DNA from: Phycisphaerales bacterium
GTDB lineage: Bacteria > Planctomycetota > Phycisphaerae > UBA1845
Assembly: GCA_020852275.1 (NCBI GenBank)
Contig: JADZBE010000022.1
Coordinates: 124,001-188,000, forward strand
DNA: 64,000 bases
Direction of reading: 5' to 3'
Part shown: one piece after another, positions 1 through 64,000 of the stretch
Position numbering within the stretch: position 1 is the first letter of the stretch
How the letters are laid out: each line of letters starts with the position of its first letter
Program-made: the position numbers and the translations under genes
Notes under the pieces: generated by a model
What the model was told of the DNA's origin: nothing
Seen by the model: the letters and a program-made list of their open reading frames with translations, nothing else
Databases searched by the model: none

Positions 1-90
1 CTTGGCGAGCTTGCGATAGGCGCGCTTGATCTCGTCCGCGGAAGCGGTGCGGGCAACTCCGAGAATGGCGTAGTAATCGTCCTGCGGCAT
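1..90 (-). CDS. J-domain protein (DnaJ/CbpA-like), N-terminal 30 residues only
   Basis: The gene runs off the left edge. The first 30 residues begin MPQDDYYAILGV and continue with DEIKRAYRKLAK. This is helix I and the start of helix II of a J domain, the part of DnaJ co-chaperones that stimulates the ATPase of DnaK. The diagnostic HPD motif lies outside the window, so DnaJ, CbpA and a J-domain fusion cannot be separated. The ATG is at 88-90. A perfect TATAAT sits 67 bp upstream on the same strand. Confidence 0.85.
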   Translation of the reverse strand, partial: MPQDDYYAILGVARTASADEIKRAYRKLAK

Positions 91-156
91 CGTGCGTCTG
101 TGGTGCGAGTTCGGTCGCGCGCGGCACCGAGTCGAGCCTGTGCATCCGCGCTGTGG

Positions 157-162
157 ATTATA
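157..162 (-). promoter_or_regulatory. Possible -10 element upstream of the J-domain gene
   Basis: On the minus strand this reads TATAAT, about 60 bp upstream of the predicted start of transcription-to-ATG leader for the J-domain gene. No good -35 hexamer is found at 16-18 bp, so it may be activator dependent or fortuitous. Confidence 0.35.
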
Positions 163-261
163 GCGTCCCTTCGTTGGGCACGGGGGGCAAGTCTGCCAGC
201 GGCCGAAGCCCGAGGACGGGTTCGGTAACCGCCTTCTACGCCAGGCCGGGCGCGCGGATGG

Positions 262-287
262 CACGGGTCCGCAGCAGCGGACCCGTG
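262..287. repeat. Hairpin repeat family A, copy 1
   Basis: A perfect 11-bp inverted repeat (CACGGGTCCGC / GCGGACCCGTG) surrounds a 4-nt loop. Four more copies occur at 6913, 11603, 36522 and 59811. This copy is in the opposite orientation to the others. It lies in the 296-bp gap between the J-domain gene and RNase Y, which otherwise shows nothing. Confidence 0.9.
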
Positions 288-386
288 TCGCACACCGGAC
301 TCGTGTCACCCAACGGACCTGTGTTGCCCGCGGCACGACTCATGCGCTGCCCCAAATACTGCGCGGGTGCCGCGTTCGGAACGAGC

Positions 387-1976
387 CTATCGAGCGTACT
401 CCACCGCGCGCACTTCGCGCAGGACGGTCACCTTGATCTCGCCGGGGTAGGTCATCTCGGCTTCCACGCGGCGGGCGATGTCGCGGGAAATTTGCGCGGC
501 CAGTGCGTCATCCACCTTTTTCGCATCGACGATGACGCGGATTTCCCGCCCCGCCTGAATGGCGAACGCCTCGCGGACGCCGTCGTGCGAGGTGGCGATG
601 GCTTCGAACTGCTGAAGGCGCTGGATGTACCGCTCCAGCGATTCGCGGCGGCTGCCGGGACGGGCGGCGCTGATGGCGTCGGCGGCCATGACGATGGGGG
701 TATAGGGGCTGGTGGAGGGCACGTCGCCGTGATGCCCTTCGACGGCGTTGAGCACCTCCGGGCGCTCGTTGAGCTTGCGGCAGAGGTCCGCGCCGATCTT
801 GGGGTGGCTGCCTTCGGTCTCGTCGTGGTCCATGGCCTTGCCGATGTCGTGCAGCAGCCCGCAGCGCCGCGCGAGCTTTCCGTCCAGACCCAGCTCGTCG
901 GCGATGACCTGGCAGAGATAGGCGACCTCGACGCTGTGCCGCAGGACGTTCTGCCCGTAACTGGTGCGGAACTTGAGCCGCCCGAGCAGTTCGATCTGCT
1001 TCTGGTGAAGTCCGGCGACTTTGGTCTCCATCGCCACCTGCTTGCCGGTTTCGACGATCTCGCGGTCCACCTCCTTGACCACGGCGGCGAACAGCTCCTC
1101 GATGCGCCCGGGGTGGATGCGTCCGTCCTGAATGAGACGTTCGAGCGTGACGCGCGCCTTGTAGAGGCGGACCGGGTCGAAGGCGCTGACTTCAACGACG
1201 CCGGGCGTGTCATCGACGATGACATCGACGCCGGTGATCTTCTCGAAGGCGCGGATGTTGCGGCCCTCGCGCCCGATGACGCGGCCCTTCATGTCGTCGG
1301 AAGGGATGGCCACCGTGGCGACAGTCGCCTCGGACGTGTGCTCGGCGGCGTAGCGCTGGATGGCGGTGAGGATGATGTCGCGGGATTTCTCCTTCGACTC
1401 TTCCTTGGCGGCGTCGACGGCGTTTTGCACCATCTTGGCGCGTTCGTGCAGCAGATCCTCTTCAAGCTGGCGGAAGAGGATCTGCTTGGCGTCGTCCGGG
1501 CTGATGCCGCTGATTTCGTGCAGTCGCTGGCGCTGCTGCTCGTGGATCTGGGCGATGTCGGTCTCGCGCTGCTTGATGGCGCCGTCGCGCGCGGCGAGGG
1601 AGGCTTCGAGCTGCTCGACTTTGCGCTCCTTGACGGCGAGCGTGTCCATCTTGCGCTCGAAGTTGTCCTCGCGCTTGGCGAGGCGCTTCTCGACTTCCTT
1701 CAGCTCGCGCCGGGTTTCGTTGGTTTCGTTTTCGAGCTGCTCGCGGCGCTTGATGTACTCGGCCTGGGCTTCGACCTCCGCGGCTTTGCGCGCCTGCTCG
1801 CCCTCGGCTTTGGCTTCCTGCTGGATTCTCGCTGCCTCCGCCTTGGCTGCGGCCAGCGCGGAGCCGGCCTGCATCCTGGAGTATGCGTACAACGCAGCCG
1901 CGCCCGCGAGAACGCCGAGCAGCCCCGGCAGCACCCAATCCGTCACGCTCGCCAGAAGAAGTTGGTCAATCGGCAT
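387..1976 (-). CDS. rny: Ribonuclease Y
   Basis: RNase Y is a membrane-anchored endoribonuclease that starts mRNA decay. The 529-residue length is normal. Domains in order are an N-terminal membrane helix (about 12-32), a long charged coiled coil to about 200, a KH RNA-binding domain near 222-285 with the GRVIGREGRNIRAFE core, and a metal-binding HD domain near 345-440 with LLHDIGKAMDHDE and EGHHGD. The ATG at 1974-1976 is preceded by GAGGTGAG at good spacing. A small putative membrane-protein frame lies upstream on the same strand and may share the promoter at 2617-2644. The long plus-strand frame opposite this gene is an artefact of high GC content. Confidence 0.97.
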   Translation of the reverse strand: MPIDQLLLASVTDWVLPGLLGVLAGAAALYAYSRMQAGSALAAAKAEAARIQQEAKAEGEQARKAAEVEAQAEYIKRREQLENETNETRRELKEVEKRLAKREDNFERKMDTLAVKERKVEQLEASLAARDGAIKQRETDIAQIHEQQRQRLHEISGISPDDAKQILFRQLEEDLLHERAKMVQNAVDAAKEESKEKSRDIILTAIQRYAAEHTSEATVATVAIPSDDMKGRVIGREGRNIRAFEKITGVDVIVDDTPGVVEVSAFDPVRLYKARVTLERLIQDGRIHPGRIEELFAAVVKEVDREIVETGKQVAMETKVAGLHQKQIELLGRLKFRTSYGQNVLRHSVEVAYLCQVIADELGLDGKLARRCGLLHDIGKAMDHDETEGSHPKIGADLCRKLNERPEVLNAVEGHHGDVPSTSPYTPIVMAADAISAARPGSRRESLERYIQRLQQFEAIATSHDGVREAFAIQAGREIRVIVDAKKVDDALAAQISRDIARRVEAEMTYPGEIKVTVLREVRAVEYAR

Positions 1977-2149
1977 GGTCGCTCACCTCACAATCGTGGC
2001 CTATGGCGGCGACCGTGCTGGGCTTGCGTGAAGCAAGGTCTCGCACGAACACCGGTGTTTGGAGGTAGCGGAAGGACGGGCAGGTCGAGCCGAGAGGCGC
2101 AGAGGCGGCGTGGAAGCTGTGAAAGCCGCTGTCGGCGTGGCAACCTGGT

Positions 2150-2383
2150 CTAGCTGCGCGCGAGCCGCACGGCCCGGATGGACCGCTTCCGCGCGGCGAA
2201 GTCCGGCATCAGGTTGGCGCAAACCGCCCGGCACGGCACACGGGCTTGCCGCAAGGCAAGTGCGCAGGCCACGGGCGCGGCGAACGCGGCTTGGACAACT
2301 CCACCCAGCCACGCGGCGCGGCGAATCGCCAGTCGCCATCCGAGAGCCAACATGAGCAGTAACGCGAAGACCACGTACAACAT
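2150..2383 (-). CDS. Possible small membrane protein, 77 aa
   Basis: I do not recognise this frame. It begins MLYVVFALLLMLALGWRLAI, which would form one membrane helix. A second weakly hydrophobic stretch with several Cys follows, then a basic C-terminus. Third codon positions are mostly G or C, as in neighbouring genes. It lies 173 bp upstream of RNase Y on the same strand, between that gene and the promoter at 2617-2644. The ribosome binding site is poor (TTTAGG directly before the ATG). It may be only the leader of the RNase Y transcript. Confidence 0.35.
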   Translation of the reverse strand: MLYVVFALLLMLALGWRLAIRRAAWLGGVVQAAFAAPVACALALRQARVPCRAVCANLMPDFAARKRSIRAVRLARS

Positions 2384-2599
2384 CCTAAAGTCGTGCGATG
2401 GAGACCCGACGAACCCGGATGGTCTTGTCGAACTGCATCGCACGACGCAACGGCTAATTCACGATGATTCCGCGCGGCCTGATTCAGCCATCCGCCGTCC
2501 GAAGATGCGGTCGTGAAGCTGAATCCTGCGCCGGATCCGCGATCGGACAGCCAAGCCGCCGCGTCGCCGATCTGCCGCGAAAGTCCGCAACCAGAATAC

Positions 2600-2615
2600 C
2601 CTTATCGCAATAAGG
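2600..2615. promoter_or_regulatory. Operator-like palindrome at the predicted start site
   Basis: CCTTAT-CGCA-ATAAGG is a perfect 6-bp inverted repeat. It covers the start site predicted for the minus-strand promoter just upstream, where a repressor would block transcription. It is AT-rich against a GC-rich background. The regulator is unknown. Confidence 0.5.
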
Positions 2616-2616
2616 T

Positions 2617-2644
2617 AGTCTAAACATTTGTAGGGGACTGTCAA
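2617..2644 (-). promoter_or_regulatory. Sigma70-like promoter for the 2383/RNase Y unit
   Basis: On the minus strand a consensus TTGACA (2639-2644) and TAGACT (2617-2622) are separated by 16 bp. The predicted start is near 2610. The -35 lies in an imperfect palindrome (TGTCAAG-AGT-CTTGGCA). Confidence 0.55.
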
Positions 2645-2677
2645 GAGTCTTGGCAGTCCGTGGCGAACGGCGACGCT

Positions 2678-2872
2678 CGTCATGCCCGCAAAGGCGGGAA
2701 TCCAAGTTCGTCATTTCCGCGAAAGAGGGAATCCAGGTTCGTCATTCCCGCGAAGGCGGGAATCCAGCCGGTGAGCTGCCAGGAGGCACGAATCCAGCGG
2801 TTTTCCGCAGCGGACTGGCCCCCCGCCTGCGCGGGGGGGACAAGCTCCATGCCAGGATTCGAGTTCCGCTGC
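2678..2872 (+). repeat. BIME-like dispersed element with three head modules
   Basis: Three 31-bp direct copies of the head module (starts 2678, 2709, 2740), each with a TTCCCGCG/CGGGAA-type hairpin and ending ATCCA, lead into a full element of about 135 bp. The element has a conserved centre (GAATCCAGCGG), an inverted second module (CCCCCGCCTGCGCGGGGG) and a tail ending near GAGTTCCGCTGCGG. The rest of the 2384-3063 gap holds only the minus-strand promoter region. Confidence 0.9.
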
Positions 2873-3063
2873 GGGGTGCCGATCCGCCACGAACTGCGGG
2901 GTACCCCAGGCGGTCCACTGCAAGGCACACGCTCGCGTGAGCACTGGCGGCGGAGGACCTTGAACGGGCGTAACCCGGGCGTTCGTCCTACAATCGGGGC
3001 GTCAAGCGGGCTTCAGTCGCCGACGCTTGCGGGGTTCGATCTGACATCAGGAGCGTCAGGAGC

Positions 3064-5481
3064 ATGAAAAGAGTCGCCATCGCACTGGGAGTGTTGTTGT
3101 GCAGCAGCACAACCGCCTTCTCACAACCCTTCGGGGGCGGACCGCCGAAGGTCAAGCCCTCCCTGTTCGCGTCCGTCAAGCAGGTTGTCCCGGGACAGCC
3201 GTTCGACGTGGCCATCCGGATGGAGGTTGAAGCGGGCTGGCACGTTTACTGGAGCAACCCCGGCGACAGCGGCATGTCGCCCAGCGCCAAGTGGACGCTG
3301 CCGGAGGGTTCGACGGCAGGACCGTTGCGATACCCTGTGCCGAAAAAGCACGTCACCGATCTCGGCGGGCAGCCGCTCGTCACCTACATTCTCGAAGGCA
3401 AACCCGTCCTGCTGACGACGATCACGCCACCACCCGCCCTGACCGGCGACAGGTTCAAGGTGCAGCTCGACCTGCGATGGCTCGTGTGCAAGGAATCCTG
3501 CGTCCCGGAAGACAAGTCGCTGCGGCTCGAGCTGCCCGTCGCCGCGGCCGGGTCCGCACCCGCGGCGGACAACGCGGACGTGTTCAAGCAGGCGGCGTCC
3601 GCCATGCCCGCTGTGAAGAGCGAGTACGTCTCGCTGAAGGTGACCGCTTCACCGCTGGAGCCGACGCCCGGCAAGACGTTCGACCTGCTGATCGAAGCGC
3701 AGATCAAGCCTGAGCACCACATCCAGTCGGACAGGCCGTCTCAGCCGGGGCTGATTGCCGCCGAGGTGACGATGGACGCGACGGAGGGGATCAAGTTCGG
3801 TCCGCCGAAGTTCCCGCCCGCGCACGAGCGGGAGGTGGAAGGGCTGGGTAAGCTCAGCGAGTTCTCGGGGACGATCACGATCAAAGTCCCCTGCGTCGTG
3901 CGCGACGATCCACCCAAGGGCCCAGTCACGATCGCGGGCTTGCTCACGTTTCAGGCCTGCACAGACAAGGGGCAGTGCTACCCGGCGCAGACGCTGGCGT
4001 TCTCGTGGAGTTCGGCGGGCGGCGCGGCGGCGCCAAGCCCAGGCGCCGGTCCGCAGAAACCTGACGCATCGCAAGGACCCGGCGCCGCGCAGCCGACGGG
4101 GGGTGCTGAGCCCCCCCCCTCCGCAGTCGAAAAGCCCCCCGCAACGGCGGATACCGGCGAATCGGGCGCCGCCCTGACTGAAACGAGCGGCGTGGCCGCC
4201 GCCTCCACCGCGGTGGCGCCCGAGACAGGGCTGCAGACCGCCAGCGCTGACGCCGACGGGAGCATCCTGCTGTACCTCCTCTTCGGGTTCCTGGGCGGAC
4301 TGATCCTCAACGTGATGCCGTGCGTGCTGCCGGTCATCTCCATCAAGATTCTCAGCTTCGTTCAGCAGGCCGGGGAGGATCGCGGTCGGGTGCTGCGACT
4401 CGGGCTGTCGTTCTGCGCGGGCATCATGGCGTGGTTCTGGGTGTTCGCGTGCGTCACGCTGTTCTGGACGCCGCCGCTGCAGAACCCCGGCGTGGTGATC
4501 GGTCTGACGGCGATCATGTTCGTGTTCGGGCTGAGCCTGTTCGGCGTGTGGGAGATGAACCTGCCGGGGTTTGCCGCGCAGGCGGCGGGCGATGCGACGG
4601 AGAAGGAAGGCTACGGCGGAGCGTTCATGAAAGGGCTGCTCGCCACGCTGCTGGGCACGGCCTGCACGGCGCCGCTGCTGGCGGGAGCGCTGTCTTGGGC
4701 GAGCACGCAGCCGAAGGTCGTGGCGTTCGCCGTGTTCACCGCCGCGGGCGTGGGCATGGCGCTGCCGTATTTCCTGCTCTCCGCAAACCCCGGGTGGATG
4801 AAGTTCCTGCCGCGTCCCGGCAACTGGATGATCACCTTCAAGCAGTTCATGGGCTTCCTGCTGGTGGGCACGGCGGTGTGGTTGCTCATGACCGTGGCGG
4901 CGCAGCTCGGCGGACCGGGCGTCGTGCAAACGGTTTCGTTCCTCACCTTCCTGGCCGTCTCGTGCTGGATGATCGGGAAGATCGGCCACGGCTGGTCGAT
5001 CGGCAGGCAGCTTCGCACCTGGCTGGCCGCGGCGGCGGTGGCGCTTCTCGGCGGGTGGTTCAGCTTCGCCTACCTCTACAATACTCCACTGCACTGGGTC
5101 GAGTATCGCAAAGGGTTGGCCGAGGAGCTGGCGTCGCAAGGGCATACGGTGCTTGTGGACTACACGGCCACCTGGTGCGCCACGTGCAAAACGAACAAGG
5201 CGCTGGCGATCGAGGTGAACTCGACGGTGCAGCTCATCAATGCACTGAAGGTCGTCGCGATCCATGCGGACTACTCGAAGACCGACCCGGAGATTGAGCA
5301 GGAGCTTAAGCAGTACGGCCGGCCTTCCGTGCCCATGTGCCTGGTGTATGCAGCGGACAAGCCGAAAAGCCCGGAGCTGCTGCCGACGCTGTTGACGCCT
5401 TCGGTGGTTCAGGACGCGCTGCAGCGTGCCGGTCCATCGCGCGGAGATGCCACGCCATTGCTGGCGTCGCAGGGCGAGTAG
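3064..5481 (+). CDS. dsbD: Thiol:disulfide interchange protein DsbD
   Basis: DsbD moves electrons from cytoplasmic thioredoxin across the inner membrane to periplasmic thiol proteins. The 805-residue protein has a signal peptide (about 1-21) and a periplasmic alpha-like domain with Cys pairs at 142/146 and 299/305. A Pro/Ala-rich linker follows, then an eight-helix membrane domain starting near 400 with the conserved MPC and ACTAPL cysteines at 420 and 534. The C-terminal thioredoxin domain carries WCATC (Cys705/Cys708). The ATG at 3064 follows AGGAG. The gene stands alone, with a BIME-like element upstream and a tandem repeat downstream. A TACAAT at 2989-2994 could be a -10, but no good -35 accompanies it. 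Confidence 0.95.
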   Translation: MKRVAIALGVLLCSSTTAFSQPFGGGPPKVKPSLFASVKQVVPGQPFDVAIRMEVEAGWHVYWSNPGDSGMSPSAKWTLPEGSTAGPLRYPVPKKHVTDLGGQPLVTYILEGKPVLLTTITPPPALTGDRFKVQLDLRWLVCKESCVPEDKSLRLELPVAAAGSAPAADNADVFKQAASAMPAVKSEYVSLKVTASPLEPTPGKTFDLLIEAQIKPEHHIQSDRPSQPGLIAAEVTMDATEGIKFGPPKFPPAHEREVEGLGKLSEFSGTITIKVPCVVRDDPPKGPVTIAGLLTFQACTDKGQCYPAQTLAFSWSSAGGAAAPSPGAGPQKPDASQGPGAAQPTGGAEPPPSAVEKPPATADTGESGAALTETSGVAAASTAVAPETGLQTASADADGSILLYLLFGFLGGLILNVMPCVLPVISIKILSFVQQAGEDRGRVLRLGLSFCAGIMAWFWVFACVTLFWTPPLQNPGVVIGLTAIMFVFGLSLFGVWEMNLPGFAAQAAGDATEKEGYGGAFMKGLLATLLGTACTAPLLAGALSWASTQPKVVAFAVFTAAGVGMALPYFLLSANPGWMKFLPRPGNWMITFKQFMGFLLVGTAVWLLMTVAAQLGGPGVVQTVSFLTFLAVSCWMIGKIGHGWSIGRQLRTWLAAAAVALLGGWFSFAYLYNTPLHWVEYRKGLAEELASQGHTVLVDYTATWCATCKTNKALAIEVNSTVQLINALKVVAIHADYSKTDPEIEQELKQYGRPSVPMCLVYAADKPKSPELLPTLLTPSVVQDALQRAGPSRGDATPLLASQGE

Positions 5482-5696
5482 CGCGCCGACGCATCCGCGC
5501 CGCTCCCCGACGCATCCGCGCAGACCGAGTCGCCCTGGGGTTGTGTCTCAGAAAACGAGCGCCTTTCAGAGCCCTGCCCACAAGGCAGCGAACCTGCCGA
5601 ACGTGGATCGAGTTCCCGGGCGTGCGGTAGCGCATCCCCATCAGGTCGAAAACCCGCAAGAAGCGTCCCCGCAATCGGCGGCGCGGCGGTCGCTCC

Positions 5697-5792
5697 CTCA
5701 CAGAGCAGTGGCACACCGAGATACACTGCTCACAGAGCAGTGGCATGCCGGGATACACCGCTCACAGAGCAGTGGCATGCCGGGATACACCG
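5697..5792. repeat. 32-bp tandem repeat, three units
   Basis: Units begin at 5697, 5729 and 5761, each opening CTCACAGAGCAGTGGCA. Units two and three are identical over most of their length and the first is diverged. Each unit is itself a weak palindrome (AGCAGTG ... CACCGCT). It lies between the convergent dsbD and the PEGA lipoprotein gene. Confidence 0.9.
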
Positions 5793-5830
5793 CTGACGGT
5801 CGCGGCTCAGATCAGAGCCGCGACCGTCAG
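5793..5830. terminator. Perfect 16-bp inverted repeat, possible bidirectional terminator
   Basis: CTGACGGTCGCGGCTC, a 6-nt loop (AGATCA), and the exact reverse complement. It directly abuts the 32-bp tandem repeat and lies between two convergent genes. There is no T-run on either side, so Rho-independent termination is not assured. It could equally be part of the repeat element. Confidence 0.45.
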
Positions 5831-5912
5831 GGAGCGAACGCCCAGCAACACCATCGGCGGCACTGTCCTGTTCTTGCGCGTCACCTTCCGAAAAAGGAAG
5901 TCGCGTCGGCCG

Positions 5913-6353
5913 TCAGGGTTCGTTCTCGGCGCGATCCAGCCCCAGCGTCTGCGTGCGCATCTCGAAGGCGCGCGACTGAAGGTCCGGCGCGGTGGGCAGT
6001 TCCTCCGGCTCGAGAACGAAGTGTTGCGCCCGCGCGTCCACGATCTTCCCGGGCCAGAGGATTTCCGTGAAGAAGTCGAATGGCGCATGCTGGTGCCACG
6101 GCGCGTCGAGCTTCCAGTGGGTGGCGAGCGTCTTGCAGCCCTCCTTGCGGAGGACTACGTCGTAGTCGCCATACCAGGTGAAATCCACCGTGACGTTGGA
6201 GCGCCCGACCTCCTGATCGTTGAGGTACACCAGCGCCCCCTGCGGCTCGGTGGTGATCGTCATCGTGCGCCGCACGCAGCCGCACAGCGGCAGCACCCCG
6301 ACCCATACGGCGGCGCAGGCGAGACCTTGCCGCAATCGAACGGTGCGATGCAT
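5913..6353 (-). CDS. PEGA-domain lipoprotein
   Basis: This is a 146-residue exported protein. The signal peptide ends in a lipobox-like LCGC, suggesting lipid attachment near residue 26. A PEGA-type beta domain follows: TTEPQGALVYLNDQEVGRSN is the typical start, with Y-x-V-x-L-R-K-E-G later. PEGA domains occur in envelope proteins of planctomycetes and other bacteria, and their role here is unknown. The ATG at 6351-6353 has GGAG seven bases upstream. A TTG three bases earlier would add one residue. The C-terminal 60 residues are unassigned. Confidence 0.85.
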   Translation of the reverse strand: MHRTVRLRQGLACAAVWVGVLPLCGCVRRTMTITTEPQGALVYLNDQEVGRSNVTVDFTWYGDYDVVLRKEGCKTLATHWKLDAPWHQHAPFDFFTEILWPGKIVDARAQHFVLEPEELPTAPDLQSRAFEMRTQTLGLDRAENEP

Positions 6354-6470
6354 CAACCTTCTCCGGTAGGGAGGCAGATATCAGCGCCGGCCCCGTCCGC
6401 CGCGCGCTCAACCGCCGCCGAGCGGGAATGATCGTCGCCTTCCGTTCCCCGCACAACGGCACGCTCGGGT

Positions 6471-6502
6471 GGCATGCTCTCGCGGTACTCCGCGTGAGCA
6501 TG
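6471..6502. repeat. Hairpin repeat family B, copy 1
   Basis: CATGCTCTCGCGG and CCGCGTGAGCATG form a 13-bp stem with one mismatch around TACT. Related copies lie at 28967, 61337 and 61449. It is preceded by GGGTGG. Confidence 0.85.
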
Positions 6503-6539
6503 GGGTTCCTGCACGAGGCACAACGCCGCGTCTCCCTCC

Positions 6540-6675
6540 GTCACGGCGCGCAGGCGGGGGTCCAGTCAGCGCAGCAGAACCGCTGGATTCGTGCCACTTC
6601 GCACGCCACCGGCTGGATTCCCGCCTGCGCGGGAATGACGGGGCTGGATTCCCGCCTGCGCGGGAATGACGAGCG
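6540..6675 (-). repeat. BIME-like dispersed element, minus orientation
   Basis: A full copy in reverse orientation with two tandem head modules (GGCTGGATTCCCGCC...GGGAATGACG) at its right end. With hairpin copies B (6471) and A (6913), it fills most of the 769-bp space between the PEGA gene and the GspE-like gene. The remainder (6680-7080) is low-complexity GGCGGAC-rich sequence with a lone TATAAA at 6810. Confidence 0.88.
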
Positions 6676-6912
6676 CCCCCTTTCACCAGGGCCTGCCACG
6701 GGCCGATTTTGCGCCCAAAACCTGGGTCTGTGCTCCCAGCGAGCAGGCCGAAAAACGTTGGGGGGCCGCGTCGCGTGCGGGGGGACGCACCCGGCGATGC
6801 CGAAACCGGTATAAAGGGGGGAGCGAACAACCGCGCCCGTGGTCCGTCTATTCGGCGCTGGGAAACGTGCTTAGGTCTGGGGTGGGGCGCGGCGGGATGG
6901 GCCACCGATCAA

Positions 6913-6938
6913 CACGGGTCCGCTGCTGCGGACCCGTG
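6913..6938. repeat. Hairpin repeat family A, copy 2
   Basis: Perfect 11-bp stem (CACGGGTCCGC) with a TGCT loop, followed by CCACCC. It lies 185 bp upstream of the GspE-like gene. Confidence 0.9.
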
Positions 6939-7122
6939 CCACCCAGCGCTGGCTGGGACTGGCGGAAGCGGACCGGCGGATGCGGACTGGCGGACGTGGG
7001 CTGGCGGTTGTGGGATAGAGGAAGCGGACCGGCGGGTTTGCACCGGCGGACGCGGTGCGGAGAGCTTCTCCGCCGGATCGGAAATCAGCCAGGCTGGACG
7101 CGAATCTTCAAAGGAATCGGCC

Positions 7123-8808
7123 GTGAGCGTTGCTGAAACACTACTGACGCGAAAAAAGATCACGCCGGAGCAGCTCGAAAAAGCCAAGGCCGCCCGCCGC
7201 GGCTCCGAGCGGCTGGAGAAGTGCCTCGTCCGGCTGGGCTACATCCGCGAGCGCGACTACCTCGAACTTTACGGCGAGTCGCTCTCCATCCCCGTCGTCG
7301 ATCTCAGCCAGGTCAATCTCGACGAGAAGTTGATGAAGGACTTCCCCACCAAGGCTGTCCATCGCTACCACCTCGTCCCCATCGCGCGGAACAACGGCAC
7401 GATCAAGGTGGCCACCGCCAACCCGTTCGACCTGTACGCCTTCGACGAGCTTCGCATGTTGACGGGCGCCAAGATCGAGACCGTACTGGCGACCGAGGAG
7501 GACATCGGGCGGATCATCAAGAAGCACTTCGGCGTCGGCGGGCACACCGTCGAGGAGCTGGTCAAGGAGATCGGCAGCGACGGGCTGCAAATCATTTCCG
7601 AACGCGAGTCCACCGACGCGGACCTCATCGAGGAAGCGCAGGAAGCCACCGTCGTCAAGCTGGTCAACGAGATCCTCGTCGAGGCCATCCGCGACCGCGC
7701 GAGCGACGTGCACATCGAGCCGTATGAGCACGACCTGAAGATCCGCTACCGCATCGACGGCGTGCTGCACACCACGAATTGCCCCCCGGAGATCCGCCGC
7801 TTTCAACATGCCATCGTCAGCCGCATCAAGATTCTCTCGAACCTCAACATTGCCGAAAAGCGCCTCCCGCAGGACGGCGGCTTCAAAATCCGCGCGCAGA
7901 ACCGCGACATCGACCTCCGCGTCAGCATCATTCCCGCCGCGTTCGGCGAAGCGGTGGTCATGCGTATCCTCGACAAGGCCTCGGCGCTGCTGTCGCTGAC
8001 CGAGCTGGGCATGATCGACCCGGCGCTGGAGGGGATGAACAAGCTCATCGCCCAGCCGTACGGCATCATCCTCGTCACCGGTCCGACGGGTTCCGGTAAG
8101 ACGACCACGCTGTACTCGGCGCTGAACACCATCAAGAACGACACGATCAAGATTCTGACGGTGGAGGACCCGATCGAGTATTACATCGACGGCATCCAGC
8201 AGGTGCAGACCAAGGCGCGCATCGGTCTGACGTTCGCCGCGGGGCTGCGCTCGTTCCTTCGGCACGACCCGGACGTGATCCTCGTCGGCGAAATTCGAGA
8301 TCTGGAGACGGCCGAGGTGGCGATCAATGCGTCGCTGACGGGTCACCTTGTGTTTTCGACGCTGCACACCAATGACACCACGACGGCCAATACGCGTTTG
8401 TTGGATATGGGCGTGGAGCCATTTTTGGTTTCCAGCTCGATCAGCGGCGTGCTGGCGCAGCGACTCGTGAGAAAGCTGTGCCCGGACTGCAAGGAAGAAT
8501 ACAAGCCCGAGGCCATCGACATTCCCGGCGACTTCAAATATGAGAAGGGCGACAAGGTCTATCGCGCCGTCGGCTGCCGCGACTGCCGGCATACCGGTTA
8601 TCGAGGGCGCATGGGCATCTTTGAGTTGCTCATGATCAACGACGAAATGCGCGAGATGATCGTCAATCGCAAGAGCGCCGGGCAGATGCAGGACATCGCT
8701 CGGAAGAAATATGGTTTGCAGCTCATGCGCGAGGACGGGTGGAACAAAGTGCGCCTCGGCACCACGACCATCGACGAAATCGTCCGCGTCACGCAGGCCG
8801 TGCTGTAA
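7123..8808 (+). CDS. GspE/PilB-type secretion or pilus assembly ATPase
   Basis: This 561-residue cytoplasmic hexameric ATPase powers type II secretion or type IV pilus extension. It has an N-terminal MshEN/T2SSE_N domain and the nucleotide-binding core with Walker A GPTGSGKTT (near 320-328). An Asp box, Walker B ILVGEIRD and the HTND motif follow. A C-terminal zinc-binding region has CPDC at 453-456 and CRDC at 485-488. The GTG at 7123 follows AAAGGA. The frame stays open upstream to 6709, but that part is repeat DNA and lacks family similarity. No other pilus or secretion genes lie nearby, so GspE and PilB cannot be told apart. Confidence 0.93.
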   Translation: MSVAETLLTRKKITPEQLEKAKAARRGSERLEKCLVRLGYIRERDYLELYGESLSIPVVDLSQVNLDEKLMKDFPTKAVHRYHLVPIARNNGTIKVATANPFDLYAFDELRMLTGAKIETVLATEEDIGRIIKKHFGVGGHTVEELVKEIGSDGLQIISERESTDADLIEEAQEATVVKLVNEILVEAIRDRASDVHIEPYEHDLKIRYRIDGVLHTTNCPPEIRRFQHAIVSRIKILSNLNIAEKRLPQDGGFKIRAQNRDIDLRVSIIPAAFGEAVVMRILDKASALLSLTELGMIDPALEGMNKLIAQPYGIILVTGPTGSGKTTTLYSALNTIKNDTIKILTVEDPIEYYIDGIQQVQTKARIGLTFAAGLRSFLRHDPDVILVGEIRDLETAEVAINASLTGHLVFSTLHTNDTTTANTRLLDMGVEPFLVSSSISGVLAQRLVRKLCPDCKEEYKPEAIDIPGDFKYEKGDKVYRAVGCRDCRHTGYRGRMGIFELLMINDEMREMIVNRKSAGQMQDIARKKYGLQLMREDGWNKVRLGTTTIDEIVRVTQAVL

Positions 8809-8821
8809 TCAGGCTGCCCGC

Positions 8822-8917
8822 CCGCTTCGCGGCGCGATCCCCGGGTAGCCCGCTGCTCCCTCCGCGGCGCGATCACAGATGGACCCGCCGCTCCCTCCGC
8901 GGCGTTCCGCACCGAGC
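8822..8917. repeat. Imperfect tandem repeat of CGCTCCCTCCGCGGCG
   Basis: Two good copies about 36 bp apart and a weaker third copy just downstream of the GspE-like stop codon. The rest of the gap to 9143 holds the promoter of the next gene. Confidence 0.55.
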
Positions 8918-9035
8918 CTCGTTCTTCCCCTCTCCTTCGGAAGGTGAATAGAAGGCTCCGCAGGCCGTTCTTTCACTGATGCAGTCGCACAAGCGAACCC
9001 CCTGAAAAGAATCTTCGTCCTTTTCCATTTTTCGC

Positions 9036-9064
9036 TTGCCAGCCCGATAAGGGTGTGGTACACT
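9036..9064 (+). promoter_or_regulatory. Sigma70-like promoter of the Cys-rich secreted protein gene
   Basis: TTGCCA (9036-9041) and TACACT (9059-9064) are separated by exactly 17 bp. The predicted start near 9071 gives a leader of about 73 nt before the ATG at 9144. Confidence 0.6.
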
Positions 9065-9143
9065 GAGGGGAGTAGGTGATGCTTGGGTTAAGGTGTGCGG
9101 TACCCCGTCGGTCCCTTCCCTTCCCTATAAAGGGGTATGAGTG

Positions 9144-9551
9144 ATGATTCGACGTATGTCGTTTCTGGCGGGTCTTGTGGGTTTGCCCATGTGCCTACTC
9201 GCGGCCGCAAGCGAGCCGTCCACCCGGGCAAACCTCTGTGCCTCCGTCCTGTTGTGCCCCGATTGCGTTCCCTTCGAGATTTGCGAGTGCAACGAAGGAA
9301 ATGGAAACTGCAAGAAATGGAAGAACCCCAAGAAGACCTGCAACAGTTTCGTTGGAGACGCCCTTCAGATTTACCCAGTGTATGATGTTAGGTGTTACGA
9401 CGAAGACCGCTGTGCCTTCGCTCCGCCAAGCGTAACGGAATGCAGCGATGACGGCGATTGCCTGAACCTCATCAATGGCGCCTACTTCTTGGGATCCGAC
9501 TACAGTGGCGTAGAATATCGATTCGTCGTCCCAGAGGAATGGTGTAATTAG
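9144..9551 (+). CDS. Small Cys-rich secreted protein, unknown function
   Basis: The 135-residue product has a signal peptide (cleavage probably after AAAS, near residue 22). About 12 cysteines lie in the mature part, including CPDC, CECNEGNGNCKKW and CSDDGDC, which suggests several disulfides. I recognise no family. Codon use is less GC-biased than its neighbours. AAGGGG lies eight bases before the ATG at 9144, and a GTG three bases earlier is possible. It has its own promoter, and a DsbD gene lies 4 kb away. It may be a single-gene transcript. Confidence 0.75.
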   Translation: MIRRMSFLAGLVGLPMCLLAAASEPSTRANLCASVLLCPDCVPFEICECNEGNGNCKKWKNPKKTCNSFVGDALQIYPVYDVRCYDEDRCAFAPPSVTECSDDGDCLNLINGAYFLGSDYSGVEYRFVVPEEWCN

Positions 9552-9588
9552 CGTCAGAACCTACCAGCGCGAGGCGAAAGGCAAGACC

Positions 9589-9690
9589 TCATCATTCCCG
9601 CGCAGTCGGGGATCCAGCGGTTTGACGCCGTGTTCGGGATTCCCACCTGCGCAGGGGTGACGAGACCCATGTTTCGTTCGGGGTTCTGCC
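9589..9690 (+). repeat. BIME-like dispersed element, diverged short copy
   Basis: Head module TCATTCCCGCGCAGTCGGG, then ATCCAGCGGTTT and the second hairpin CCACCTGCGCAGGGGTGACG. The centre is about 25 bp shorter than in full copies. Confidence 0.75.
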
Positions 9691-9819
9691 TCGAGCTGCT
9701 GCACCGCTGACATCCAACTTGGCTGTTGCCGGTCTGGATGGAGGCATTTGAGACTCAACTGCACCCCCATCAGAAGAGAATGAACACGGAGAGCAGGTTA
9801 AGGTAAGGGAAAACCAACG

Positions 9820-11250
9820 ATGTGTACCCTGATCTTGCTGCTTGCGTTGTGGGCGCAAAGCCCATCACCGGAGAAACCCGATCTGTTGATCGAGGCCGAA
9901 GCTTCGAGGATGTCCTTTGGAACCGCCTGGATTGAATGGACGTCCACCCCCATCGAGCTCGGGACGCCGCGCCGCTGGACTTCGCGGTTTTCGGGGCGGG
10001 ACCATGCCTATGTCGATCACGGCCTCCCAAACGGCTCTCATTATGTGAATGAGGAGGACTCCATTGGGCACGCTTACAGCTATTGCGAGCGACGCGTTTT
10101 CCTCGATGCAGAGTCCCGAGAAGAATGGTCATACACGGCGGAGTCCACGGCTGGCGAACGCAGGGTGACCTCTGATCAACCCGCCACTCCTTACTGGGAC
10201 ATCCGAACACTGGGCATGTCGGCGGACCTCATGGGGAATGTCGGTCCCGAGGATTATTTTCGCTTCGACCGCGTGGATCACTTCACGGAATTCCCGGACG
10301 AGTCGCCTGCGCGTGTGGTAGCCGCCTTACAAAACGGTGTGGAGGTCACTTGGTACCTTGAGCCCGCATATAGCTATCAACCCGTGCGCGTCACCTTGGG
10401 ACGGGACGGGCAGGTGTCAAGGGAGAGCGTCTGCACGTACCGCGAATGGGATGGGCATTACTTCCCTGCCACAATCGAATTCCGCATGAATGGCGAGATC
10501 TGGGCGACCATCGAGGTGACCTCGGCTGAGTTCGATCGACCAAGCCATCCCAAGAAACTGACTCCCGCGATTCTGGCGATGCCGTGCGGCGTGCAGATCA
10601 AGTCGTCGGATCAGCCCGTGATGGTGTGGTCGGGCGACGGGCTTATCACGATTCAGGAGACGGGGGAAGCCCATCGCCAAGGGCTGCTGGATTTCACGCG
10701 TATCTCTGAGCTGCAAGCTGCTGAGCGAAGGGGGGAGTATCCAGGTCGGTTCCCTCGCTCTGATGATGGGCCTGATTTTGGCTTGCCGGGAGTGCCGCGC
10801 GCGCCGGGATTGTGGGAAGAGTATGTCCGCCGGTTCATCCGCGTATTCGACCTCGATGCGGGTCAGAAGGAACATGCCTGGCGAGTCCATGGCGAATGGC
10901 AGACCCAAGCGAAGGACTACCTGGCAAGCCGTCAGAAACGGATCGACAAGACCAATCTGGAAGCAAAGGAGCTGGCGTCCAGCGCTTCGGTTGAGGATCG
11001 TAAGCGTCTGGCTGCGCTGATCGAATCGCGGGACAAGTTGCTCGCGCCGGTTGAGAAGATGTTCCTGGACCATCTCCGACCCGAGCTGATCAGGATTCCG
11101 AACCCGAAGCAGAAGGAAGCGGTGCTCGCGAAAGAGAAGGAACGCAATGGCTCATCGGGCTTGGCTCAGTTGCTGGCCCCTCCCAAGGCGGAGCCGGAGC
11201 AGCCCTCAGTGCCCGGGACGTCGCCGCTTCCGAAAGCATCACCGCCCTGA
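9820..11250 (+). CDS. Exported protein of unknown function, 476 aa
   Basis: A short signal peptide (MCTLILLLALWAQS) precedes a mature protein that matches no family I know. Residues 20-260 look like a beta-rich domain. Residues 330-430 are helical and charged (YLASRQKRIDKTNLEAKEL, AALIESRDKLLAPVEKMFLD). The Pro-rich tail ends PLPKASPP. The first half resembles in general style the planctomycete exported proteins that bind or modify surface material, but this is only an impression. GC content is lower than in neighbouring housekeeping genes. The start is supported by the signal peptide and an upstream AAGGTAAGGG, which is rather far from the ATG. Confidence 0.7.
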   Translation: MCTLILLLALWAQSPSPEKPDLLIEAEASRMSFGTAWIEWTSTPIELGTPRRWTSRFSGRDHAYVDHGLPNGSHYVNEEDSIGHAYSYCERRVFLDAESREEWSYTAESTAGERRVTSDQPATPYWDIRTLGMSADLMGNVGPEDYFRFDRVDHFTEFPDESPARVVAALQNGVEVTWYLEPAYSYQPVRVTLGRDGQVSRESVCTYREWDGHYFPATIEFRMNGEIWATIEVTSAEFDRPSHPKKLTPAILAMPCGVQIKSSDQPVMVWSGDGLITIQETGEAHRQGLLDFTRISELQAAERRGEYPGRFPRSDDGPDFGLPGVPRAPGLWEEYVRRFIRVFDLDAGQKEHAWRVHGEWQTQAKDYLASRQKRIDKTNLEAKELASSASVEDRKRLAALIESRDKLLAPVEKMFLDHLRPELIRIPNPKQKEAVLAKEKERNGSSGLAQLLAPPKAEPEQPSVPGTSPLPKASPP

Positions 11251-11870
11251 GAAAAACACTTTCTGTCCGTGCGCTGGAAATTGACGCAGGCTCGGCGCGC
11301 CGGAATTGAGATGCCGGTTCGGCACAGCCGCCAGCATGGGATGACCCCATCATCCGCTTCGCGGCATCTTCGGTCCTTGCCCCATCGACCTGTCGGCTGA
11401 TCCTCGCGCTGGACACAGCCTGCGCGGCGGACAATGGGTCCTACACGTTCATGGCTCCTGAATCGGATTCGCACGCGCTCGCTGGAGCCGAACGATGAAG
11501 GCATCCCAGGCAACCACATCCTGACTGCGGACCAGCGGTGGCTGTGTTTGGCGTACTCGCCCGCCCAGGGTGAGTGATCCACCGACCCACGATCGCGCGC
11601 CCCGCGGGTCCGCTGCTGCGGACCCGTGCCACGCGCGTGCGGACCTATGCCACGCGCGCGCCCGTCCAAGCGTGGAAAGCGGTCGCCCTGCGCTCCTCGC
11701 CCGGCTTGCTTGCTCCGTCTTGCCTGCCTCGGCTTGCCTGCACCGTCTTGCCTGCGCCCGTTTGCCAGCTCCGGCTTGCCTCCGTCGGCCCGTCTGGTAA
11801 GTTTCATGCCTGCCCCGCTGGACTTTTGTGCGGCGCGGGTCGATGCAGACATCGTCCCAGGATGGGAGTG
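11251..11870. other. Intergenic region with repeat copies and a short orphan frame
   Basis: No supported gene. It contains hairpin family A copy 3 (11603-11628) and an imperfect array of CTTGCCTGC-type units of about 14-15 bp (11702-11790). A 47-codon frame at 11433-11576 is too short and isolated to call. The open frame of RNase D runs back through this region but has no coding character here. Confidence 0.6.
11603..11628. repeat. Hairpin repeat family A, copy 3
   Basis: GCGGGTCCGC-TGCT-GCGGACCCGTG, followed by CCACGCGCG, the same flank as the copy at 59811. Confidence 0.88.
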
Positions 11871-13199
11871 ATGAGCCGCCCCAGGGATGGAACCGTGACT
11901 ACCAGCTCGGATCGGTCCGCGACGATGATCACCCGCCCCCGCGAACTGCACCGGCTGTGCGCCCATATCCGCGAGACCCGCCGCTTCGGGCTGGACACCG
12001 AGTTCGTCATGGAGGACGTGTACGAGCCGGAGCTGTGCCTGGTGCAGGTGGCGGCCACCGACGGCGTCTACCTGATCGACTCCAAGGAAAGCTTGGACCT
12101 GACGCCCCTCTGGGAACTGGTCAGCGACCCGCAGATCGAGACGGTGCTGCACGCGGGGCAGGAAGATTTGGCGCTCTGCGTTCACGCGGTGAACCAGCCT
12201 CCGCGCAACATCTTCGACGTGCAGATCGCCGCCGGCCTCCTGACCTCGAATTACCCATTGAGCCTGTCAAAGCTCGTGCAGCAGAAGCTCCACATCAAGC
12301 TGCACAAATCCCAGACGCTCACGGACTGGCGCAAGCGCCCCCTCAGCGAGGACCAGCTTCTCTACGCCAGCGAGGACGTGGCCTACCTGCTGCCGCTGCA
12401 CGACAAGCTGACTGCGCGGCTCAAGAAGCTCGGGCGGACGGAGTGGGCGCGGGAAGAGTTCGCCGCGTTCGAGCGGATCGACCTGTACCAGCGTCCGCCG
12501 GAGGCGCAGCTTGCAAGAGTGAAAGGGACCGGTTCGCTGCATGGCGCGGCGCTGGTCGCGGCGCTGGACCTGATGCAGTGGCGCGAGCAGCTCGCCGACC
12601 GGCTGAACCGCCCGGCGCGGGCGGTGCTCAAAGACCATTTGCTCGTCGAGATCGCCAAGCACGGCTGGTCGAAGCCGGAGCAGGTTCGCTCGCTGCGCGG
12701 GCTGAACCTCCGCAAGGACCACATCAACGACCTGTGCGGCGTGCTCGTTCGGTCCGCGGAGAAGCCGCCTGCGCCCAAATCGGCGCATCGCACCGTTCGC
12801 GCGGAGCATCCGCTGGACGCCGTGCTCGTGCCGCTGCTGACCTCCGTGCTGCGCAGCGAGGCCGCAAGGCTGGACATCGCCTACGGTCTGCTGGCGACGA
12901 AGCAGGGCATCGCCGACGTGGTTGAGCCGTTCGTGGACGGGCGGCTGGATTCGCTGGAGCGGGTTCCCGGGCTGCTTTCCGGCTGGCGTGGAGAGGTCGT
13001 CGGGCGGACGCTTCGCAAGGTGCTGAGCGGCTCGTGGACCGTGCAGGTGGACCCGGCCGGCAACGGCTCGCCCCTGCGCTTCTGCAAGCCTTCGGACAAG
13101 CCCGCACGCAAAGCGAGCAGCGCCGGGCCGGCTTCCCTTTCAGGCGAGGACGACAACGCTGAGGATGCCGCGGCGGCCGGCGCGCCGGGTGCACCGTAA
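11871..13199 (+). CDS. rnd: Ribonuclease D (3'-5' exoribonuclease, DEDDy type)
   Basis: RNase D trims the 3' ends of tRNA precursors. The exonuclease motifs are clear: GLDTEFV (Exo I), FDVQIAAGLL (Exo II) and YASEDVAYLLPLH (Exo III with the catalytic Tyr). The C-terminal half holds an HRDC-like helical region (ALDLMQWREQLADRLNRPAR). The last 60 residues are low complexity. The chosen ATG at 11871 has AGGA eight bases upstream and gives 442 residues, and an in-frame ATG at 11862 is possible. A BIME-like element starts right after the stop codon. Confidence 0.92.
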   Translation: MSRPRDGTVTTSSDRSATMITRPRELHRLCAHIRETRRFGLDTEFVMEDVYEPELCLVQVAATDGVYLIDSKESLDLTPLWELVSDPQIETVLHAGQEDLALCVHAVNQPPRNIFDVQIAAGLLTSNYPLSLSKLVQQKLHIKLHKSQTLTDWRKRPLSEDQLLYASEDVAYLLPLHDKLTARLKKLGRTEWAREEFAAFERIDLYQRPPEAQLARVKGTGSLHGAALVAALDLMQWREQLADRLNRPARAVLKDHLLVEIAKHGWSKPEQVRSLRGLNLRKDHINDLCGVLVRSAEKPPAPKSAHRTVRAEHPLDAVLVPLLTSVLRSEAARLDIAYGLLATKQGIADVVEPFVDGRLDSLERVPGLLSGWRGEVVGRTLRKVLSGSWTVQVDPAGNGSPLRFCKPSDKPARKASSAGPASLSGEDDNAEDAAAAGAPGAP

Positions 13200-13202
13200 C
13201 CG

Positions 13203-13338
13203 CCCGCGGTGGAACTCGAAACCGGACAAGGGCCCTGTCACCCTCTCGCAGGCAGGCGTCCAGTCCTCCTATGAGAACCGCTGAATCCTTGCCTTCTCGC
13301 AAGTCAACGGCGGGATTCCCGCCTGCCCGGGAATGACG
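13203..13338 (-). repeat. BIME-like dispersed element, full copy in minus orientation
   Basis: Read on the minus strand it has the head (CGTCATTCCCGGGCAGGCGG), the centre GGATTCAGCGGTTCTC, the second inverted module and the TTTCGAGTTCCACCGCGGG tail. It begins four bases after the rnd stop codon and could act as a 3' hairpin for that mRNA. Confidence 0.85.
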
Positions 13339-13476
13339 AGCGTCGCCTTTGACGGCGGACGGTTACAGATTGCCAGGGTCGGACCTGGCACGCCGGCGAC
13401 GCGACGCTCCACCACGCGCGACCGGGCCCGCGCAGCGCTCGCCCGATGCCCACATGCGGCGCAAGGAGATCCCCGG

Positions 13477-13713
13477 CTACGAGCACTCCGTTGTCTGCGA
13501 CCAGTCGCTGCACTCGGCAATCACCACCGTTTGCGCGCCAATCTGCCCACTCCACTTGACCTTGCCCTTGCCGCGATCGTTGATCGTGAGGGTCTTCGCG
13601 TCGCCGCCGTTGCGAGTAACCGTCAGCTCCGTGCCGGCCGGCAGAGCTGAGACGACTTTGGCGGTGAGCTTTCCGTCCCGGCACCGCGCAGAGAATTTGG
13701 CGACGGCCCCACA
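13477..13713 (-). other. Shared 78-residue C-terminal domain, copy 1
   Basis: Runs from CGAVAKFSARCRDGKLTAKV to the C-terminal TTECS. The conserved features are described in the finding on this domain family. Confidence 0.85.
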
Positions 13714-14721
13714 ATCCGGGCCGGTGTTCATCGGCGTCATGAGAATCGCGCCGATGGGACCGCTGACGCCCTGTCGCGCCGCGGCGATGACCTGGCGGTT
13801 GTGGTTGATCCCGTTCGCGCCGCCCCACTGCACGTACCACTCGCCCTGGGATCCGTCGATCAGCTCACCCAGACCAAAGTAACCCTCGGGGACAAACGTC
13901 ACGCCCGAAGCCGTGTAGTAGTAGTAACTCAGGGCATCGCCGCGATCGTTGATGGCCGTGGCGCTGGTCGTCGTGGCGCAACCGCCCAGATACTCCCAGT
14001 CGACGCCTTGGCGATAGCGCATGGGAAACGTGCTGCAACCCGAGTAACCGAGAATGTAACCGCAGAAGTCGTTGTTGTTGTTCAGCGCCGCGGCCACAAA
14101 CCCCTGCCAGTTGCCGGGCGGCAAGGGGATATCAGTGAAAACGCCGGTGTCAAGGTCGAGCAGGCGATTATGGGCAATGATCACGCGCTGGTCATTGATG
14201 TCGCTGCCGATCACGCCCTCGGGGAGCCGGATCGTGCCCTCGCCCGTGAACTGCACGCCGGTGGAGAGGTTCCAACCCCAGTAGCCGGAGGCGCCGACGA
14301 CGTCGCCGACGTTGTTCACGGCGTATGCGGCGCAATACAAATCACCCGGCAGAGGTTCCCGCACCTCCACGGTGTAGCCGCCGGAAACCGGTCTCCACAC
14401 CGCGGCCGTCGGCTGGGTAATCACGTATTGATTCGGGCAGACGGAGCCAACAATGACTCCCGCATCGCTAATATCATGCGCCCGTGAGCTTTCCATGCCC
14501 GGCGGCAGGGGGAGAAGCTCGAAGGGCGCGCCGTTGTGTGATACCCCTGCGAGAAGTGCCGTGCCATCCGGCGACATGCTCCCGCATACGTCGCCAAAGC
14601 GATTGATCCCGGTGGCGGTCCAGCCGTCACCAAGGTATTGAACTCGGTAGGTCGGCACTTCGGCGTTCACCCACGCTGCGCCAAGGAACAGAAACCCCGC
14701 AATAGCCGACTTTGCATTCAT
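13477..14721 (-). CDS. Exported HAF-like repeat protein with shared C-terminal domain
   Basis: This 414-residue protein begins with a signal peptide (MNAKSAIAGFLFLGAAWVNA). The middle contains loosely repeated units with N-x-x-G-D-V-V/C-G and I-N-D/N-x-G/R cores (INRFGDVCG, VNNVGDVVGAS, INDRGDALS), like a degenerate HAF-repeat propeller. The last 78 residues are the four-Cys domain also found in the next three genes. Probably surface exposed, role unknown. It is the last gene of a minus-strand run of four, 71 bp after the preceding one. The ribosome binding site is weak (AAGAGAAG). Confidence 0.82.
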   Translation of the reverse strand: MNAKSAIAGFLFLGAAWVNAEVPTYRVQYLGDGWTATGINRFGDVCGSMSPDGTALLAGVSHNGAPFELLPLPPGMESSRAHDISDAGVIVGSVCPNQYVITQPTAAVWRPVSGGYTVEVREPLPGDLYCAAYAVNNVGDVVGASGYWGWNLSTGVQFTGEGTIRLPEGVIGSDINDQRVIIAHNRLLDLDTGVFTDIPLPPGNWQGFVAAALNNNNDFCGYILGYSGCSTFPMRYRQGVDWEYLGGCATTTSATAINDRGDALSYYYYTASGVTFVPEGYFGLGELIDGSQGEWYVQWGGANGINHNRQVIAAARQGVSGPIGAILMTPMNTGPDCGAVAKFSARCRDGKLTAKVVSALPAGTELTVTRNGGDAKTLTINDRGKGKVKWSGQIGAQTVVIAECSDWSQTTECS

Positions 14722-14792
14722 GCTTTCTTCTCTTCAATTGTAAACCCAAGATGCACCGCGCCGCGTGCAGAGCCGAGGGCAGAACTCGCCGC

Positions 14793-15032
14793 CTACAGGC
14801 ACATTGTTGTTTGCTCAGGAACCTCGGAACACTCGATAATGGCGACCGCCTGCGTTCCCGACTGTCCCGTCCATTTCACTTTGCCCTTGCCGCGGGCGTT
14901 GATGGTCAATGTCTTTTCGTCGCCGCCGTTGCGCAGAATGGTCAAGGTCGTGCTCTCAGGCAGCGAGGAAACCACTTTGGCAACAAGTTTTCCGTCGCGA
15001 CAGCCGACCTTCAACTTGCGAACGGCGCCGCA
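14793..15032 (-). other. Shared C-terminal domain, copy 2 (79 residues)
   Basis: CGAVRKLKVGCRDGKLVAKV to the C-terminal TTMCL. The DNA is visibly similar to the other three copies. Confidence 0.85.
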
Positions 15033-16667
15033 GTCCACGCCGCCGCCCGCCTCAACTATGACGCACGCAGAAAACTCCGAGGTGTCGCCGATAGAATCGT
15101 CCGTGGCAGTGGCGCTCAAAAACTCACCCGGTGCGGCCGCGCCTTGCAGCATAGCGCTGAAGCTTGCATTGCCAGCGCCGTCCGTGGTAAGGCGCGTTTG
15201 TCCCAAGAATATTTCACCTTCACCGTGACCCGTGCCGTCGCACACAGTGTTGGCAAAAAACTCCAAGCTATAGGATCGCCCGGGGAGAGAATTAAATGTT
15301 CCCGACACCGCAACGGAAGAGCCGTTGCTCAACGCTTCGCCGATGACGGGAAAGTTTTGCAGGCCGTTGCCGCCGGAATCGCCGTCCATGTTATCGTTGG
15401 GAGTCACGCCGCGGACGAAGTTGGCGGGCACGAGATCGATGCCGAGCGTTGTATTGTCGTGGATGGAGTTGCCGGAAATATGAATGCCGCTGAGCGGATT
15501 GAGGATCTCCATGCCGCTGCTCAGGTGGCCGGCGATCTCGTTTCCCTCGCCCGGTCCCGCCCCGCCGATCAAGACGTTGCGCACCGCACCCAGGTAGTAA
15601 TCATAGCTGTTGATGCCTGTGACGCTTCCCAGGGCAGGCTCACCGAGGGCGTTGAGGCCGATGGTGTTGCCCTGGATCACGAAGCCGCCGCCGGTGCCAT
15701 AGAGCGTGATGCCGGTGCCGTAGATCTGGCCTCGGCAATGGTCGTAACCGCGGGCGAGAATACCGGCGATGCGGTTGTTGACAATCAAGGCTCCGTAATT
15801 CTCACCTTCGAAGCCGATTCCCGTCGTGGAAGCATCACTGCCCTGGCTCATCCCGTCGGGCGTGGTGCCGATCCAATTGCCCTCGATGATCGTGTCGATG
15901 CTGTCAAAGATCTGCACCGTTGTGCCGCCGGGGCAACCTTCCCCGCTGAAAGTTCCATACCCGGTAATGTAGTTCCGCTCTCCCTCCGTCGGTCCTCCGA
16001 TGCGGTTGCCCGTCGCCGGCTGCCCGCCGCCGAACCACCCGAGGACTCGAACCCGCGCATAGGTGTTGCCCGCGACCACATTGTTCGACGCGCGGTCGAT
16101 CTTGATGGTTCCCCCGGTGTTGCCGTCGCCAAGCAATGCCCCGCCAATGAGATTGAACTGCGAATCATAAATCTCGATGCCCGTCGCGGTGTTGTTCTGA
16201 AGAATGTTGCCCGACCCCCCGCTGATGTGAATGCTGGAGTTGTCGAAGCCGCGCATCTCTCCGCCGACGTTGTCGATGATGTACGTCTCCTGCCAGATGA
16301 CGACCTCCCCTCCGTCCGTGTAGGTGTCGCCCGTAAACTCGGTCTGGGTCGTTGCGTCGATGATCGCCGTCTGAAACACGCGAAAGCCGAGGAACGGCCG
16401 CAGCACGACTCGGCCGGGAAACAACCATTGGTATTCCCACTCGTTCTGCGGAACCGCGAAACCGATGGTCTGGACGCCCGGCGTGTTGTCGGACGCCAGC
16501 CCGGCCTCCGCCAACGACACGCGACCGTCTGGGCCCGGCAGGTTCTCCACGCGTTGCGCTCCGCCGAAATCCACGACGTCCGACGATGTATTGACCGTGA
16601 CAACTTCCGCCTGCGCCCAGCCGCAGACTGTGATCAGCCAGGCCGGCATTGCAGTCCTACATTTCAT
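14793..16667 (-). CDS. Exported parallel beta-helix protein with shared C-terminal domain
   Basis: The 624-residue product has a signal peptide (MKCRTAMPAWLITVCGWAQA). A long right-handed beta-helix follows (about 90-420), with repeated N-x-I-x-G and GN-x-I turns such as VIQGNTIGLNALGEP and IHISGNSIHDNTTLGID, the style of NosD/pectate-lyase-like proteins. A beta-sandwich segment comes next (SVAVSGTFNSLPGRSYSLEF), then the 79-residue shared C-terminal domain. No catalytic residues can be assigned. The ATG at 16665-16667 has GGAG seven bases upstream and starts the signal peptide. The longer frame to 16721 is not supported. It lies 44 bp after the gene upstream in the same run. Confidence 0.87.
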   Translation of the reverse strand: MKCRTAMPAWLITVCGWAQAEVVTVNTSSDVVDFGGAQRVENLPGPDGRVSLAEAGLASDNTPGVQTIGFAVPQNEWEYQWLFPGRVVLRPFLGFRVFQTAIIDATTQTEFTGDTYTDGGEVVIWQETYIIDNVGGEMRGFDNSSIHISGGSGNILQNNTATGIEIYDSQFNLIGGALLGDGNTGGTIKIDRASNNVVAGNTYARVRVLGWFGGGQPATGNRIGGPTEGERNYITGYGTFSGEGCPGGTTVQIFDSIDTIIEGNWIGTTPDGMSQGSDASTTGIGFEGENYGALIVNNRIAGILARGYDHCRGQIYGTGITLYGTGGGFVIQGNTIGLNALGEPALGSVTGINSYDYYLGAVRNVLIGGAGPGEGNEIAGHLSSGMEILNPLSGIHISGNSIHDNTTLGIDLVPANFVRGVTPNDNMDGDSGGNGLQNFPVIGEALSNGSSVAVSGTFNSLPGRSYSLEFFANTVCDGTGHGEGEIFLGQTRLTTDGAGNASFSAMLQGAAAPGEFLSATATDDSIGDTSEFSACVIVEAGGGVDCGAVRKLKVGCRDGKLVAKVVSSLPESTTLTILRNGGDEKTLTINARGKGKVKWTGQSGTQAVAIIECSEVPEQTTMCL

Positions 16668-16711
16668 GTGTTCGCTCCATGATCGAACCCAAGTTCCAGT
16701 GATAAGCAAAT

Positions 16712-16951
16712 TCAACCGCAATCCGCGGAGGCGCAGGGAACATCAGGACAATCGAGCATGCAAACCTCCTGCGGCCCGGCGAGTCCCGTCCACTTCACCT
16801 TGCCTTTTCCGCGCGCGTTGATGCTCAAGGTGCGCACGTCGCCGCCGGACAGGCAGATCGTCAGCTCCGTGCCTTCGGGAAGCGAGGAGGAAACCTTGGC
16901 GGTCAGCCGTCCCTCGCGGCAGTTTGCGGTGAGTTTACGTATGGCGGCGCA
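16712..16951 (-). other. Shared C-terminal domain, copy 3 (79 residues)
   Basis: CAAIRKLTANCREGRLTAKV to the C-terminal ASADCG. Confidence 0.85.
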
Positions 16952-18166
16952 GCCCGACTGAGAGAGCGGATCTTCAAGTTTTACCAGATGCACATCGCCA
17001 TAGCCGTTGCCGAACGAGTACGCCCAGCCCGCGGCCACCACGCCTCCCGGCGCGGGGACTACGGCGAAGGCGCGATCGTCCGATGATCCGCCGTACACGC
17101 GCGTCCACAGTGGATTGCCCGCCGCATCGGTGCGGACAAAGTACTGATCCCACCCGCCGGCGCCGTATGAGGAAGTCTGTCCCGCGGCGATGAAGCCGCC
17201 GTCCGGCATCTCATACACGCGATTGGCCTCGTCCTCGCATTGATCGCCCGTGTTCTTGCCCCACTTGCGGTCCCAGAGCACTTCGCCGCTTTCGTCCGTG
17301 CGGAACAACCAGAAATCCGTGTCGCCGTTGTTGGAGGCATTGACGCCCGAGAAGATGAAGCCGCCCGTGGAAACTTCCCGTGCCGAGAGGATTTCGTCGG
17401 AGTAAGCTTCGCCATAGGCGCGGTCCCAGAGCCGGTTGCCCTGGTCGTCGAGGCGCAGCACCCAGCCGTCCCATCCTTCGCTGTGCGTCCAGCCGGACAC
17501 GAGATATCCGCCGGTCGAAATGTCGACCACGGAGAAGACAATGTCCGCGTTGTCGTAATACCCCTGGGCGTAGTCAAAGAAGCGACGCCACTGCAACACT
17601 CCATCGGCGTCAATCTTGAAGACGTACATGTCATAGTTCCAGAATTCCGTCTCCGGCAGCATGGCCTGCCCACCTACGAGGAATCCCCCGTCGTCGGTCG
17701 GGGTAATGCAGTGCGCGCGGTCGTCATCGCCAAACCCGGCGTCGTAGGTGCGCTTCCAAAGCACATCGCCCGCGGCGTTCATTCGGATCACCAGCGCATC
17801 GAATGTCTGAGAATTGACTTCCAAATAGCCGGCGATGACGTATCCACTGTCAGGGAGTTGACGAATCTGCCGGCCAAACTCGCTGAGCTGCGGCAAGCCC
17901 CCGACCACCTGGGTCCACTGGACCTGCCCCATGGCGTCCGCCTTGACGACGTAAACGTCATTCACTCCGCTGGTGGCGAAGGAACCGGTGAACCCGACGG
18001 CGACGAATCCGCCGTCGCTCGTGGCCTCGATATCGAATGCCCCGTCGGGCGAGGAGCCGCCGACGTTGCGCGCCCAGACCAGGTCCTGCGCCCGCGAGGT
18101 TGTGCAGACGGCGCTGCACGCCAGAATCGCAACGGCGCCATACACCCATCGTTTTTTCGGATACAT
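16712..18166 (-). CDS. Exported beta-propeller-like repeat protein with shared C-terminal domain
   Basis: The 484-residue protein has a signal peptide (MYPKKRWVYGAVAILACSAV). About seven repeats of 50-55 residues follow the pattern DGGF-x-x-G ... D-x-W/Y-V-x-R-x-D-x-x-G-N-x-x-W-x-R-x-Y/G-G, for example GWDGWVLRLDDQGNRLWDRA. These match the propeller repeats of many secreted bacterial proteins. The last 79 residues are the shared domain. The ATG at 18164-18166 has AGGGA eight bases upstream. The next gene of the run ends 78 bp upstream. Confidence 0.87.
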   Translation of the reverse strand: MYPKKRWVYGAVAILACSAVCTTSRAQDLVWARNVGGSSPDGAFDIEATSDGGFVAVGFTGSFATSGVNDVYVVKADAMGQVQWTQVVGGLPQLSEFGRQIRQLPDSGYVIAGYLEVNSQTFDALVIRMNAAGDVLWKRTYDAGFGDDDRAHCITPTDDGGFLVGGQAMLPETEFWNYDMYVFKIDADGVLQWRRFFDYAQGYYDNADIVFSVVDISTGGYLVSGWTHSEGWDGWVLRLDDQGNRLWDRAYGEAYSDEILSAREVSTGGFIFSGVNASNNGDTDFWLFRTDESGEVLWDRKWGKNTGDQCEDEANRVYEMPDGGFIAAGQTSSYGAGGWDQYFVRTDAAGNPLWTRVYGGSSDDRAFAVVPAPGGVVAAGWAYSFGNGYGDVHLVKLEDPLSQSGCAAIRKLTANCREGRLTAKVSSSLPEGTELTICLSGGDVRTLSINARGKGKVKWTGLAGPQEVCMLDCPDVPCASADCG

Positions 18167-18244
18167 GCAATAATTCCCTTCTCGGCGTTTGGTGTGCGGC
18201 CAAACCGTCTGTCGGCAGGCGCACAAATCAGATGGATGGTAAAC

Positions 18245-18484
18245 TCACAGGCATTCCGCGGTCGCACAGGGAACCGACCCACATTCCACAATGCAAACCT
18301 CCCGAGCGCCGGTCTGGCCCGTCCACTTCACCTTGCCCTTGCCGCGAGCATTGATCGTCAGCGTTTTCTCGTCACCGCCGTTGCGCGACAACGTCAGTTC
18401 CGTTCCCTCTGGAAGCGAGGAGACGACCTTCGCGGTCAGTCTGCCGTCCGTGCATTTCGCGCTCAGTCTGCGGATCGCGCCGCA
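18245..18484 (-). other. Shared C-terminal domain, copy 4 (79 residues)
   Basis: CGAIRRLSAKCTDGRLTAKV to the C-terminal ATAECL. Confidence 0.85.
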
Positions 18485-19888
18485 GTCCACGCCGCCGCCG
18501 AGCGAGGCGTACTTCACCACCGCCCACTCGACCTCGCCGGTGTTGAAGTTGCTGCCGTTGCCGCCCGTGAATACGTTTGCCGCGCCATCCAGTCTGAGAA
18601 TGTCGCCGGACACTCCTTCGGCGGTTCCGCTGTAAACCAAGCCTCGATCCAGCTCGGCTCCGTTGGAGGCGTCCAGCACGAGCATGATCTGATCGCTGGT
18701 GTACGGCGGCGAACTGGTGGTACCCACGACGAAGGCATGGCTGGCCCGATCCACAATCACATCGCTGGAGGCGTCATAGCATCGCAGGCACGCGTCGCCG
18801 TACTCATGGGTCCACAGCAGCGCGCCGTCCGCCGTGTCGCGCTTCACGGTGTAGAAGTTGTGCATCATCTTGCTCTGGTCGCCGTGCGGATCCGACGTCC
18901 CCGTCACATAGACGCCGCCCTGACCGTCCAGCGCCAGCGCGGAGGCCCAGTCCCGGTACCCCGTGCGGTCATACTCCGCCCACAGGATTTGCCCGTCCCC
19001 GCCCTGAAACTTGACGGTGCCGAATTGAACGCTGGAGTTGAACGCCGATCCCGTCACATAGATGTCGCCGGCGCCGTCGATAACCATGTCGACCGGCGTC
19101 TCGTCTCCGTTAAGACCCCAGTGGTTCATCCAGATCTGCGAGCCGTCCGCCGCGTCATATTTGATCACCACATAGTCCGGGTGCAGCGAGTTCATCACGC
19201 CGTCCGCAATAATGACCACGTTGCCTTCCGGATCGACCTTGATGCCGCGAACGGCCTCTTGTGAGTAAGGCGCGCCGGCCGGGCCGTCCCAGACGCTGGC
19301 CCATTGCACGTTTCCGTTGGAATCGAACTTGACGGTGAGGCAGTCGCCGCCGTCGCCGACCGTCGAGCCTCCGGCATAGACGTTTCCTTCTCGATCCACG
19401 GCCACGCGCAGCCCACCGTCGGAGATTCCGGAGCCGCCGTCGAAGGTGGAGTACCAGACGAGCCGCCCGTCCGCAGGGTCGTATTTCAAGACGAGCAGGT
19501 CGGCGAACATCATCGCGCCGGGCGTGGACCCCACGGCGTAGACGCTGCCGTCCGGGCCGAGCGCGACGTCGCTGATCGTGTCATGCCACTGCGCCGGACC
19601 GTCGAAGGTGCTGGTCCACAGGACGGCGCCGTCCGGCGCCAGCTTGGCCGTCAGCGTGTCCACGTTGTAGGAGACGCCGGCGTTGCCTGTAATGTACGTG
19701 TTGCCCGCGGCGTCCACGCACATGCCGCGCAGGCCGGAGTAGAGCGTGGAACCGCTGGGCACGCGCGACACCCACTGGGGCACAAGATCGGCGGAGGCGC
19801 TGGCGGAAAGCAATAGGCCGATTGCAAGAGTCTTTACGCAACGAACACGCCGCGTGCCGTCGGTGCTCTGCTGGTTGATTACGAACAT
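18245..19888 (-). CDS. Exported SBBP/propeller-repeat protein with shared C-terminal domain
   Basis: The 547-residue protein has a signal peptide after a short polar start (MFVINQQSTDGTRRVRC, then VKTLAIGLLLSASASA). Repeats of about 55-60 residues follow with D-x-x-G-N-x-Y-x-T/A-G and V-x-K-Y/F-D-x-x-G/D-x-x-x-W, as in beta-propeller repeat (SBBP) proteins. The 79-residue shared domain ends the protein. The ATG at 19886-19888 has AGGAG nine bases upstream. It is the first gene of the four-gene run, whose gaps are 44-78 bp, so the group may be one transcript. Confidence 0.87.
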   Translation of the reverse strand: MFVINQQSTDGTRRVRCVKTLAIGLLLSASASADLVPQWVSRVPSGSTLYSGLRGMCVDAAGNTYITGNAGVSYNVDTLTAKLAPDGAVLWTSTFDGPAQWHDTISDVALGPDGSVYAVGSTPGAMMFADLLVLKYDPADGRLVWYSTFDGGSGISDGGLRVAVDREGNVYAGGSTVGDGGDCLTVKFDSNGNVQWASVWDGPAGAPYSQEAVRGIKVDPEGNVVIIADGVMNSLHPDYVVIKYDAADGSQIWMNHWGLNGDETPVDMVIDGAGDIYVTGSAFNSSVQFGTVKFQGGDGQILWAEYDRTGYRDWASALALDGQGGVYVTGTSDPHGDQSKMMHNFYTVKRDTADGALLWTHEYGDACLRCYDASSDVIVDRASHAFVVGTTSSPPYTSDQIMLVLDASNGAELDRGLVYSGTAEGVSGDILRLDGAANVFTGGNGSNFNTGEVEWAVVKYASLGGGVDCGAIRRLSAKCTDGRLTAKVVSSLPEGTELTLSRNGGDEKTLTINARGKGKVKWTGQTGAREVCIVECGSVPCATAECL

Positions 19889-20380
19889 CTGGACTTTCTC
19901 CTGGTGGGAGGCATGCGCCCGCGCATTCGCCGGAGGAGTGAAAGGAACCGCGTGTAGGCGGCGCGTCGCGCTGCGCGACATGGATCCCCCTCAGGCCCGC
20001 CGCAAGCCCCCTATTGCCGTTGAGTGCCAAGCTCGGAAAACAGGTCGCCGCGCCGCCGCTCCCGACGGCAGCGCGGCGATCGGCAGTCGCGATCGTCTCC
20101 CCGGATCGCGCCTGCCTCCCTGACTGGTTGCTGCGGAGACTAGCAAGTCACATGCCAACGCGGCGTCACAGGACCCGTCGATAGAACTGTCCGTTGCAAC
20201 GCTTGTCGAGGCCGTATGGCAGGGTTTCAGGCGGATTGTCGCAAAGCGTCCTGGCGGATTGTTGCGAGTTTACTCGCGGCTCGGGAGCACGCCCGGCGGC
20301 AGGTGTGGGCAACTGCGCAGGGCCGTCGGGCGGCGCTTCGCCGGGGAGGGCGCGGCGCCGCCGACCTCAGAAGAGGGTGT
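19889..20380. other. Intergenic region, no gene seen
   Basis: A 492-bp gap that should hold the promoter of the four-gene run. I find no well-spaced consensus promoter, no repeat copy and no credible frame. Confidence 0.5.
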
Positions 20381-20956
20381 TCATCCATTTTGCGCGGGCA
20401 TCTCATGCCACGCCGCGCCGTCCGGTTCGGCTGTCACGGCGGCCAGCACGTCGCCGCTGTGAAAGTAGGTCACGCGCAGGGGTCTGCCCGCGAAGGTCAG
20501 CAGGGCGGAATCCCGGTAGGGGGCGTCGATGACGCGGCAGTCGTCCAGCCGGCTCAGACCCACGCGATTCGCCTTGAGCACGGCCTCCTTGGCGGTCCAG
20601 AACCTGAAGAACATCGGCCAGTCGCGCGTCCCCGCTCGGTCCTGCTCCTCGCGCGAGGCGACGTACTCCCAAAGCCCCTCGTTGCGAGGCTGCACCACTT
20701 CCACATCGACGCCGACCGGCTTCGCGGCAACGACGCCGGCGGCGATGGACGGCTTGTGGGAGAGCGACCAGCAGACGCCCCGGTCGAAGACCGGCACGCC
20801 CGCGGCGTCGCGCTCCCAGGCGAGACGAGGCAGACCGGAAAGCCGCGCCGATTCGTCAAGCGCATGCGCGGCGGCATCCCGTTGGCGTCGAATCCTCTCG
20901 CGCGGCGGCACGTCGCGGCCGTTGTCGGGAATCGGGATGAGGACGATGTGCAGCAA
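20381..20956 (-). CDS. 4'-phosphopantetheinyl transferase (Sfp type)
   Basis: Transfers phosphopantetheine from CoA to a conserved Ser of acyl or peptidyl carrier proteins. The 191-residue length fits a single-chain Sfp-like enzyme or its short relatives. The signature residues are present: WSLSHK, then PVGVDVEVV (metal-binding Asp/Glu) and FFRFWTAKEAVLKA (the W-x-x-KEA-x-xKA motif). The start must be TTG at 20954-20956, because there is no in-frame ATG until near the middle. It follows the HEAT protein gene by 51 bp on the same strand and may be co-transcribed. No carrier protein or synthase gene lies nearby. Confidence 0.88.
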   Translation of the reverse strand: MLHIVLIPIPDNGRDVPPRERIRRQRDAAAHALDESARLSGLPRLAWERDAAGVPVFDRGVCWSLSHKPSIAAGVVAAKPVGVDVEVVQPRNEGLWEYVASREEQDRAGTRDWPMFFRFWTAKEAVLKANRVGLSRLDDCRVIDAPYRDSALLTFAGRPLRVTYFHSGDVLAAVTAEPDGAAWHEMPAQNG

Positions 20957-21007
20957 TCCGATCTTCCGGGTGGTTCCGCGCGGCTTTCGGGCGGCGCGGG
21001 CTTCGAA

Positions 21008-23758
21008 TCAGGGCGGCGAAGCCTGCGCGTCAAACCCGCGCTTGGCGTAGACGCCTTCCAGATGTTCGCCGCCGGGACCGCGGAATCGCGCCGCACCGAA
21101 CCAGCCCCCGCCGTCGTTAGTGATCTTCAGGAGCAGGTCGTTCCACCCCTCCTTCAGTTTGACTTCGACCCCATCCGCCGAGGGAGTGCAGCCACGGAGA
21201 GCGTTGTTGGTGTGAACGCAGTCGCCGTTGAGCCAGACCTTGATGCCGTCGTCGCTGCCGACTTCCAGCCTCGCGGTCTGCGCTGCGGGAGAGTAAACGC
21301 GCGTGCGAAGATACGCGGCGCGCATGTCTCCGGCCACGGCGGACGTGGCGTTGAGGTCCAACGCCCAGGCCATCGCCGGGTCCGCGGTCGGCGCCGGCTC
21401 GCGCCAGAGGACGCCCTTCGCCTTGGCGTCTTCCGGCGGGAAGTAGACTTCCATGAGATCCTGACCGCGCCTGTCCTTCTGCACGTATGGCCCGCTCACG
21501 TACCAGTCGGTGATGTGGTCCTCGAACTTCGCCAGCTTCTCGAGCATCCTCTGCAGCTCCGCCTTCACCGGATCGGAGAGCGTCGCCGGCTGAAGCGCGG
21601 TCAAGGCGGCGCGGGCGGCGGAGCACTTCGTTGGGATCAGCTTGTCGGCCAGTTGGACCGTGGCGAAACACGCCTCCGCGCCTGCGCCGGGGTCGAGCAC
21701 ATACGGCTTGAGCACCTCCACGCCTCGCTCGTCGCCGAGCTTCGCCAGGCTGGAAAACGCGAGTTTCTTCTCATCCGCCCGCCGCGAAACCTCAATGGCC
21801 GTGATGAGCGCCCTCAGCCGCTCCTCGATCGGCTGCGTCGTGCCCGCCTCGATGAGGCGAAGGTATCCGCGCAGCGCGAGCACATGGTCCTTCATCTCCG
21901 CGGAGGTTCGCGCCAGCGCCAGGCAATCGCCCAGCGCTTCCGCGTTGGGCCAGTCGCAGATCGCGGCGAACGCGGCCTCGCGGATTTCGGTCTGCGGATT
22001 CTTGAGTTGCTCGCGCACGGCGGCCAGCGCGGCCGGGCCGCCGATGCGCCCGAGCGACTTGAGCAGGGCGGCCTGATGCGCCGGCGCCTGGCTCTTCAGC
22101 GCCGCGATCACCAGCGCGGCGCGGCCCGTCTTGTCTTCATTTCGACAGGCGGCCGCGGCGATGGCCGCGCCGGCCGATTCCCGTAATTCGTTCGACGTAA
22201 GCGCGCCGAACCGCTCGAGCATGACAGGCACCTGGGTCGGCGGCGCGAGCGATTCCAGCGCCTTCCACGCCGCCCGCGCCGCTTCCGGCGCTGCATCCAG
22301 CGTGCAAACCAGCACGCGCTCCGCTTGATCCACCGCGTGCCGCCGCGCCAGCGCATCAAGGATTCCGACCTTGACGCGCGGGGAAGCAGCGCCAAGCGCC
22401 TCGCCCAGCAGCTTCGCGGTTTCCTCAGCCCGAATCTCGAACAGCGCCTGCTGCACGGCTTTGCCCTGTGCCGCATCGTCAGTGTCAAAAAGCGGCAGCA
22501 GGAACGAGACGGCCTGGGCGCCGCCAAGCCGGGCGACAGCGTCAATCGCCGCCAACCGAACGGCCGCATCGGCGGATTTCAACTGCGCCGCGCAGGCATC
22601 GAGCGCCGAGGCGTCCGCCCTTTTCGCCAGAATCCCCAGCAGATGCGCCTGCTGCGTGGCGGAGGCGCCCGCCATCACCGCAGTCATCGCCTCCGTGACG
22701 CCCTCTCCCGTCAAACTCGCAGCAGCCTCGACCGCCGCGGCCTGGTACTCCGCGTCGGCGTCCGCCGTGGCCGCGAGGATGTCGGGCATCGCCTTCGCGC
22801 CCGCGAGGCTGGTCAACAGGGAAAGCGCCGCGCAGCGGACGTGAACGTCGGCGGGATCCGAGAAGGCTGCAAGCATGGCACGCAGCCGACCTTCCGCATC
22901 CGCCGCCGCGCCGCCCGTCGCAGCGTTGCCTGCAGGCGCGCGGCCCATCGCGGCTTGGCGCACATACTCCAGCGCCGCGTTTCGCTCGCAGGATCGCGCG
23001 TACCACTTGGCAAGCTCCTCCGCCCCGGCAACGGAGCTTGTCGGCGTCAGCAGCGTGGGAACCCGGTCGGCCATCGCCGGGTTTCCACTCGCCGCCAGCG
23101 CGAACAGGAGCGTGTGCCAAAGCTCGGCGTTCTGCGGATCGGCGCCCGCGGCCAGGCTTGCCAGCGCTTCGCCGTCGCCCAGTTCGCCGAGCGCGTGCAG
23201 GATGGGGAGTCGGGTTTTTTCGCCGGCTGCGGCGAGCGCGGAGCGGAGCGCGAGCTTCGCGGAGTCGTCCCCGACGGTGACGAGCACCATCGCGGCGCGG
23301 GTCGCGTGCGTCTCGTCATGGAGCAGAGCCGACACGGCGCTCACACACGCGGGCGAGGCGATGAAGCGGAGCTGCTCCAGCAGAAAGTCCTGCGCGCCGG
23401 GCGGCGGTTTGGCGCCAAGCCGCTCGAGCAGGACGCCTTCGATCTCGGCGCGCCGCGCCTGTGCGTCCGGACGACCCGCCGCGAGCACGACGCCGTGAAG
23501 CGCCATGCGCACCTTCGCGTCGTCTCCCGTGCCAGGCTCGACGAGGCGCTCACACAAGGTCTTGACGGCCGCTGCGTCCAGCTTGAGCAAGTCGGCGATG
23601 AGCCTCGCCTGCGCGTCGGCGGATTGAGCGGGAATGCGCGCGAGCAGATCGGTGAGCGGATCGCTCGGGGCGCCTGTCGAAGGCTGAGGCGCCGCGGGCG
23701 ACTGCGCAAGTGCGGTCGAGAGGCAGAGTCCCAAGGATAGGGTCATTATGAGTTTCAT
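21008..23758 (-). CDS. Exported HEAT-repeat protein with C-terminal PA14-like beta domain
   Basis: The 916-residue protein has a signal peptide (MKLIMTLSLGLCLSTALA). From about 35 to 700 it is a helical solenoid of HEAT/ARM-like repeats rich in Ala and Leu (AALVIAALKSQAPAHQAALL, SLGRIGGPAALAAVREQL). The last 180 residues are a beta domain (DWYVSGPY ... VGSDDGIKVWLNG ... LKEGWNDLLLKI). This is the carbohydrate-binding-like module common at the end of planctomycete secreted proteins. No enzyme motif is seen, so a scaffold or binding role is likely. GAGGAG lies about ten bases before the ATG at 23756-23758. The PPTase gene follows 51 bp downstream. Confidence 0.88.
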   Translation of the reverse strand: MKLIMTLSLGLCLSTALAQSPAAPQPSTGAPSDPLTDLLARIPAQSADAQARLIADLLKLDAAAVKTLCERLVEPGTGDDAKVRMALHGVVLAAGRPDAQARRAEIEGVLLERLGAKPPPGAQDFLLEQLRFIASPACVSAVSALLHDETHATRAAMVLVTVGDDSAKLALRSALAAAGEKTRLPILHALGELGDGEALASLAAGADPQNAELWHTLLFALAASGNPAMADRVPTLLTPTSSVAGAEELAKWYARSCERNAALEYVRQAAMGRAPAGNAATGGAAADAEGRLRAMLAAFSDPADVHVRCAALSLLTSLAGAKAMPDILAATADADAEYQAAAVEAAASLTGEGVTEAMTAVMAGASATQQAHLLGILAKRADASALDACAAQLKSADAAVRLAAIDAVARLGGAQAVSFLLPLFDTDDAAQGKAVQQALFEIRAEETAKLLGEALGAASPRVKVGILDALARRHAVDQAERVLVCTLDAAPEAARAAWKALESLAPPTQVPVMLERFGALTSNELRESAGAAIAAAACRNEDKTGRAALVIAALKSQAPAHQAALLKSLGRIGGPAALAAVREQLKNPQTEIREAAFAAICDWPNAEALGDCLALARTSAEMKDHVLALRGYLRLIEAGTTQPIEERLRALITAIEVSRRADEKKLAFSSLAKLGDERGVEVLKPYVLDPGAGAEACFATVQLADKLIPTKCSAARAALTALQPATLSDPVKAELQRMLEKLAKFEDHITDWYVSGPYVQKDRRGQDLMEVYFPPEDAKAKGVLWREPAPTADPAMAWALDLNATSAVAGDMRAAYLRTRVYSPAAQTARLEVGSDDGIKVWLNGDCVHTNNALRGCTPSADGVEVKLKEGWNDLLLKITNDGGGWFGAARFRGPGGEHLEGVYAKRGFDAQASPP

Positions 23759-23897
23759 GGACGATCGCTCCTCATCCGCTCGCGGTGCGCATGTCGACGC
23801 TCGGACGCTTCTTCAAGACCCGCTTTGCGGCACGCGCAGCGCTCCGTGAGATTGGAAAGACCGCGCGGGCTGAAGCCCGCGGCTCGCCTTCACTCAC

Positions 23898-23988
23898 CAT
23901 TCGCCATTCACCATTCGGCATTCGGCATTCCGCATTCGGCATTCGGCATTCGCCATTCGCCATTCGCCCTTCGCCCTTCGCCCTTCAC
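23898..23988. repeat. Heptamer tandem array (CATTCGC)n, 13 units
   Basis: Thirteen 7-bp units, from CATTCGC and CATTCGG variants to CCTTCGC. The last unit overlaps the stop codon of the Gfo/Idh/MocA gene, whose stop (TGA on the minus strand) is at 23985-23987. Confidence 0.95.
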
Positions 23989-25277
23989 ACATGCCACGGC
24001 GCTCGCATCGGCTGGCGGACGATGCGGTTGGCTTCCTCATCCCCTTCACACACCTGCTTGACCGGATCGTATTTGATCGTGCGACCCAGGCGCACGGCCA
24101 TCGCCGCGAGATTCACCAGCGTGCATGAGCGATGCGCGACATCGACGTTGCCCCCGGGCTGCCGCCGCGTGCGCACGGCCGTCTCGAAATTCACCAGCGG
24201 CCTCGGGTCGGGCACGGCGTCGAGCTTGTCGAAGAGGCCCGCCGGTTCGGTCCGGTAGTTGGCAAAAACCTTGCCCTTCGGACCCTCGATGAACGGCTGT
24301 CCCGGCTTGTCGTCCGCGCCCCACTCGCCGCTCTTGAGGAGGATCGTGTCGCCGTCGGCATACTTGAGCCTCACTTCGTCCCACAGACCCGCGGCGTCCG
24401 GATGGGCAGGCCACGGCGCGACGGCGCTGATCTCCACCGGCGACGTATCATCCTTGCCGAGGAAGTACTGCACCGGGTCGAGGTAGTGCATGCCCATGTC
24501 GCCCAGCCCGCCGCCGTCGTAGTCCCAGTAGCCCCGGAAAGACTGGTGCACGCGGTGCGGGTGATACGGCTTGACCGGCGCGGGGCCCAGCCACATGTCG
24601 TAGTTCAGCTCGCCCGGCACGCCCTCCGGTTTGAGGTCCGTCCGCCCGCTCCACATCTTCAGCTTCCAGTCGAACCCGAGGTCGCGGCTGACGCGCACCG
24701 TCAGCGGCTTGCCCAGCAGCCCGCTGTCCACCAGCTTGCGCAGCATCTTCGACGCGCCGAAGCCGTAGTAATTCTCGAAGCGGAAGTGCGTGTTCACCTG
24801 AAGGATGCGGCCGTAGCGATGCACCGCGGCGGCCAGCGCGACGCCCTCGCCGATGGTTCGTGTCAGCGGCTTCTCGCACAGTACGTCAAACCCGCACTGC
24901 GCCGCGGCGATGGCGATCAGCGCGTGCCAGTGTGGCGGCGTGGCCACGTGGATCGTGTCGATGTCCTTGCGATCCAGCACCTTCCGCCAGTCGGCGTACG
25001 CCTCGCAGCTTCGCCCCGACTTCTTCATCGCCTCGGCGAGGTGCTTCTCATCCACGTCGCAGACCGCAAGCGTGACCGGCGGCTTGCCGTCCTCATTGAC
25101 GGTGACGTGACCGGCCATGCCCATGCCGCCCGTGCCGATGACGGCGCGGGTGAGGGTTTCGCTGGGCGGGGTGTAACCGGGACCGCCGAGGACGTGTCGC
25201 GGGACGATGGTAAAGGCGGCGACGGAACCGGCGGTGGTCGTAAGGAAGCGTCGACGCGAGACCTTCAGGGAAGGCAT
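23985..25277 (-). CDS. Gfo/Idh/MocA-family oxidoreductase, TAT-exported
   Basis: An NAD(P)-dependent sugar or polyol dehydrogenase-like protein of 430 residues. It starts with a twin-arginine signal (VSRRRFLTTTAGSVAAF), so it is exported folded with its cofactor. The Rossmann motif is close to GTGGMGMAGH near residue 52. The family Lys motif CEKPLTR is present, and GGLGDMGMHYLDPVQY marks the C-terminal domain. This exported subfamily is much expanded in Planctomycetota, and substrates are mostly unknown. The ATG at 25275-25277 has GGAGG nine bases upstream. It lies 17 bp after the ApbE-like gene on the same strand, so the two are probably an operon. Confidence 0.93.
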   Translation of the reverse strand: MPSLKVSRRRFLTTTAGSVAAFTIVPRHVLGGPGYTPPSETLTRAVIGTGGMGMAGHVTVNEDGKPPVTLAVCDVDEKHLAEAMKKSGRSCEAYADWRKVLDRKDIDTIHVATPPHWHALIAIAAAQCGFDVLCEKPLTRTIGEGVALAAAVHRYGRILQVNTHFRFENYYGFGASKMLRKLVDSGLLGKPLTVRVSRDLGFDWKLKMWSGRTDLKPEGVPGELNYDMWLGPAPVKPYHPHRVHQSFRGYWDYDGGGLGDMGMHYLDPVQYFLGKDDTSPVEISAVAPWPAHPDAAGLWDEVRLKYADGDTILLKSGEWGADDKPGQPFIEGPKGKVFANYRTEPAGLFDKLDAVPDPRPLVNFETAVRTRRQPGGNVDVAHRSCTLVNLAAMAVRLGRTIKYDPVKQVCEGDEEANRIVRQPMRAPWHV

Positions 25278-25294
25278 AGGCCCTACCTCCATGT

Positions 25295-26257
25295 TCAAGA
25301 AACCTCCGGCGCGGAGACGCGCGCCGCGGCGCTGCCGTACCGCCGGATTTCAAAGCGATCAGCCGACCGGAGAAGCAATATACCTGATAGATCGGGTTGT
25401 CGTAAGCAGCAGGCCTCGACCTGCGCCGGCGTCATAATCATGAACGCGGTGGAGTAGGCGTCGGAAAGCGCGGCCGATCGAGACACGGCCCAGGCGGCAA
25501 GGGTCTCCGCTCGGCAGGGCGTGCGGGTGCGCGGGTCGAGAATATGCTCGCCATGCAGGAGCCGACCGGAGCCGCCCAGCGACGCATCGCGCAACAGGAC
25601 TTCGCCGACCGCGAGGAGCGGATCGCATGGATTCCGCAACGGCACGCACCAGCCGCCAACCGAGTCCTTCGCGTCGGGTCCAATCCCTTCCCCCAGCGCG
25701 AAGACCGAGCTTTGCCCTGCGTGCACCAGGCCGCGCGTGATGCCCCAGTCAGCAAGCACCTCGATCGCTCGATCCACTGCGTAGCCTTTGCCAATCGCGC
25801 CAAGGTCAACCACGACCCCGGGCGTCTTTGGCCAAGCGATGCGTTTCCTGGCGTCCAAGCCAAGCAGGGACATGCCGACGGGAACCTGGTCGCCGGTTGG
25901 GTCGTTTGCGGGTGATGGCAACAGCCTGCCCACCGTCACGTCAAAAGCACCGTCCGTTTCCTGCCAGACCTCCCGCGCCATTTGCAGACACTCGGTCGCC
26001 TCGATCCCCAGGAGGAGGGCTTGGTCGCTGCGAAGGGCATTCAGGCGGGCAATGTCGCTGCTCGGGATGAATCGGCTCAGCGCCTCCTCCAGGCGGTCCA
26101 CCTCCGCGAAGACCGCGCCGGCCGCGGATTCGGCATACTCGCGGCTGCGCGCTTCGACCATGACCTCGAACGTAGTGGCCATGGCGTCGTGCGCGAAGCA
26201 ATGGAATGAGGATGTGGACGAGGGCGATGATGGGGATGGGTTCGGTCTTGGCTTCAC
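25295..26257 (-). CDS. apbE: FAD:protein FMN transferase (ApbE family)
   Basis: ApbE attaches FMN covalently to Thr/Ser of target flavoproteins, using FAD and Mg. The 320-residue protein contains DAMATTFEVMVEA (family N-terminal motif), VDLGAIGKGYAVDRAIEVL, the GQSSVFALG stretch, GEHILDPRTRTPC and LSDAYSTAFMIM, all in family order. The motif usually GGNI is changed to AGQSS. There is no lipobox or clear signal peptide. The start is probably GTG at 26255-26257, because the first in-frame ATG (26180-26182) falls inside the conserved N-terminal motif. It lies just upstream of the exported oxidoreductase gene. Confidence 0.88.
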   Translation of the reverse strand: MKPRPNPSPSSPSSTSSFHCFAHDAMATTFEVMVEARSREYAESAAGAVFAEVDRLEEALSRFIPSSDIARLNALRSDQALLLGIEATECLQMAREVWQETDGAFDVTVGRLLPSPANDPTGDQVPVGMSLLGLDARKRIAWPKTPGVVVDLGAIGKGYAVDRAIEVLADWGITRGLVHAGQSSVFALGEGIGPDAKDSVGGWCVPLRNPCDPLLAVGEVLLRDASLGGSGRLLHGEHILDPRTRTPCRAETLAAWAVSRSAALSDAYSTAFMIMTPAQVEACCLRQPDLSGILLLRSADRFEIRRYGSAAARVSAPEVS

Positions 26258-26299
26258 GATGAGAAGCCATCATAGCAGCTCGTGGTGAAAGGCGACGCG

Positions 26300-26437
26300 C
26301 GTCATTCCCGCGTAGGCGGGAATCCAGCCGGTGGCTTGCGGGGAGTCACGAATCCAGGGGTTTCCCCGGGCGGACAGGACCCCCGCCTGCGCGAGGGTGA
26401 CGGATCCCACGTCTGGTTCTGAGTTTCACCACGGGCG
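26300..26437 (+). repeat. BIME-like dispersed element, full copy
   Basis: Head CGTCATTCCCGCGTAGGCGG, centre CACGAATCCAGGGGTTT, second inverted module CCCCCGCCTGCGCGAGGGTG, tail GAGTTTCACCACGGGCGG. It ends at the stop codon of the exported protein at 26439. Confidence 0.9.
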
Positions 26438-26438
26438 G

Positions 26439-26807
26439 CTACTTTCGACGGTACTCGACGACCACCTCGACCCAGCCGTCCGGGCGATAGGTCGGCGGCA
26501 GGTAGCGGAATCCCTGAATGCGCGAACCGGGCGGCAGGCGCAGCTTGGCGGCGAGGTTGCGCACGGCCGTGACTTCGGCCGCGCGACAGGCCATCAGTCT
26601 CGCTCTCGCGCCGGACAGGTGCGCCGGGGGACGGCCGAAGCCCTTTGCCCGGACCACGCTCGCGGGCCAATTCGCCTGCACGGCTGCTGCCGAGGCATCT
26701 GCCCACCCCGGCGGCGCGATCCATCCCGCGCCGATGAAGCACAACAGTGCAGACCCGAGCCTTCCGTGGGCGTTCCGGGTGATGCTCTCATGGGTGTTCT
26801 CGGTCAT
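26439..26807 (-). CDS. Small exported protein, LPP20-like
   Basis: The 122-residue product has a hydrophobic export segment (LGSALLCFIGAGWIAPPGWA). The rest includes VVRAKGFGRPP, then ARLMACRAAEVTAVRNLAAKL, IQGFRYLPPTYRPDGWVEVV. This recalls LPP20 and related envelope proteins, where an A-R-x-x-A-x-R-A-A motif precedes a G-x-x-x-V-x-V strand. Function unknown. The second ATG (26805-26807) is chosen because GGAG lies seven bases upstream, and a first ATG at 26813 is also possible. It is divergent from the IF2_N/pgi pair, with 120 bp between the starts. The stop codon abuts a BIME-like element. Confidence 0.75.
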   Translation of the reverse strand: MTENTHESITRNAHGRLGSALLCFIGAGWIAPPGWADASAAAVQANWPASVVRAKGFGRPPAHLSGARARLMACRAAEVTAVRNLAAKLRLPPGSRIQGFRYLPPTYRPDGWVEVVVEYRRK

Positions 26808-26927
26808 CGTCATGCTCCAGATTCCGGGATGCCGGCGGTCCGCGAGCTTCTTGCCAACGGCGGACCCCTCGGCGATGCTGGGTTTCCTCAGTTTGGACAG
26901 CCGCAGTCTGGATGGGATAGCTGCCGC

Positions 26928-27218
26928 ATGGGCAAAAAGGGACCGAAAATCAAGGAGCTGGCCCGCGAGCTGGGGGTGACCTCGCACCGCATCCTCGAAC
27001 ACTGCCGCCGCGAAGGCGTGCCGGCGCAGAATAGCGCATCGCGGCTTGACCTCCCGACGGCGGATCGCGTCCGCGTGTGGTTCAAGGGTGCCACGCCACA
27101 CGACGCGGGCGGCATCCGCGGCGACGACGACGCCGGCGGACCCGACATCGCCGAGACCGACGGCCTGCTCGACGATCTGGATGCGGAAGCTGCCGCGAAG
27201 GAGCGCCGACCTTCGTGA
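26928..27218 (+). CDS. Stand-alone IF2_N-domain protein
   Basis: The 96-residue protein begins MGKKGPKIKELARELGVTSH and continues ILEHCRREGVPAQNSASRLD. This matches the small helical IF2_N domain that normally forms the N-terminal modules of translation initiation factor IF-2. Here it is followed only by an acidic Asp/Ala/Gly-rich tail (DDLDAEAAAKE). No GTPase domain follows. Its stop codon overlaps the GTG start of pgi (GTGA), so the two are translationally coupled. The ribosome binding site is weak (GGGATAG). It might bind the ribosome or RNA, but the role is not known. Confidence 0.75.
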   Translation: MGKKGPKIKELARELGVTSHRILEHCRREGVPAQNSASRLDLPTADRVRVWFKGATPHDAGGIRGDDDAGGPDIAETDGLLDDLDAEAAAKERRPS

Positions 27219-28861
27219 CCGCGACTTCCTCATGGGACCGGTTCTGCCGATACCTCTGCGTCGCGGAGCAGGCCGGGCTGCGGCTGGACATCAGCCGCAT
27301 GGCGTTTGACGACGCGGATCTGGCAGGCATGGCGGCGGCGGCCGGGCGGGCGCTCGACGCGATGGCGGCCATGGAGGCCGGCGCGATCGCCAACGTCGGC
27401 GAGAACCGCCCGGTCGGGCACTACTGGCTTCGCGCGCCGCATCTCGCGCCGACGCCGGCCCTGCGCGCGGCGATCGAGCAGACGATCACCGATGTTCTGA
27501 CGTTTGCCTCAGATGTTCACGCGGGGCGAATCCGACCTTTGGCCGCGGACGCCTCGGCGAGGTTCCGTCATGCGCTGCTGATCGGCATCGGCGGATCGGC
27601 GCTGGGTCCGCAGTTCGTCGCGGATGCGCTGTCGGAAGTGGAGGCTGCGGCGCACGGCGCAACGGGCAGCGCGAGCCACGCCCTGCGCATGCACTTCCTC
27701 GACAACACGGATCCGGCGGGCATCGCGCGCGTGCTGACGGGCATCGGGCAAGACATGGGCAGGACCCTGGTCCTCGTCGTCTCGAAGTCCGGCGCGACGA
27801 TCGAAACGCGCAACGGCATGTTGGAAACGCGGCACGCTTTCACTTCGCGCGGGCTGGATTTCGCCGCCCATGCCGTCGCGGTCACGGCGGAGGGCAGTGC
27901 TCTCGACGGGCTGGCCAAGTCGCAGCGGTGGCTGCGCACGTTTCCCATGTGGGACTGGGTCGGCGGGCGCACCTCCGTGACGTCGGCGGTGGGGTTGCTC
28001 CCCGCGGCGCTTCAGGGGATCGACGTGCGGCGCCTGCTGGCGGGCGCCGCGGCATGTGACGAAGCCACGCGCCAGCGCGACGCGCGGCGCAACCCAGCTC
28101 TGCTGATGTCACTGATGTGGCACTTCGCCGGCGGCGGGCGCGGCGACCGGGCGATGGTGGTCCTTCCGTACTGCGACCGGCTGCTGCTCTTCTCGCGCTA
28201 TCTGCAGCAGCTCGTCATGGAGTCGCTCGGCAAGGAGACCGCGCGCGACGGTCGCGCTGTTCACCAGGGCCTGACCGTTTACGGCAACAAGGGCAGCACC
28301 GATCAGCACGCCTTCGTTCAGCAGTTGCGCGACGGGCGCGACGACTTCTTCGTCACCTTCATCCACGCGCTGGAAGACGGCTGCCCGCCGACGCCGGACG
28401 TGGAACCGGGGATCGCCACCGGCGACTATCTCCTTGGATTCATGCTCGGCACGCGTGCGGCGCTGTCGGAAAAGGGCCGCCGGTCGATGACCCTTACGCT
28501 GCCGCGGATCGACGCGTTCTCCATCGGCGCGATGATCGCGCTCTTCGAACGCGCCGTCGGCTTTTACGCCGAACTGATCGACGTCAACGCGTACGACCAG
28601 CCCGGCGTGGAAGCGGGCAAGAAAGCCGCCGCCGGCGTGCTCGACCTTCAGCGGGCAGTCGCGTCTTGGCTCCGGTCGCACGCAAGCGGAAACTGGACGG
28701 CGGAGGAGACTGCCTCCGCGATCGGCCGCCCGAACGACGCCGAGCACGTTTTCCAGATTCTGGAACGGCTCGCCGCCAACGATCACCGGTCGATCCGCAT
28801 CGAATCGGCGGGCACGGCCTTGCAGAGTCGTTACCGTTGGGCAGACCGCGCTGAGCGATGA
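27215..28861 (+). CDS. pgi: Glucose-6-phosphate isomerase
   Basis: Interconverts glucose 6-phosphate and fructose 6-phosphate in the cytoplasm. The 548-residue sequence has two SIS-type lobes. LLIGIGGSALGPQFVADAL and VLVVSKSGATIETRNGM form the sugar-phosphate site, and VYGNKGSTDQHAFVQQL is the family signature. The GTG at 27215 is chosen over upstream frame extensions because it overlaps the stop of the IF2_N gene (GTGA) and has AAGGAG 11 bases upstream. Translational coupling to the IF2_N protein is likely. The protein ends 93 bp before the PPC-domain protein gene. Confidence 0.94.
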   Translation: MTATSSWDRFCRYLCVAEQAGLRLDISRMAFDDADLAGMAAAAGRALDAMAAMEAGAIANVGENRPVGHYWLRAPHLAPTPALRAAIEQTITDVLTFASDVHAGRIRPLAADASARFRHALLIGIGGSALGPQFVADALSEVEAAAHGATGSASHALRMHFLDNTDPAGIARVLTGIGQDMGRTLVLVVSKSGATIETRNGMLETRHAFTSRGLDFAAHAVAVTAEGSALDGLAKSQRWLRTFPMWDWVGGRTSVTSAVGLLPAALQGIDVRRLLAGAAACDEATRQRDARRNPALLMSLMWHFAGGGRGDRAMVVLPYCDRLLLFSRYLQQLVMESLGKETARDGRAVHQGLTVYGNKGSTDQHAFVQQLRDGRDDFFVTFIHALEDGCPPTPDVEPGIATGDYLLGFMLGTRAALSEKGRRSMTLTLPRIDAFSIGAMIALFERAVGFYAELIDVNAYDQPGVEAGKKAAAGVLDLQRAVASWLRSHASGNWTAEETASAIGRPNDAEHVFQILERLAANDHRSIRIESAGTALQSRYRWADRAER

Positions 28862-28954
28862 TCGCGGTGGGTCGGTATGCTGACCGCAAGCTCAAACCAT
28901 CCTGAAGCGTCGCAACGAAAGCCGGGTCGATGCACCACGGACCGGAATCGCGTC

Positions 28955-31411
28955 ATGGCAGGGCGGCCTGCTCTCGCTGCACGCCGCGTGAGCATGTCCC
29001 GCAGCGCAGCGTGGCTCTGGCTTGTCGCGGGAGGCGCGGCGTGGGGCGGCGCGCCTCCGCAGATCAGCACCCTCCTTCCTCGCGGCGGGCAGCGCGGAAC
29101 GGACGTCGTCGTCACGTTCGGCGGGGCCAGATTGGACCATCCCCTTGAAGTGCTGACCGATGCGCCGGGCATCTCGGCGACCGGCTTCGAGCCGGTGGAC
29201 GCCGGAAATTTGCGATGCACGCTGCGCCTTGCAGCGGACGCCGCGCCGGGCCTGCACCGCCTGCGGCTGCGGACGGTGGACGGCGTTTCCAATCTCAAGC
29301 TTTTCTCGGTTTCCAACCTGCCCGAGTCGCCGGAGGTCGAGCCGAACAACACGCGCGCGCAGGCCGCGGCACTGAACCTCCCCGTGTGCATCAGCGGCGC
29401 CATCCCGCCGGAGGACGTGGACGTGTTCGCGTTTCACGCGGGAGCGGGGCAGACGCTGGCGTTTGAGGTCGAAGGCTTGCGGCTGGGCGACGCACTGTTC
29501 GACCCGCGCGTCGCCATCCTCGACGCCGGCGGAGGCGAGCTGGTCGTGGCGGACGATGTTCCCTTGTTGCGGCAGGATGCGGCCATCGTGCATACGTTCG
29601 CCGCGGAGGGGACGTATTTCGTGCAGGTGCGAGAGACGGCGTACCGTGGCGGCGGGAACTTCTGGTATCGCCTTCACGCCGGTTCGTTTCCCCGGCCCAC
29701 GGCGTGCATGCCTTGCGCTTTGCAGACCGGCACGACGGGGCAGGTCACTTGGCTTGGCGATGCGACGCTGAGCGTGCAGGCGGTCACGGTCGGCGCGACC
29801 GGTTGGCACGCGCTGGATGCGCAGCGGGCCGACGGGGCGGTCAGCCCGACGCCGCTGCCGCTGCGCGTCTGCGCGCATCCGGTCGGGATGGAGGCGGAGC
29901 CGAACAACGTTACGGACAACGCAACCTCGATCGCAGTGCCGGGAGGCGTCTGGGGCGTGCTCTACGGCGAGCGCGATGTGGACTGCTTCGTGTTCGACGG
30001 GGCGGCGGGTTTATCGCTCGAGGCGCGCGTGTACGCCCGCGCGATCGGGTCACCGGTGGATTCCGTGCTGAACGTCCGCAAGGCCACGGGCGAGGGGCTG
30101 GGCGGAGCGGACGACTCCGGTGGACCCGACAGCCGGGTGCGGTTCACCTGTGGGGCGAATGAGAAGGTGATCGTTGAAGTGCGCGATCTGTTGTTCCGCC
30201 AGGGACCGGATTTCACGTACTTCCTCGAGATCTTGCCGGTCAAGCCCGCGTTGACGCTTGCCGTCTCGTCCCCGGAGGCCTCGCTGACCATTGCCGCCGG
30301 CAATCGGGCGGCCTTGCTCGTGACGGGGACGCGCGCGGACTTCGGCGGGGCGCTGAAGATCAGTGCGCCGGGACTTCCCGCAGGCGTCACGGTCGCCTGC
30401 GAGGCCATGCACGAGTCCGTCGGTCAGCTTCCGCTCGTCTTCGAGGCGACAGCCGAAACAGTGCCCGCGGGCGCGCTGGTTGAACTCGTGGGCGAGACGG
30501 TGGATCCCGCCCTGGGCGTTCGCGGCGGACTTGCGCAGTCGATCGACCTCGTCAAATATGAGAACAATCCGTTCTACTCCGTGAGCGTCGATCGGCTGGC
30601 CGTGGCGGTGGCGAGGCCCGCCCCGCTGCGCGTGGACGTGGATCCGCCGCCGGTCCCGCTGGTGCGCATGGGGTCGATGGTGCTCCCCGTGCGCGTGCAG
30701 CGTGCGGAAGGCTTCAGCGGCCCGGTCACCGTGCGGATGCTCTGGAACCCGCCGGGCATCGGCTCGGGTACGCTTGAACTTCCGCCGGACAAGTCCGAGG
30801 GAGCGCTTCCGCTCAATGCCGCGGGCAACGCGGCCGTCGGCGTCTGGAAGATCGCGTTGACCGCCACCACCGACGGCGGCGGCGCGCCGATCGAGGTCTC
30901 CACGTCGCTGGTTCCCTTGCAGGTGGCCGAGCCGTTCGTCGAGTTTGCCGTGCAGAAATCACGCACCGAGCAGGGCAAGGGCGTCGAGGTGCTGGTCAAG
31001 GTCACGCAGCGAACGCCGTTCGACGGGGAAATTCAGGCGCAGCTCCTGGGTCTGCCCGGGAAGGTCCTGGCCGCACCCATGCCGATGACGAAAGACACGG
31101 GGGAGATCAAGTACGTGCTTGAGGTTCCGCCGGATGCGCCGCCCGGCGAACACAACACGCTGTTCGTTCACGCCGACGTTCCCGGAAGCGGCGGGGCGGT
31201 GGCGCACAACTCGCCGGCCGGGCAGCTCATCGTGGACAAACCGCTTCCTCCGAAAGATCCGCAGCAGGAGGCGGCGCGTCAGGAAGCGGCGCGGAAGGCG
31301 CAGGAGGAGAAGGATCGCAAGAAAGCGGAGCGGCTCGCGGCCATCGAAGCGCGCCGCGCCGAGGCGAAGAAGCAGGCCCCGCCGCCGACTGAACCGAAGC
31401 CGCAGGAGTGA
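28955..31411 (+). CDS. Exported PPC-domain protein with charged C-terminal tail
   Basis: The product is 818 residues from the ATG at 28955, or 805 from 28994. A signal peptide (SAAWLWLVAGGAAWGG) precedes an IPT-like strand (PPQISTLLPRGGQRGTDVVV). Two pre-peptidase C-terminal (PPC) beta domains follow, each starting E-x-E-P-N-N (VEPNNTRAQAA, MEAEPNNVTDNA). More beta domains run to about 770, then a Lys/Glu/Ala-rich helical tail (QEEKDRKKAERLAAIEARRA). Similar proteins are typical of planctomycete envelopes, and the role is unknown. GGAA precedes the 28955 ATG at normal spacing. The 28994 ATG has no ribosome binding site and lies in a family B hairpin repeat. Confidence 0.87.
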   Translation: MAGRPALAARRVSMSRSAAWLWLVAGGAAWGGAPPQISTLLPRGGQRGTDVVVTFGGARLDHPLEVLTDAPGISATGFEPVDAGNLRCTLRLAADAAPGLHRLRLRTVDGVSNLKLFSVSNLPESPEVEPNNTRAQAAALNLPVCISGAIPPEDVDVFAFHAGAGQTLAFEVEGLRLGDALFDPRVAILDAGGGELVVADDVPLLRQDAAIVHTFAAEGTYFVQVRETAYRGGGNFWYRLHAGSFPRPTACMPCALQTGTTGQVTWLGDATLSVQAVTVGATGWHALDAQRADGAVSPTPLPLRVCAHPVGMEAEPNNVTDNATSIAVPGGVWGVLYGERDVDCFVFDGAAGLSLEARVYARAIGSPVDSVLNVRKATGEGLGGADDSGGPDSRVRFTCGANEKVIVEVRDLLFRQGPDFTYFLEILPVKPALTLAVSSPEASLTIAAGNRAALLVTGTRADFGGALKISAPGLPAGVTVACEAMHESVGQLPLVFEATAETVPAGALVELVGETVDPALGVRGGLAQSIDLVKYENNPFYSVSVDRLAVAVARPAPLRVDVDPPPVPLVRMGSMVLPVRVQRAEGFSGPVTVRMLWNPPGIGSGTLELPPDKSEGALPLNAAGNAAVGVWKIALTATTDGGGAPIEVSTSLVPLQVAEPFVEFAVQKSRTEQGKGVEVLVKVTQRTPFDGEIQAQLLGLPGKVLAAPMPMTKDTGEIKYVLEVPPDAPPGEHNTLFVHADVPGSGGAVAHNSPAGQLIVDKPLPPKDPQQEAARQEAARKAQEEKDRKKAERLAAIEARRAEAKKQAPPPTEPKPQE
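28967..28996. repeat. Hairpin repeat family B, copy 2, inside a coding region
   Basis: CTGCTCTCGCTGCACGCCGC then GTGAGCATG aligns with the copies at 6471, 61337 and 61449. It covers codons near the start of the PPC-domain protein and supplies the second candidate ATG (28994). Base pairing is partly lost. Confidence 0.65.
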
Positions 31412-31829
31412 CGGTGGGCGGCTCGCAAGCTACGAGGAGTGTTTCAGGAGGGTTCAGGGATCAGGATTCAGGGTTCAGGGTTCAGGGTTCAGGAATCTGA
31501 GTCCAGGCTTCACGGTTTGGAAATAATCCGCGATGGGCGCAGATGGGCGCAGATGCAGCGGTCACATGCAGGACTTTGGAGCTGTCGTCGGGCTTCGGCA
31601 GGACTCCAGAATCTTCTTTACGCCCATCTGCGCCCTCTGTGGATAAACTCCCGGCACCCGACTGCATGAAAGCTCACCGAATGGAAACCGGGTGGCACAG
31701 TCTCGCGCGGTGACGCCGTATTCCCAAGCCACGGCCTGGCGAGTACGCCCGACCGTGCCACCAGCCGACTGAATACCTGCTGGCTGCTGGGGAACCGTGC
31801 CGCGCGGTTTCCCATCCGCGAGCTTTGTT
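31412..31829. other. Intergenic region of repeats between convergent genes
   Basis: No gene. It contains the heptamer array at 31452-31493, GATGGGCGCAGATGGGCGCA at 31533-31555 with an inverted relative near 31620 (CGCCCATCTGCGCCC), and an inverted GGTGGCAC/GTGCCACC pair at 31691 and 31757. Confidence 0.7.
31452..31493. repeat. Heptamer tandem array (GTTCAGG)n, six units
   Basis: Six 7-bp units, four of them exact. The longer array at 55506 has the same unit. Confidence 0.95.
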
Positions 31830-32993
31830 TCAGGGGACATGAGGCGGCGGCGCGTCGCCTTTCGGGTCGGAAGGATCGAACGGCTCCTCGACGATTTCGG
31901 GCAGTGCGCCCAGTTCCGTCGCCCGCGCCAATGTGACCTCGATGTTCAGCGCCTCCTCGCCTCGCAGCAGTTTCATTCGCACGCTTCGACCCGCCGGCAG
32001 GAGCGAGAACTTCTGAAAAAACTGCCCGTAGTGGAGGATGGGCGCGCCGTCCACTTCGACGATGCGATCTCCCTTGCGCGCGCCGGCGGATCGCATCGGC
32101 GACGGGTCCGCGAGGTTGTCAAGGATCACGGCGTCGTCCCGATGCGGATCGACGGCGATGCCAAGCCAGCCGCGGTAAACGCTCTGCCCTGTTTTCAGCC
32201 CGGCGACGATCGCGTCCACGCGGTCCTTCGTCAGCGCGAAGCCCACGCCGGAATCGTACATCTCAATGCCGGCAAGCTCTCCGGGGCGCTGCGCCATCGG
32301 GACGCACAGGCCGATGACCCGCCCGTCGAGGGTGGCCAGAGGTCCGCCGTAATTGGCGGGGCTGAGCTTGGCGTCGGTCTGAACGCAGTTTCCGGACATC
32401 CGCCGCAGCGCGCTTACGATGCCGACGCTGACCGCCGGCGTGCGCGAGCCGAGTCCCAGACCCAACGCCATCACGCCCTCGCCCACGCGAAGGTCCGCCG
32501 GCAACGCCCATGTCGGCACGGGCAGGTCCTTCGCATTCGTCTTCAGCAGCGCGACCTTGTGGACCTGGTCGCGCGCGATCAGGTCGGCGGCCAGCCGGCG
32601 CCCGTCGGAGAGCACGACTGAAATGAGTTCCGGCTCGCGGACGAAGTTGAAGCTGCTGGTGACGATGTAACCGTCGGCGGAGTAGACGATGCCCGTCGTG
32701 GGACCGTCGGCGACGCGAAAGGAGGAACCGGGCGTGTCGCGAAACGTCTCCTGCCGCGGCTTGCGCGGCGGCGCGCCCGGTGCGTCGTCGCTGGATTCAG
32801 CTTCGACGATTTCAACCGGCTGCGAGCCGCCCACCGTTTCAATGCGGACGAGCGAGGGCGACACCCTGGAGTGGAGGTTTCGAAGAAGTTCTTCCGCGAC
32901 TTTCGCTTCGCTCTTGGAGGGCGCGGACTGAGGAATCGGGCTTGCGCTCGCGCTGATCGCCGTCGCGCAGATGGAGAGGATCATCAACGCCAT
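31830..32993 (-). CDS. Catalytically dead HtrA-like (trypsin fold plus PDZ) protein
   Basis: An exported 387-residue protein (signal peptide MALMILSICATAISASA) with the HtrA/DegP layout: a trypsin-like domain at about 40-260 and a PDZ domain at about 275-365 (YRGWLGIAVD ... SAGARKGDRIVEVDGAPI). All three catalytic positions are changed. The His position in GYIVTSSFNFV is Phe115. The Asp position in QVHKVALLK is Lys146. The Ser in the GNSGG position is Tyr215 (SPANYGGPL). It is therefore probably a binding or regulatory pseudoprotease. The long open frame extending to 37736 is antisense to other genes and is not used. GGA lies five bases before the ATG. Confidence 0.87.
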   Translation of the reverse strand: MALMILSICATAISASASPIPQSAPSKSEAKVAEELLRNLHSRVSPSLVRIETVGGSQPVEIVEAESSDDAPGAPPRKPRQETFRDTPGSSFRVADGPTTGIVYSADGYIVTSSFNFVREPELISVVLSDGRRLAADLIARDQVHKVALLKTNAKDLPVPTWALPADLRVGEGVMALGLGLGSRTPAVSVGIVSALRRMSGNCVQTDAKLSPANYGGPLATLDGRVIGLCVPMAQRPGELAGIEMYDSGVGFALTKDRVDAIVAGLKTGQSVYRGWLGIAVDPHRDDAVILDNLADPSPMRSAGARKGDRIVEVDGAPILHYGQFFQKFSLLPAGRSVRMKLLRGEEALNIEVTLARATELGALPEIVEEPFDPSDPKGDAPPPHVP

Positions 32994-33243
32994 GCACGTC
33001 CAGGCAGGAGCGAGGGCATGATGGGCATCGCGTTCGCAGGGGCGAGGATCGCGGATTCGCCGTGGCGGACTCGACGCGGCGGACCGCCGTCCGGGCGCTG
33101 GATAGGGATTCGACGCCCGGTTGGCGTGAACCCTTGAGGAGACCGCTTCCTTACGGGCGCGGCTCTGACAGGCGCGGCTCTGATGGCGCCATCGCGGCAC
33201 CGCCTTCGGTTCGACCATCGAGAAGCCCTGATTCCGACTATCG

Positions 33244-33272
33244 TTGATTAAGGTCACATCGATCATTATAAC
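33244..33272 (+). promoter_or_regulatory. Sigma70-like promoter of the spermidine-synthase-like gene
   Basis: TTGATT (33244-33249) and TATAAC (33267-33272) are separated by 17 bp in a locally AT-rich stretch. The predicted start near 33279 gives a leader of about 72 nt. Upstream, 32994-33240 shows no feature. Confidence 0.6.
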
Positions 33273-33350
33273 CCATGGCACGCTGTGCCGCAGGCCTCCT
33301 TTTCGGGCGCGGCGGACGCGGCGGACGGCATCCTCGCGGAACTTCGCCGC

Positions 33351-36300
33351 ATGGCGCTTCATCTTATCCTCTACATCTGCTTCTTCCTCTCCGGCGCTGC
33401 CGGGTTGCTCTACGAGATCTACTGGGCGCAGCGGTTCGGGCTGCTGCTCGGGTTGGATGTGTTCAGCCACGCGGCGGTGCTGACGGCGTTCATGGGCGGT
33501 CTGGCGCTGGGCAGCCACGTGGCGGGGCGGCGAGGGGACCGGGCGGTGAGGCCCTGGCAGACCTACGCACGGCTGGAGCTGGGGATCGGCGCGTTCGGAC
33601 TGCTCATCCCCCTCGTCCTTCCCATGCTCAACGCTCCGCTCCGCTGGATGTATGCCGCAACCGACGGCGCGCCGGCGCCGATGACCGCGGCGAGGTTCGT
33701 GCTGGCCGTGGGGATTCTCCTCATTCCCACGTCGCTGATGGGCGCGACGTTGCCGGTGATGGCGCTGGCGATTCGCAACGAAGGCGAACGGCTCGGCGCG
33801 GTGGTGGGTCGGCTCTACGCGCTCAACACGATCGGCGCGGTGGTCGGCGTGCTGGCCGGCGGGTTCGTGCTCGGCGAGGCGATCGGGCTGCTGGGGACAA
33901 ACCTGACCGCCGTCGGTCTGAACGTCGTTGCGGCGGGGCTGGCGTGGTACGCGGGGCGCGGCCGGACCACGAGCGTGGACGGCATGGGTGTTGGGGATGC
34001 TGGGACAACGGAGTTGCGACCCGCTTCCACGGGGGAGCGCGGTGATGGGGCGGGCGAGCAAGTTCCCCCGCTTGCGCCAACCTCGGGCGCGTCGGACATG
34101 GCGCTGGAGGACGACGCCGGGCGCGGCGTGTGGCTGGTCGCGATCGGCGCGGGGATGACCGGCGCGGCGGGCATGATGACGCAGATCGGTTGGACGCGCG
34201 TGATTGCCTTCTGCGTGGGAAGCTCCACCTATGCTTTCAGCCTGATCGTGGCCGTGTTCCTTGTCGGGCTGGCGCTGGGCGCGAGCGCGGCTTCGTGGCT
34301 GGTGAGGCGGTTCCGCGACGCGGCGGTGCCGTGGTCGGCGGCGTGCATGGCGACTTCCATCTTTTGCTGGGCGGTCATGTTGGTGCTGGGCGGCGCGCCG
34401 GTTCGCACGCTTCAGCTTTTGCAGGAGCTTGTGGCGGACGGCGCTTCGGCGATGACCATCTATCAGCAGGTGGGATGGCGCACGTTCATGCTGCTGGCGT
34501 TGCCGACGCTGGCGCTGGGGGCGACGTTTCCGCTGGCGTGCGACGCTTGGGCGCAGCGGCGCCGCGCCGGCACGGCGCGCACCACCGGCTCGGTGTACGC
34601 CATCAACACCATCGGCGCGATGCTCGGCTCGGCGATGGGCGGGCTTGTGCTGCTGGATGCAGTCGGCGTGCAGGGAACGTTGCACGCCGGCGCGATCCTC
34701 TACGGGCTGGCAGGCGTGCTCGGCGCCGTTGCGGCACGTCCGATCGACGCCCGCGCCTTCCGGCTCGCGTCCGGCGGGCTGGGACTTCTGACGCTCTGCG
34801 CGGGCTATGTGTTCGGCGTGAGCTGGGACCGCAAGGTGTTCGTGTTCGGTCCTTTCCTGCTGCAGGTGCCGCTGGAGCATCCGCCGGTGGTGATGTTCTA
34901 CCGCGAGGCCGCGGCGGGAACCGTGGCGATCGTGCGCGAGCGGGCCGAGGACATCGGGGCCAGCCGCGACAACACCGTGCTGGTCTGCGGCGGCAAGCCC
35001 GACGCCAGCGACCGCTACGACATGGGCACGCAAGTCCTGCTCGGTCATCTGCCCATGATTCTGCATGAGGAGGCAAAGGAAGCGGCCGTCATTGGTCTGG
35101 GCAGCGGGGTCACGCTGCGCGCGGTGCTGACCTACCCGGTTCAGCGCGTGGATGTCGTGGAAATGTCGCGCGCCGTCGTGGACGGCGTGCATCCGCCGGA
35201 CGGCGCGCCCGGACCTTTCGACCCGGTCAACGGGCGATGCCTGGACGACCCACGCGCGAACGTCATCATCGCCGATGGCCGCAATCATCTCGCCCTGACG
35301 GACCGGACGTACGACGTGATCATCTCCGAGCCGTCGAACCCCTGGATGGCCGGCGTGGCGTATCTGTTCACGCGCGAGCACTTCGAGAACTGCCGGTCGC
35401 GCTTGAAGGAGGGGGGGATCCTCTGTCAGTGGCTGCACTCGTATTCCCTGCCGCCGCGCGAGTTCCTCCGCGTCATGCAGACGGTGGACGAGGTGTTCGA
35501 TTCGACGACGGTCTGGCTTTCGCCGTCGCTGGACGACTACTGCATCATCGCCACGGACCGTCCGCGCGACGCTTGGACCACGGTGGGGCGCTGGATGCAG
35601 CGGCCCGAAGTTGCCGAGAACTTGCGGAGCATCCGCATCGAATCCGCCGCGGACCTGTTCGGCTCCTTCCTGCTGGACTGCGCGACGCTGCGCGGAAAGC
35701 GATTGGATTCTTCCTTGGGCGTCTTCGGCGAGCTGGAGCCGAACACCGACGATCACAACGAGCTGAACTTCCAGGCCGTGCGCAGCTTCTGGCGCGCCGG
35801 CGGCGTGGGCGCGTATCGCCCGCTTTATGATCACACGGACTTCCCCCGGACCTGGGCTGCGTCGTTGCTGAACGGTGCGGTCGAGGACGCTTCGTGGGTG
35901 CGGCGCATCGAGGATGTGCAGGACGCGCACCGGCTGATGGACTGGTATCAGGACACCCTCAAGGCGAGCCGGGCGCGGGCCGCGCGGCGGCTGGGCGTGG
36001 AGACGGTTGCTTACGACAACATCGCACGGGACGCCTTCGAGGCGAGCCTCAAACACGAGAAGCCGCCGCCCGACGAGGCTGACATCAACCTGTCGATCAA
36101 GCATGCGCGGGCTGCGATCGCCGAGGCGCGACTTGCGTCCGACGCGATGGTCCGGCATCGCCGCGCGCGGGACGCGAGGATGTACGCGCTGCTGGCGGTG
36201 GAAGGGGACGCCGAGGGCGGCGAGGCGGACGCGCTGCTGGCCGAGGCGCTGCTCCTCATGGGTCGCGGCGATGAGGCGCGCGCCGCCCTTGCGCTCGCCG

Positions 36301-36449
36301 TGGACAAAGGCGCCCAACCGGACGACGCTCTTCGACGCCAGATCGAGGCAGGAGCCGTCTCCGCGCCGGCGCCCGCCGTGGCCGCGCCGCCACCCGGCGT
36401 GGTCGCGCCCCCGCGCGCCGGCACAGCGCCTCCGCCCGGCGCGCCGTGA
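33351..36449 (+). CDS. Membrane-fused spermidine synthase-like protein
   Basis: The 1032-residue protein starts with a hydrophobic region of about 14 helices (to about 500) in two related halves, each with SGAAGLLYEI / TGAAGMMTQIGWTR-type starts and LG-x-x-x-A-LNTIGA-type motifs. This layout is found in spermidine-synthase-related membrane proteins. The following cytoplasmic domain (about 510-740) is a Rossmann methyltransferase-like fold with AVIGLGSGVTLRAVL and DVIISEPSNPWMAG. A helical C-terminal part and a Pro/Ala tail complete it. The substrate is unknown and polyamine synthesis is not implied. The ATG at 33351 is chosen because the upstream 22 codons (from a GTG) are polar and lack a ribosome binding site. 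Confidence 0.88.
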   Translation: MALHLILYICFFLSGAAGLLYEIYWAQRFGLLLGLDVFSHAAVLTAFMGGLALGSHVAGRRGDRAVRPWQTYARLELGIGAFGLLIPLVLPMLNAPLRWMYAATDGAPAPMTAARFVLAVGILLIPTSLMGATLPVMALAIRNEGERLGAVVGRLYALNTIGAVVGVLAGGFVLGEAIGLLGTNLTAVGLNVVAAGLAWYAGRGRTTSVDGMGVGDAGTTELRPASTGERGDGAGEQVPPLAPTSGASDMALEDDAGRGVWLVAIGAGMTGAAGMMTQIGWTRVIAFCVGSSTYAFSLIVAVFLVGLALGASAASWLVRRFRDAAVPWSAACMATSIFCWAVMLVLGGAPVRTLQLLQELVADGASAMTIYQQVGWRTFMLLALPTLALGATFPLACDAWAQRRRAGTARTTGSVYAINTIGAMLGSAMGGLVLLDAVGVQGTLHAGAILYGLAGVLGAVAARPIDARAFRLASGGLGLLTLCAGYVFGVSWDRKVFVFGPFLLQVPLEHPPVVMFYREAAAGTVAIVRERAEDIGASRDNTVLVCGGKPDASDRYDMGTQVLLGHLPMILHEEAKEAAVIGLGSGVTLRAVLTYPVQRVDVVEMSRAVVDGVHPPDGAPGPFDPVNGRCLDDPRANVIIADGRNHLALTDRTYDVIISEPSNPWMAGVAYLFTREHFENCRSRLKEGGILCQWLHSYSLPPREFLRVMQTVDEVFDSTTVWLSPSLDDYCIIATDRPRDAWTTVGRWMQRPEVAENLRSIRIESAADLFGSFLLDCATLRGKRLDSSLGVFGELEPNTDDHNELNFQAVRSFWRAGGVGAYRPLYDHTDFPRTWAASLLNGAVEDASWVRRIEDVQDAHRLMDWYQDTLKASRARAARRLGVETVAYDNIARDAFEASLKHEKPPPDEADINLSIKHARAAIAEARLASDAMVRHRRARDARMYALLAVEGDAEGGEADALLAEALLLMGRGDEARAALALAVDKGAQPDDALRRQIEAGAVSAPAPAVAAPPPGVVAPPRAGTAPPPGAP

Positions 36450-36521
36450 TGGGTGGCACGGTCTGACGTACTTGCCTGACCGGGATGAGCGTGGATGGAG
36501 CGAACGCGCCCGCGGATCGCT

Positions 36522-36547
36522 CACCGGTCCGCTGCTGCGGACCTGTG
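36522..36547. repeat. Hairpin repeat family A, copy 4
   Basis: CACCGGTCCGC-TGCT-GCGGACCTGTG with paired changes at the base of the stem relative to other copies, then CCACCC. A GGGTGGCAC about 75 bp earlier is the inverted flank. It lies upstream of hslU. Confidence 0.85.
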
Positions 36548-36656
36548 CCACCCCCGCGGTCCCTCTTTCCCCAGAATGCGGTTGCGCCCACCTGGGCCGT
36601 CGGCGCTGCCGAATGAATGCTGGCGTCGCGCCGCAAGGCGCGATACATCTTCCTTG

Positions 36657-38003
<1,347 letters not shown>

Positions 38004-38321
38004 TCAAAGACGCAGAGAGTTCTCCCCCGGGCCGCCGGGGCAGGCGCAGGGCGGGCCATGCCCGCCGACCTTGCCTCCTTGGAGAGAGTCGGGCGTAGCC
38101 CGCCCTACGAGCGACGCGCCGGAACTCACCGAAGCTCCGCGCGTCGGGATTCGCGGACCTTTCGAGGAAACTCGGACGACGACCCTTCGAGGCCCCGGTC
38201 CTTTATCGGAGTCACCTCCGATCGCGCCCCTGCGCCGATGAGCCCCCGCGCCCGCTGACCGATAGATCAGCGAAGCCTCGCGCACGTCGGTTCCATCGCA
38301 GCGAGGTCGGAGCTGTGCTTC
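38004..38321. other. Intergenic region upstream of motA
   Basis: A 318-bp gap with a GGGCGGGCCATGCCCGCC palindrome (38051-38068) and a TCGGAG-TCAC-CTCCGA hairpin (38208-38223). I see no T-run and no clear sigma70 or sigma28 promoter. Confidence 0.5.
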
Positions 38322-39110
38322 ATGGACATTTCAAGTCTCATCGGCGTCATCATCGGGTGCATCTGCCTGGGGCTGGTGGCGTTCCACACATCGCACGGGC
38401 ACTTCGCGATGTTCTACTCGCTGGAAGGCGTGCTCACCGTGTTCGGCGGCAGCATCAGCGTCTGCTTCATGGCCATGCCGCTGGACAAGGTGAAGAACGT
38501 CGTCGGCTTCCTGCGCCGATTTATGTTCAACAAGACGCGAAGCCCGGTGGAACTCATCAAGCTGATGAGCGAGCTGGCGGACAAGAGCCGGCGCGACGGC
38601 GTGCTGGCGCTCGAAGCGGAGTGCAAGAAGGCCGAGGCGGTGGACCCCTTCCTGGCGAGCGGCATCCGGATGCTGATCGACGGCACGGACGGCGGCGCGA
38701 TCGAGGGCACGATGCGCCTGGAGATCTCGGCGATGCAGGAGCGGCACAAAGCGGGCAAGAAGTTCTTCGATCTGATCAAGCTGTACGGTCCGGGCTGGGG
38801 ACTGGTCGGGACGCTCATCGGGCAGATCGGCATGTTCGGCAACCTCGAGGGCGGCAGCATCGGCGCGCTGGGCAAGAGCCTCGCCATCGCCGTCTGCGCC
38901 ACCATGTACGGCACGGTCGTGGCCAACGCCATCGCCGGCCCGATCGGGGACAAGCTGGGAACACGGTCCACGGAAGAAATCATGAACCGGGAGATGGTGC
39001 TGCAGGCGCTGCTCTCGATGCAGTGCGGCGACAACCCGCGCATCACCATCGACAAGATGATGGCCTTCCTGCCGCTGGCCGCGCGGGCCAAGGTGAAGGC
39101 GGCCGCATGA
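38322..39110 (+). CDS. motA: Flagellar motor stator protein MotA
   Basis: MotA forms the stator channel with MotB and couples ion flow to flagellar rotation. The 262-residue protein has four predicted membrane helices: two near the N-terminus (SSLIGVIIGCICLGLVAF, then FGGSISVCFMAMPL) and two after the cytoplasmic loop. The latter carry YGPGWGLVGTLIGQIGMF and AVCATMYGTVVANAIAGPI, with the conserved prolines of helices 3 and 4. The loop holds the expected charged residues. GGAG lies ten bases before the ATG. motB starts 26 bp downstream. Confidence 0.93.
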   Translation: MDISSLIGVIIGCICLGLVAFHTSHGHFAMFYSLEGVLTVFGGSISVCFMAMPLDKVKNVVGFLRRFMFNKTRSPVELIKLMSELADKSRRDGVLALEAECKKAEAVDPFLASGIRMLIDGTDGGAIEGTMRLEISAMQERHKAGKKFFDLIKLYGPGWGLVGTLIGQIGMFGNLEGGSIGALGKSLAIAVCATMYGTVVANAIAGPIGDKLGTRSTEEIMNREMVLQALLSMQCGDNPRITIDKMMAFLPLAARAKVKAAA

Positions 39111-39136
39111 CGCGACTAGCGGGACGCGCATAGCTG

Positions 39137-40048
39137 ATGAGCGATCACGAAGAACATCACGACGATTCCCACGCCGAGGGTCACGCCGCCAAGCACGGCG
39201 GCTCCCACGGCGGGCACGGCGGGGGACACGGCGGCGGCGGGCACGAGGAGGGTCACGAGGGCGCGCCCGAGTGGCTCATCTCCTTCGCCGACAACGTGAC
39301 GCTGATGATGGGATTCTTCGTCATCATGCTGGCGCTGAACCTCGGTCCCAAGGGCGGTTCCGACTCCGACGGCAAGAAGAGCGGCGCCGAGCAGGCCGCC
39401 GCCGGTCCGACCGCGGACATGCTCGATCTGGCGATTTCGCTGCGCGAGGCGTTCCATAACCCGGTAGATCCCGCGTCGATGGATCCCGACGACAAGCCGC
39501 TGATTGACCGCATGCTCCAGCGCCGCGGACAGGTGCCCATTGACGAGGACGGTCCGCGCGGCAATGCGTATGAGCTTCAGTCGCTGCGGCGCGGGAAATA
39601 CCCGGCCATCTGCGGCAGCATCCCCTTCGCCACCGACTCGACCGCGTTCACCGAGGAGGCCGAGCGGACGCTCGCCAACGTGCATGAGCACCTTCGCGGG
39701 TACAACATGGTGATTGACGTGCGCGGACACGTCAGCGCGTTGGAGGCGTCCAACACGAAGGACCGCGGCGTGCGGCTCTCCTTCGAGCGCGCCATGGTCG
39801 TCGTGGACGCACTGGTTCGCCTGGGCATCAGTCGCGGGCAGTTGCGCCCGATTCCCTCCGGGGACATGGATCGCGTGAAAGCGGCCGCGTACGACGCGGA
39901 GGGACACGGGCTGAATCAGCGCGTCGAGCTGATCCTCACCGAGGACGTGGCTCCGGATTACGCAGTCTCCTCCAGCGACAAGACGGTCAAGTCGCCCATG
40001 GGCGCCGGCGCCGGTCCCGAACCGTCCACCTCGGAGCCGGGACACTGA
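39137..40048 (+). CDS. motB: Flagellar motor stator protein MotB
   Basis: The 303-residue protein has one membrane helix (PEWLISFADNVTLMMGFFVIMLAL) carrying the ion-binding Asp52, then a linker. A periplasmic OmpA-like peptidoglycan-binding domain follows at about 150-275 (GSIPFATDSTAFTEEAERTL ... VIDVRGHVS ... LSFERAMVVVDAL ... NQRVELILT). The cytoplasmic N-terminus is unusual: 11 His among the first 40 residues in a Gly/His/Glu-rich run. It pairs with motA in an operon. No other flagellar genes are seen in the window. Confidence 0.93.
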   Translation: MSDHEEHHDDSHAEGHAAKHGGSHGGHGGGHGGGGHEEGHEGAPEWLISFADNVTLMMGFFVIMLALNLGPKGGSDSDGKKSGAEQAAAGPTADMLDLAISLREAFHNPVDPASMDPDDKPLIDRMLQRRGQVPIDEDGPRGNAYELQSLRRGKYPAICGSIPFATDSTAFTEEAERTLANVHEHLRGYNMVIDVRGHVSALEASNTKDRGVRLSFERAMVVVDALVRLGISRGQLRPIPSGDMDRVKAAAYDAEGHGLNQRVELILTEDVAPDYAVSSSDKTVKSPMGAGAGPEPSTSEPGH

Positions 40049-40294
40049 GCCGGCCGCGCCGCAGCCGGGACCTCGGGCCGTGACCTTGAGCCGGGCGCTT
40101 GCGCGCAGCGCTCCTTCGGCGACAAATCCGTGTGCGTGATGGTGCGGTGGTTGTCCCGACGCAAGGGAGATTCCTCGCCGAAGTCCTGTTCACGCGCATG
40201 GGATCGGCGCATCGGCCTTCCGCCGCCAGGTCGGGCTTCCCGCGGATCCGGTGCTCAGTGGCGTGCTCTTGATGCGAGGTTGAGGCGCGCCTCG

Positions 40295-42280
<1,986 letters not shown>

Positions 42281-42356
42281 GATCGTGCAAGCGAGATTCG
42301 GTCAAGCCGCGTGTCGTGCTGCCCATCCGATGCGCCCAAGACCCGGCGGCGCCGCC

Positions 42357-43100
42357 TCATTCCTTTCCGCCCTCGTAGCACTTGCACCCCGCCGCGCCGT
42401 GCGTGCACAGGGGATACCCCAGCGTCGACCAGCCCGGCGCCAGCAACTGCCCCGCCATGTCCGTCTTGCCGTGGAACCCGCCCATCATGTTGATCGCCCC
42501 GGTGAACCCGTCGCGCGAGAGAAGATCCTGCGCCGTGGCCGACCGCCCTCCCGAGCGGCAGCCGCAGATGATCTTCCGGTCGTGCTCCAGCACGCGCTCG
42601 ACCTCGGCCACAAAGTTCGGGTTCGGCTCCATCCGCCCGGTCGCGGCATTGCGGAAGGCGACGGGAATGTTGATCGCCCCCGGCGCGTGCCCTTGCGCGA
42701 ACTCCTCGACCGTGCGCACGTCAAGATACACATACCCCTCGCCGCTCTCGAGCCGCTTCCGCGCTTCCTGCACGTTGATTTCAGGTAGATTCATTTTCTT
42801 CTCATCCGACCCGCCCACCCCGCGCGAAGCAGCGGGGGCGTTGCCCTCGGCACCCGGCGCCTTACCGCCCTCGGCCCCCGGCGCCTTACCCGAAGCCGAG
42901 GGTGACAAAGCCGAAGGCTCCATCCCCGATCCAGACGGCTGCGAGCAGCCTGCGCCGCCGACCAGCGCCCACGACATGACAAGCCAGCCGCGCGTCCATC
43001 CTCGCGCGCCAATCAATGAAGCGGCCGGTCTCCAGCAACTCCAGCGATCGCGACATCCGATTTGAGGATTTCTAAACCGCGGCACCATCCAAGGGATCAT
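42357..43100 (-). CDS. Rhodanese-domain lipoprotein
   Basis: The 247-residue protein has an N-terminal export segment ending in a lipobox (LVGGAGC, Cys near 52). A low-complexity spacer with two GKAPGAEG units follows, then one rhodanese domain (about 105-225): VYLDVRTVEEFAQGHAPGAINIPV and the active-site loop CGCRSGGRSATA. A further Cys-containing tail (YPLCTHGAAGCKCYEG) follows. Rhodanese domains carry persulfide sulfur, and the partner is unknown. The ATG at 43098-43100 follows AGGAAC. The same-strand thioredoxin-NHL gene 76 bp downstream suggests a shared redox role. Confidence 0.85.
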   Translation of the reverse strand: MIPWMVPRFRNPQIGCRDRWSCWRPAASLIGARGWTRGWLVMSWALVGGAGCSQPSGSGMEPSALSPSASGKAPGAEGGKAPGAEGNAPAASRGVGGSDEKKMNLPEINVQEARKRLESGEGYVYLDVRTVEEFAQGHAPGAINIPVAFRNAATGRMEPNPNFVAEVERVLEHDRKIICGCRSGGRSATAQDLLSRDGFTGAINMMGGFHGKTDMAGQLLAPGWSTLGYPLCTHGAAGCKCYEGGKE

Positions 43101-43154
43101 AGTTCCTGCGCATCGCAGCCGAAAGCCCGTTCACGGCGGCGGGCGCGAATCCCC

Positions 43155-45635
43155 TCAGCGGCAGGACACGGTCCTGCACAAGCGGTCATACTCCAGAAGG
43201 CAGACGTTCGCCGCGCCCGCCGCGCCATACAGCCGGGTCTTTGCCCGCCCGGATGCGTCCGTGGTCATGCAATCCGCGTGGCCCGTGTCCGTGGAAGCAG
43301 TCAGGGTGGTGCTCGGCGGAAGCCAGGACTTCACGCGAACGACGAGGTCGCCCCGCTTGCAGCTTGCGGAAAGCCGCTGGATGTTGCCGGCGTAGGCCGG
43401 GGTCATGAGGAAGCCGCGGTCCTCGCCGGCGAGGGAGCCGTAGCCGCCGATCTGCCCGCGCTCGTTGATGGAGGAGGCGAATGACAGCCGATCCCACGGA
43501 CAACCGTTGTGCAAGTGCTTGTTCAGGTTACTCCGCCCGTTGGCATCCCAGCGCACCGCATGCTGGCCGGTCAACTCGTCCCGGATCACACCGACGATCT
43601 CACCCGCATTGTTGATCCCCCGAGCGCTGGAGTTGTACGAGTCCTCCGGTACGAGAACATGAATCGTGCCGTCCGGCGCCCAGACCACCGCGCGGTTCCC
43701 GAAGTCCCTTTCGACCGCCGCACCTGCCGCGACGCCGTGATCGTTGATGGCGTAGGGATACGCGGACAATCCGGTTCGTTGCATTTCGCTGACGTCGCCG
43801 CCCGGACTCCAACGGAACGGGCGATCGCTTTGATCTCCGGAGTCCCAATAGCCCACGACTTCCCCCGCCGAGTTAATGGCTTGCGCTGTCGAATAGCCCG
43901 GATTGCCCGGCACGGGGATCGGCGTCATGACGCCGACCTCCCAGAAGAACGCCGCGACATTTCCCTCGCTCGTGCCGGATTGACCCACGATCTGCCCGGC
44001 GTCGTTCACACCCTCAGCGAAGGCATTCGAGCCGCCCAGGTTGCCCAAGTCCGAGATTCGCCCATTGACCCACAGAACCGCGTGATATGTTTCCTCCGCC
44101 GATTGGGCGGTGCCCACGATCCATCCCATGGCGTTCAGATCGCTTGCGTTGCTGGTTTGACCCCCGAGTGTGCCAAGATCGATCGTTTGGCCCTGCTCCC
44201 AGGACACGGCGTGGTACACATGGCTGCCGAAGATGCCGTCCGCTTCGCCGACGACGATGCCCGTGTCGCCGACCGCGCCGCAGCCGGAGCGAGCGCCGTG
44301 GGGCAGGGGCGGAAGCTCCTGGATTACGTAGCCGCTGGGGATCGGGTCGCACTCTACAAACGCACACCCATCTGCCTGGCCATCCATACACACCGTGTGC
44401 GGACCTGTTTGATTGAAGAACCGCGCCACCGCGCGCCCGTCCGGTCGCACGGATACCAACTGAAACTCCCCGGATTCCAGAGACACGCTGAACGTCGCGC
44501 CCTCGGGAAGCGTGGTGACCATCCGCGCCTCGATCGTGCTGCCGCCGAGGACGTTGACCTCAACCCGCAGGATGCTCCCGTCCAGGGGAACGAGCATCCA
44601 ACCGTGACCGTCGCTGGCGCTCATCGCAATCCGTCCCGCGTCGTTGAGCGCCGGCTCCTCGAAATAGAGCTTCAGGCCCGCGCCGCGCGGCAGCAGCGAA
44701 TCGAGCGGTTGGATGAGACCGTCCGTCCAAATCGCCGACTCGCCTTCCCACGCGATCACGCCTTCCGCGCCGCCGAGCACCGTGCCTGACTCGTTGATCC
44801 TCCACGCATAACTTTCCGCGCCCCCCAAGGTCCCCAGATCGGTCATCACGCCGTCCTGCCACAGGAAAGCATGGCCGTAGCTCTGATTCCATCCCGATCG
44901 GGCGAATCCGACGACTTGCTCGAGATCGTTGATACCCTGCGCCTCGGACGCGTCGCCGCCGAGCGTTCCGAGATCCTGCATCACGCCCTCCCGCCAAAGA
45001 AAGGCGTGCCGCTGCCCGTTTCCCTTCGTGGAGAACCCCGCCACGACGCCGTGATTGTTCACCGCATACGCACAGGTCTGCGTCCCGCCGAGCGTGCCGA
45101 GATCGACGATGTCGTAGTACGGGTCCCCAGGCGTGAGCAAGTAACCGTGGGTCGCGCGCTGGTACTTCCCCCAGCCGACGATCTGCCCCGCGTTGTTGAT
45201 GCCTCGCGCGGTGGTCAGCGTCCATCCGCTGTCGGGAGGGATTCGCAGGTTCAAGTCCTCCCATTGCCCGTTCGCCCATACAAACGCGCTCAGCACATCG
45301 GTCGGATGGAGATCCTCAATCACCTCGCCGACGACCCTGCCCGATTCGTTGACGTCATAGGCGATACTGTCGTCGGGCCAATCGGGCGTAAGATCGGTGA
45401 TGCCATCTTCGACGGACCAGAGGAAGGCGTGGTATTCATGGCTGAACGTCCACGAGCTTCCGACAACCTGGGATCGGCTGTTCATCGCGATCGGCCTGGC
45501 GCCGCCATCCCCCAGTTCCGCGATGCGCACCATGGAATACCGTTGCTCCGCGCTCGCGGAGGAAGCCGCGGAAAGCTGCGCCGCACACACCGCGGCCGTG
45601 CACGCCCACCTGGGTCGATTCGCCAATCGGATCAT
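43155..45635 (-). CDS. Exported HAF-repeat protein with diverged shared C-terminal domain
   Basis: The 826-residue protein has a signal peptide (ACTAAVCAAQLSAASSASA). At least nine HAF repeats follow (HAFLWREGVMQDLGTLGG, HAFLWQDGVMTDLGTLGG, AFFWEVGVMTPI), each with a neighbouring I/V-N-x-x-G-x-V-V-G loop. These probably build propellers. A four-Cys-like insert divides the two repeat blocks near residue 360. The last 75 residues (SASCKRGDLVVRVKSWLPPS ... CRTVSCR) are a diverged relative of the C-terminal domain of the 13-20 kb gene run. The ATG at 45633-45635 has AAGGA eight bases upstream. Confidence 0.85.
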   Translation of the reverse strand: MIRLANRPRWACTAAVCAAQLSAASSASAEQRYSMVRIAELGDGGARPIAMNSRSQVVGSSWTFSHEYHAFLWSVEDGITDLTPDWPDDSIAYDVNESGRVVGEVIEDLHPTDVLSAFVWANGQWEDLNLRIPPDSGWTLTTARGINNAGQIVGWGKYQRATHGYLLTPGDPYYDIVDLGTLGGTQTCAYAVNNHGVVAGFSTKGNGQRHAFLWREGVMQDLGTLGGDASEAQGINDLEQVVGFARSGWNQSYGHAFLWQDGVMTDLGTLGGAESYAWRINESGTVLGGAEGVIAWEGESAIWTDGLIQPLDSLLPRGAGLKLYFEEPALNDAGRIAMSASDGHGWMLVPLDGSILRVEVNVLGGSTIEARMVTTLPEGATFSVSLESGEFQLVSVRPDGRAVARFFNQTGPHTVCMDGQADGCAFVECDPIPSGYVIQELPPLPHGARSGCGAVGDTGIVVGEADGIFGSHVYHAVSWEQGQTIDLGTLGGQTSNASDLNAMGWIVGTAQSAEETYHAVLWVNGRISDLGNLGGSNAFAEGVNDAGQIVGQSGTSEGNVAAFFWEVGVMTPIPVPGNPGYSTAQAINSAGEVVGYWDSGDQSDRPFRWSPGGDVSEMQRTGLSAYPYAINDHGVAAGAAVERDFGNRAVVWAPDGTIHVLVPEDSYNSSARGINNAGEIVGVIRDELTGQHAVRWDANGRSNLNKHLHNGCPWDRLSFASSINERGQIGGYGSLAGEDRGFLMTPAYAGNIQRLSASCKRGDLVVRVKSWLPPSTTLTASTDTGHADCMTTDASGRAKTRLYGAAGAANVCLLEYDRLCRTVSCR

Positions 45636-45993
45636 GGATTCATTCCTTACGAGACGGGATGGGGGAAAGCACATCCCCAACAACCGGTCGATCCACGGAC
45701 GCACCCCCGGGGCGATACACCACTCTACGCGACGGATAGGTAGAGTGTTCACATGAAGTGTGGCGCCGGTGTCGGACAACCGGAGCCTCCGGTGAGCGGC
45801 AGGGCGAAGCGTGCTTAAGCGCCTGTGGCGGCTCGGTTTGCGATTGCGTGGCGGGACGGCGGAGGTCGCGCGCTCGCCGCTCGAAGTCGCGCACATGCTC
45901 GGCCCACACATGGCGGGACTCGTCTCTGGGGTCGACCGGGAGGCGACTACGCAGCAAACGACCCGATGCGGATGCGGGTTGCGCGGCGTTCAC
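45636..45993. other. Intergenic region between the HAF protein gene and tRNA-Gln
   Basis: A 358-bp stretch with no repeat copy or supported gene. Confidence 0.4.
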
Positions 45994-46066
45994 CTGGGCT
46001 GCAAGGACTCGAACCTTGAACTTCCTGATCCAGAGTCAGGCGTTCTACCAATTGAACTACAGCCCA
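45994..46066 (-). tRNA. tRNA-Gln (anticodon CTG)
   Basis: The 73-nt minus-strand sequence begins TGGGCTGTAGTTCAATTGG and folds as a cloverleaf. A 7-bp acceptor stem (TGGGCTG / CAGCCCA) is followed by a D arm with AGTTCAATTGGTAGAACG. The anticodon loop is CTCTGGA (anticodon CTG), and the T arm contains GGTTCGAGTCC. The discriminator base is G and CCA is not encoded. Confidence 0.95.
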
Positions 46067-46294
46067 CTGCGGCCTGTGTTCTTACCCGGCTTCGCGGCGG
46101 GTTTCAAGTCGGCGACGGCGGCACGGGCGATCGCAGCCGTGACAGGATCGGCGGTCCCCTCGGGGCCGAGGAATGCAGCCACGGGTAGAGCGGCGCCCCT
46201 CGCCTCGCAGCGGAACCGATGGTCAGGATGCGAATCGGGCTTGGACCCCAACAGGGTCGCGGAATTTCCGGTCGCGGTTTCGTCGTGACGAGGG

Positions 46295-46374
46295 TCTCCT
46301 CTGCCCCTCACGCGTCTCATACGCGCCGCACGCGTCTCCTCTGCCCCTCACGCGTATCCTCCGCCCGCACCTGC
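46295..46374. repeat. 40-bp direct repeat, two units
   Basis: TCTCCTCTGCCCCTCACGCG recurs at 46295 and 46335, with ACGCGTCTC in between. The rest of the 46067-46632 region shows no supported gene. Confidence 0.8.
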
Positions 46375-46632
46375 TTCAGAGTTGGCAGGCTCTCCGAGGC
46401 ACGGATTCAGGACGTCCCGCGATCCCTGCGCCGGGATGGCGCTGTCCCCCGCGGTCAGATGGCGACCCACCTGGATGATTCCGCCGCCCGCGCGGCTCAG
46501 CCCGGTCTGCGGGAATAACATTGCGCTTGTCACCGCGTCTCTTGATCGGGCATCTGAAGTGGCGGAACAAGGGGAGGGGTTGTGCAGCGGCGACGCGGAA
46601 AGCCGGAAGAAGATCGCAAGTTGGGGGCGCAC

Positions 46633-49623
46633 ATGAACGCGGTTGCATCAACGAGTGCTCGCGGACGAAGTCCGCGGCGAGTCTTCGGGCGCCAAGCGTC
46701 CGCATTCGGACTTCTGGTCCTGCTGGTGTTGAGTGCAGGGGCATCGACTGGCGCCCCGGCGCCGCCGGCGTCGCGTTCCGCTTCCGGCGACCTTCAGTTG
46801 CGACTGGCCCGATCGAGTGATGGGCGAACCTTCACGGATGAGGGGGTCTTGTTTCTTGACCAGGCATCCGCCCCGGACCTTGTGCGCCTGCGCGACGGGC
46901 GGATCATGGCGATGTTCGACGTGCACTCGCAGGACCGATCCTCCATCTGGGTGACGTTCTCACGCGACGAGGGACGCTCGTGGGATGCGCCCCATCCGGC
47001 GCGGATTCAGTCGACGGCCGGCTCGCTGGAGCTTCCGCGTCACGCGGACGCCGTCGTCTCGCCGGGCGGCGCGATCAAGATCTTCTTCACGACCGGACCG
47101 GTCCACCGCGACACCCAGCCGTCCGGCGAGTCCGCGGAGGCCCCGATCCAGAACCGCTCCCACGAGGCCGGCGTTTCCGATTCTGAAGGCGGGGCACAGC
47201 CCGCGCCCGCGGAAACCGACGGTGGACCCGCGCCGGGGCAGACCGAAGGCGGCGACAAACCCGCGCCGGCCGGCGGCACGGGTGTTCAACCGGTGTCCGG
47301 CGCCGCCGGAGCCGCGCAGGTGATCCGCGGGGCCGTCTCGCGCGACGGGATTCACTTCGTGCTCGACCCGCAGGTGGAGATGAAGATCGCCGCGCCGCGG
47401 GGCGAGATGCATGTAATGACGGCCCTGTTCCGGGACCGGGTCTTTGCTTACGTCGATGCGCCGGCGTCCACGTCGAGTCCGTCGGACGCGAAGTCCCCCG
47501 CGCTATTGGGCTTTCTGTCGCGCGATGGACGGCGGTTTGCACGTTTCAGCCCGAAGCGGCCCGATGACGTTCACCTTGTGGGCGACCTGCTCGCGCGCGG
47601 AGAGACGCTGACGGGCTGCTTCTGCGATGCGGGGCGAATGCGCCTGTTCGAATCCAACGACGCGCGGACGTTTGCGGAAACTTCGTGCAAGGGTCCGCCG
47701 GGCGCGACGGACGCGGCGTTGACGGTGCTCAAGGGCGCGGGGCTGCTGATGCTCTACGCCGCGCCGCGCGAAGGAGCGCGAGCTTCCGTTGTGGACGGCC
47801 TGCTGTCGGTCTCGCAGGAGGAGCGTCGCCGGGCGTGCGCCGCGCACGAACTCGCGGAAGACGGATCGGACGCCCGCGCCGCGCGCCAGTCCGCCGGCGA
47901 GCCAGTCGGCGCGGACACCATTTCGCCGCACGAGTTCGTGCTCGTCGCCTCCGCGCCGGTCGAAGGGCGAAGCGACGGCGCATCCCGCTTGCCACGCCAA
48001 ACCTCGACGATCGCGGGGGGTTCGACCGCCGGGCCCGGTGAACCGACCGGCGGGGATATCACTTCCCAGAGCGCATCCGCCTCGGTCGCCGGCGCGCCGG
48101 GTCGCGCCGCGACGGGACGCCCGGGGGATTCGGGAATCGCCGACCCGGCCTCCTTGGGTTCGACACGACCCGAAGCCGCTCCCTCGGAAGCCGCAGTCAA
48201 GAACGCCGGCGACCAAGACGCCCCAGCCTTGTTGGAAGCTTCGTCGCCATGGCCCGATCCGTATTCGACTTTTGCGCCGACCCCCACGTTCAGGGAATGG
48301 GTGGACTACGCGACATGGTATCGAACGATCGGCCGAGGCGCCACCGCGGATGACGCCAACATCGCCTACATGCAGGTCATGCCCGCCGCCAACGATCCGC
48401 CCGGAAGCAAGCCGGACTGGCCGGAGCTGGTGAACATGTTCTCCGACGGAACAACCTTCGCTCACCCCGCGCCGTGGGCGCCCGAGGATCATCCGGATTG
48501 GGAGGCGTCGTACCAGCAGACGCATTGGCTGGCGGACTGGTTCCGGCAGGCCACACTGCACACGGGCTACGCCGGCCCGGACCTGCCCCCGCCGGACGAC
48601 GCGACGACGCATCCGGAGGAGGAGGCGAGGGAGCAATCGCTGCTGATCAACATCCTCCTGCCGGGACTGTCGTCGCATCGGGCGATGGCCAAGAAGCTCA
48701 TTTCCGACAGTTGGCGCGCGGAAGGCGGTCGCGTGGATCCGGCGAGAATGACGCAGGCGTGGGAAACCGTGCTGCGCGGGGCCGGGCACATGCAGATGGG
48801 CTCGACGCTGATCGAGGAGCTTGTCGGCGTGGCGGAGCAATCGCTGGTGCAGGAGAACGCGCGCTGGGCGCTGGACCAAGGTGTATTCCAGACGGAAGAG
48901 GAGATCGAAGGTGCGCTGAACACGCTGGAATCGTTTGATCGCTGCGACCGCGACCCGGTGCAGAGCATCCGCGGCGAACATGCGATGGCCATGGATTCGA
49001 TTCAGTACATGTTCTGGCCCGGCGAACAGAACGGCGAGCCAAAGCCGATTCCTGATCGGATTGAGAAGTTCAGCTCGCTGATCGGTGAGGGATCGGAGGA
49101 GCCGGGCAAGTCCATCTCCGAAATGACGGCGCCGCAGGTGTACGAGACGATCGACGGGTTCGACGCGCACTACCGCACGCTCGCGGACCAGATGCGCGTG
49201 GGGTACCCGCTGGTGCGCGCCGCTGACCTGGACGCGATGCAGGAGTCGTTTGCGGCGGGGAATCCGATGGCCGACATGCTGCTGCCCTCCCTGAGCCGGT
49301 ACTACAAGCTGCGCGCGCGGTCGGAAGCGTCGCGCCGCGCCACGCAGTTGTCCTACGCAGCGCACCTCTACAAGGCGCGCGAGGGGCGCTGGCCCGCCTC
49401 GCTCGACGAGCTTCCCGAGCCGCATCGAACTCGTGTGCGAACGGACCCGTTTACAGGATCGGACTTCGGTTACCAGCTCACGCCGGATGGGCCGCGCGTA
49501 TACTCGATGTCCGAAAATGGTCTGGACGACGGCGGCATGCACGCGCATCGCTGGGACGATGGCGTGGAAGAGGGCGCATCCGACGATTACGTCTTCTGGC
49601 CCCCGCAGGTCCGGCCTCAATGA
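46633..49623 (+). CDS. Large exported protein with sialidase-like N-terminal domain
   Basis: The 996-residue protein has an export segment (FGLLVLLVLSAGASTGA). A sialidase/BNR-like domain follows (about 50-390), with SSDGRTFTDEGVLF and VTFSRDEGRSWDAPH (the S-x-D-x-G-x-x-W Asp-box). Residues 160-230 and 410-550 are low-complexity Pro/Ala/Gly linkers. The last 450 residues are helical. The C-terminal 80 (AAHLYKAREGRWPASLDELP ... DPFTGSDFGYQLTPDGPRVYS) resemble the tail region of planctomycete pseudopilin-like proteins. Catalytic residues of sialidases are not evident. The ATG at 46633 is chosen at the start of the basic n-region. Confidence 0.8.
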   Translation: MNAVASTSARGRSPRRVFGRQASAFGLLVLLVLSAGASTGAPAPPASRSASGDLQLRLARSSDGRTFTDEGVLFLDQASAPDLVRLRDGRIMAMFDVHSQDRSSIWVTFSRDEGRSWDAPHPARIQSTAGSLELPRHADAVVSPGGAIKIFFTTGPVHRDTQPSGESAEAPIQNRSHEAGVSDSEGGAQPAPAETDGGPAPGQTEGGDKPAPAGGTGVQPVSGAAGAAQVIRGAVSRDGIHFVLDPQVEMKIAAPRGEMHVMTALFRDRVFAYVDAPASTSSPSDAKSPALLGFLSRDGRRFARFSPKRPDDVHLVGDLLARGETLTGCFCDAGRMRLFESNDARTFAETSCKGPPGATDAALTVLKGAGLLMLYAAPREGARASVVDGLLSVSQEERRRACAAHELAEDGSDARAARQSAGEPVGADTISPHEFVLVASAPVEGRSDGASRLPRQTSTIAGGSTAGPGEPTGGDITSQSASASVAGAPGRAATGRPGDSGIADPASLGSTRPEAAPSEAAVKNAGDQDAPALLEASSPWPDPYSTFAPTPTFREWVDYATWYRTIGRGATADDANIAYMQVMPAANDPPGSKPDWPELVNMFSDGTTFAHPAPWAPEDHPDWEASYQQTHWLADWFRQATLHTGYAGPDLPPPDDATTHPEEEAREQSLLINILLPGLSSHRAMAKKLISDSWRAEGGRVDPARMTQAWETVLRGAGHMQMGSTLIEELVGVAEQSLVQENARWALDQGVFQTEEEIEGALNTLESFDRCDRDPVQSIRGEHAMAMDSIQYMFWPGEQNGEPKPIPDRIEKFSSLIGEGSEEPGKSISEMTAPQVYETIDGFDAHYRTLADQMRVGYPLVRAADLDAMQESFAAGNPMADMLLPSLSRYYKLRARSEASRRATQLSYAAHLYKAREGRWPASLDELPEPHRTRVRTDPFTGSDFGYQLTPDGPRVYSMSENGLDDGGMHAHRWDDGVEEGASDDYVFWPPQVRPQ

Positions 49624-49744
49624 GAGATGCGAGCCGCGGGCTTCGGTCCGCGTGGACTTGTGTGGCAGCAGGCGGGTCAAAGCCCTACATCTCGGACTGA
49701 CGCGAACGCATCATACAAAATCTTGGGGGGTGCGTGTTTTTTTC

Positions 49745-49774
49745 TTGACGAAAGCAATCCAGCCGACGTATACT
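49745..49774 (+). promoter_or_regulatory. Strong sigma70-like promoter of the 49.8-kb RNA locus
   Basis: TTGACG (49745-49750) and TATACT (49769-49774) with an 18-bp spacer, preceded by a run of seven T. The predicted start is near 49781. Confidence 0.75.
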
Positions 49775-49977
49775 CATGTGCGCAGGGCACCGGTTCGGAG
49801 ATGGCGTCGAAATTGGGCGGCGCGCAGACCGGATCAGTCCTTGACGAGCGGCGGGGCAGCTAGCGCCCCCCGCGCGATGAGCCTGTGGCCGACGGGTTGC
49901 AGGACGGGTAAGGCCGGCGGACGAGAGACGACCATTGATCGTCCCCCGGGTGGGCCCGTTTTGAAGGGAGGTGATCC

Positions 49978-50007
49978 ATGGTCGGATTGATAGGTTTGCT
50001 GCTTTAG
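49978..50007 (+). CDS. Putative nine-residue leader peptide MVGLIGLLL
   Basis: The ORF is ATG plus eight codons and TAG. It is preceded by GGAGGTGATCC (49967-49977), an exact 11-nt complement of the conserved 16S rRNA 3' end, with ideal 6-nt spacing from GGAGG. It uses codons rare in a GC-rich genome (TTG, ATA, TTG, CTT), and six of nine residues are Val, Ile or Leu. Its stop codon is in the loop of the first hairpin. Translation is inferred, not shown. Confidence 0.5.
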   Translation: MVGLIGLLL

Positions 50008-50045
50008 GCAGCGGACGTAGCTGCTTATGGCAGCACCAAGCATCC

Positions 50046-50086
50046 GGCCCGGTCCGGAGAACCTCCGAGACCGGGCCACTTTTTTT
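50046..50086 (+). terminator. Rho-independent terminator of the RNA locus
   Basis: GGCCCGGTC (50046-50054) pairs with GACCGGGCC (50069-50077). The inner stem is CGGAG / CTCCG with an AAC loop, and a run of seven T is at 50080-50086. Confidence 0.88.
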
Positions 50087-50352
50087 CGTGCCTACCCACA
50101 CAGGCCTCGTAGACCCGCGCTGGCGCATGCTGCTGTGATTTCGCCGGCCTCATCGGACCCGCCCGCGTTTGACCTGCGTTGCACTCCCGCTCACCTGCAC
50201 GGGGGCGCGCTTCAACATCATGCCTGGTACGCACCTTGCCGCCCTGTGTCGGCAGGCGTGGAGGCCGAAGAGGGAGAGTGTCGTGTACATCTGCACCCCA
50301 GCAGTACGGCGGAAGGCGTTTGCGATGAACTGTCCGGCGAAAAGGGGGTAAG

Positions 50353-51789
50353 ATGAATGCGCGGAAGTGGCCGTGGAGAGGCGTGTGCCCGTGTTTATGC
50401 GTGAGTGCGTTCACTTATGTGCTGGGCGGCTGCAGCGCGCGAGGTGGAGGAGGCGGCGACGGCAGTCCCGTGCGGAATGACAACGGTCTGTCAAACGCCA
50501 ACGTCACCCACAACGACAATGACAATCGCGCCGACGGAATCGATGTCGGCGCACGTCCGCAGGAGCGACTCGCCTCGACGGACCTGACGTATCTCGGCGC
50601 ATTCAGACTCCCCGAGGAGTTCAACTGGGGCGCGCAAGGGATTTCGTTTTACCCCGAAGGCGACGGCGGGGCCGGGACGTTGCTCGTCACCGGGTTCGAG
50701 CTGCTTCAGGATCCGGCGCATCCCGGCGAATCCTGCTGGAACCCCGATTGGGATTGCGGGGCGTACTACGGTCAAGTCCGCATACCCACGGCGACGCGCG
50801 CGGCCGGCTGGGAGGACTTGCCGGTGGCCGAACGCATCGGCGCTTTGACCCCATTCGACGGCGGGCTGGCATCCAGCGTCCACCGAGAGTACGTGTACGT
50901 CAGCGCCTTGGAGTATGTCCCGAGGCGCGGCTCGCAGTTGAGCGACAAGCTCTACGGCGCAATCAACCTGTGGTACGCGGAAGGCGTCGCGGGCAGTGAT
51001 ACCTTCCCCTCCCTCTGGTTCGCCAACCTCAACGGCATGCAGGCGCGTGGTATGTTCCATGTCGGACCCCGATCGGCGCCCTTTCACGGTCGCAAGACCG
51101 GCTCCTACTTGTTCACCGTCCCGCAGGCCTACGCGGACGAGTATCTGGGCGGGCGCATTCTGATTACGGGCCGGTCGCGCGGCACTCCGGCGGACGGCAC
51201 GATCCCGATCACGACGGACGGCGGTTCGCAGGGGCCGACGCTGATGGCGTTTGCTCCGTGGGGCGCGGACGACCCTACCGGCAATCTCGACGCCCTGCCG
51301 CTGCTCTATTATCGCGTGATGTTTCCCGCCTGTGCCGGACCCAACGTCGGCGACGCGGCGGTTTGCGACTTCCCGGGCTTTACGATGTGCGACGACTGGA
51401 CCGGCGGGTCGTTCGTGGACAACGGAAGGCGCAGGGCCGTGCTGCTGCTCGGGCTGAAGGGGCTGGGCGAGAACTGTTATGACGAGCCGCCGGTCGAATG
51501 CGGCGACCCGTGCAGCGACGCCCACGGCTATCACTGCCAGCCGTATGAACGCCAAGTCATCTTCTACGACGTGCATTCCCTCGGCGCATCGGCCATGAGC
51601 CGGCAGGATCCATGGGTTGTCCTGCCTTATGAGATGTGGCGTCCCGGCGTGTTCTATTCGCCGGGGCACACCTGCGGAGGCACGGGCGGCATGGCGTTCG
51701 ATGCGGCAAGCCGGCGGCTGTTCATGGTCGAGCGAGGACGTGGCGGCGCCGACGTGAACGCAGCGGTGGTTCACGTGTGGTCGTTGTAA
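50353..51789 (+). CDS. Lipoprotein of unknown function, 478 aa
   Basis: The signal peptide ends in a lipobox (YVLGGC, Cys27). An Asn/Asp/Gly-rich spacer follows, then a domain of about 400 residues with no family I can name. It contains many aromatic and Gly residues and several Cys (ESCWNPDWDCGAYYG, CGDPCSDAHGYHCQPYE) and may be a propeller. The ending GGMAFDAASRRLFMVERG resembles a beta-propeller blade. AGGGGG lies before the ATG. It is 267 nt downstream of the RNA terminator, so readthrough from that promoter could reach it. Its own promoter is not obvious in 50087-50352. Confidence 0.78.
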   Translation: MNARKWPWRGVCPCLCVSAFTYVLGGCSARGGGGGDGSPVRNDNGLSNANVTHNDNDNRADGIDVGARPQERLASTDLTYLGAFRLPEEFNWGAQGISFYPEGDGGAGTLLVTGFELLQDPAHPGESCWNPDWDCGAYYGQVRIPTATRAAGWEDLPVAERIGALTPFDGGLASSVHREYVYVSALEYVPRRGSQLSDKLYGAINLWYAEGVAGSDTFPSLWFANLNGMQARGMFHVGPRSAPFHGRKTGSYLFTVPQAYADEYLGGRILITGRSRGTPADGTIPITTDGGSQGPTLMAFAPWGADDPTGNLDALPLLYYRVMFPACAGPNVGDAAVCDFPGFTMCDDWTGGSFVDNGRRRAVLLLGLKGLGENCYDEPPVECGDPCSDAHGYHCQPYERQVIFYDVHSLGASAMSRQDPWVVLPYEMWRPGVFYSPGHTCGGTGGMAFDAASRRLFMVERGRGGADVNAAVVHVWSL

Positions 51790-52057
51790 ATGGGCAGGCC
51801 GCTGCAAAAGCTGTGGCACGGAACTCCGGGATGTGCATTCTTGCGGGAAATTCCTGCGCCGAACTCTGCGATTCGGAAACTGCGACGGGCTGACAAGGCG
51901 TGGATTCAGGCGTCAACGACCAGTAGCATGGGCGCGTTCGTGGGATATTCCGCGCAGGGGCTGGGGATACGAGGCGGTGCTCGCGGGGGAGCGGCGGTGT
52001 TGTGAGGAGGGGCGTGAAGGAAGCGCTGATTGATGAATTGCGTGAAGGAAGCGCCGG

Positions 52058-54175
52058 GTGAGTAAGCGATTGCAACGACAGGACCGGGCCGCTCGCGATC
52101 GCCGTGCGGCGGGCGCGGGTGGCAGCGCGGGCGCGCCCTCCGGAGGGGGTGGCGGCGACGACGCGCACAGAGCCGCGGGGGCCGGCGCGTTGTCCAAGGG
52201 CGCATCGAGAAAGCGCCTCTTCGTCCGCGCGGGCGGCGCGCTGGTCGCGGCGGCGCTCCTCGTGACGGCGGGGTTCGTGTTTCTGGGGAAGCGCCCCGTG
52301 CCGCGCGAGCAGCTCAATGTGCTGCTCATCTCGCTCGACACGATGCGAGCGGATCACCTCGGCTGTTACGGACATCCGCTCGCGCGCACGCCGAACATCG
52401 ACGCGCTGGCGGCCGGCGGGACGCTGTTTGCGCAGTGCGTCACCTCCGCGCCGACGACCTTTCCCGCGCACGCCAGTCTGCTGACGGGCACGTACCCGTT
52501 CGTTCACGGCGCGCGAGTCAACGCGCAATTCGAGCTGGCGGCGGAAAACGTCACGCTGGCGGAGCTGCTGAAAGGGGCGGGATTCGTCACGGGGGCGGAA
52601 GTGTCCGCGATGGTGCTCAACCGCGAGTACGGGCTGCGCCAGGGCTTCGACACCTACGTCGATCCGCGGGAGGTGCGCTATCGCAAGGCGAACCCGACGG
52701 ATCAGCCGGTCAACGAGCGCGTCGCCCAGGACGTGTGCGACGGGGCGATTCAATTCCTGCGGGGGCACGCGAGCGAGCGGTTCTTCCTGTTCGTCCACCT
52801 GTACGACGCGCATCTGCCGTACCAGGCGCCGCAGCCCTTCAAGTCGCAATACAAGGACGGTTACCTCGGCGAGATCGCGTACGTGGACCAGCAGCTTGGA
52901 CGGCTCTTCCGCGAGCTGGACGCGCTGAAGCTGACGGGGCGCACGCTCGTCGTGCTGACCGGGGACCACGGCGAAGGGCGCGGCGAGCACGGCGAGGAGG
53001 AGCACGGGCTGCTGGTGTACGACGCGACGCTCGCTGTGCCGCTGATCCTGCGGCTTCCCGGCTGGATCCCCCAGGGTCTGCGCATCGCCCACCAGGTCCG
53101 GCACATCGACGTGCCCTCCACCGTGCTGGATCTCGTGCAGGTGTCCGGTCCGCCCGCCATGCAGGGCGAGAGCCTGATGCCGCTGCTACAGGGGGAGCGG
53201 GGCCGGACATCGCGCGCCGCGTATTCTGAAACGCTGTCGCCGCTGTTCGATTACGTGTACGCGCCGCTGCGAAGCCTGCGCGAGGAGGGGTGGAAGTACG
53301 TGCTGGGTCCCAAGCCGGAGCTGTACCACGTCGCGGCGGACCCGAAGGAGTCGCGGAACCTCATCGACGCGGAACCGCAGCGCGCGCAGCGCATGCGCGC
53401 TGAGCTGGCGCAACTGATCGCCGCGGCGCCGCGCGTGACGGACCCGGCCGCGGCGCGGCGCGCCGTGACCGCCGAGGAGCGGTCGTCGCTGCAGGCGCTG
53501 GGGTACCTTGGCAGCGCCGGCGAGGACGAGATCGGCAGCGCCGCCGCCTCGAATGACCTTGAGCGGTTCCCGCCCACCGGTCCTAATCCCGTGGACCACG
53601 CGGAGGAGGTGCAAACGCTGAGCGCGTGCATGGCGATGGTCACCGCGGGGCGCTTCGAGGAAGCGTCCGCGAGACTGCGGCCACTGCTCGCCTCACAGCC
53701 CGCGGCGTCGCGCGGGCAGTTCAACGCCAACCGGCTCCTCGCCAACGCGCTCAACGGTCTCGGGCGGCTCGATGAAGCGGTGGAACACTACCGCAAGGCG
53801 CTGGCGGAGAGACCGACGGACTTCATCACGCTGACGGACCTGGGCGGGGCGCTGATGCGCCTGGGCAAGCTCGATGACGCGGTGGCGGTGTACGAGTTGG
53901 CGCTGAAGAGTTCGGGCGAGATGCCGTTCGTGCACATGCAGCTCGCGGCGGCGCTGACCGCGAAGGGCGACTACCCGGCGGCCATCGCGCATTGCGAGGC
54001 GGCGCTGAAGACCGACCCGAAGCTCGCCAACGCCTACGCGGCGTTGGCGAACATCTATGCGAAGTCCGATCGCAAGGCGGAAGCCGTCGAGGCAATCCGC
54101 AAGGCGCTGGCGATCAACCCCGCCAGCGCGGCGTTCCGCCGAATGCTGCAGGACCTGACGGGCGATGCGCCGTAG
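52058..54175 (+). CDS. Sulfatase/alkaline-phosphatase-superfamily protein with TPR repeats
   Basis: The 705-residue protein has one membrane helix at about 55-76 after a basic N-terminus. A sulfatase-like domain follows (about 85-420): ISLDTMRADHLGCYG with metal-binding Asp94, and LTGDHGEG. The usual Cys-x-Pro-x-Arg is replaced by Thr134-Phe-Pro-Ala-His, so Thr may be the nucleophile, as in phosphoethanolamine-transferase relatives. A formylglycine sulfatase is unlikely. TPR repeats occupy about 520-700 (LDEAVEHYRKALAERP, LDDAVAVYELALKSSG). The GTG at 52058 follows AAGGA at good spacing. Confidence 0.88.
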   Translation: MSKRLQRQDRAARDRRAAGAGGSAGAPSGGGGGDDAHRAAGAGALSKGASRKRLFVRAGGALVAAALLVTAGFVFLGKRPVPREQLNVLLISLDTMRADHLGCYGHPLARTPNIDALAAGGTLFAQCVTSAPTTFPAHASLLTGTYPFVHGARVNAQFELAAENVTLAELLKGAGFVTGAEVSAMVLNREYGLRQGFDTYVDPREVRYRKANPTDQPVNERVAQDVCDGAIQFLRGHASERFFLFVHLYDAHLPYQAPQPFKSQYKDGYLGEIAYVDQQLGRLFRELDALKLTGRTLVVLTGDHGEGRGEHGEEEHGLLVYDATLAVPLILRLPGWIPQGLRIAHQVRHIDVPSTVLDLVQVSGPPAMQGESLMPLLQGERGRTSRAAYSETLSPLFDYVYAPLRSLREEGWKYVLGPKPELYHVAADPKESRNLIDAEPQRAQRMRAELAQLIAAAPRVTDPAAARRAVTAEERSSLQALGYLGSAGEDEIGSAAASNDLERFPPTGPNPVDHAEEVQTLSACMAMVTAGRFEEASARLRPLLASQPAASRGQFNANRLLANALNGLGRLDEAVEHYRKALAERPTDFITLTDLGGALMRLGKLDDAVAVYELALKSSGEMPFVHMQLAAALTAKGDYPAAIAHCEAALKTDPKLANAYAALANIYAKSDRKAEAVEAIRKALAINPASAAFRRMLQDLTGDAP

Positions 54176-54289
54176 CGGATCGCGCGCAGCGAAGTCGAAG
54201 GTTGCGCCAAGCACCCCCGTCGCCGGCATTCGCGCAGACAGGACGAGCAGGTCGTCCAGGTGTGGGACGGCTGTATGGAGGCCTGCACA

Positions 54290-54571
54290 GGTTGGAAACC
54301 TGTGCTACACCCACCGGTTGGAAACCGGTGCCACAGCGACCGGTTGGAAACCGGTGCCACAGCGACCGGTTGGAAACCGGCGCCACAGACACCGATTTGG
54401 TAACCTGTACCACAGCCGCCGGTTGGAAACCGGTGCCACAGACACCGATTTGGTAATTTGTACCACAGCCGCCGGTTGGAAGCCGGTGCCACAGCCGCCG
54501 GTTGGAAACCGGTGCCACAGCCGCCGGTTGGAAACCGGTGCCACAGCCGCCGGTTGGAAACCGGTGCCACA
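54290..54571. repeat. 26-bp tandem palindromic repeat array, 11 units
   Basis: Units of 26 bp (two are 27) are centred on GGTTGGAAACCGGTGCCAC. Starts are at 54290, 54316, 54342, 54368, 54394, 54421, 54447, 54474, 54500, 54526 and 54552. Most units can form an ACCGGTT-GGA-AACCGGT hairpin. The first changes both arms (ACAGG / CCTGT). Two units (54394, 54447) carry GATTTGG instead. Confidence 0.95.
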
Positions 54572-54635
54572 TGCGGTCTTGGAGATTGCACCAAGGTCGA
54601 TTCTGAAACAGGTTCCGCGGTGAAGATCGGCGAAG

Positions 54636-55373
54636 CTACCCCGCCTTGGCCTTGGGCGCGGCTTCCACCGGGTCCTTGAACTCGATGTTCAGCGCGCCCA
54701 TCTCGGCGGGGCCGACGTTCTCCACGGTGTGGCTGACGGCGTCGCTCCACATGGCGGCGCCGGCGGCGAGCGCTTTCTCCGTCACCTTGCCGGCCGAATC
54801 AGTGAACTTGGCCTTAGCGTCCGTCAGGGCGTAGATGAGGTTGGCCGGGTGCCAGTGCATGGCCAGTTTCTCGCCGGGCTTAAGGTGCGATTCGAGGACG
54901 CGGACGCGCTCGTTCTCGAAGACGACCTTGGTTTTCGCAGGGTCGGTCTTGACGGGATCCTGACCCTCCGGCGGCGCGGCGGGTTTGGCGCCGGGTTGCG
55001 CGGCCTTCTTGAACTCGACGACGATGCCGCGGAACTCCGCGTTGCCGACGTTTTCGGCGGCGTGCGACTCGGCCTTGATCCAGTTGGCGGCGCCGGGCTT
55101 TCCCTCAAGATCCTGCGTCTTGCCGTCGGCGTAGCTGAGCTTGAGCTTGCCCTCGGTGAGGATGTACACGAGGTGGTCGGGGTGAGAGTGCATGGCGATC
55201 TTCTCCCCCGGCTTGAAGGTGATGGAGCAGAGCCGGACGGCGTCATTCTCGAAAACGGTTTTGTAGATGGTCGGTCCAACCTTGACGGGGTCTTGCGCCC
55301 TCGCCGGCACGACCGCCGGAAGCAGTCCCGTTGATGCGACCACGGTCCACAGCGCTGCAGTGCGCGTCGTCAT
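54636..55373 (-). CDS. Exported two-cupin protein
   Basis: The 245-residue product has a signal peptide (ALWTVVASTGLLPAVVPARA). Two related cupin halves follow, each with F-E/V-N-D/E-x-V-R then a metal-site pattern: KPGEKIAMHSHPDHLVYILT and KPGEKLAMHWHPANLIYALT. Each ends with H-x-x-E-N-V-G and an I-x-V/I-E-F-K strand. The metal and substrate are unknown. The ATG at 55371-55373 has AGGAG eight bases upstream. The gene ends just after the 26-bp repeat array. Confidence 0.85.
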   Translation of the reverse strand: MTTRTAALWTVVASTGLLPAVVPARAQDPVKVGPTIYKTVFENDAVRLCSITFKPGEKIAMHSHPDHLVYILTEGKLKLSYADGKTQDLEGKPGAANWIKAESHAAENVGNAEFRGIVVEFKKAAQPGAKPAAPPEGQDPVKTDPAKTKVVFENERVRVLESHLKPGEKLAMHWHPANLIYALTDAKAKFTDSAGKVTEKALAAGAAMWSDAVSHTVENVGPAEMGALNIEFKDPVEAAPKAKAG

Positions 55374-55505
55374 GGATGAACTCCTGATTGCAGAGGTTGG
55401 CGGGATTGAGCCGCCCATCACGGCTCGCGTAGGTGCGAAGGGTAACCTCGGGCGGGTTCCGGGCCAAGTGCCCGCTCGTTTGCCCGGCGCGAGGGCGGAT
55501 GTCGG

Positions 55506-55590
55506 GGTTCAGGGTTCAGGGTTCAGGGTTCAGGGTTCGGGGTTCGGGGTTCGGGGTCCGGGGTTCAGGGCTAAGGGTCTGGGTGCAGGG
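55506..55590. repeat. Heptamer tandem array (GGTTCAG)n, about 12 units
   Basis: Four exact GGTTCAG units, three GGTTCGG units, then degenerate units to about 55590. The unit matches that of the array at 31452. Confidence 0.95.
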
Positions 55591-55616
55591 TTCGGCGCTG
55601 CGGCGTCAGTACACGT

Positions 55617-55742
55617 TCACTCGTCACCCCTGCGCAGGCGGGGGTCCAGCTTGCGGCGGGGCTGGATTCCTGCCTGCGCGGGAATGACGAGTCAGGTGTG
55701 CGCGGGAATGACGAGTCAGGTGTGCGCGGGAATGACGGCCGT
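55617..55742 (-). repeat. BIME-like element modules, short and partly inverted copy
   Basis: One GTCACCCCTGCGCAGGCGGG module, the reverse head GGCTGGATTCCTGCCTGCGC, then two extra GCGGGAATGACGAGTCAGGT copies. The conserved centre is missing. Confidence 0.8.
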
Positions 55743-55784
55743 TGCGCTCACGCTGGGCGAACAGAGGTGTCGCCTTCCTGCCGC

Positions 55785-57569
55785 CTACGGTTCGGGCGGA
55801 TGTGTGCCGGCGGATTGCAGAATCTTGGCCGCGCCGACTTCCTCGAACTTGCCGAGGTCCGTCCAGAACGTGCCCTCGCCCGCGAAGATGAGCTTGATGC
55901 TCTGCGGCTGGAAGTTCTCCGCGAAGGTGTACAGGTTGTACGCCCGCGCGGATCCGAACGCATCGACCAGCATCTTGTAGCCCTTCGCCTCGGCCTCCTT
56001 CTTGAACCGCTCCACGTCCGCCGCCGCCTGCCCGAGAATCTCAGTGCGCTTGGCATCCATCTCCGCGACTTGCTGCTGGATAGTGGCCGCTTCGAGGTTT
56101 GCCCTCGCCTGGACCTGCGCCGACTCCTTCTCGCCGTCGGCCTGGATGTCGGCGACCATCAGACGTGTGTCGGCCTGGATGGTCTCGCGGGCGATGTCGA
56201 TCTTCTTTTTCTCTTCCTCGAGGGTGGCCTTGACGATTGCGGCCTCGCGCTGCTTCTCGTTGGTCAATTGCTTCTCGACGGCGAGGAAGCTCTCCTGAAT
56301 GGTCTTCTTGAGGTCCTCCGTCACTTCGCCGCCTCGCTCGTCCGGCGCGTGAACTTCGACCTCGCGGACCAAGGCGAGCAGCACGTCCACGTGCTTCTCG
56401 CCGCAGACGCGCTTCAGCTCCGCGGTCAGCTCGCGCTGGAACTCCTCGCGCCGCGCGCCCTGGATGAAGTCGCGCGCGGCGTAGGTCGCGCCGATGTTGC
56501 GGCAGATCGACCGGAGCTGCGGCGAGATGATCTTGTCCAGCACGCCGTCAATGTTGCCGAACTCGTTAATAATCTGGGCCGCATGAGTGGGATGGATGCC
56601 CCAGATCACCGTCACCCCGATCTTGATGATGTAACCCGTCTCGGATGAAAACGAGATGCGGTTGTTCTCGGCTTCGCTGACTTTCACCTGCGAGTACTCG
56701 TTGTACCCCACTTCGACGGGGATCACGCGCTGGAGCTTGGGGTTGATGAAGTACACGCCGGGCTGAAGGACATTGCGCAGCGTGCCGCGCTCGCCCGGTT
56801 CCGCCAAGGGGCGCGTGATGGACGTCATCGTGTCCGCTTCCACCTTCTTCCGCGGATCGCCCGCCTCGGGAGCGTTCGCATCAGGCGGGTTCGTCGCATC
56901 CTTGCCTGAAGGCGGCGCCGTAATCGCCGGAGGCTGCGTCGCCTGCGGCGCTGTTCCCGTGCTGGACGCCTCGCCCGACACATCTTCACCGAACAGGTTG
57001 GTCACGACGCCGACGAACCCGGCGGGAATCACCACGGCCGGGTGATACTCGACCGAGAAGACCTCGGGATTGAGCCGGTAGGTTCCCGGCGTGAGCACCT
57101 CGCGCCACACGCCTTTCTCGCCGGAAGCGCGATCGACCAGCGTCTGCCCGCCGCGCGGCTCCTTGCCGATCTTGCGGGTCACCACGCCGACCTGGGGATA
57201 CTCGCCTTGGAACTTGAAATCGCCGGCCTTGATGCGCGCGCGCTGGGATTCGTCCAGCGAATGGACCCATTCCCACTTCGCGGGATTGCCCGCCGGAACC
57301 ACGGTGAGCGGCACGAGTGTCCAATCCCAGTCCCAGGGATTGCGAAAGTAGCGGCCCGGTCCCAAAACGTGCTCGCGGAGTCCCTTCTCCCCGGGCTGGG
57401 TGGCGATGCTCACGCCCGGCGGCAGTTCGGTTCCCGTCTTGCGCTTCAGCACGGCGCACGAGTCCGGCGGCACGTAGAACCGGAACTGCGTCCAGTACAC
57501 GGCCGTGACGACCGAAGCGACGATCAGCGCCGCACCCACCACGGATGGAATCAGCTTGCGAAGCGTCAC
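55785..57569 (-). CDS. SPFH/band-7 membrane protein (second of pair)
   Basis: The 594-residue protein has an N-terminal membrane helix (about 8-26). Segments with PGEKG-x-R-E-x-x-L-x-P-G-x-Y-x-x-NP follow (repeated three times), then an SPFH domain at about 290-420 and a long charged coiled coil (EKQLTNEKQREAAIVKATLE ... MDAKRTEILGQAAADVERFK). SPFH proteins form membrane-associated ring or cage assemblies like HflK/HflC. Its GTG start overlaps the stop of the first SPFH gene by four bases (GTGA), so translation is coupled and the two products are likely one complex. Confidence 0.88.
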   Translation of the reverse strand: MTLRKLIPSVVGAALIVASVVTAVYWTQFRFYVPPDSCAVLKRKTGTELPPGVSIATQPGEKGLREHVLGPGRYFRNPWDWDWTLVPLTVVPAGNPAKWEWVHSLDESQRARIKAGDFKFQGEYPQVGVVTRKIGKEPRGGQTLVDRASGEKGVWREVLTPGTYRLNPEVFSVEYHPAVVIPAGFVGVVTNLFGEDVSGEASSTGTAPQATQPPAITAPPSGKDATNPPDANAPEAGDPRKKVEADTMTSITRPLAEPGERGTLRNVLQPGVYFINPKLQRVIPVEVGYNEYSQVKVSEAENNRISFSSETGYIIKIGVTVIWGIHPTHAAQIINEFGNIDGVLDKIISPQLRSICRNIGATYAARDFIQGARREEFQRELTAELKRVCGEKHVDVLLALVREVEVHAPDERGGEVTEDLKKTIQESFLAVEKQLTNEKQREAAIVKATLEEEKKKIDIARETIQADTRLMVADIQADGEKESAQVQARANLEAATIQQQVAEMDAKRTEILGQAAADVERFKKEAEAKGYKMLVDAFGSARAYNLYTFAENFQPQSIKLIFAGEGTFWTDLGKFEEVGAAKILQSAGTHPPEP

Positions 57570-59164
57570 TGCTGCGACCCTCCCTTCGATGCCGTCGGCG
57601 CAGGCGCCGGAAACGCTTGGAATTGCTTGAAGACTTCCGCGAACGGGCCTTCCGTATTGGTCAGGATGCTCTGGATCGCCGGGGCGACCTTTTGAAAGAA
57701 GAACTGCTGGGCATACATATCGCCGTCGCCGAAGGCGCTCACCGCCATCTTGAGAGGTTCCGCGCGGGCCTGGTAGCCGAACAGCACCACGTTCGCCTCC
57801 GCCTCGCCCTTCGCGCGGGTCGCGGCGGCCAGCTTCTCCGCCGCTTCGAGATTGAGCCGCGCCACTTCGAGTTCTCGCTCCGCCTGCGTGATCTGCACGA
57901 CCTTGTCCTGGTCGGCCTTCTTGGTGATGGACACGACGCCGCGCTTCGCGTCGCCGATCTTGCGGTTCTGCTCCTGCCGCTCGCGCTCCTCGACCAGGCG
58001 CGCTTCAGACTTGGCCTCGTCGATCTGGGTGCCGGAGCGCATCATGTCCTGGTCGGCCTGCTCGCGGGCGCTGATGAGCGCGGCGATTTCAGGGGGAAGC
58101 TTGATCTCGGTAATCGCCGCGGCCTTGATGTCCACGCCCTCGCGCCAGCACTGCTTCTTGAGTTCCGTCAGCAGGTGGTCCTGAAACTCGGTGCGCGTCT
58201 TGCCGATGAACTCGCGCGCCCGCAGGCGCGAGCCTTGGATGCGGGAGATGCTGCGCACGTGCGGCAGCACGGCTTTCTTGAGGATGTCCTCCTCGTCGCC
58301 GTATGCCACCGTCACCTCCGCCACCCGGTCCGGGCGAACCGCCCACTCCACGTATCCCAGCAGCTCGATGGGAAAGCTGTCATTCGACGGGAAGTAGATC
58401 GCGTCGTCGCCGATCATGTCGTACTTGTGGCTGCGCAGATCCACGAGGTCGATCCGCTGCAGGTAAGGGTTGTACGGGTGGCGACCGGGCGGCAGCACCT
58501 CGCGCTGCACGCCCTTCTCCCCGGCTTCGACCGTGTACGTGTTCGGCGTGGCCGGATCGCGCCCGCTCAACAGTGTGACCACGCCGCAGTGCCCCTCCGG
58601 AACCAGCCTCATGTCGAACTTCTGCACTTCGTACGCCAGCAGGTTGATGTTGTGGCGTGCCGGCTGAAGCACCTCCGCAACCGGACCGCGCTCGTCCGGC
58701 TCGGTGGCGACGGTTTTGGGGAAGGGCAGCGGCTTGCCGAACTGCCGGATCAGCACGCCCACTTCGTTGGGACCGATGACCGTGGCCTTGATGACGCGCC
58801 GCTCATACCGGTACGGATTGGGGAAATACCGCCCGGCAAGCAGCACCTGAAGTTGAACGCCCGCGGTATCCCGGCGGACGTCCTCCGGAGACTTGCCCGT
58901 CTTGCGCGCGATGGCCTGCACCAGTTCGTCGTAGAGGATCACTTGATCGTCGAAGTCCGGACCCAGGTCGTTGGGCAGCTCGTCGCCACTCTTGTTGATC
59001 AGCACCAGCAGCTCGTCCGAGCCGACATCCACGCGCACGACGGTCCACCACAGCAGCGCGCCGAGGAACACCAGTCCGCCCAGGACCATCACGCCCATGC
59101 CGATGAGGCTCTTGGCCAGCCACCCCATGCCCGGCCGGGGCTTGGGACTTGAAAACTGAGACAT
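57566..59164 (-). CDS. SPFH/band-7 membrane protein (first of pair)
   Basis: The 532-residue protein has a membrane helix at about 17-42 (LIGMGVMVLGGLVFLGALLW). Two segments of the style GEKGVQREVLPPGRHPYNPY follow, then an SPFH domain (about 250-370) and a charged coiled coil rich in Glu/Ala/Lys (ITQAERELEVARLNLEAAEK). It pairs with the next gene like HflK with HflC, though both are longer than those. A zinc-ribbon membrane protein gene lies 63 bp upstream. GGAG lies nine bases before the ATG. Confidence 0.88.
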   Translation of the reverse strand: MSQFSSPKPRPGMGWLAKSLIGMGVMVLGGLVFLGALLWWTVVRVDVGSDELLVLINKSGDELPNDLGPDFDDQVILYDELVQAIARKTGKSPEDVRRDTAGVQLQVLLAGRYFPNPYRYERRVIKATVIGPNEVGVLIRQFGKPLPFPKTVATEPDERGPVAEVLQPARHNINLLAYEVQKFDMRLVPEGHCGVVTLLSGRDPATPNTYTVEAGEKGVQREVLPPGRHPYNPYLQRIDLVDLRSHKYDMIGDDAIYFPSNDSFPIELLGYVEWAVRPDRVAEVTVAYGDEEDILKKAVLPHVRSISRIQGSRLRAREFIGKTRTEFQDHLLTELKKQCWREGVDIKAAAITEIKLPPEIAALISAREQADQDMMRSGTQIDEAKSEARLVEERERQEQNRKIGDAKRGVVSITKKADQDKVVQITQAERELEVARLNLEAAEKLAAATRAKGEAEANVVLFGYQARAEPLKMAVSAFGDGDMYAQQFFFQKVAPAIQSILTNTEGPFAEVFKQFQAFPAPAPTASKGGSQQ

Positions 59165-59227
59165 GCTTGATTCTCCCGTGCAAACGAGATTCAGAATCGG
59201 CGCACCGGGCCTCGCCGCCGGCGAAAC

Positions 59228-59473
59228 TCAGGACTCCGCTTCAAAGGCGTAGCCACAGTGAGCGCAGTACTTCGCGTATCCCGGGCTGAACTGCAGGCAT
59301 CGCGGACAGTTGCGCGACGCCGTGCCCGAGGCCTCCCCCGGCGTCGGCGGCGCCGGCTTCCCCCCGCGGTCCGCGCGATCGCGACGTGCGGAGAGAATCA
59401 CCAGGGCAATGCCGACCACGCCGGCCGCGAGGCATCCGATCATCAGGATTAAAGTCATCGGAGTGGTGAACAT
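59228..59473 (-). CDS. Small membrane protein with zinc ribbon, 81 aa
   Basis: One membrane helix (MTLILMIGCLAAGVVGIALV) is followed by a Pro/Gly linker and a C-terminal zinc ribbon: CPRCLQFSPGYAKYCAHCGY (CxxC-x10-CxxC). This type often sits in operons with membrane proteins of unknown function. It is the first gene of the SPFH operon, 63 bp before the first SPFH gene, and may bind those proteins. The ATG at 59471-59473 has AGGAGG nine bases upstream. Confidence 0.8.
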   Translation of the reverse strand: MFTTPMTLILMIGCLAAGVVGIALVILSARRDRADRGGKPAPPTPGEASGTASRNCPRCLQFSPGYAKYCAHCGYAFEAES

Positions 59474-59810
59474 GACCGTCCCTCCTCCCCGTGGGGACAT
59501 TCTCCTCTTTTTGAATATACGCGATAGGGGACCGATCCTTGGATATAAATCGGCGCGCGGTTTGGAAGGGGGTGAGCCGGGCTCGCCGGAAATCGGCGCT
59601 GACGGGGGGTTTCCTGCTCAGCAACCTTGAGTTGTAGGTGAAAGTCGGCCCGACCGCGGCTCAAAAGCACAGGCGCCGGATGGGCAAGGTGGTGGGTAGC
59701 CCGTCGCTCCGCGACGGGACTCCGCTCCCGCCTGGGCCAAACAGCGATGAAGAAAGGGCTACCATCTGAAGATTCAGTGCTATCCGGATTTGCACCGCTG
59801 CTGACAACCA

Positions 59811-59836
59811 CACGGGTCCGCTGCTGCGGACCCGTG
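59811..59836. repeat. Hairpin repeat family A, copy 5
   Basis: Perfect 11-bp stem with TGCT loop, followed by CCACGCGCC as at 11603. It lies in the 755-bp space between the SPFH operon and the WaaP-like kinase gene. Confidence 0.9.
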
Positions 59837-59915
59837 CCACGCGCCACGAGTCCTTCACTCTGCGTTTCCATTGAGGGCTGAAGCGGTCCGCGATGCGACC
59901 CGGCTTGAGGAGCAA

Positions 59916-60000
59916 CCGAGCAGTCAGAACTTGAGGGACATCCGAGAGTTCAGAATTTGAGGGACAACCGAGAGGTCGGAACATGTCGGACAATCGAGCG
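59916..60000. repeat. 26-bp tandem repeats, resembling IS21-family ends
   Basis: CCGAGAG ... CAGAA ... TTGAGGGACA-type units start at 59916, 59942, 59968 and (partial) 59994, exactly 26 bp apart. On the minus strand they read GATTGTCCGACATGTTCCGA and similar. This recalls the multiple terminal repeats of IS21-family elements. No transposase gene is near, so it would be a remnant. Confidence 0.6.
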
Positions 60001-60001
60001 G

Positions 60002-60066
60002 AAAAAAAGGAGGTGCCTCGCCCGCCAGTGCGTTTCCGCACTGGGCCCCCCGGGAACGAGGCACCT
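60002..60066 (-). terminator. Intrinsic terminator forming most of the small RNA
   Basis: The 10-bp outer stem and GNRA-capped inner stem are followed on the minus strand by seven T (complement of 60002-60008). Confidence 0.75.
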
Positions 60067-60075
60067 TAGGTCCGA
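60002..60075 (-). ncRNA. Candidate small RNA, about 74 nt, ending in an intrinsic terminator
   Basis: On the minus strand a promoter at 60082-60110 would start transcription near 60075. The RNA folds into one composite hairpin: AGGTGCCTCG / CGAGGCACCT (60057-60066 with 60011-60020), an inner CCCG/CGGG stem, and CCAGTGCG-GAAA-CGCACTGG capped by a GNRA tetraloop. It ends in a run of seven T (60002-60008). No frame of useful length is present. It lies between the SPFH operon and the WaaP-like kinase gene. Confidence 0.65.
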
Positions 60076-60081
60076 GGCTCG

Positions 60082-60110
60082 TTTATACCTCATCAGTCCG
60101 CGGAGATCAA
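60082..60110 (-). promoter_or_regulatory. Sigma70-like promoter of the small RNA
   Basis: On the minus strand, TTGATC (60105-60110) and TATAAA (60082-60087) are separated by exactly 17 bp. Confidence 0.7.
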
Positions 60111-60228
60111 GCCCCCCCGATCCGCTTTTTCTTGAGCATTCCCACGGCGAGGCGAGAATGCGGGCAGGCGGCGGTCTTTCGCCGCTCGGCCGTGAAATGC
60201 GCAGGACGCCGTGCGCCAAGGGACGCGG

Positions 60229-61128
60229 ATGAACAGGCTGATGCCGACTCCGGATGAGATCGTTGACGCGATTCAAGCAGAAGACGCCTCCTCCGCGGGA
60301 CGCCTTTGGATCCATCCGCGATTCCGGACCCTCCTCGACCAGGCCGGGTGGAGCCGACCGCAGCGACTGCTCGACCCGACGGTGGGCGGCGAAATGAGCA
60401 AGCCGGGGCTGACGCGGTGGCGGCGGCGGGCGCGCATCGCGCTGGCTGACGATGCCGGACGCGAGGTCGTGTTCTTCCTGAAGCAGTACGTCGCGCCGCC
60501 GCCGCCCGCGCGACGTGCTGCCCTGCGTTTGTGCCCTGATGCAGGAACGCTCGCCGGAGCGGAGTGGTGCTGGATGCAGCGGCTGGCGGCGGACGGCGTG
60601 GGTTGCGCCGAACCGGCCGCACTGGCGGAGCGCCTTGCGGGCGGGGTCGAGCAGGCGAGCGCTCTTCTGATCGCGGCGACGCCGGGCATTTCGCTGGAGC
60701 AGTGGTTCGCGCGGCGGGTTGCAGGCGAGGATGCGCACCGCCGCGACGTCCGCCGCGCCCTCCCCGGGCTGGCAGCGCTGATCGCCCGATTCCACGACCG
60801 AGGCTATGTTCATCGCGACCTTTACGCCTGCCACGTCTTCATCGACGGGGCCGCCGCGCTTCCTGCGTTCCGCCTGATCGACCTCGCCCGCGTGTTCAAG
60901 CCGCGCTGGCTGCGGCAGCGCTGGATCGTCAAGGACCTTGCGGCGCTGCACTATTCCTGCCCCGCAGACCGCGTCACACGGACGGACCGACTGCGATGGC
61001 TGAAGCTCTACCGCGGCGTCCGCAGGCTCGGACCCGTCGAACGGCGCCTGATCCGCCGGATTGAAAGCAAAGCCGCGCGCATCGCCCGCCACGACCGCGG
61101 GCGCGTCCCGCGCGCGCCTGCCTCTTGA
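60229..61128 (+). CDS. WaaP/InaA-family lipopolysaccharide-type kinase
   Basis: The 299-residue protein has the features of the Kdo/WaaP kinase family, which phosphorylate sugars of the lipopolysaccharide core. It has an N-terminal glycine loop (TVGGEMSKPGLTR), a Lys region VVFFLKQYV, the catalytic loop FHDRGYVHRDLYACHVFI with HRD, and the metal-binding FRLIDLARV. A basic C-terminus follows. Its substrate is not known. The ATG at 60229 follows AAGGGA at short spacing. It is a single gene, and a weak terminator follows near 61193. Confidence 0.9.
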   Translation: MNRLMPTPDEIVDAIQAEDASSAGRLWIHPRFRTLLDQAGWSRPQRLLDPTVGGEMSKPGLTRWRRRARIALADDAGREVVFFLKQYVAPPPPARRAALRLCPDAGTLAGAEWCWMQRLAADGVGCAEPAALAERLAGGVEQASALLIAATPGISLEQWFARRVAGEDAHRRDVRRALPGLAALIARFHDRGYVHRDLYACHVFIDGAAALPAFRLIDLARVFKPRWLRQRWIVKDLAALHYSCPADRVTRTDRLRWLKLYRGVRRLGPVERRLIRRIESKAARIARHDRGRVPRAPAS

Positions 61129-61192
61129 GTCGGACCTTGGAGAGTATTCCACAGATTACGCAGATTTCGCAGACTCAGAGAATTCAGCGCCG

Positions 61193-61217
61193 GCGGCGGG
61201 GCGTGGCCGCGGTTTTT
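61193..61217 (+). terminator. Weak possible terminator after the kinase gene
   Basis: GCGGC (61193-61197) and GCCGC (61206-61210) form a 5-bp stem, followed by GG and seven T. Confidence 0.3.
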
Positions 61218-61336
61218 TTCATGCTGCGAAAAGTCGGGCGATGGGACGCGCCTTCGCCGGCTCGCCTTGCACGCATGCCCGCTCGGCGACCTGCGCATTC
61301 ACATCTGTGAAATGTGAGCAATCTACGGCCGGGGGG

Positions 61337-61365
61337 CATGCTCCCGCTGTACTCAGCGTAAGCAT
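61337..61365. repeat. Hairpin repeat family B, copy 3
   Basis: CATGCTCCCGCTG-TACT-CAGCGTAAGCATG, stem of 13 bp with two mismatches, preceded by GGGGGG. Confidence 0.85.
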
Positions 61366-61448
61366 GTTGTCCAGCGCGTAAGCATGTCACGAAGGCAGAC
61401 TGCCATCCTGAGCCTGTCCGCAGGGTCCCTCCATTCTCGCCAGGGTGG

Positions 61449-61477
61449 CATGCTCTCGCTGTACTCAGCGTGAGCAT
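61449..61477. repeat. Hairpin repeat family B, copy 4
   Basis: CATGCTCTCGCTG-TACT-CAGCGTGAGCATG, one mismatch, preceded by AGGGTGG as at 6471. Confidence 0.88.
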
Positions 61478-61718
61478 GCGTCGACGGAGCTTGCCTGCCG
61501 GTCGAGCACGAAGGGACGTGTTGATCGCCGAAGCCGGGGAATGGGGATCACTGAAAGGCCCGGACCCGCGCATTCACCTCTGCGAAATCTGTGCAATCTG
61601 CGGATAGCCTGTCTTCGAAACAGTCAGCGACACTCCTGATTTCGATTTCTCGTATCCCTCAGGCGCCTGTGATGGATGAGGCGGTCTCGTGAAAGACCCT
61701 CGCGCGTCGGCGTTCCGC

Positions 61719-62459
61719 TCAGTGCAGCGAGCGACGCCGTTGCGGAGGAACGAGCGCGGCCGCGGTGGTAGGTTCACGTCCGGCGGCGTGGGCGAGATGG
61801 TAGTCCAGGATGTCAAACGCCCCGACGGCTCCCCCGGCGGCGTCTCCCCCGCGCAGCACGCTGAGCGTCGCCGCCGAGACGACCCGCTTCTCCGCCAGAC
61901 CCGCTTCGCACGAGCGGCAGAGCATCCCGCCCTCCAGCGCCGAAAAGTACGGCAGCGGACCTTCGCTCTCGCACAGCACACATGCGTCGAACCGCGGCAG
62001 AAGCCCCGTCGCAATCAGCAGATTCCTCTGTTGTGCTACGACCTCCGGCAAGGCCGTTTCGTCGCTCGCGTCGGTCAGCCTCATCAGCGTCGCCGTCAGC
62101 GCGTCGTATAGCGCCGGGTGAGGATCGAAATCCTGCGTGAGCATGGCCGTTGTCTCGGCGACATACTCCGCTGCGCGGACGCGGAGGAGACGCTCGCGCA
62201 GACCACTGAACGATCGCGTCTGCTTCCACTCGGCCAGGATGGAGAGCGCTTCGGCCGTGCCGGTGCGCGGGCTGAAGAGGAGGCTGCCTTCTTCGAGCAG
62301 GTCGATGGCCGGGGCGAAGCGCGTCTTGGTCGAGCGCTTCACCCCCTTGGCGATGAGCCGGACGCGCCCGTGATCCCGCGTGAACACCGCCAGCACCTGG
62401 GAGGTTTCCGAAAACTCGATGCGCCGAAGCACGACGGCCGTGTCACGAACGGTTGACAT
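61719..62459 (-). CDS. recO: DNA repair protein RecO
   Basis: RecO works with RecR and RecF to load RecA on single-stranded DNA at gaps. The 246-residue length is normal. An N-terminal OB fold is seen (RDTAVVLRRIEFSETSQVLAVFTRDHGRVRLIAKGVKRS), then a helical domain (about 80-150). A zinc-binding pair follows: CVLC near 158-161 and CRSC near 181-184. The C-terminal tail is short and basic. The ATG is at 62457-62459, with a BIME-like element just upstream. Confidence 0.93.
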   Translation of the reverse strand: MSTVRDTAVVLRRIEFSETSQVLAVFTRDHGRVRLIAKGVKRSTKTRFAPAIDLLEEGSLLFSPRTGTAEALSILAEWKQTRSFSGLRERLLRVRAAEYVAETTAMLTQDFDPHPALYDALTATLMRLTDASDETALPEVVAQQRNLLIATGLLPRFDACVLCESEGPLPYFSALEGGMLCRSCEAGLAEKRVVSAATLSVLRGGDAAGGAVGAFDILDYHLAHAAGREPTTAAALVPPQRRRSLH

Positions 62460-62520
62460 GCCCGCATCGTGCCACGCAAATCCGACGGATCAAGTCCGCG
62501 GCGGAAAGTCCGGCGCCGCG

Positions 62521-62655
62521 CGTCATTCCCGCGAAGGCGGGAATCCAGCCGTTGGTTTGCGAGGCGACACGATCCGGCTGTTTTCCCGGGTATCCTGGGC
62601 CCCCGCCTGCTCGGGCGTGGTGGGTCCGACGGCTCGTATCGAGTTTCAGCACGGC
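62521..62655 (+). repeat. BIME-like dispersed element, full copy
   Basis: Head CGTCATTCCCGCGAAGGCGG, the centre ACACGATCCGGCTGTTTTCC, second module CCCCCGCCTGCTCGGGCGTG, tail GAGTTTCAGCACGG. It lies between FemAB (stop at 62714) and recO (start at 62459). Confidence 0.9.
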
Positions 62656-62713
62656 CTGCGGGGCGCCCGGTTCGGGCGGCATGATTCCCCGGCGCCCGGC
62701 GCACCCGCGCTTG

Positions 62714-63874
62714 TCAGCCCGGCAAGTACCGCGTCAATCGCGCGCCCAGCGCCGTCGTCGCCCACAGCGGCAGGTGCGGCCAGAGGCGGCGCGCGAGGCG
62801 GATGCGCGGGTTGGACGGCGTGAGATTCGGTCCCTCCTCGCCGGCGGGCGACCAGCGCTGATACGCGAGCGGCGCCGGCTCAAACCCGAAGAACCGCTTG
62901 AAGTCCGCGCTGCCCGCGTTGTCGCGCCTCGAGCGCCCGAAGTCGAACACGCGCAACCCGCGCTGCACGGCCCACTCCATCAGATCGTAGTACACATAGT
63001 GTGCCGCGCCGCAGCGCCGCGCCGCGTCGGTGGCGCCGTAGAAATACGGCATGACGCGATCGCGGAAGGTGAAGCTCACCAAGCCGGCCACCGGACAACC
63101 GTTCCAATGCACCAGCGAAACGCGATGGTGCCCCGGCGTCTCTTCCAGCAAAGCCTCAAGGAACCGCAGCGGATAGCTGAGCGATCCGAGCCGGCGCATG
63201 TTCATGCAGTACAGCCGCCACGCCGTGGACAGGTGCTCATCCGCGCTGACCGCTTCGAGCCGATGACGATCGCGCGCCTGACGCACCACGGCGCGGGCCT
63301 TGCGCGGAATCCCTTCAAGGACGTCCTCCACGCGATCGGGCAGCGGTCTGCTGAAGCCGACGTAGCGGCCCACGCACGGCAGCCGGGCGGAAGCGGCCAC
63401 TGACGAGCGCAGGTCGATCGCGCGAACGCGAAGGATTTCGCCGAGCCGAATCGCCTCGTCGATCATCGCGTCCGCCGTCGCCGGGTCGTCCGCCAGCACG
63501 CCGCCGCCGACGCCATAGGGCACGCTCACCAGCATCGAGCCGAGCAGCGGCGCGCGCACGTGATACATCGGAAGCAGGCCGGTCACGCGGTCGCCGCGGA
63601 TAGCGTGAATGTCGTACGCCTCATGCGGAAAACAGCGCGCCACGGCGCGCTGCCAAGCTCGCGTATGGAAGATCGTTCCCAGTGGGTGGGACGCGACGTG
63701 AGCGTCCCACGCGGCGTCGTCGCAGCCGCGAAGCGCGATCCGCGCGTCGGGGTGATCGTCCTCCATTCGCGCGGTGGCCGACCTCGTCCGCACGGCCGAG
63801 TCGAGCGCCGCGCCGACGCCCGGCATCGCGCCCGATGTTGAAGCCGTTGCAGGTTCCAGCAGCGTGGTCGTCAT
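62714..63874 (-). CDS. FemAB/GNAT-like protein (exosortase-system-associated type)
   Basis: The 386-residue protein matches the FemAB-like, double-GNAT fold. Segments include SHPLGTIFHTRAWQRAVARC, LPMYHVRAPLLGSMLVSVPY, RKARAVVRQARDR and FGRSRRDNAGSADFKRFFGF. These are typical of the FemAB proteins found beside exosortase and polysaccharide export genes. Such proteins are thought to modify cell-envelope polymers. The ATG at 63872-63874 overlaps the stop of an upstream frame (ATGA), and AGGAG lies about 12 bases upstream. Confidence 0.87.
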   Translation of the reverse strand: MTTTLLEPATASTSGAMPGVGAALDSAVRTRSATARMEDDHPDARIALRGCDDAAWDAHVASHPLGTIFHTRAWQRAVARCFPHEAYDIHAIRGDRVTGLLPMYHVRAPLLGSMLVSVPYGVGGGVLADDPATADAMIDEAIRLGEILRVRAIDLRSSVAASARLPCVGRYVGFSRPLPDRVEDVLEGIPRKARAVVRQARDRHRLEAVSADEHLSTAWRLYCMNMRRLGSLSYPLRFLEALLEETPGHHRVSLVHWNGCPVAGLVSFTFRDRVMPYFYGATDAARRCGAAHYVYYDLMEWAVQRGLRVFDFGRSRRDNAGSADFKRFFGFEPAPLAYQRWSPAGEEGPNLTPSNPRIRLARRLWPHLPLWATTALGARLTRYLPG

Positions 63875-64000
63875 GCCTGCCGCGTCTCCTGGCGTTGCGT
63901 CGCGGATTCGCACCACATCTCGGGCCGCCTCGCGCTCACATCGCCAACGGGTTTCTCGACGCTGCTCAAGTCTGCCTCGCCGGCTCCGCGCGTCTCCGGC
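63871..64000 (-). CDS. Partial upstream gene, C-terminal 42 residues only
   Basis: A frame that enters from the right edge ends in TGA at 63871-63873, overlapping the FemAB ATG as ATGA. The visible sequence ends ESATQRQETRQA and gives no family. Its position suggests a gene in the FemAB operon, possibly a polysaccharide gene. It might also be chance, because the FemAB frame itself is also open to the edge. Confidence 0.4.
   Translation of the reverse strand, partial: PETRGAGEADLSSVEKPVGDVSARRPEMWCESATQRQETRQA

What the first reader, a model, noticed from the sequence alone, without database searches (positions are those of the whole stretch)
49745..50086. A promoter-to-terminator RNA locus with a perfect-SD mini-ORF and a mutually exclusive terminator fold
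Seen: TTGACG-18-TATACT, about 306 nt, then a 9-bp GC stem with a 5-bp inner stem and seven T. Between them, the 5' segment 49786-49800 can pair (about 14 bp, two bulges) with the terminator's 3' arm. Near the 3' end is ATG plus eight codons (MVGLIGLLL), led by an 11-nt exact complement of the 16S tail at ideal spacing. Two hairpins with the same GCTGC/GCAGC arms follow, so they can swap partners. The ORF is Leu/Ile/Val-rich and uses rare codons. Inference: an attenuator-like leader or a ribosome-interacting stable RNA. The nearest downstream gene is a lipoprotein, not an amino-acid operon, which is unlike classical leaders.
Basis: partly seen in the sequence, partly recalled or inferred. Interest (0 to 1): 0.88.

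Follow-up and report, generated by a model that had tools for sequence, protein, structure and literature searches.

The report
Ribosome-capturing RNA of planctomycete bacteria
This locus makes a previously uncatalogued stand-alone RNA, found across much of the bacterial phylum Planctomycetota, that carries a near-perfect match to the tail of the ribosome's 16S RNA followed by a tiny reading frame whose start and stop are kept although its peptide is not, which suggests that binding and translation by a ribosome is itself the RNA's job.

Summary
It is a single-copy, stand-alone RNA gene with its own sigma-70-type promoter and intrinsic terminator. Relatives occur in 90 of 114 genomes of the window's order and, with a stringent cut-off, in 54 of 392 Planctomycetota genomes against 0 of 390 Pseudomonadota controls. 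No Rfam 15 family matches. Conserved features are (i) a hairpin with an invariant GACG loop and fully covarying stem, found again in distant classes; (ii) a 'hyper-SD' matching on average 13.9 of 16 bases of the complement of the 16S 3' tail, about -26 kcal/mol; (iii) a mini-ORF of 6-17 codons in 144 of 144 homologs, closed in frame 0 in 64/64 diverged representatives against 13/128 in the other frames, although the peptide is not conserved; (iv) a folded module around the stop codon. Neighbouring genes are not conserved, so the cis-attenuator reading fails; the proposed 5'/terminator pairing is not conserved. Best reading: a trans-acting RNA whose conserved act is capture and short translation by a ribosome. 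What it does with that is inferred.

The parts
49745..49774 (+). sigma-70-type promoter TTGACG-18-TATACT
   Evidence: in 66 of 89 order homologs a promoter scoring >=9/12 lies at the same distance from the SD, against 1% of shuffles
49780..50086 (+). the RNA (5' end inferred from the -10 box, 3' end from the terminator), about 306 nt
   Evidence: fold z -5.2; homologs in 90 of 114 genomes of the order
49882..49903 (+). P4 hairpin CCUGUGGCC-GACG-GGUUGCAGG: stem covaries, GACG loop invariant
   Evidence: 9 pairs, every one with double changes, in 41 sequences; GACG hairpin in 30 of 64 phylum-wide representatives against 0.7 expected
49963..49977 (+). hyper-Shine-Dalgarno GAAGGGAGGTGATCC, complement of the 16S 3' tail
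49978..50007 (+). mini-ORF MVGLIGLLL*, stop TAG inside hairpin H1
   Evidence: start and in-frame stop kept in all 144 homologs examined
49998..50012 (+). hairpin H1 GCUGC-uuuag-GCAGC holding the stop codon; can also pair with H2 as one long hairpin
   Evidence: 3' module z mean -2.9 over 144 homologs
50013..50019 (+). conserved linker, RACGKGS-like in other lineages (GGACGTA here)
50020..50034 (+). hairpin H2 GCUGC-uuaug-GCAGC
50046..50086 (+). intrinsic terminator: 9-bp GC stem, inner 5-bp stem, seven T
   Evidence: terminator-like site in 97 of 137 homologs against 7% of shuffles

Best explanation
It is a stand-alone, trans-acting structured RNA of Planctomycetota. Shown by comparison: its own promoter and terminator, one copy per genome, a conserved GACG-loop hairpin, a near-complete complement of the 16S 3' tail, and a mini-ORF kept as start plus in-frame stop but not as a peptide. 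Inferred: a 30S subunit docks through an unusually long SD-aSD helix, the ribosome translates 6-17 codons and stops inside the folded 3' module, unfolding it. The RNA's state or stability therefore reports, or consumes, ribosomes with a free 16S tail. The peptide is a by-product, and the output goes in trans through the upstream structured domain or through ribosome sequestration itself.
For: Near-universal in the order; specific against a Pseudomonadota control at E<=1e-5; no conserved neighbours. SD:16S-tail duplex -26 kcal/mol on average, against -7 to -16.5 for 27 window ORFs even when the best of 8 starts is taken. Core GGAGGTG is invariant in 64/64 representatives, and 13.9 of 16 positions match the 16S complement. 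Frame 0 closes at codons 6-17 in 64/64, the other frames in 13/128. The AGGUGG motif is read in different frames in different lineages (Arg-Trp or Arg-Gly-Gly), so the nucleotides, not the peptide, are kept. Most stops are UAG/UAA (132 of 144), while UGA ends 14 of 27 window genes. Precedent: extended SDs give unusually stable, tRNA-independent ribosome complexes and sense ribosomes with a free tail in Flavobacterium (PMC9976891).
Against: No expression data. Predicted SD accessibility in the folded RNA is only moderate (median 0.36 unpaired). Mutually exclusive states of H1/H2 are inferred: the arms hardly vary within the order, so covariation cannot test them there. No target or output is known. 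R3 matches with E above about 1e-4 are not specific.
Confidence: 0.5

Rival explanations
1. Ribosome parking or protection RNA: it simply occupies the 16S tail of idle 30S/70S particles (hibernation, tail protection or rRNA 3'-end maturation); the mini-ORF only positions the ribosome.
For: Complementarity covers nearly the whole single-stranded 16S tail, beyond what initiation needs; strong SD complexes are unusually stable (PMC9976891).
Against: Does not explain why an in-frame stop at 6-17 codons is kept in all 144 homologs.
Confidence: 0.22
2. Dual-function sRNA encoding a functional micropeptide (regulator, toxin or signal).
For: Start, length and stop are conserved; peptides often hold Cys and basic residues; about 10% of sRNAs code for peptides (PMC5521070).
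Against: Peptides range from MVGLIGLLL to VKGDKR to VNTEDCRKRGGLR; the conserved AGGUGG is read in different frames; lengths vary from 6 to 17.
Confidence: 0.15
3. Short-peptide or codon trap: a stalling or drop-off mini-gene (hyper-SD, AUA codon, Pro/Leu before UAG) that consumes specific tRNAs or release factor 1, like phage bar mini-genes (known from memory).
For: AUA conserved in much of the window's family; CTGCCGTAG ending common; stops biased to UAG/UAA.
Against: The AUA codon is absent in many other families and classes.
Confidence: 0.08
4. Cis-acting attenuator leader for the downstream gene.
For: Mini-ORF followed by alternative hairpins and a terminator resembles a leader.
Against: No conserved downstream gene and often an opposite-strand neighbour; the antiterminator-like 5' pairing is not conserved.
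Confidence: 0.03

Closest known systems
CC2171 sRNA (Rfam RF01867) and its uncatalogued alphaproteobacterial relatives
   Same: Stand-alone transcript, GAAAGGAGGUGAUCC hyper-SD directly before a short ORF, terminator
   Different: Short 5' leader, no GACG hairpin seen, ORF 18-31 codons in the loci inspected; the window scores 14.7 bits against a gathering score of 75. Probably convergent on the 16S tail
rpsU (bS21) mRNA of Flavobacterium, extended SD autoregulation (PMC9976891)
   Same: Exceptionally long SD that selects ribosomes with a free 16S tail
   Different: mRNA of a ribosomal protein; here there is no protein product beyond a peptide of at most 17 aa
tmRNA (RF00023)
   Same: Widespread structured RNA with a short internal ORF whose stop lies in a hairpin
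   Different: No tRNA-like domain; the genome has its own ordinary tmRNA
Amino-acid attenuator leaders
   Same: Leader-like peptide ORF, alternative hairpins, terminator
   Different: No conserved downstream gene, no conserved regulatory codons
Dual-function sRNAs (PMC5521070)
   Same: sRNA with a translated short ORF
   Different: Here the start and stop, not the peptide, are conserved

Membership tests
CC2171 (RF01867) | covariance model at or above gathering score 75 | tested here: not met
   14.7 bits, E 0.5
tmRNA (RF00023) | tRNA-like domain / model match | tested here: not met
   no match in the window; a separate tmRNA in the genome scores 156.8 bits
6S RNA (RF00013) | model match at this locus | tested here: not met
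   no match at the locus; none found in the genome either
cis attenuator leader | conserved co-directional downstream gene | tested here: not met
cis attenuator leader | conserved alternative pairing that disrupts the terminator | tested here: not met
cis attenuator leader | conserved regulatory codons in the ORF | tested here: not met
   peptides differ between lineages
dual-function (peptide-coding) sRNA | conserved ORF start and in-frame stop | tested here: met
   144 of 144; 64/64 against 13/128 in other frames
dual-function (peptide-coding) sRNA | conserved peptide sequence | tested here: not met
   (by inspection; no dN/dS computed)
extended-SD ribosome sensor (rpsU-like) | SD pairing far beyond ordinary genes | tested here: met
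extended-SD ribosome sensor (rpsU-like) | encodes a ribosomal protein that closes a feedback loop | tested here: not met
   ORF is 6-17 codons
ribosome-bound RNA (any kind) | physical association with 30S/70S | not testable with these tools
   needs gradients or toeprinting

The most novel reading that the evidence does not exclude
A phylum-level class of RNAs whose conserved activity is being translated: ribosomes with a free 16S tail are captured by a full-tail SD, run a meaningless 6-17-codon ORF and switch the RNA's 3' structure at the stop codon, giving a direct read-out of ribosome state to a trans-acting RNA domain. Alphaproteobacteria may have evolved an analogue independently (CC2171-like RNAs).
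Probability: 0.4. Interest if true: 0.95.

Novelty: categorically new. Interest (0 to 1): 0.86.

Why it matters
A structured RNA spread over much of a phylum and apparently absent from Rfam is rare. One in which a start and a stop codon are kept while the peptide drifts points to translation itself as the signal, which apart from tmRNA has little precedent for a stand-alone RNA. It would open a direct route to how these bacteria sense or store ribosomes, and it is testable in cultured planctomycetes.

Tried and rejected
(1) Known RNA families: cmscan at gathering and at E<=10 gave nothing credible. (2) tmRNA variant: rejected, a normal tmRNA exists. (3) Cis attenuator: rejected. (5) 16S antisense artefact: the hits lie in separate loci and the sequence after the SD differs from 16S; the true 16S antisense match in the genome is a different place (L316). 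Short R3 matches covering only the SD (positions 3-21) look like 16S antisense and were not counted. (6) R3 hits at E<=0.05 were first taken as phylum-wide presence, but the control showed 111/390 Pseudomonadota at that cut-off, so only E<=1e-5 is used. Part of those control hits are CC2171-like RNAs. (7) False model hits without the hyper-SD or inside genes (L056, L057, L059, L180, L181, L193) were left out by eye. (8) Literature: no paper found on such an RNA in Planctomycetes or on CC2171's function; only an open-access library was searched.

Full report
THE OBSERVATION. The elements described are all present at the stated coordinates. The promoter TTGACG-18-TATACT is the only such site in 8 kb. 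The RNA folds 5.2 standard deviations better than dinucleotide shuffles, none of 100 reaching it. The genome's own 16S rRNA ends ...GGCTGGATCACCTCCTTTCT, so GGAGGTGATCC at 49967-49977 is an exact complement of its tail. Five such 11-mers occur in the 5-Mb genome, one of them the 16S gene itself.

CONSERVATION. A nucleotide search of 60 relatives found homologs in all three other genomes of the genus and in further genera. A covariance model of the 3' core (R1) found it in 90 of 114 genomes of the order and 56 of 65 of good quality, once per genome apart from weak hits on the opposite strand of the same hairpin. A longer model (R2) reached many further families in the class and phylum. A sequence model trained across classes (R3) gave 54 of 392 Planctomycetota genomes at E<=1e-5, in about 20 families. 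The same model gave 0 of 390 at that cut-off in Pseudomonadota; at E<=0.05 it is not specific (210 of 392 against 111 of 390). The stringent figures are therefore lower bounds for the phylum, and true coverage is unknown. Part of the R3 hits come from genomes that also supplied its training sequences. Contig titles place the window's order near Phycisphaerae/Phycisphaerales: contigs of identical length to G054, G058 and G063 contigs are named JAUIEC010000003.1, JAKPHF010000078.1 and JAGQOO010000011.1. A Blastopirellula MAG also carries the RNA (L217).

GENE STRUCTURE. In the order 66 of 89 homologs have a promoter scoring at least 9/12 at the expected distance, against 1% of shuffles. 97 of 137 homologs have a terminator-like site, against 7%. 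Among 21 loci with up to 6 kb on each side no neighbour family recurs beyond scattered pairs or triples, and roughly half of the downstream genes are on the opposite strand. The RNA is therefore a gene of its own, not a leader.

STRUCTURE. In 41 aligned sequences the upstream hairpin (window 49882-49903) has nine pairs, each with double compensatory changes, around an invariant GACG loop. Beyond the order, stems of unrelated sequence close the same loop: 30 of 64 diverged representatives have an uninterrupted GACG hairpin of at least 5 bp against 0.7 expected, and the next tetraloop reaches 6. The 3' module from codon 2 to 58 nt past the stop has a mean fold z-score of -2.9 over 144 homologs, with more pairs spanning the stop codon than in shuffles (14.8 against 10.4). 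In several other classes hairpins of unrelated sequence hold the stop codon in or near the loop. H1 and H2 share arms and could exchange partners; in the order these arms hardly vary, so this exchange is inference.

RIBOSOME SIGNALS. Representatives match 13.9 of 16 positions of the 16S-tail complement, with GGAGGTG invariant. The duplex averages -26 kcal/mol (window -29.4), while 27 long ORFs of the window reach -7.3 to -16.5 even when the best of their first eight starts is taken. A start codon lies mostly 11-12 nt after the first G of GGAGG. In all 144 homologs examined the frame closes after 6-17 codons. In 64 representatives below 60% identity frame 0 closes at codons 6-17 in 64, the other two frames in 13 of 128. 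The choice of homologs required the SD and a start codon but not the stop. The peptide is not conserved: MVGLIGLLL, VKGDKR, VTIGEQTRWLR, VNTEDCRKRGGLR, VESDCSSQQRGGTA. The nucleotide motif AGGUGG near the end of the ORF is read as Arg-Trp in some lineages and Arg-Gly-Gly in others. Stops are UAG 97, UAA 35, UGA 12, against UGA 14 of 27 for window genes; shared ancestry and hairpin composition could explain part of that bias.

MECHANISM. Shown by comparison: an RNA gene; selection for near-complete 16S-tail pairing; selection for a start and an early in-frame stop; no selection visible on the peptide. Inferred: ribosomes dock, translate and terminate within the 3' module; this act reports or consumes ribosomes with a free tail; the output is in trans. 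Precedent for the first step is the Flavobacterium rpsU mRNA, where an extended SD selects ribosomes with a liberated tail and forms stable complexes even without initiator tRNA (PMC9976891). Rivals are a parking or tail-protecting RNA, a micropeptide gene, a codon or release-factor trap, and a leader (the last largely refuted).

COMPARISON. No Rfam family matches. CC2171 (RF01867) aligns mainly through the shared SD, far below threshold. The scan also showed CC2171-like stand-alone RNAs in Alphaproteobacteria with GAAAGGAGGTGATCC, ORFs of 18-31 codons in the loci inspected, and terminators; the Rfam model at its threshold found none in the seven loci tested. Since the shared string is dictated by 16S, convergence is the simplest view. 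I rate the family as categorically new because no known kind that I could find combines a full-tail SD, a conserved act of translation and a drifting peptide in a trans RNA. A cautious reader could call it a new variant of ORF-bearing sRNAs.

LIMITS. No expression data; mostly MAG-based genomes; homolog lists were partly curated by eye; searches were capped; the literature library is open-access only.

Noticed in passing
L195, L204, L207, L210, L243, L367-L374 (Alphaproteobacteria and other Pseudomonadota control hits): Stand-alone RNAs resembling CC2171 with the string GAAAGGAGGTGATCC, a GTG/ATG/TTG start 12 nt on, an ORF of 18-31 codons with drifting sequence and a terminator; Rfam's RF01867 at its gathering score did not find them in seven loci tested.
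   Followed up: partly
window 54286-54571: Tandem array of about 11 copies of a 26-bp unit CACCGGTTGGAAACCGGTGCCACAGC, partly palindromic.
   Followed up: no
window 52058-54175: Sulfatase domain fused to TPR repeats in one 705-aa ORF.
   Followed up: no
window 46582-49623: 1013-aa ORF upstream of the RNA with only a sub-threshold BNR-repeat match.
   Followed up: no
G000 whole genome: No 6S RNA match by RF00013 at E<=1, although that model rings in only 6 of 14 control genomes.
   Followed up: no
L347-L352, L359-L363: In one planctomycete family with many complete genomes the ORF end reads CGAGGTGG and CCACC often follows downstream, so the last codons appear to form the outer stem around the stop codon.
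   Followed up: partly
window 49828-49842: The 5' part holds CCGGATCAGTCCTT, resembling the 16S tail, and the predicted minimum-energy fold pairs it with the SD region; conservation was not tested.
   Followed up: no

Follow-up and report, generated by a model that had tools for sequence, protein, structure and literature searches.

On the minus strand of the window (the whole 64-kb stretch of Phycisphaerales DNA analysed here), a promoter-like sequence leads directly into a terminator-like hairpin, and the question raised by this locus is what such an arrangement encodes. A -35 box (TTGATC, 60110-60105) is separated by 17 nt from a -10 box (TATAAA, 60087-60082), which is followed by a short leader, a hairpin (60065-60012) capped by a GAAA loop of the GNRA type, and seven T (60008-60002), all facing the same direction as an earlier note on this DNA had described. 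The note also stated that no minus-strand gene lies between promoter and terminator, and this is correct: the flanking genes (59228-59500 on the minus strand, 60211-61128 on the plus strand) are divergent, and therefore no gene reads into the hairpin. The features of the locus are as follows.

60105-60110, minus strand: -35 box TTGATC, recognised in the sequence by the TTGA-N19-TATAA pattern; a TTG-type box is similarly placed in the other copies described below
60082-60087, minus strand: -10 box TATAAA, after a 17-nt spacer and 16 nt before the main stem
60002-60075, minus strand: predicted small RNA of about 74 nt, its start placed 7 nt past the -10 box
60002-60008, minus strand: run of seven T, tail of an intrinsic terminator; a T-run is present in every copy
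60211-61128, plus strand: divergent neighbour, Kdo/WaaP-like kinase (Pfam PF06293, E 3e-21)
59228-59500, minus strand: downstream neighbour, small protein with a weak UPF0547 match (Pfam PF10571, E 6.5e-5, under the curated cut-off)
59904-59998, no strand assigned: 26-bp tandem repeats adjoining the 3' end of the RNA, three aligned copies, outside the RNA family

With 0.01 expected, the window has two occurrences of the pattern TTGA-N19-TATAA; a promoter, a strong hairpin and T6 are found together in it once, and in none of 60 first-order Markov randomisations. A strict consensus promoter scan does not list the window's promoter, because TTGATC/TATAAA falls below its thresholds. It is from these elements that we infer transcription and its start site. 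Immediately upstream of the -35 box, a C run on the plus strand (60111-60119) corresponds to a G-tract on the minus strand; G-tracts also precede TTGA in two other copies of the source genome (C25 and C17) and in three congeners, and A-tracts are seen in several copies. The G-tract could be an upstream promoter element.

The earlier note had proposed a covariance search; together with a DNA search, it gives a family of ten members in four genomes. Type 1 consists of seven copies, scoring 84–95 bits with the covariance model: four at unlinked sites in the source genome (C22, C25, C17 and C39), and the other three each in a different congeneric genome (two Phycisphaerae bacterium genomes and Planctomycetota bacterium BroJett003). 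The C25 and C17 copies and those of the three congeners were found by DNA search, while the C39 copy was added by the covariance model. Type 2 is represented by one copy in each of the three congeners, near-identical to one another, and is absent from the source genome. It features a differing outer helix around the same core, CACG-GGGGGC-ACGGCGA, and then CCACTTTTTT; a promoter, TTGACG-17-GATAGT (TTGACC in one copy), precedes the hairpin. Type 2 scores 19.3 bits with the type-1 model, which was the first sign of it, and 47 bits with a model of the core, a score that is not independent proof of kinship because type 2 was in the training set. The two types are likely, though not proven, to descend from a common ancestor. 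Every copy has promoter-like boxes ahead of it at about equal distance, and in all seven members of type 1 a -10-like hexamer lies about 15–18 nt upstream of the hairpin.

The 34-position core model reports exactly these ten members in the genus. In 36 other genomes it gave nothing convincing, the weak matches being without the promoter-hairpin-T-run layout; in a class-wide search, scores beyond the genus were weak throughout, and a strict-pattern scan of about 85,000 species matched the genus alone. Distant members outside the genus were therefore rejected as candidates, since the weak matches inspected resemble other hairpins or are without promoter and T-run. The narrowness of the family means that there has been limited time for conservation to act.

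The sequence 60002-60110 folds at -47.7 kcal/mol (z -2.5), and 3 of 200 shuffles fold as well. In order, the hairpin has stems of 9, 4 and 8 bp; a 2-nt bulge separates the first two, the 6-nt GGGGGC bulge lies between the second and the third, and the GAAA loop caps the last. RNAalifold analysis of the seven type-1 sequences recovers this hairpin together with a further 3-bp helix between leader and tail (GGR/YCC). The earlier description of three stems filling nearly the whole RNA thus holds, with the leader-tail helix (P0) as the element it had missed. The structural elements are listed below.

60071-60073 with 60009-60011, minus strand: helix P0, leader GGA with UCC; GGR:YCC covaries (GC/AU and AU/GC/GU) in 7 of 7 copies
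60057-60065, minus strand: 5' arm of P1, GGUGCCUCG, pairing with 60012-60020; 100% paired in the seven copies, with a compensatory change of C-G to U-A
60051-60054, minus strand: 5' arm of P2, CCCG, pairing with 60021-60024; in C39 a C-G pair is replaced by U-A, a compensatory change
60045-60050, minus strand: unpaired bulge GGGGGC, consensus RGGGGC, common to both types; proposed functional site
60025-60044, minus strand: P3, an 8-bp hairpin with the GAAA loop at 60033-60036; four compensatory pairs, loop sequence not conserved

The counterpart of P2 in type 2 is CACG/CGUG. The earlier note had suggested that compensatory changes be sought in homologous sites, and in type 1 they are found at 7 of the 24 pairs (both partners altered, 11 cells). 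None of 500 shuffles reaches as high a count, and controls with a slid structure give at most one pair. Because the sequences are few and related, this covariation is strong yet not overwhelming. In type 1 the 3' arm is continuous, and every sizeable bulge protrudes from the 5' arm. According to the partition function the G-tract is mostly unpaired, although its last G and the C may pair in some copies.

The strand of the gene product can be judged from the same alignment. Several positions in type 1 retain G-U pairs, and in six of the seven type-1 copies the fold of the sense strand is 5–10 kcal/mol better than that of the complementary strand, which together indicate an RNA on the minus-equivalent strand. 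This folding advantage is not seen in the window's own copy, where either strand folds equally well, or in type 2. Homology between most of the unlinked copies spans 63–81 bp, corresponding to the RNA alone; since it generally stops at the RNA borders, the RNA itself is the conserved entity. The exception is the C25/C17 pair, which shares 231 bp (L038:8183-8413 and L039:8767-8999). This block contains a further promoter in a distal position, TTGATT-18-TAAAAT, in which TGC stands ahead of the -10 box (extended -10), so that these two copies may also give a longer transcript; the shared sequence suggests a later duplication. Given these features, the locus very probably is a small-RNA gene of one kind or another.

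The surroundings of the copies bear on how such a gene might work. The three congeners have the gene order around the RNA copy in common, and the copies in the source genome differ in their neighbours: an AAA ATPase with a SpoIIE/FHA phosphatase, a DNA methylase, or an aldehyde dehydrogenase-like protein with a glycosyltransferase 9. An orthologous position of the window copy in the congeners was considered and rejected, the kinase neighbourhood not being conserved there. The copies would be better suited by a trans-acting product than by a cis-acting one. It is also conceivable, if improbable, that the hairpin is an intrinsic terminator or transcriptional insulator preceded by a promoter that arose by chance, and that the RNA has no function of its own. 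The shape is that of a textbook terminator, and in C25 the hairpin could serve to terminate the upstream AAA gene. However, divergent genes flank the hairpin in C22, C17 and C39, and in the congeners the genes on both sides are oriented opposite to it, so that in most copies the hairpin terminates no gene. Moreover, the bulge and the leader are conserved and neither is needed by a terminator, and the even spacing of the promoter-like boxes across all copies does not suit a chance promoter.

A DNA element, such as a mobile or repetitive hairpin (REP or MITE-like, or an IS-linked end), would explain why the copies are dispersed, why tandem repeats lie alongside the window copy and why the C25/C17 pair has so much sequence in common. 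The earlier note had suspected an IS21-like link, by which the RNA could have moved with an element. The 26-bp repeats that it placed next to the downstream end of the RNA are indeed present, but they occur once in the genome, and no such repeats lie beside the other RNA copies. A profile search for IstB gave weak partial matches only, in frames of 322–513 aa; in this search for IstB no convincing IS21 gene came to light, and the genome has no further copies of the repeat. With no shared flanks past the RNA in most copies either, the IS21-like carrier was rejected. More generally, a DNA element is at odds with a total of four copies in the genome, with the kept G-U pairs and the better folding of one strand, and with the conserved gene order around the congener copies, and we regard it as very improbable. 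A plasmid or phage origin was also rejected: no plasmid or phage record matches, and no viral contig has the pattern.

The window contains several other repeats. In an intergenic array at 54286-54571, a palindromic unit of 26 bp, CACCGGTTGGAAACCGGTGCCACAGC, is repeated eleven times in tandem. REP-like 31-bp tandem repeats, ATTCCCGC...GCGGGAAT, are located at 2677-2767 and 6611-6671, and heptamer arrays (CCATTCG and GGGTTCA) at 23897-23986 and 55505-55593. Downstream of the kinase gene, a dispersed palindromic repeat, GCATGCTC-CGCTGTACTCAGCG-GAGCATG, is seen at 61336-61372 and 61449-61478.

A covariance search of the window against Rfam 15 at the gathering score reports a tRNA only; the two matches within 59800-60300 are at chance level and neither lies on the hairpin. 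The RNA is similar to trans-acting bacterial sRNAs (Rfam 'Gene; sRNA') in being intergenic, 70–80 nt long and without a partner gene, with a sigma-70-like promoter and an intrinsic terminator; the co-orientation of these two elements is judged from sequence and pattern only, and the structure is kept by compensatory changes in the homologues. In contrast with typical members of that class, it has no Rfam match, and its proposed seed is a bulge within the terminator hairpin rather than a separate single-stranded region. Hfq was detected in none of the four genomes, the control genomes being positive, which sets the RNA apart from Hfq-dependent sRNAs. Like 6S RNA it forms one long hairpin with bulges; unlike 6S RNA it is 74 nt in length, has no large central bubble and no Rfam match, and occurs in several unlinked copies. 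The Rhodopirellula-1 motif has been listed for Planctomycetes, with no Rfam number (Weinberg 2010, PMC2864571). Literature searches yielded no described Planctomycetota RNA of such kind. Judged against Rfam, phage and plasmid records and the literature, the family is new and narrow, and it belongs to a kind already known.

The earlier proposal of a short regulatory or decoy RNA stands in so far as homologues, covariation and similarly placed promoters give good support to a short, stand-alone structured RNA, which may be a regulator or a decoy. At the level of sequence comparison, the copies demonstrate a gene family with a defined structure, strand and conserved bulge. The only sequence common to both types is the unpaired G-tract (R)GGGGC in the 5'-arm bulge, with its flanking pairs; as it is kept in both types while the outer helices are replaced, it is the most likely working site, and the bulge is probably functional.

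One explanation for this conservation is that an RNA-binding protein recognises the G-rich bulge together with the pairs that flank it, and that the RNA titrates or modulates this protein. This is the main rival explanation, and a rather unlikely one, which nevertheless has several points in its favour. Conservation reaches both adjoining helices in both types (base pair C39-G56 invariant, CRGYG), conserved base pairs beside the bulge would suit a protein equally well, and titration would fit the presence of several copies in a genome. All four genomes encode CsrA, in two or three copies each, and the RNA is like CsrB/RsmY-type CsrA decoys in being intergenic and multi-copy in genomes that contain CsrA. 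However, the GGA motif of CsrA is not kept: leaders in the source genome read GGA and those of the congeners GGG, GGA is found near the loop in two copies only, and the alignment contains neither the repeated nor the conserved GGA loops of such decoys. A CsrA decoy was rejected on this ground, and the copies show no link to any further candidate protein.

We prefer base pairing of the bulge with mRNA. The RNA would be transcribed from its own promoter to its intrinsic terminator, giving roughly 74 nt that form almost entirely one hairpin, in which two GC-rich helices would hold the (R)GGGGC bulge single-stranded. The bulge could then serve as a preformed seed for GCCCC-type stretches in target mRNAs, acting in trans and independently of Hfq. 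The chances that G4–5C pairs with C-rich stretches of mRNA appear about even. Base pairing with mRNAs and any direction of regulation are inferred, the pairing solely from the exposure and conservation of the G-tract; a G-rich seed of 5–6 nt is short and unselective. For the statement as a whole (a stand-alone gene for an sRNA of about 74 nt, in a genus-specific multi-copy family, acting through seed pairing of the G-bulge with mRNAs) the balance is likewise near even.

Two other modes of action were considered and rejected. The tail CACCUCCUUU resembles the 3' end of 16S rRNA, which would suggest an anti-Shine-Dalgarno mimic, but it is CCCCUUU in the C25 and C17 copies and different again in type 2, and it is engaged in pairing within P0. 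Kissing through the palindromic CCCGGG is not tenable, as the palindrome is broken in C17, C39 and type 2.

Small RNAs are barely described beyond the well-studied phyla. According to a review, most sRNA families are from Proteobacteria and Terrabacteria, and many unseen ones are expected elsewhere (PMC9029176). No existing concept is overturned by this locus, which illustrates that a promoter, a hairpin and a T-run noticed by eye in raw sequence can lead to a real RNA gene. We tentatively consider that a terminator hairpin here displays a fixed G-tract, terminator and binding site being one structure whose outer helices have been swapped, in an Hfq-less, lineage-specific family. What is gained is a defined family with a structure, in four Planctomycetota genomes with no recognisable Hfq, and with a single testable site.
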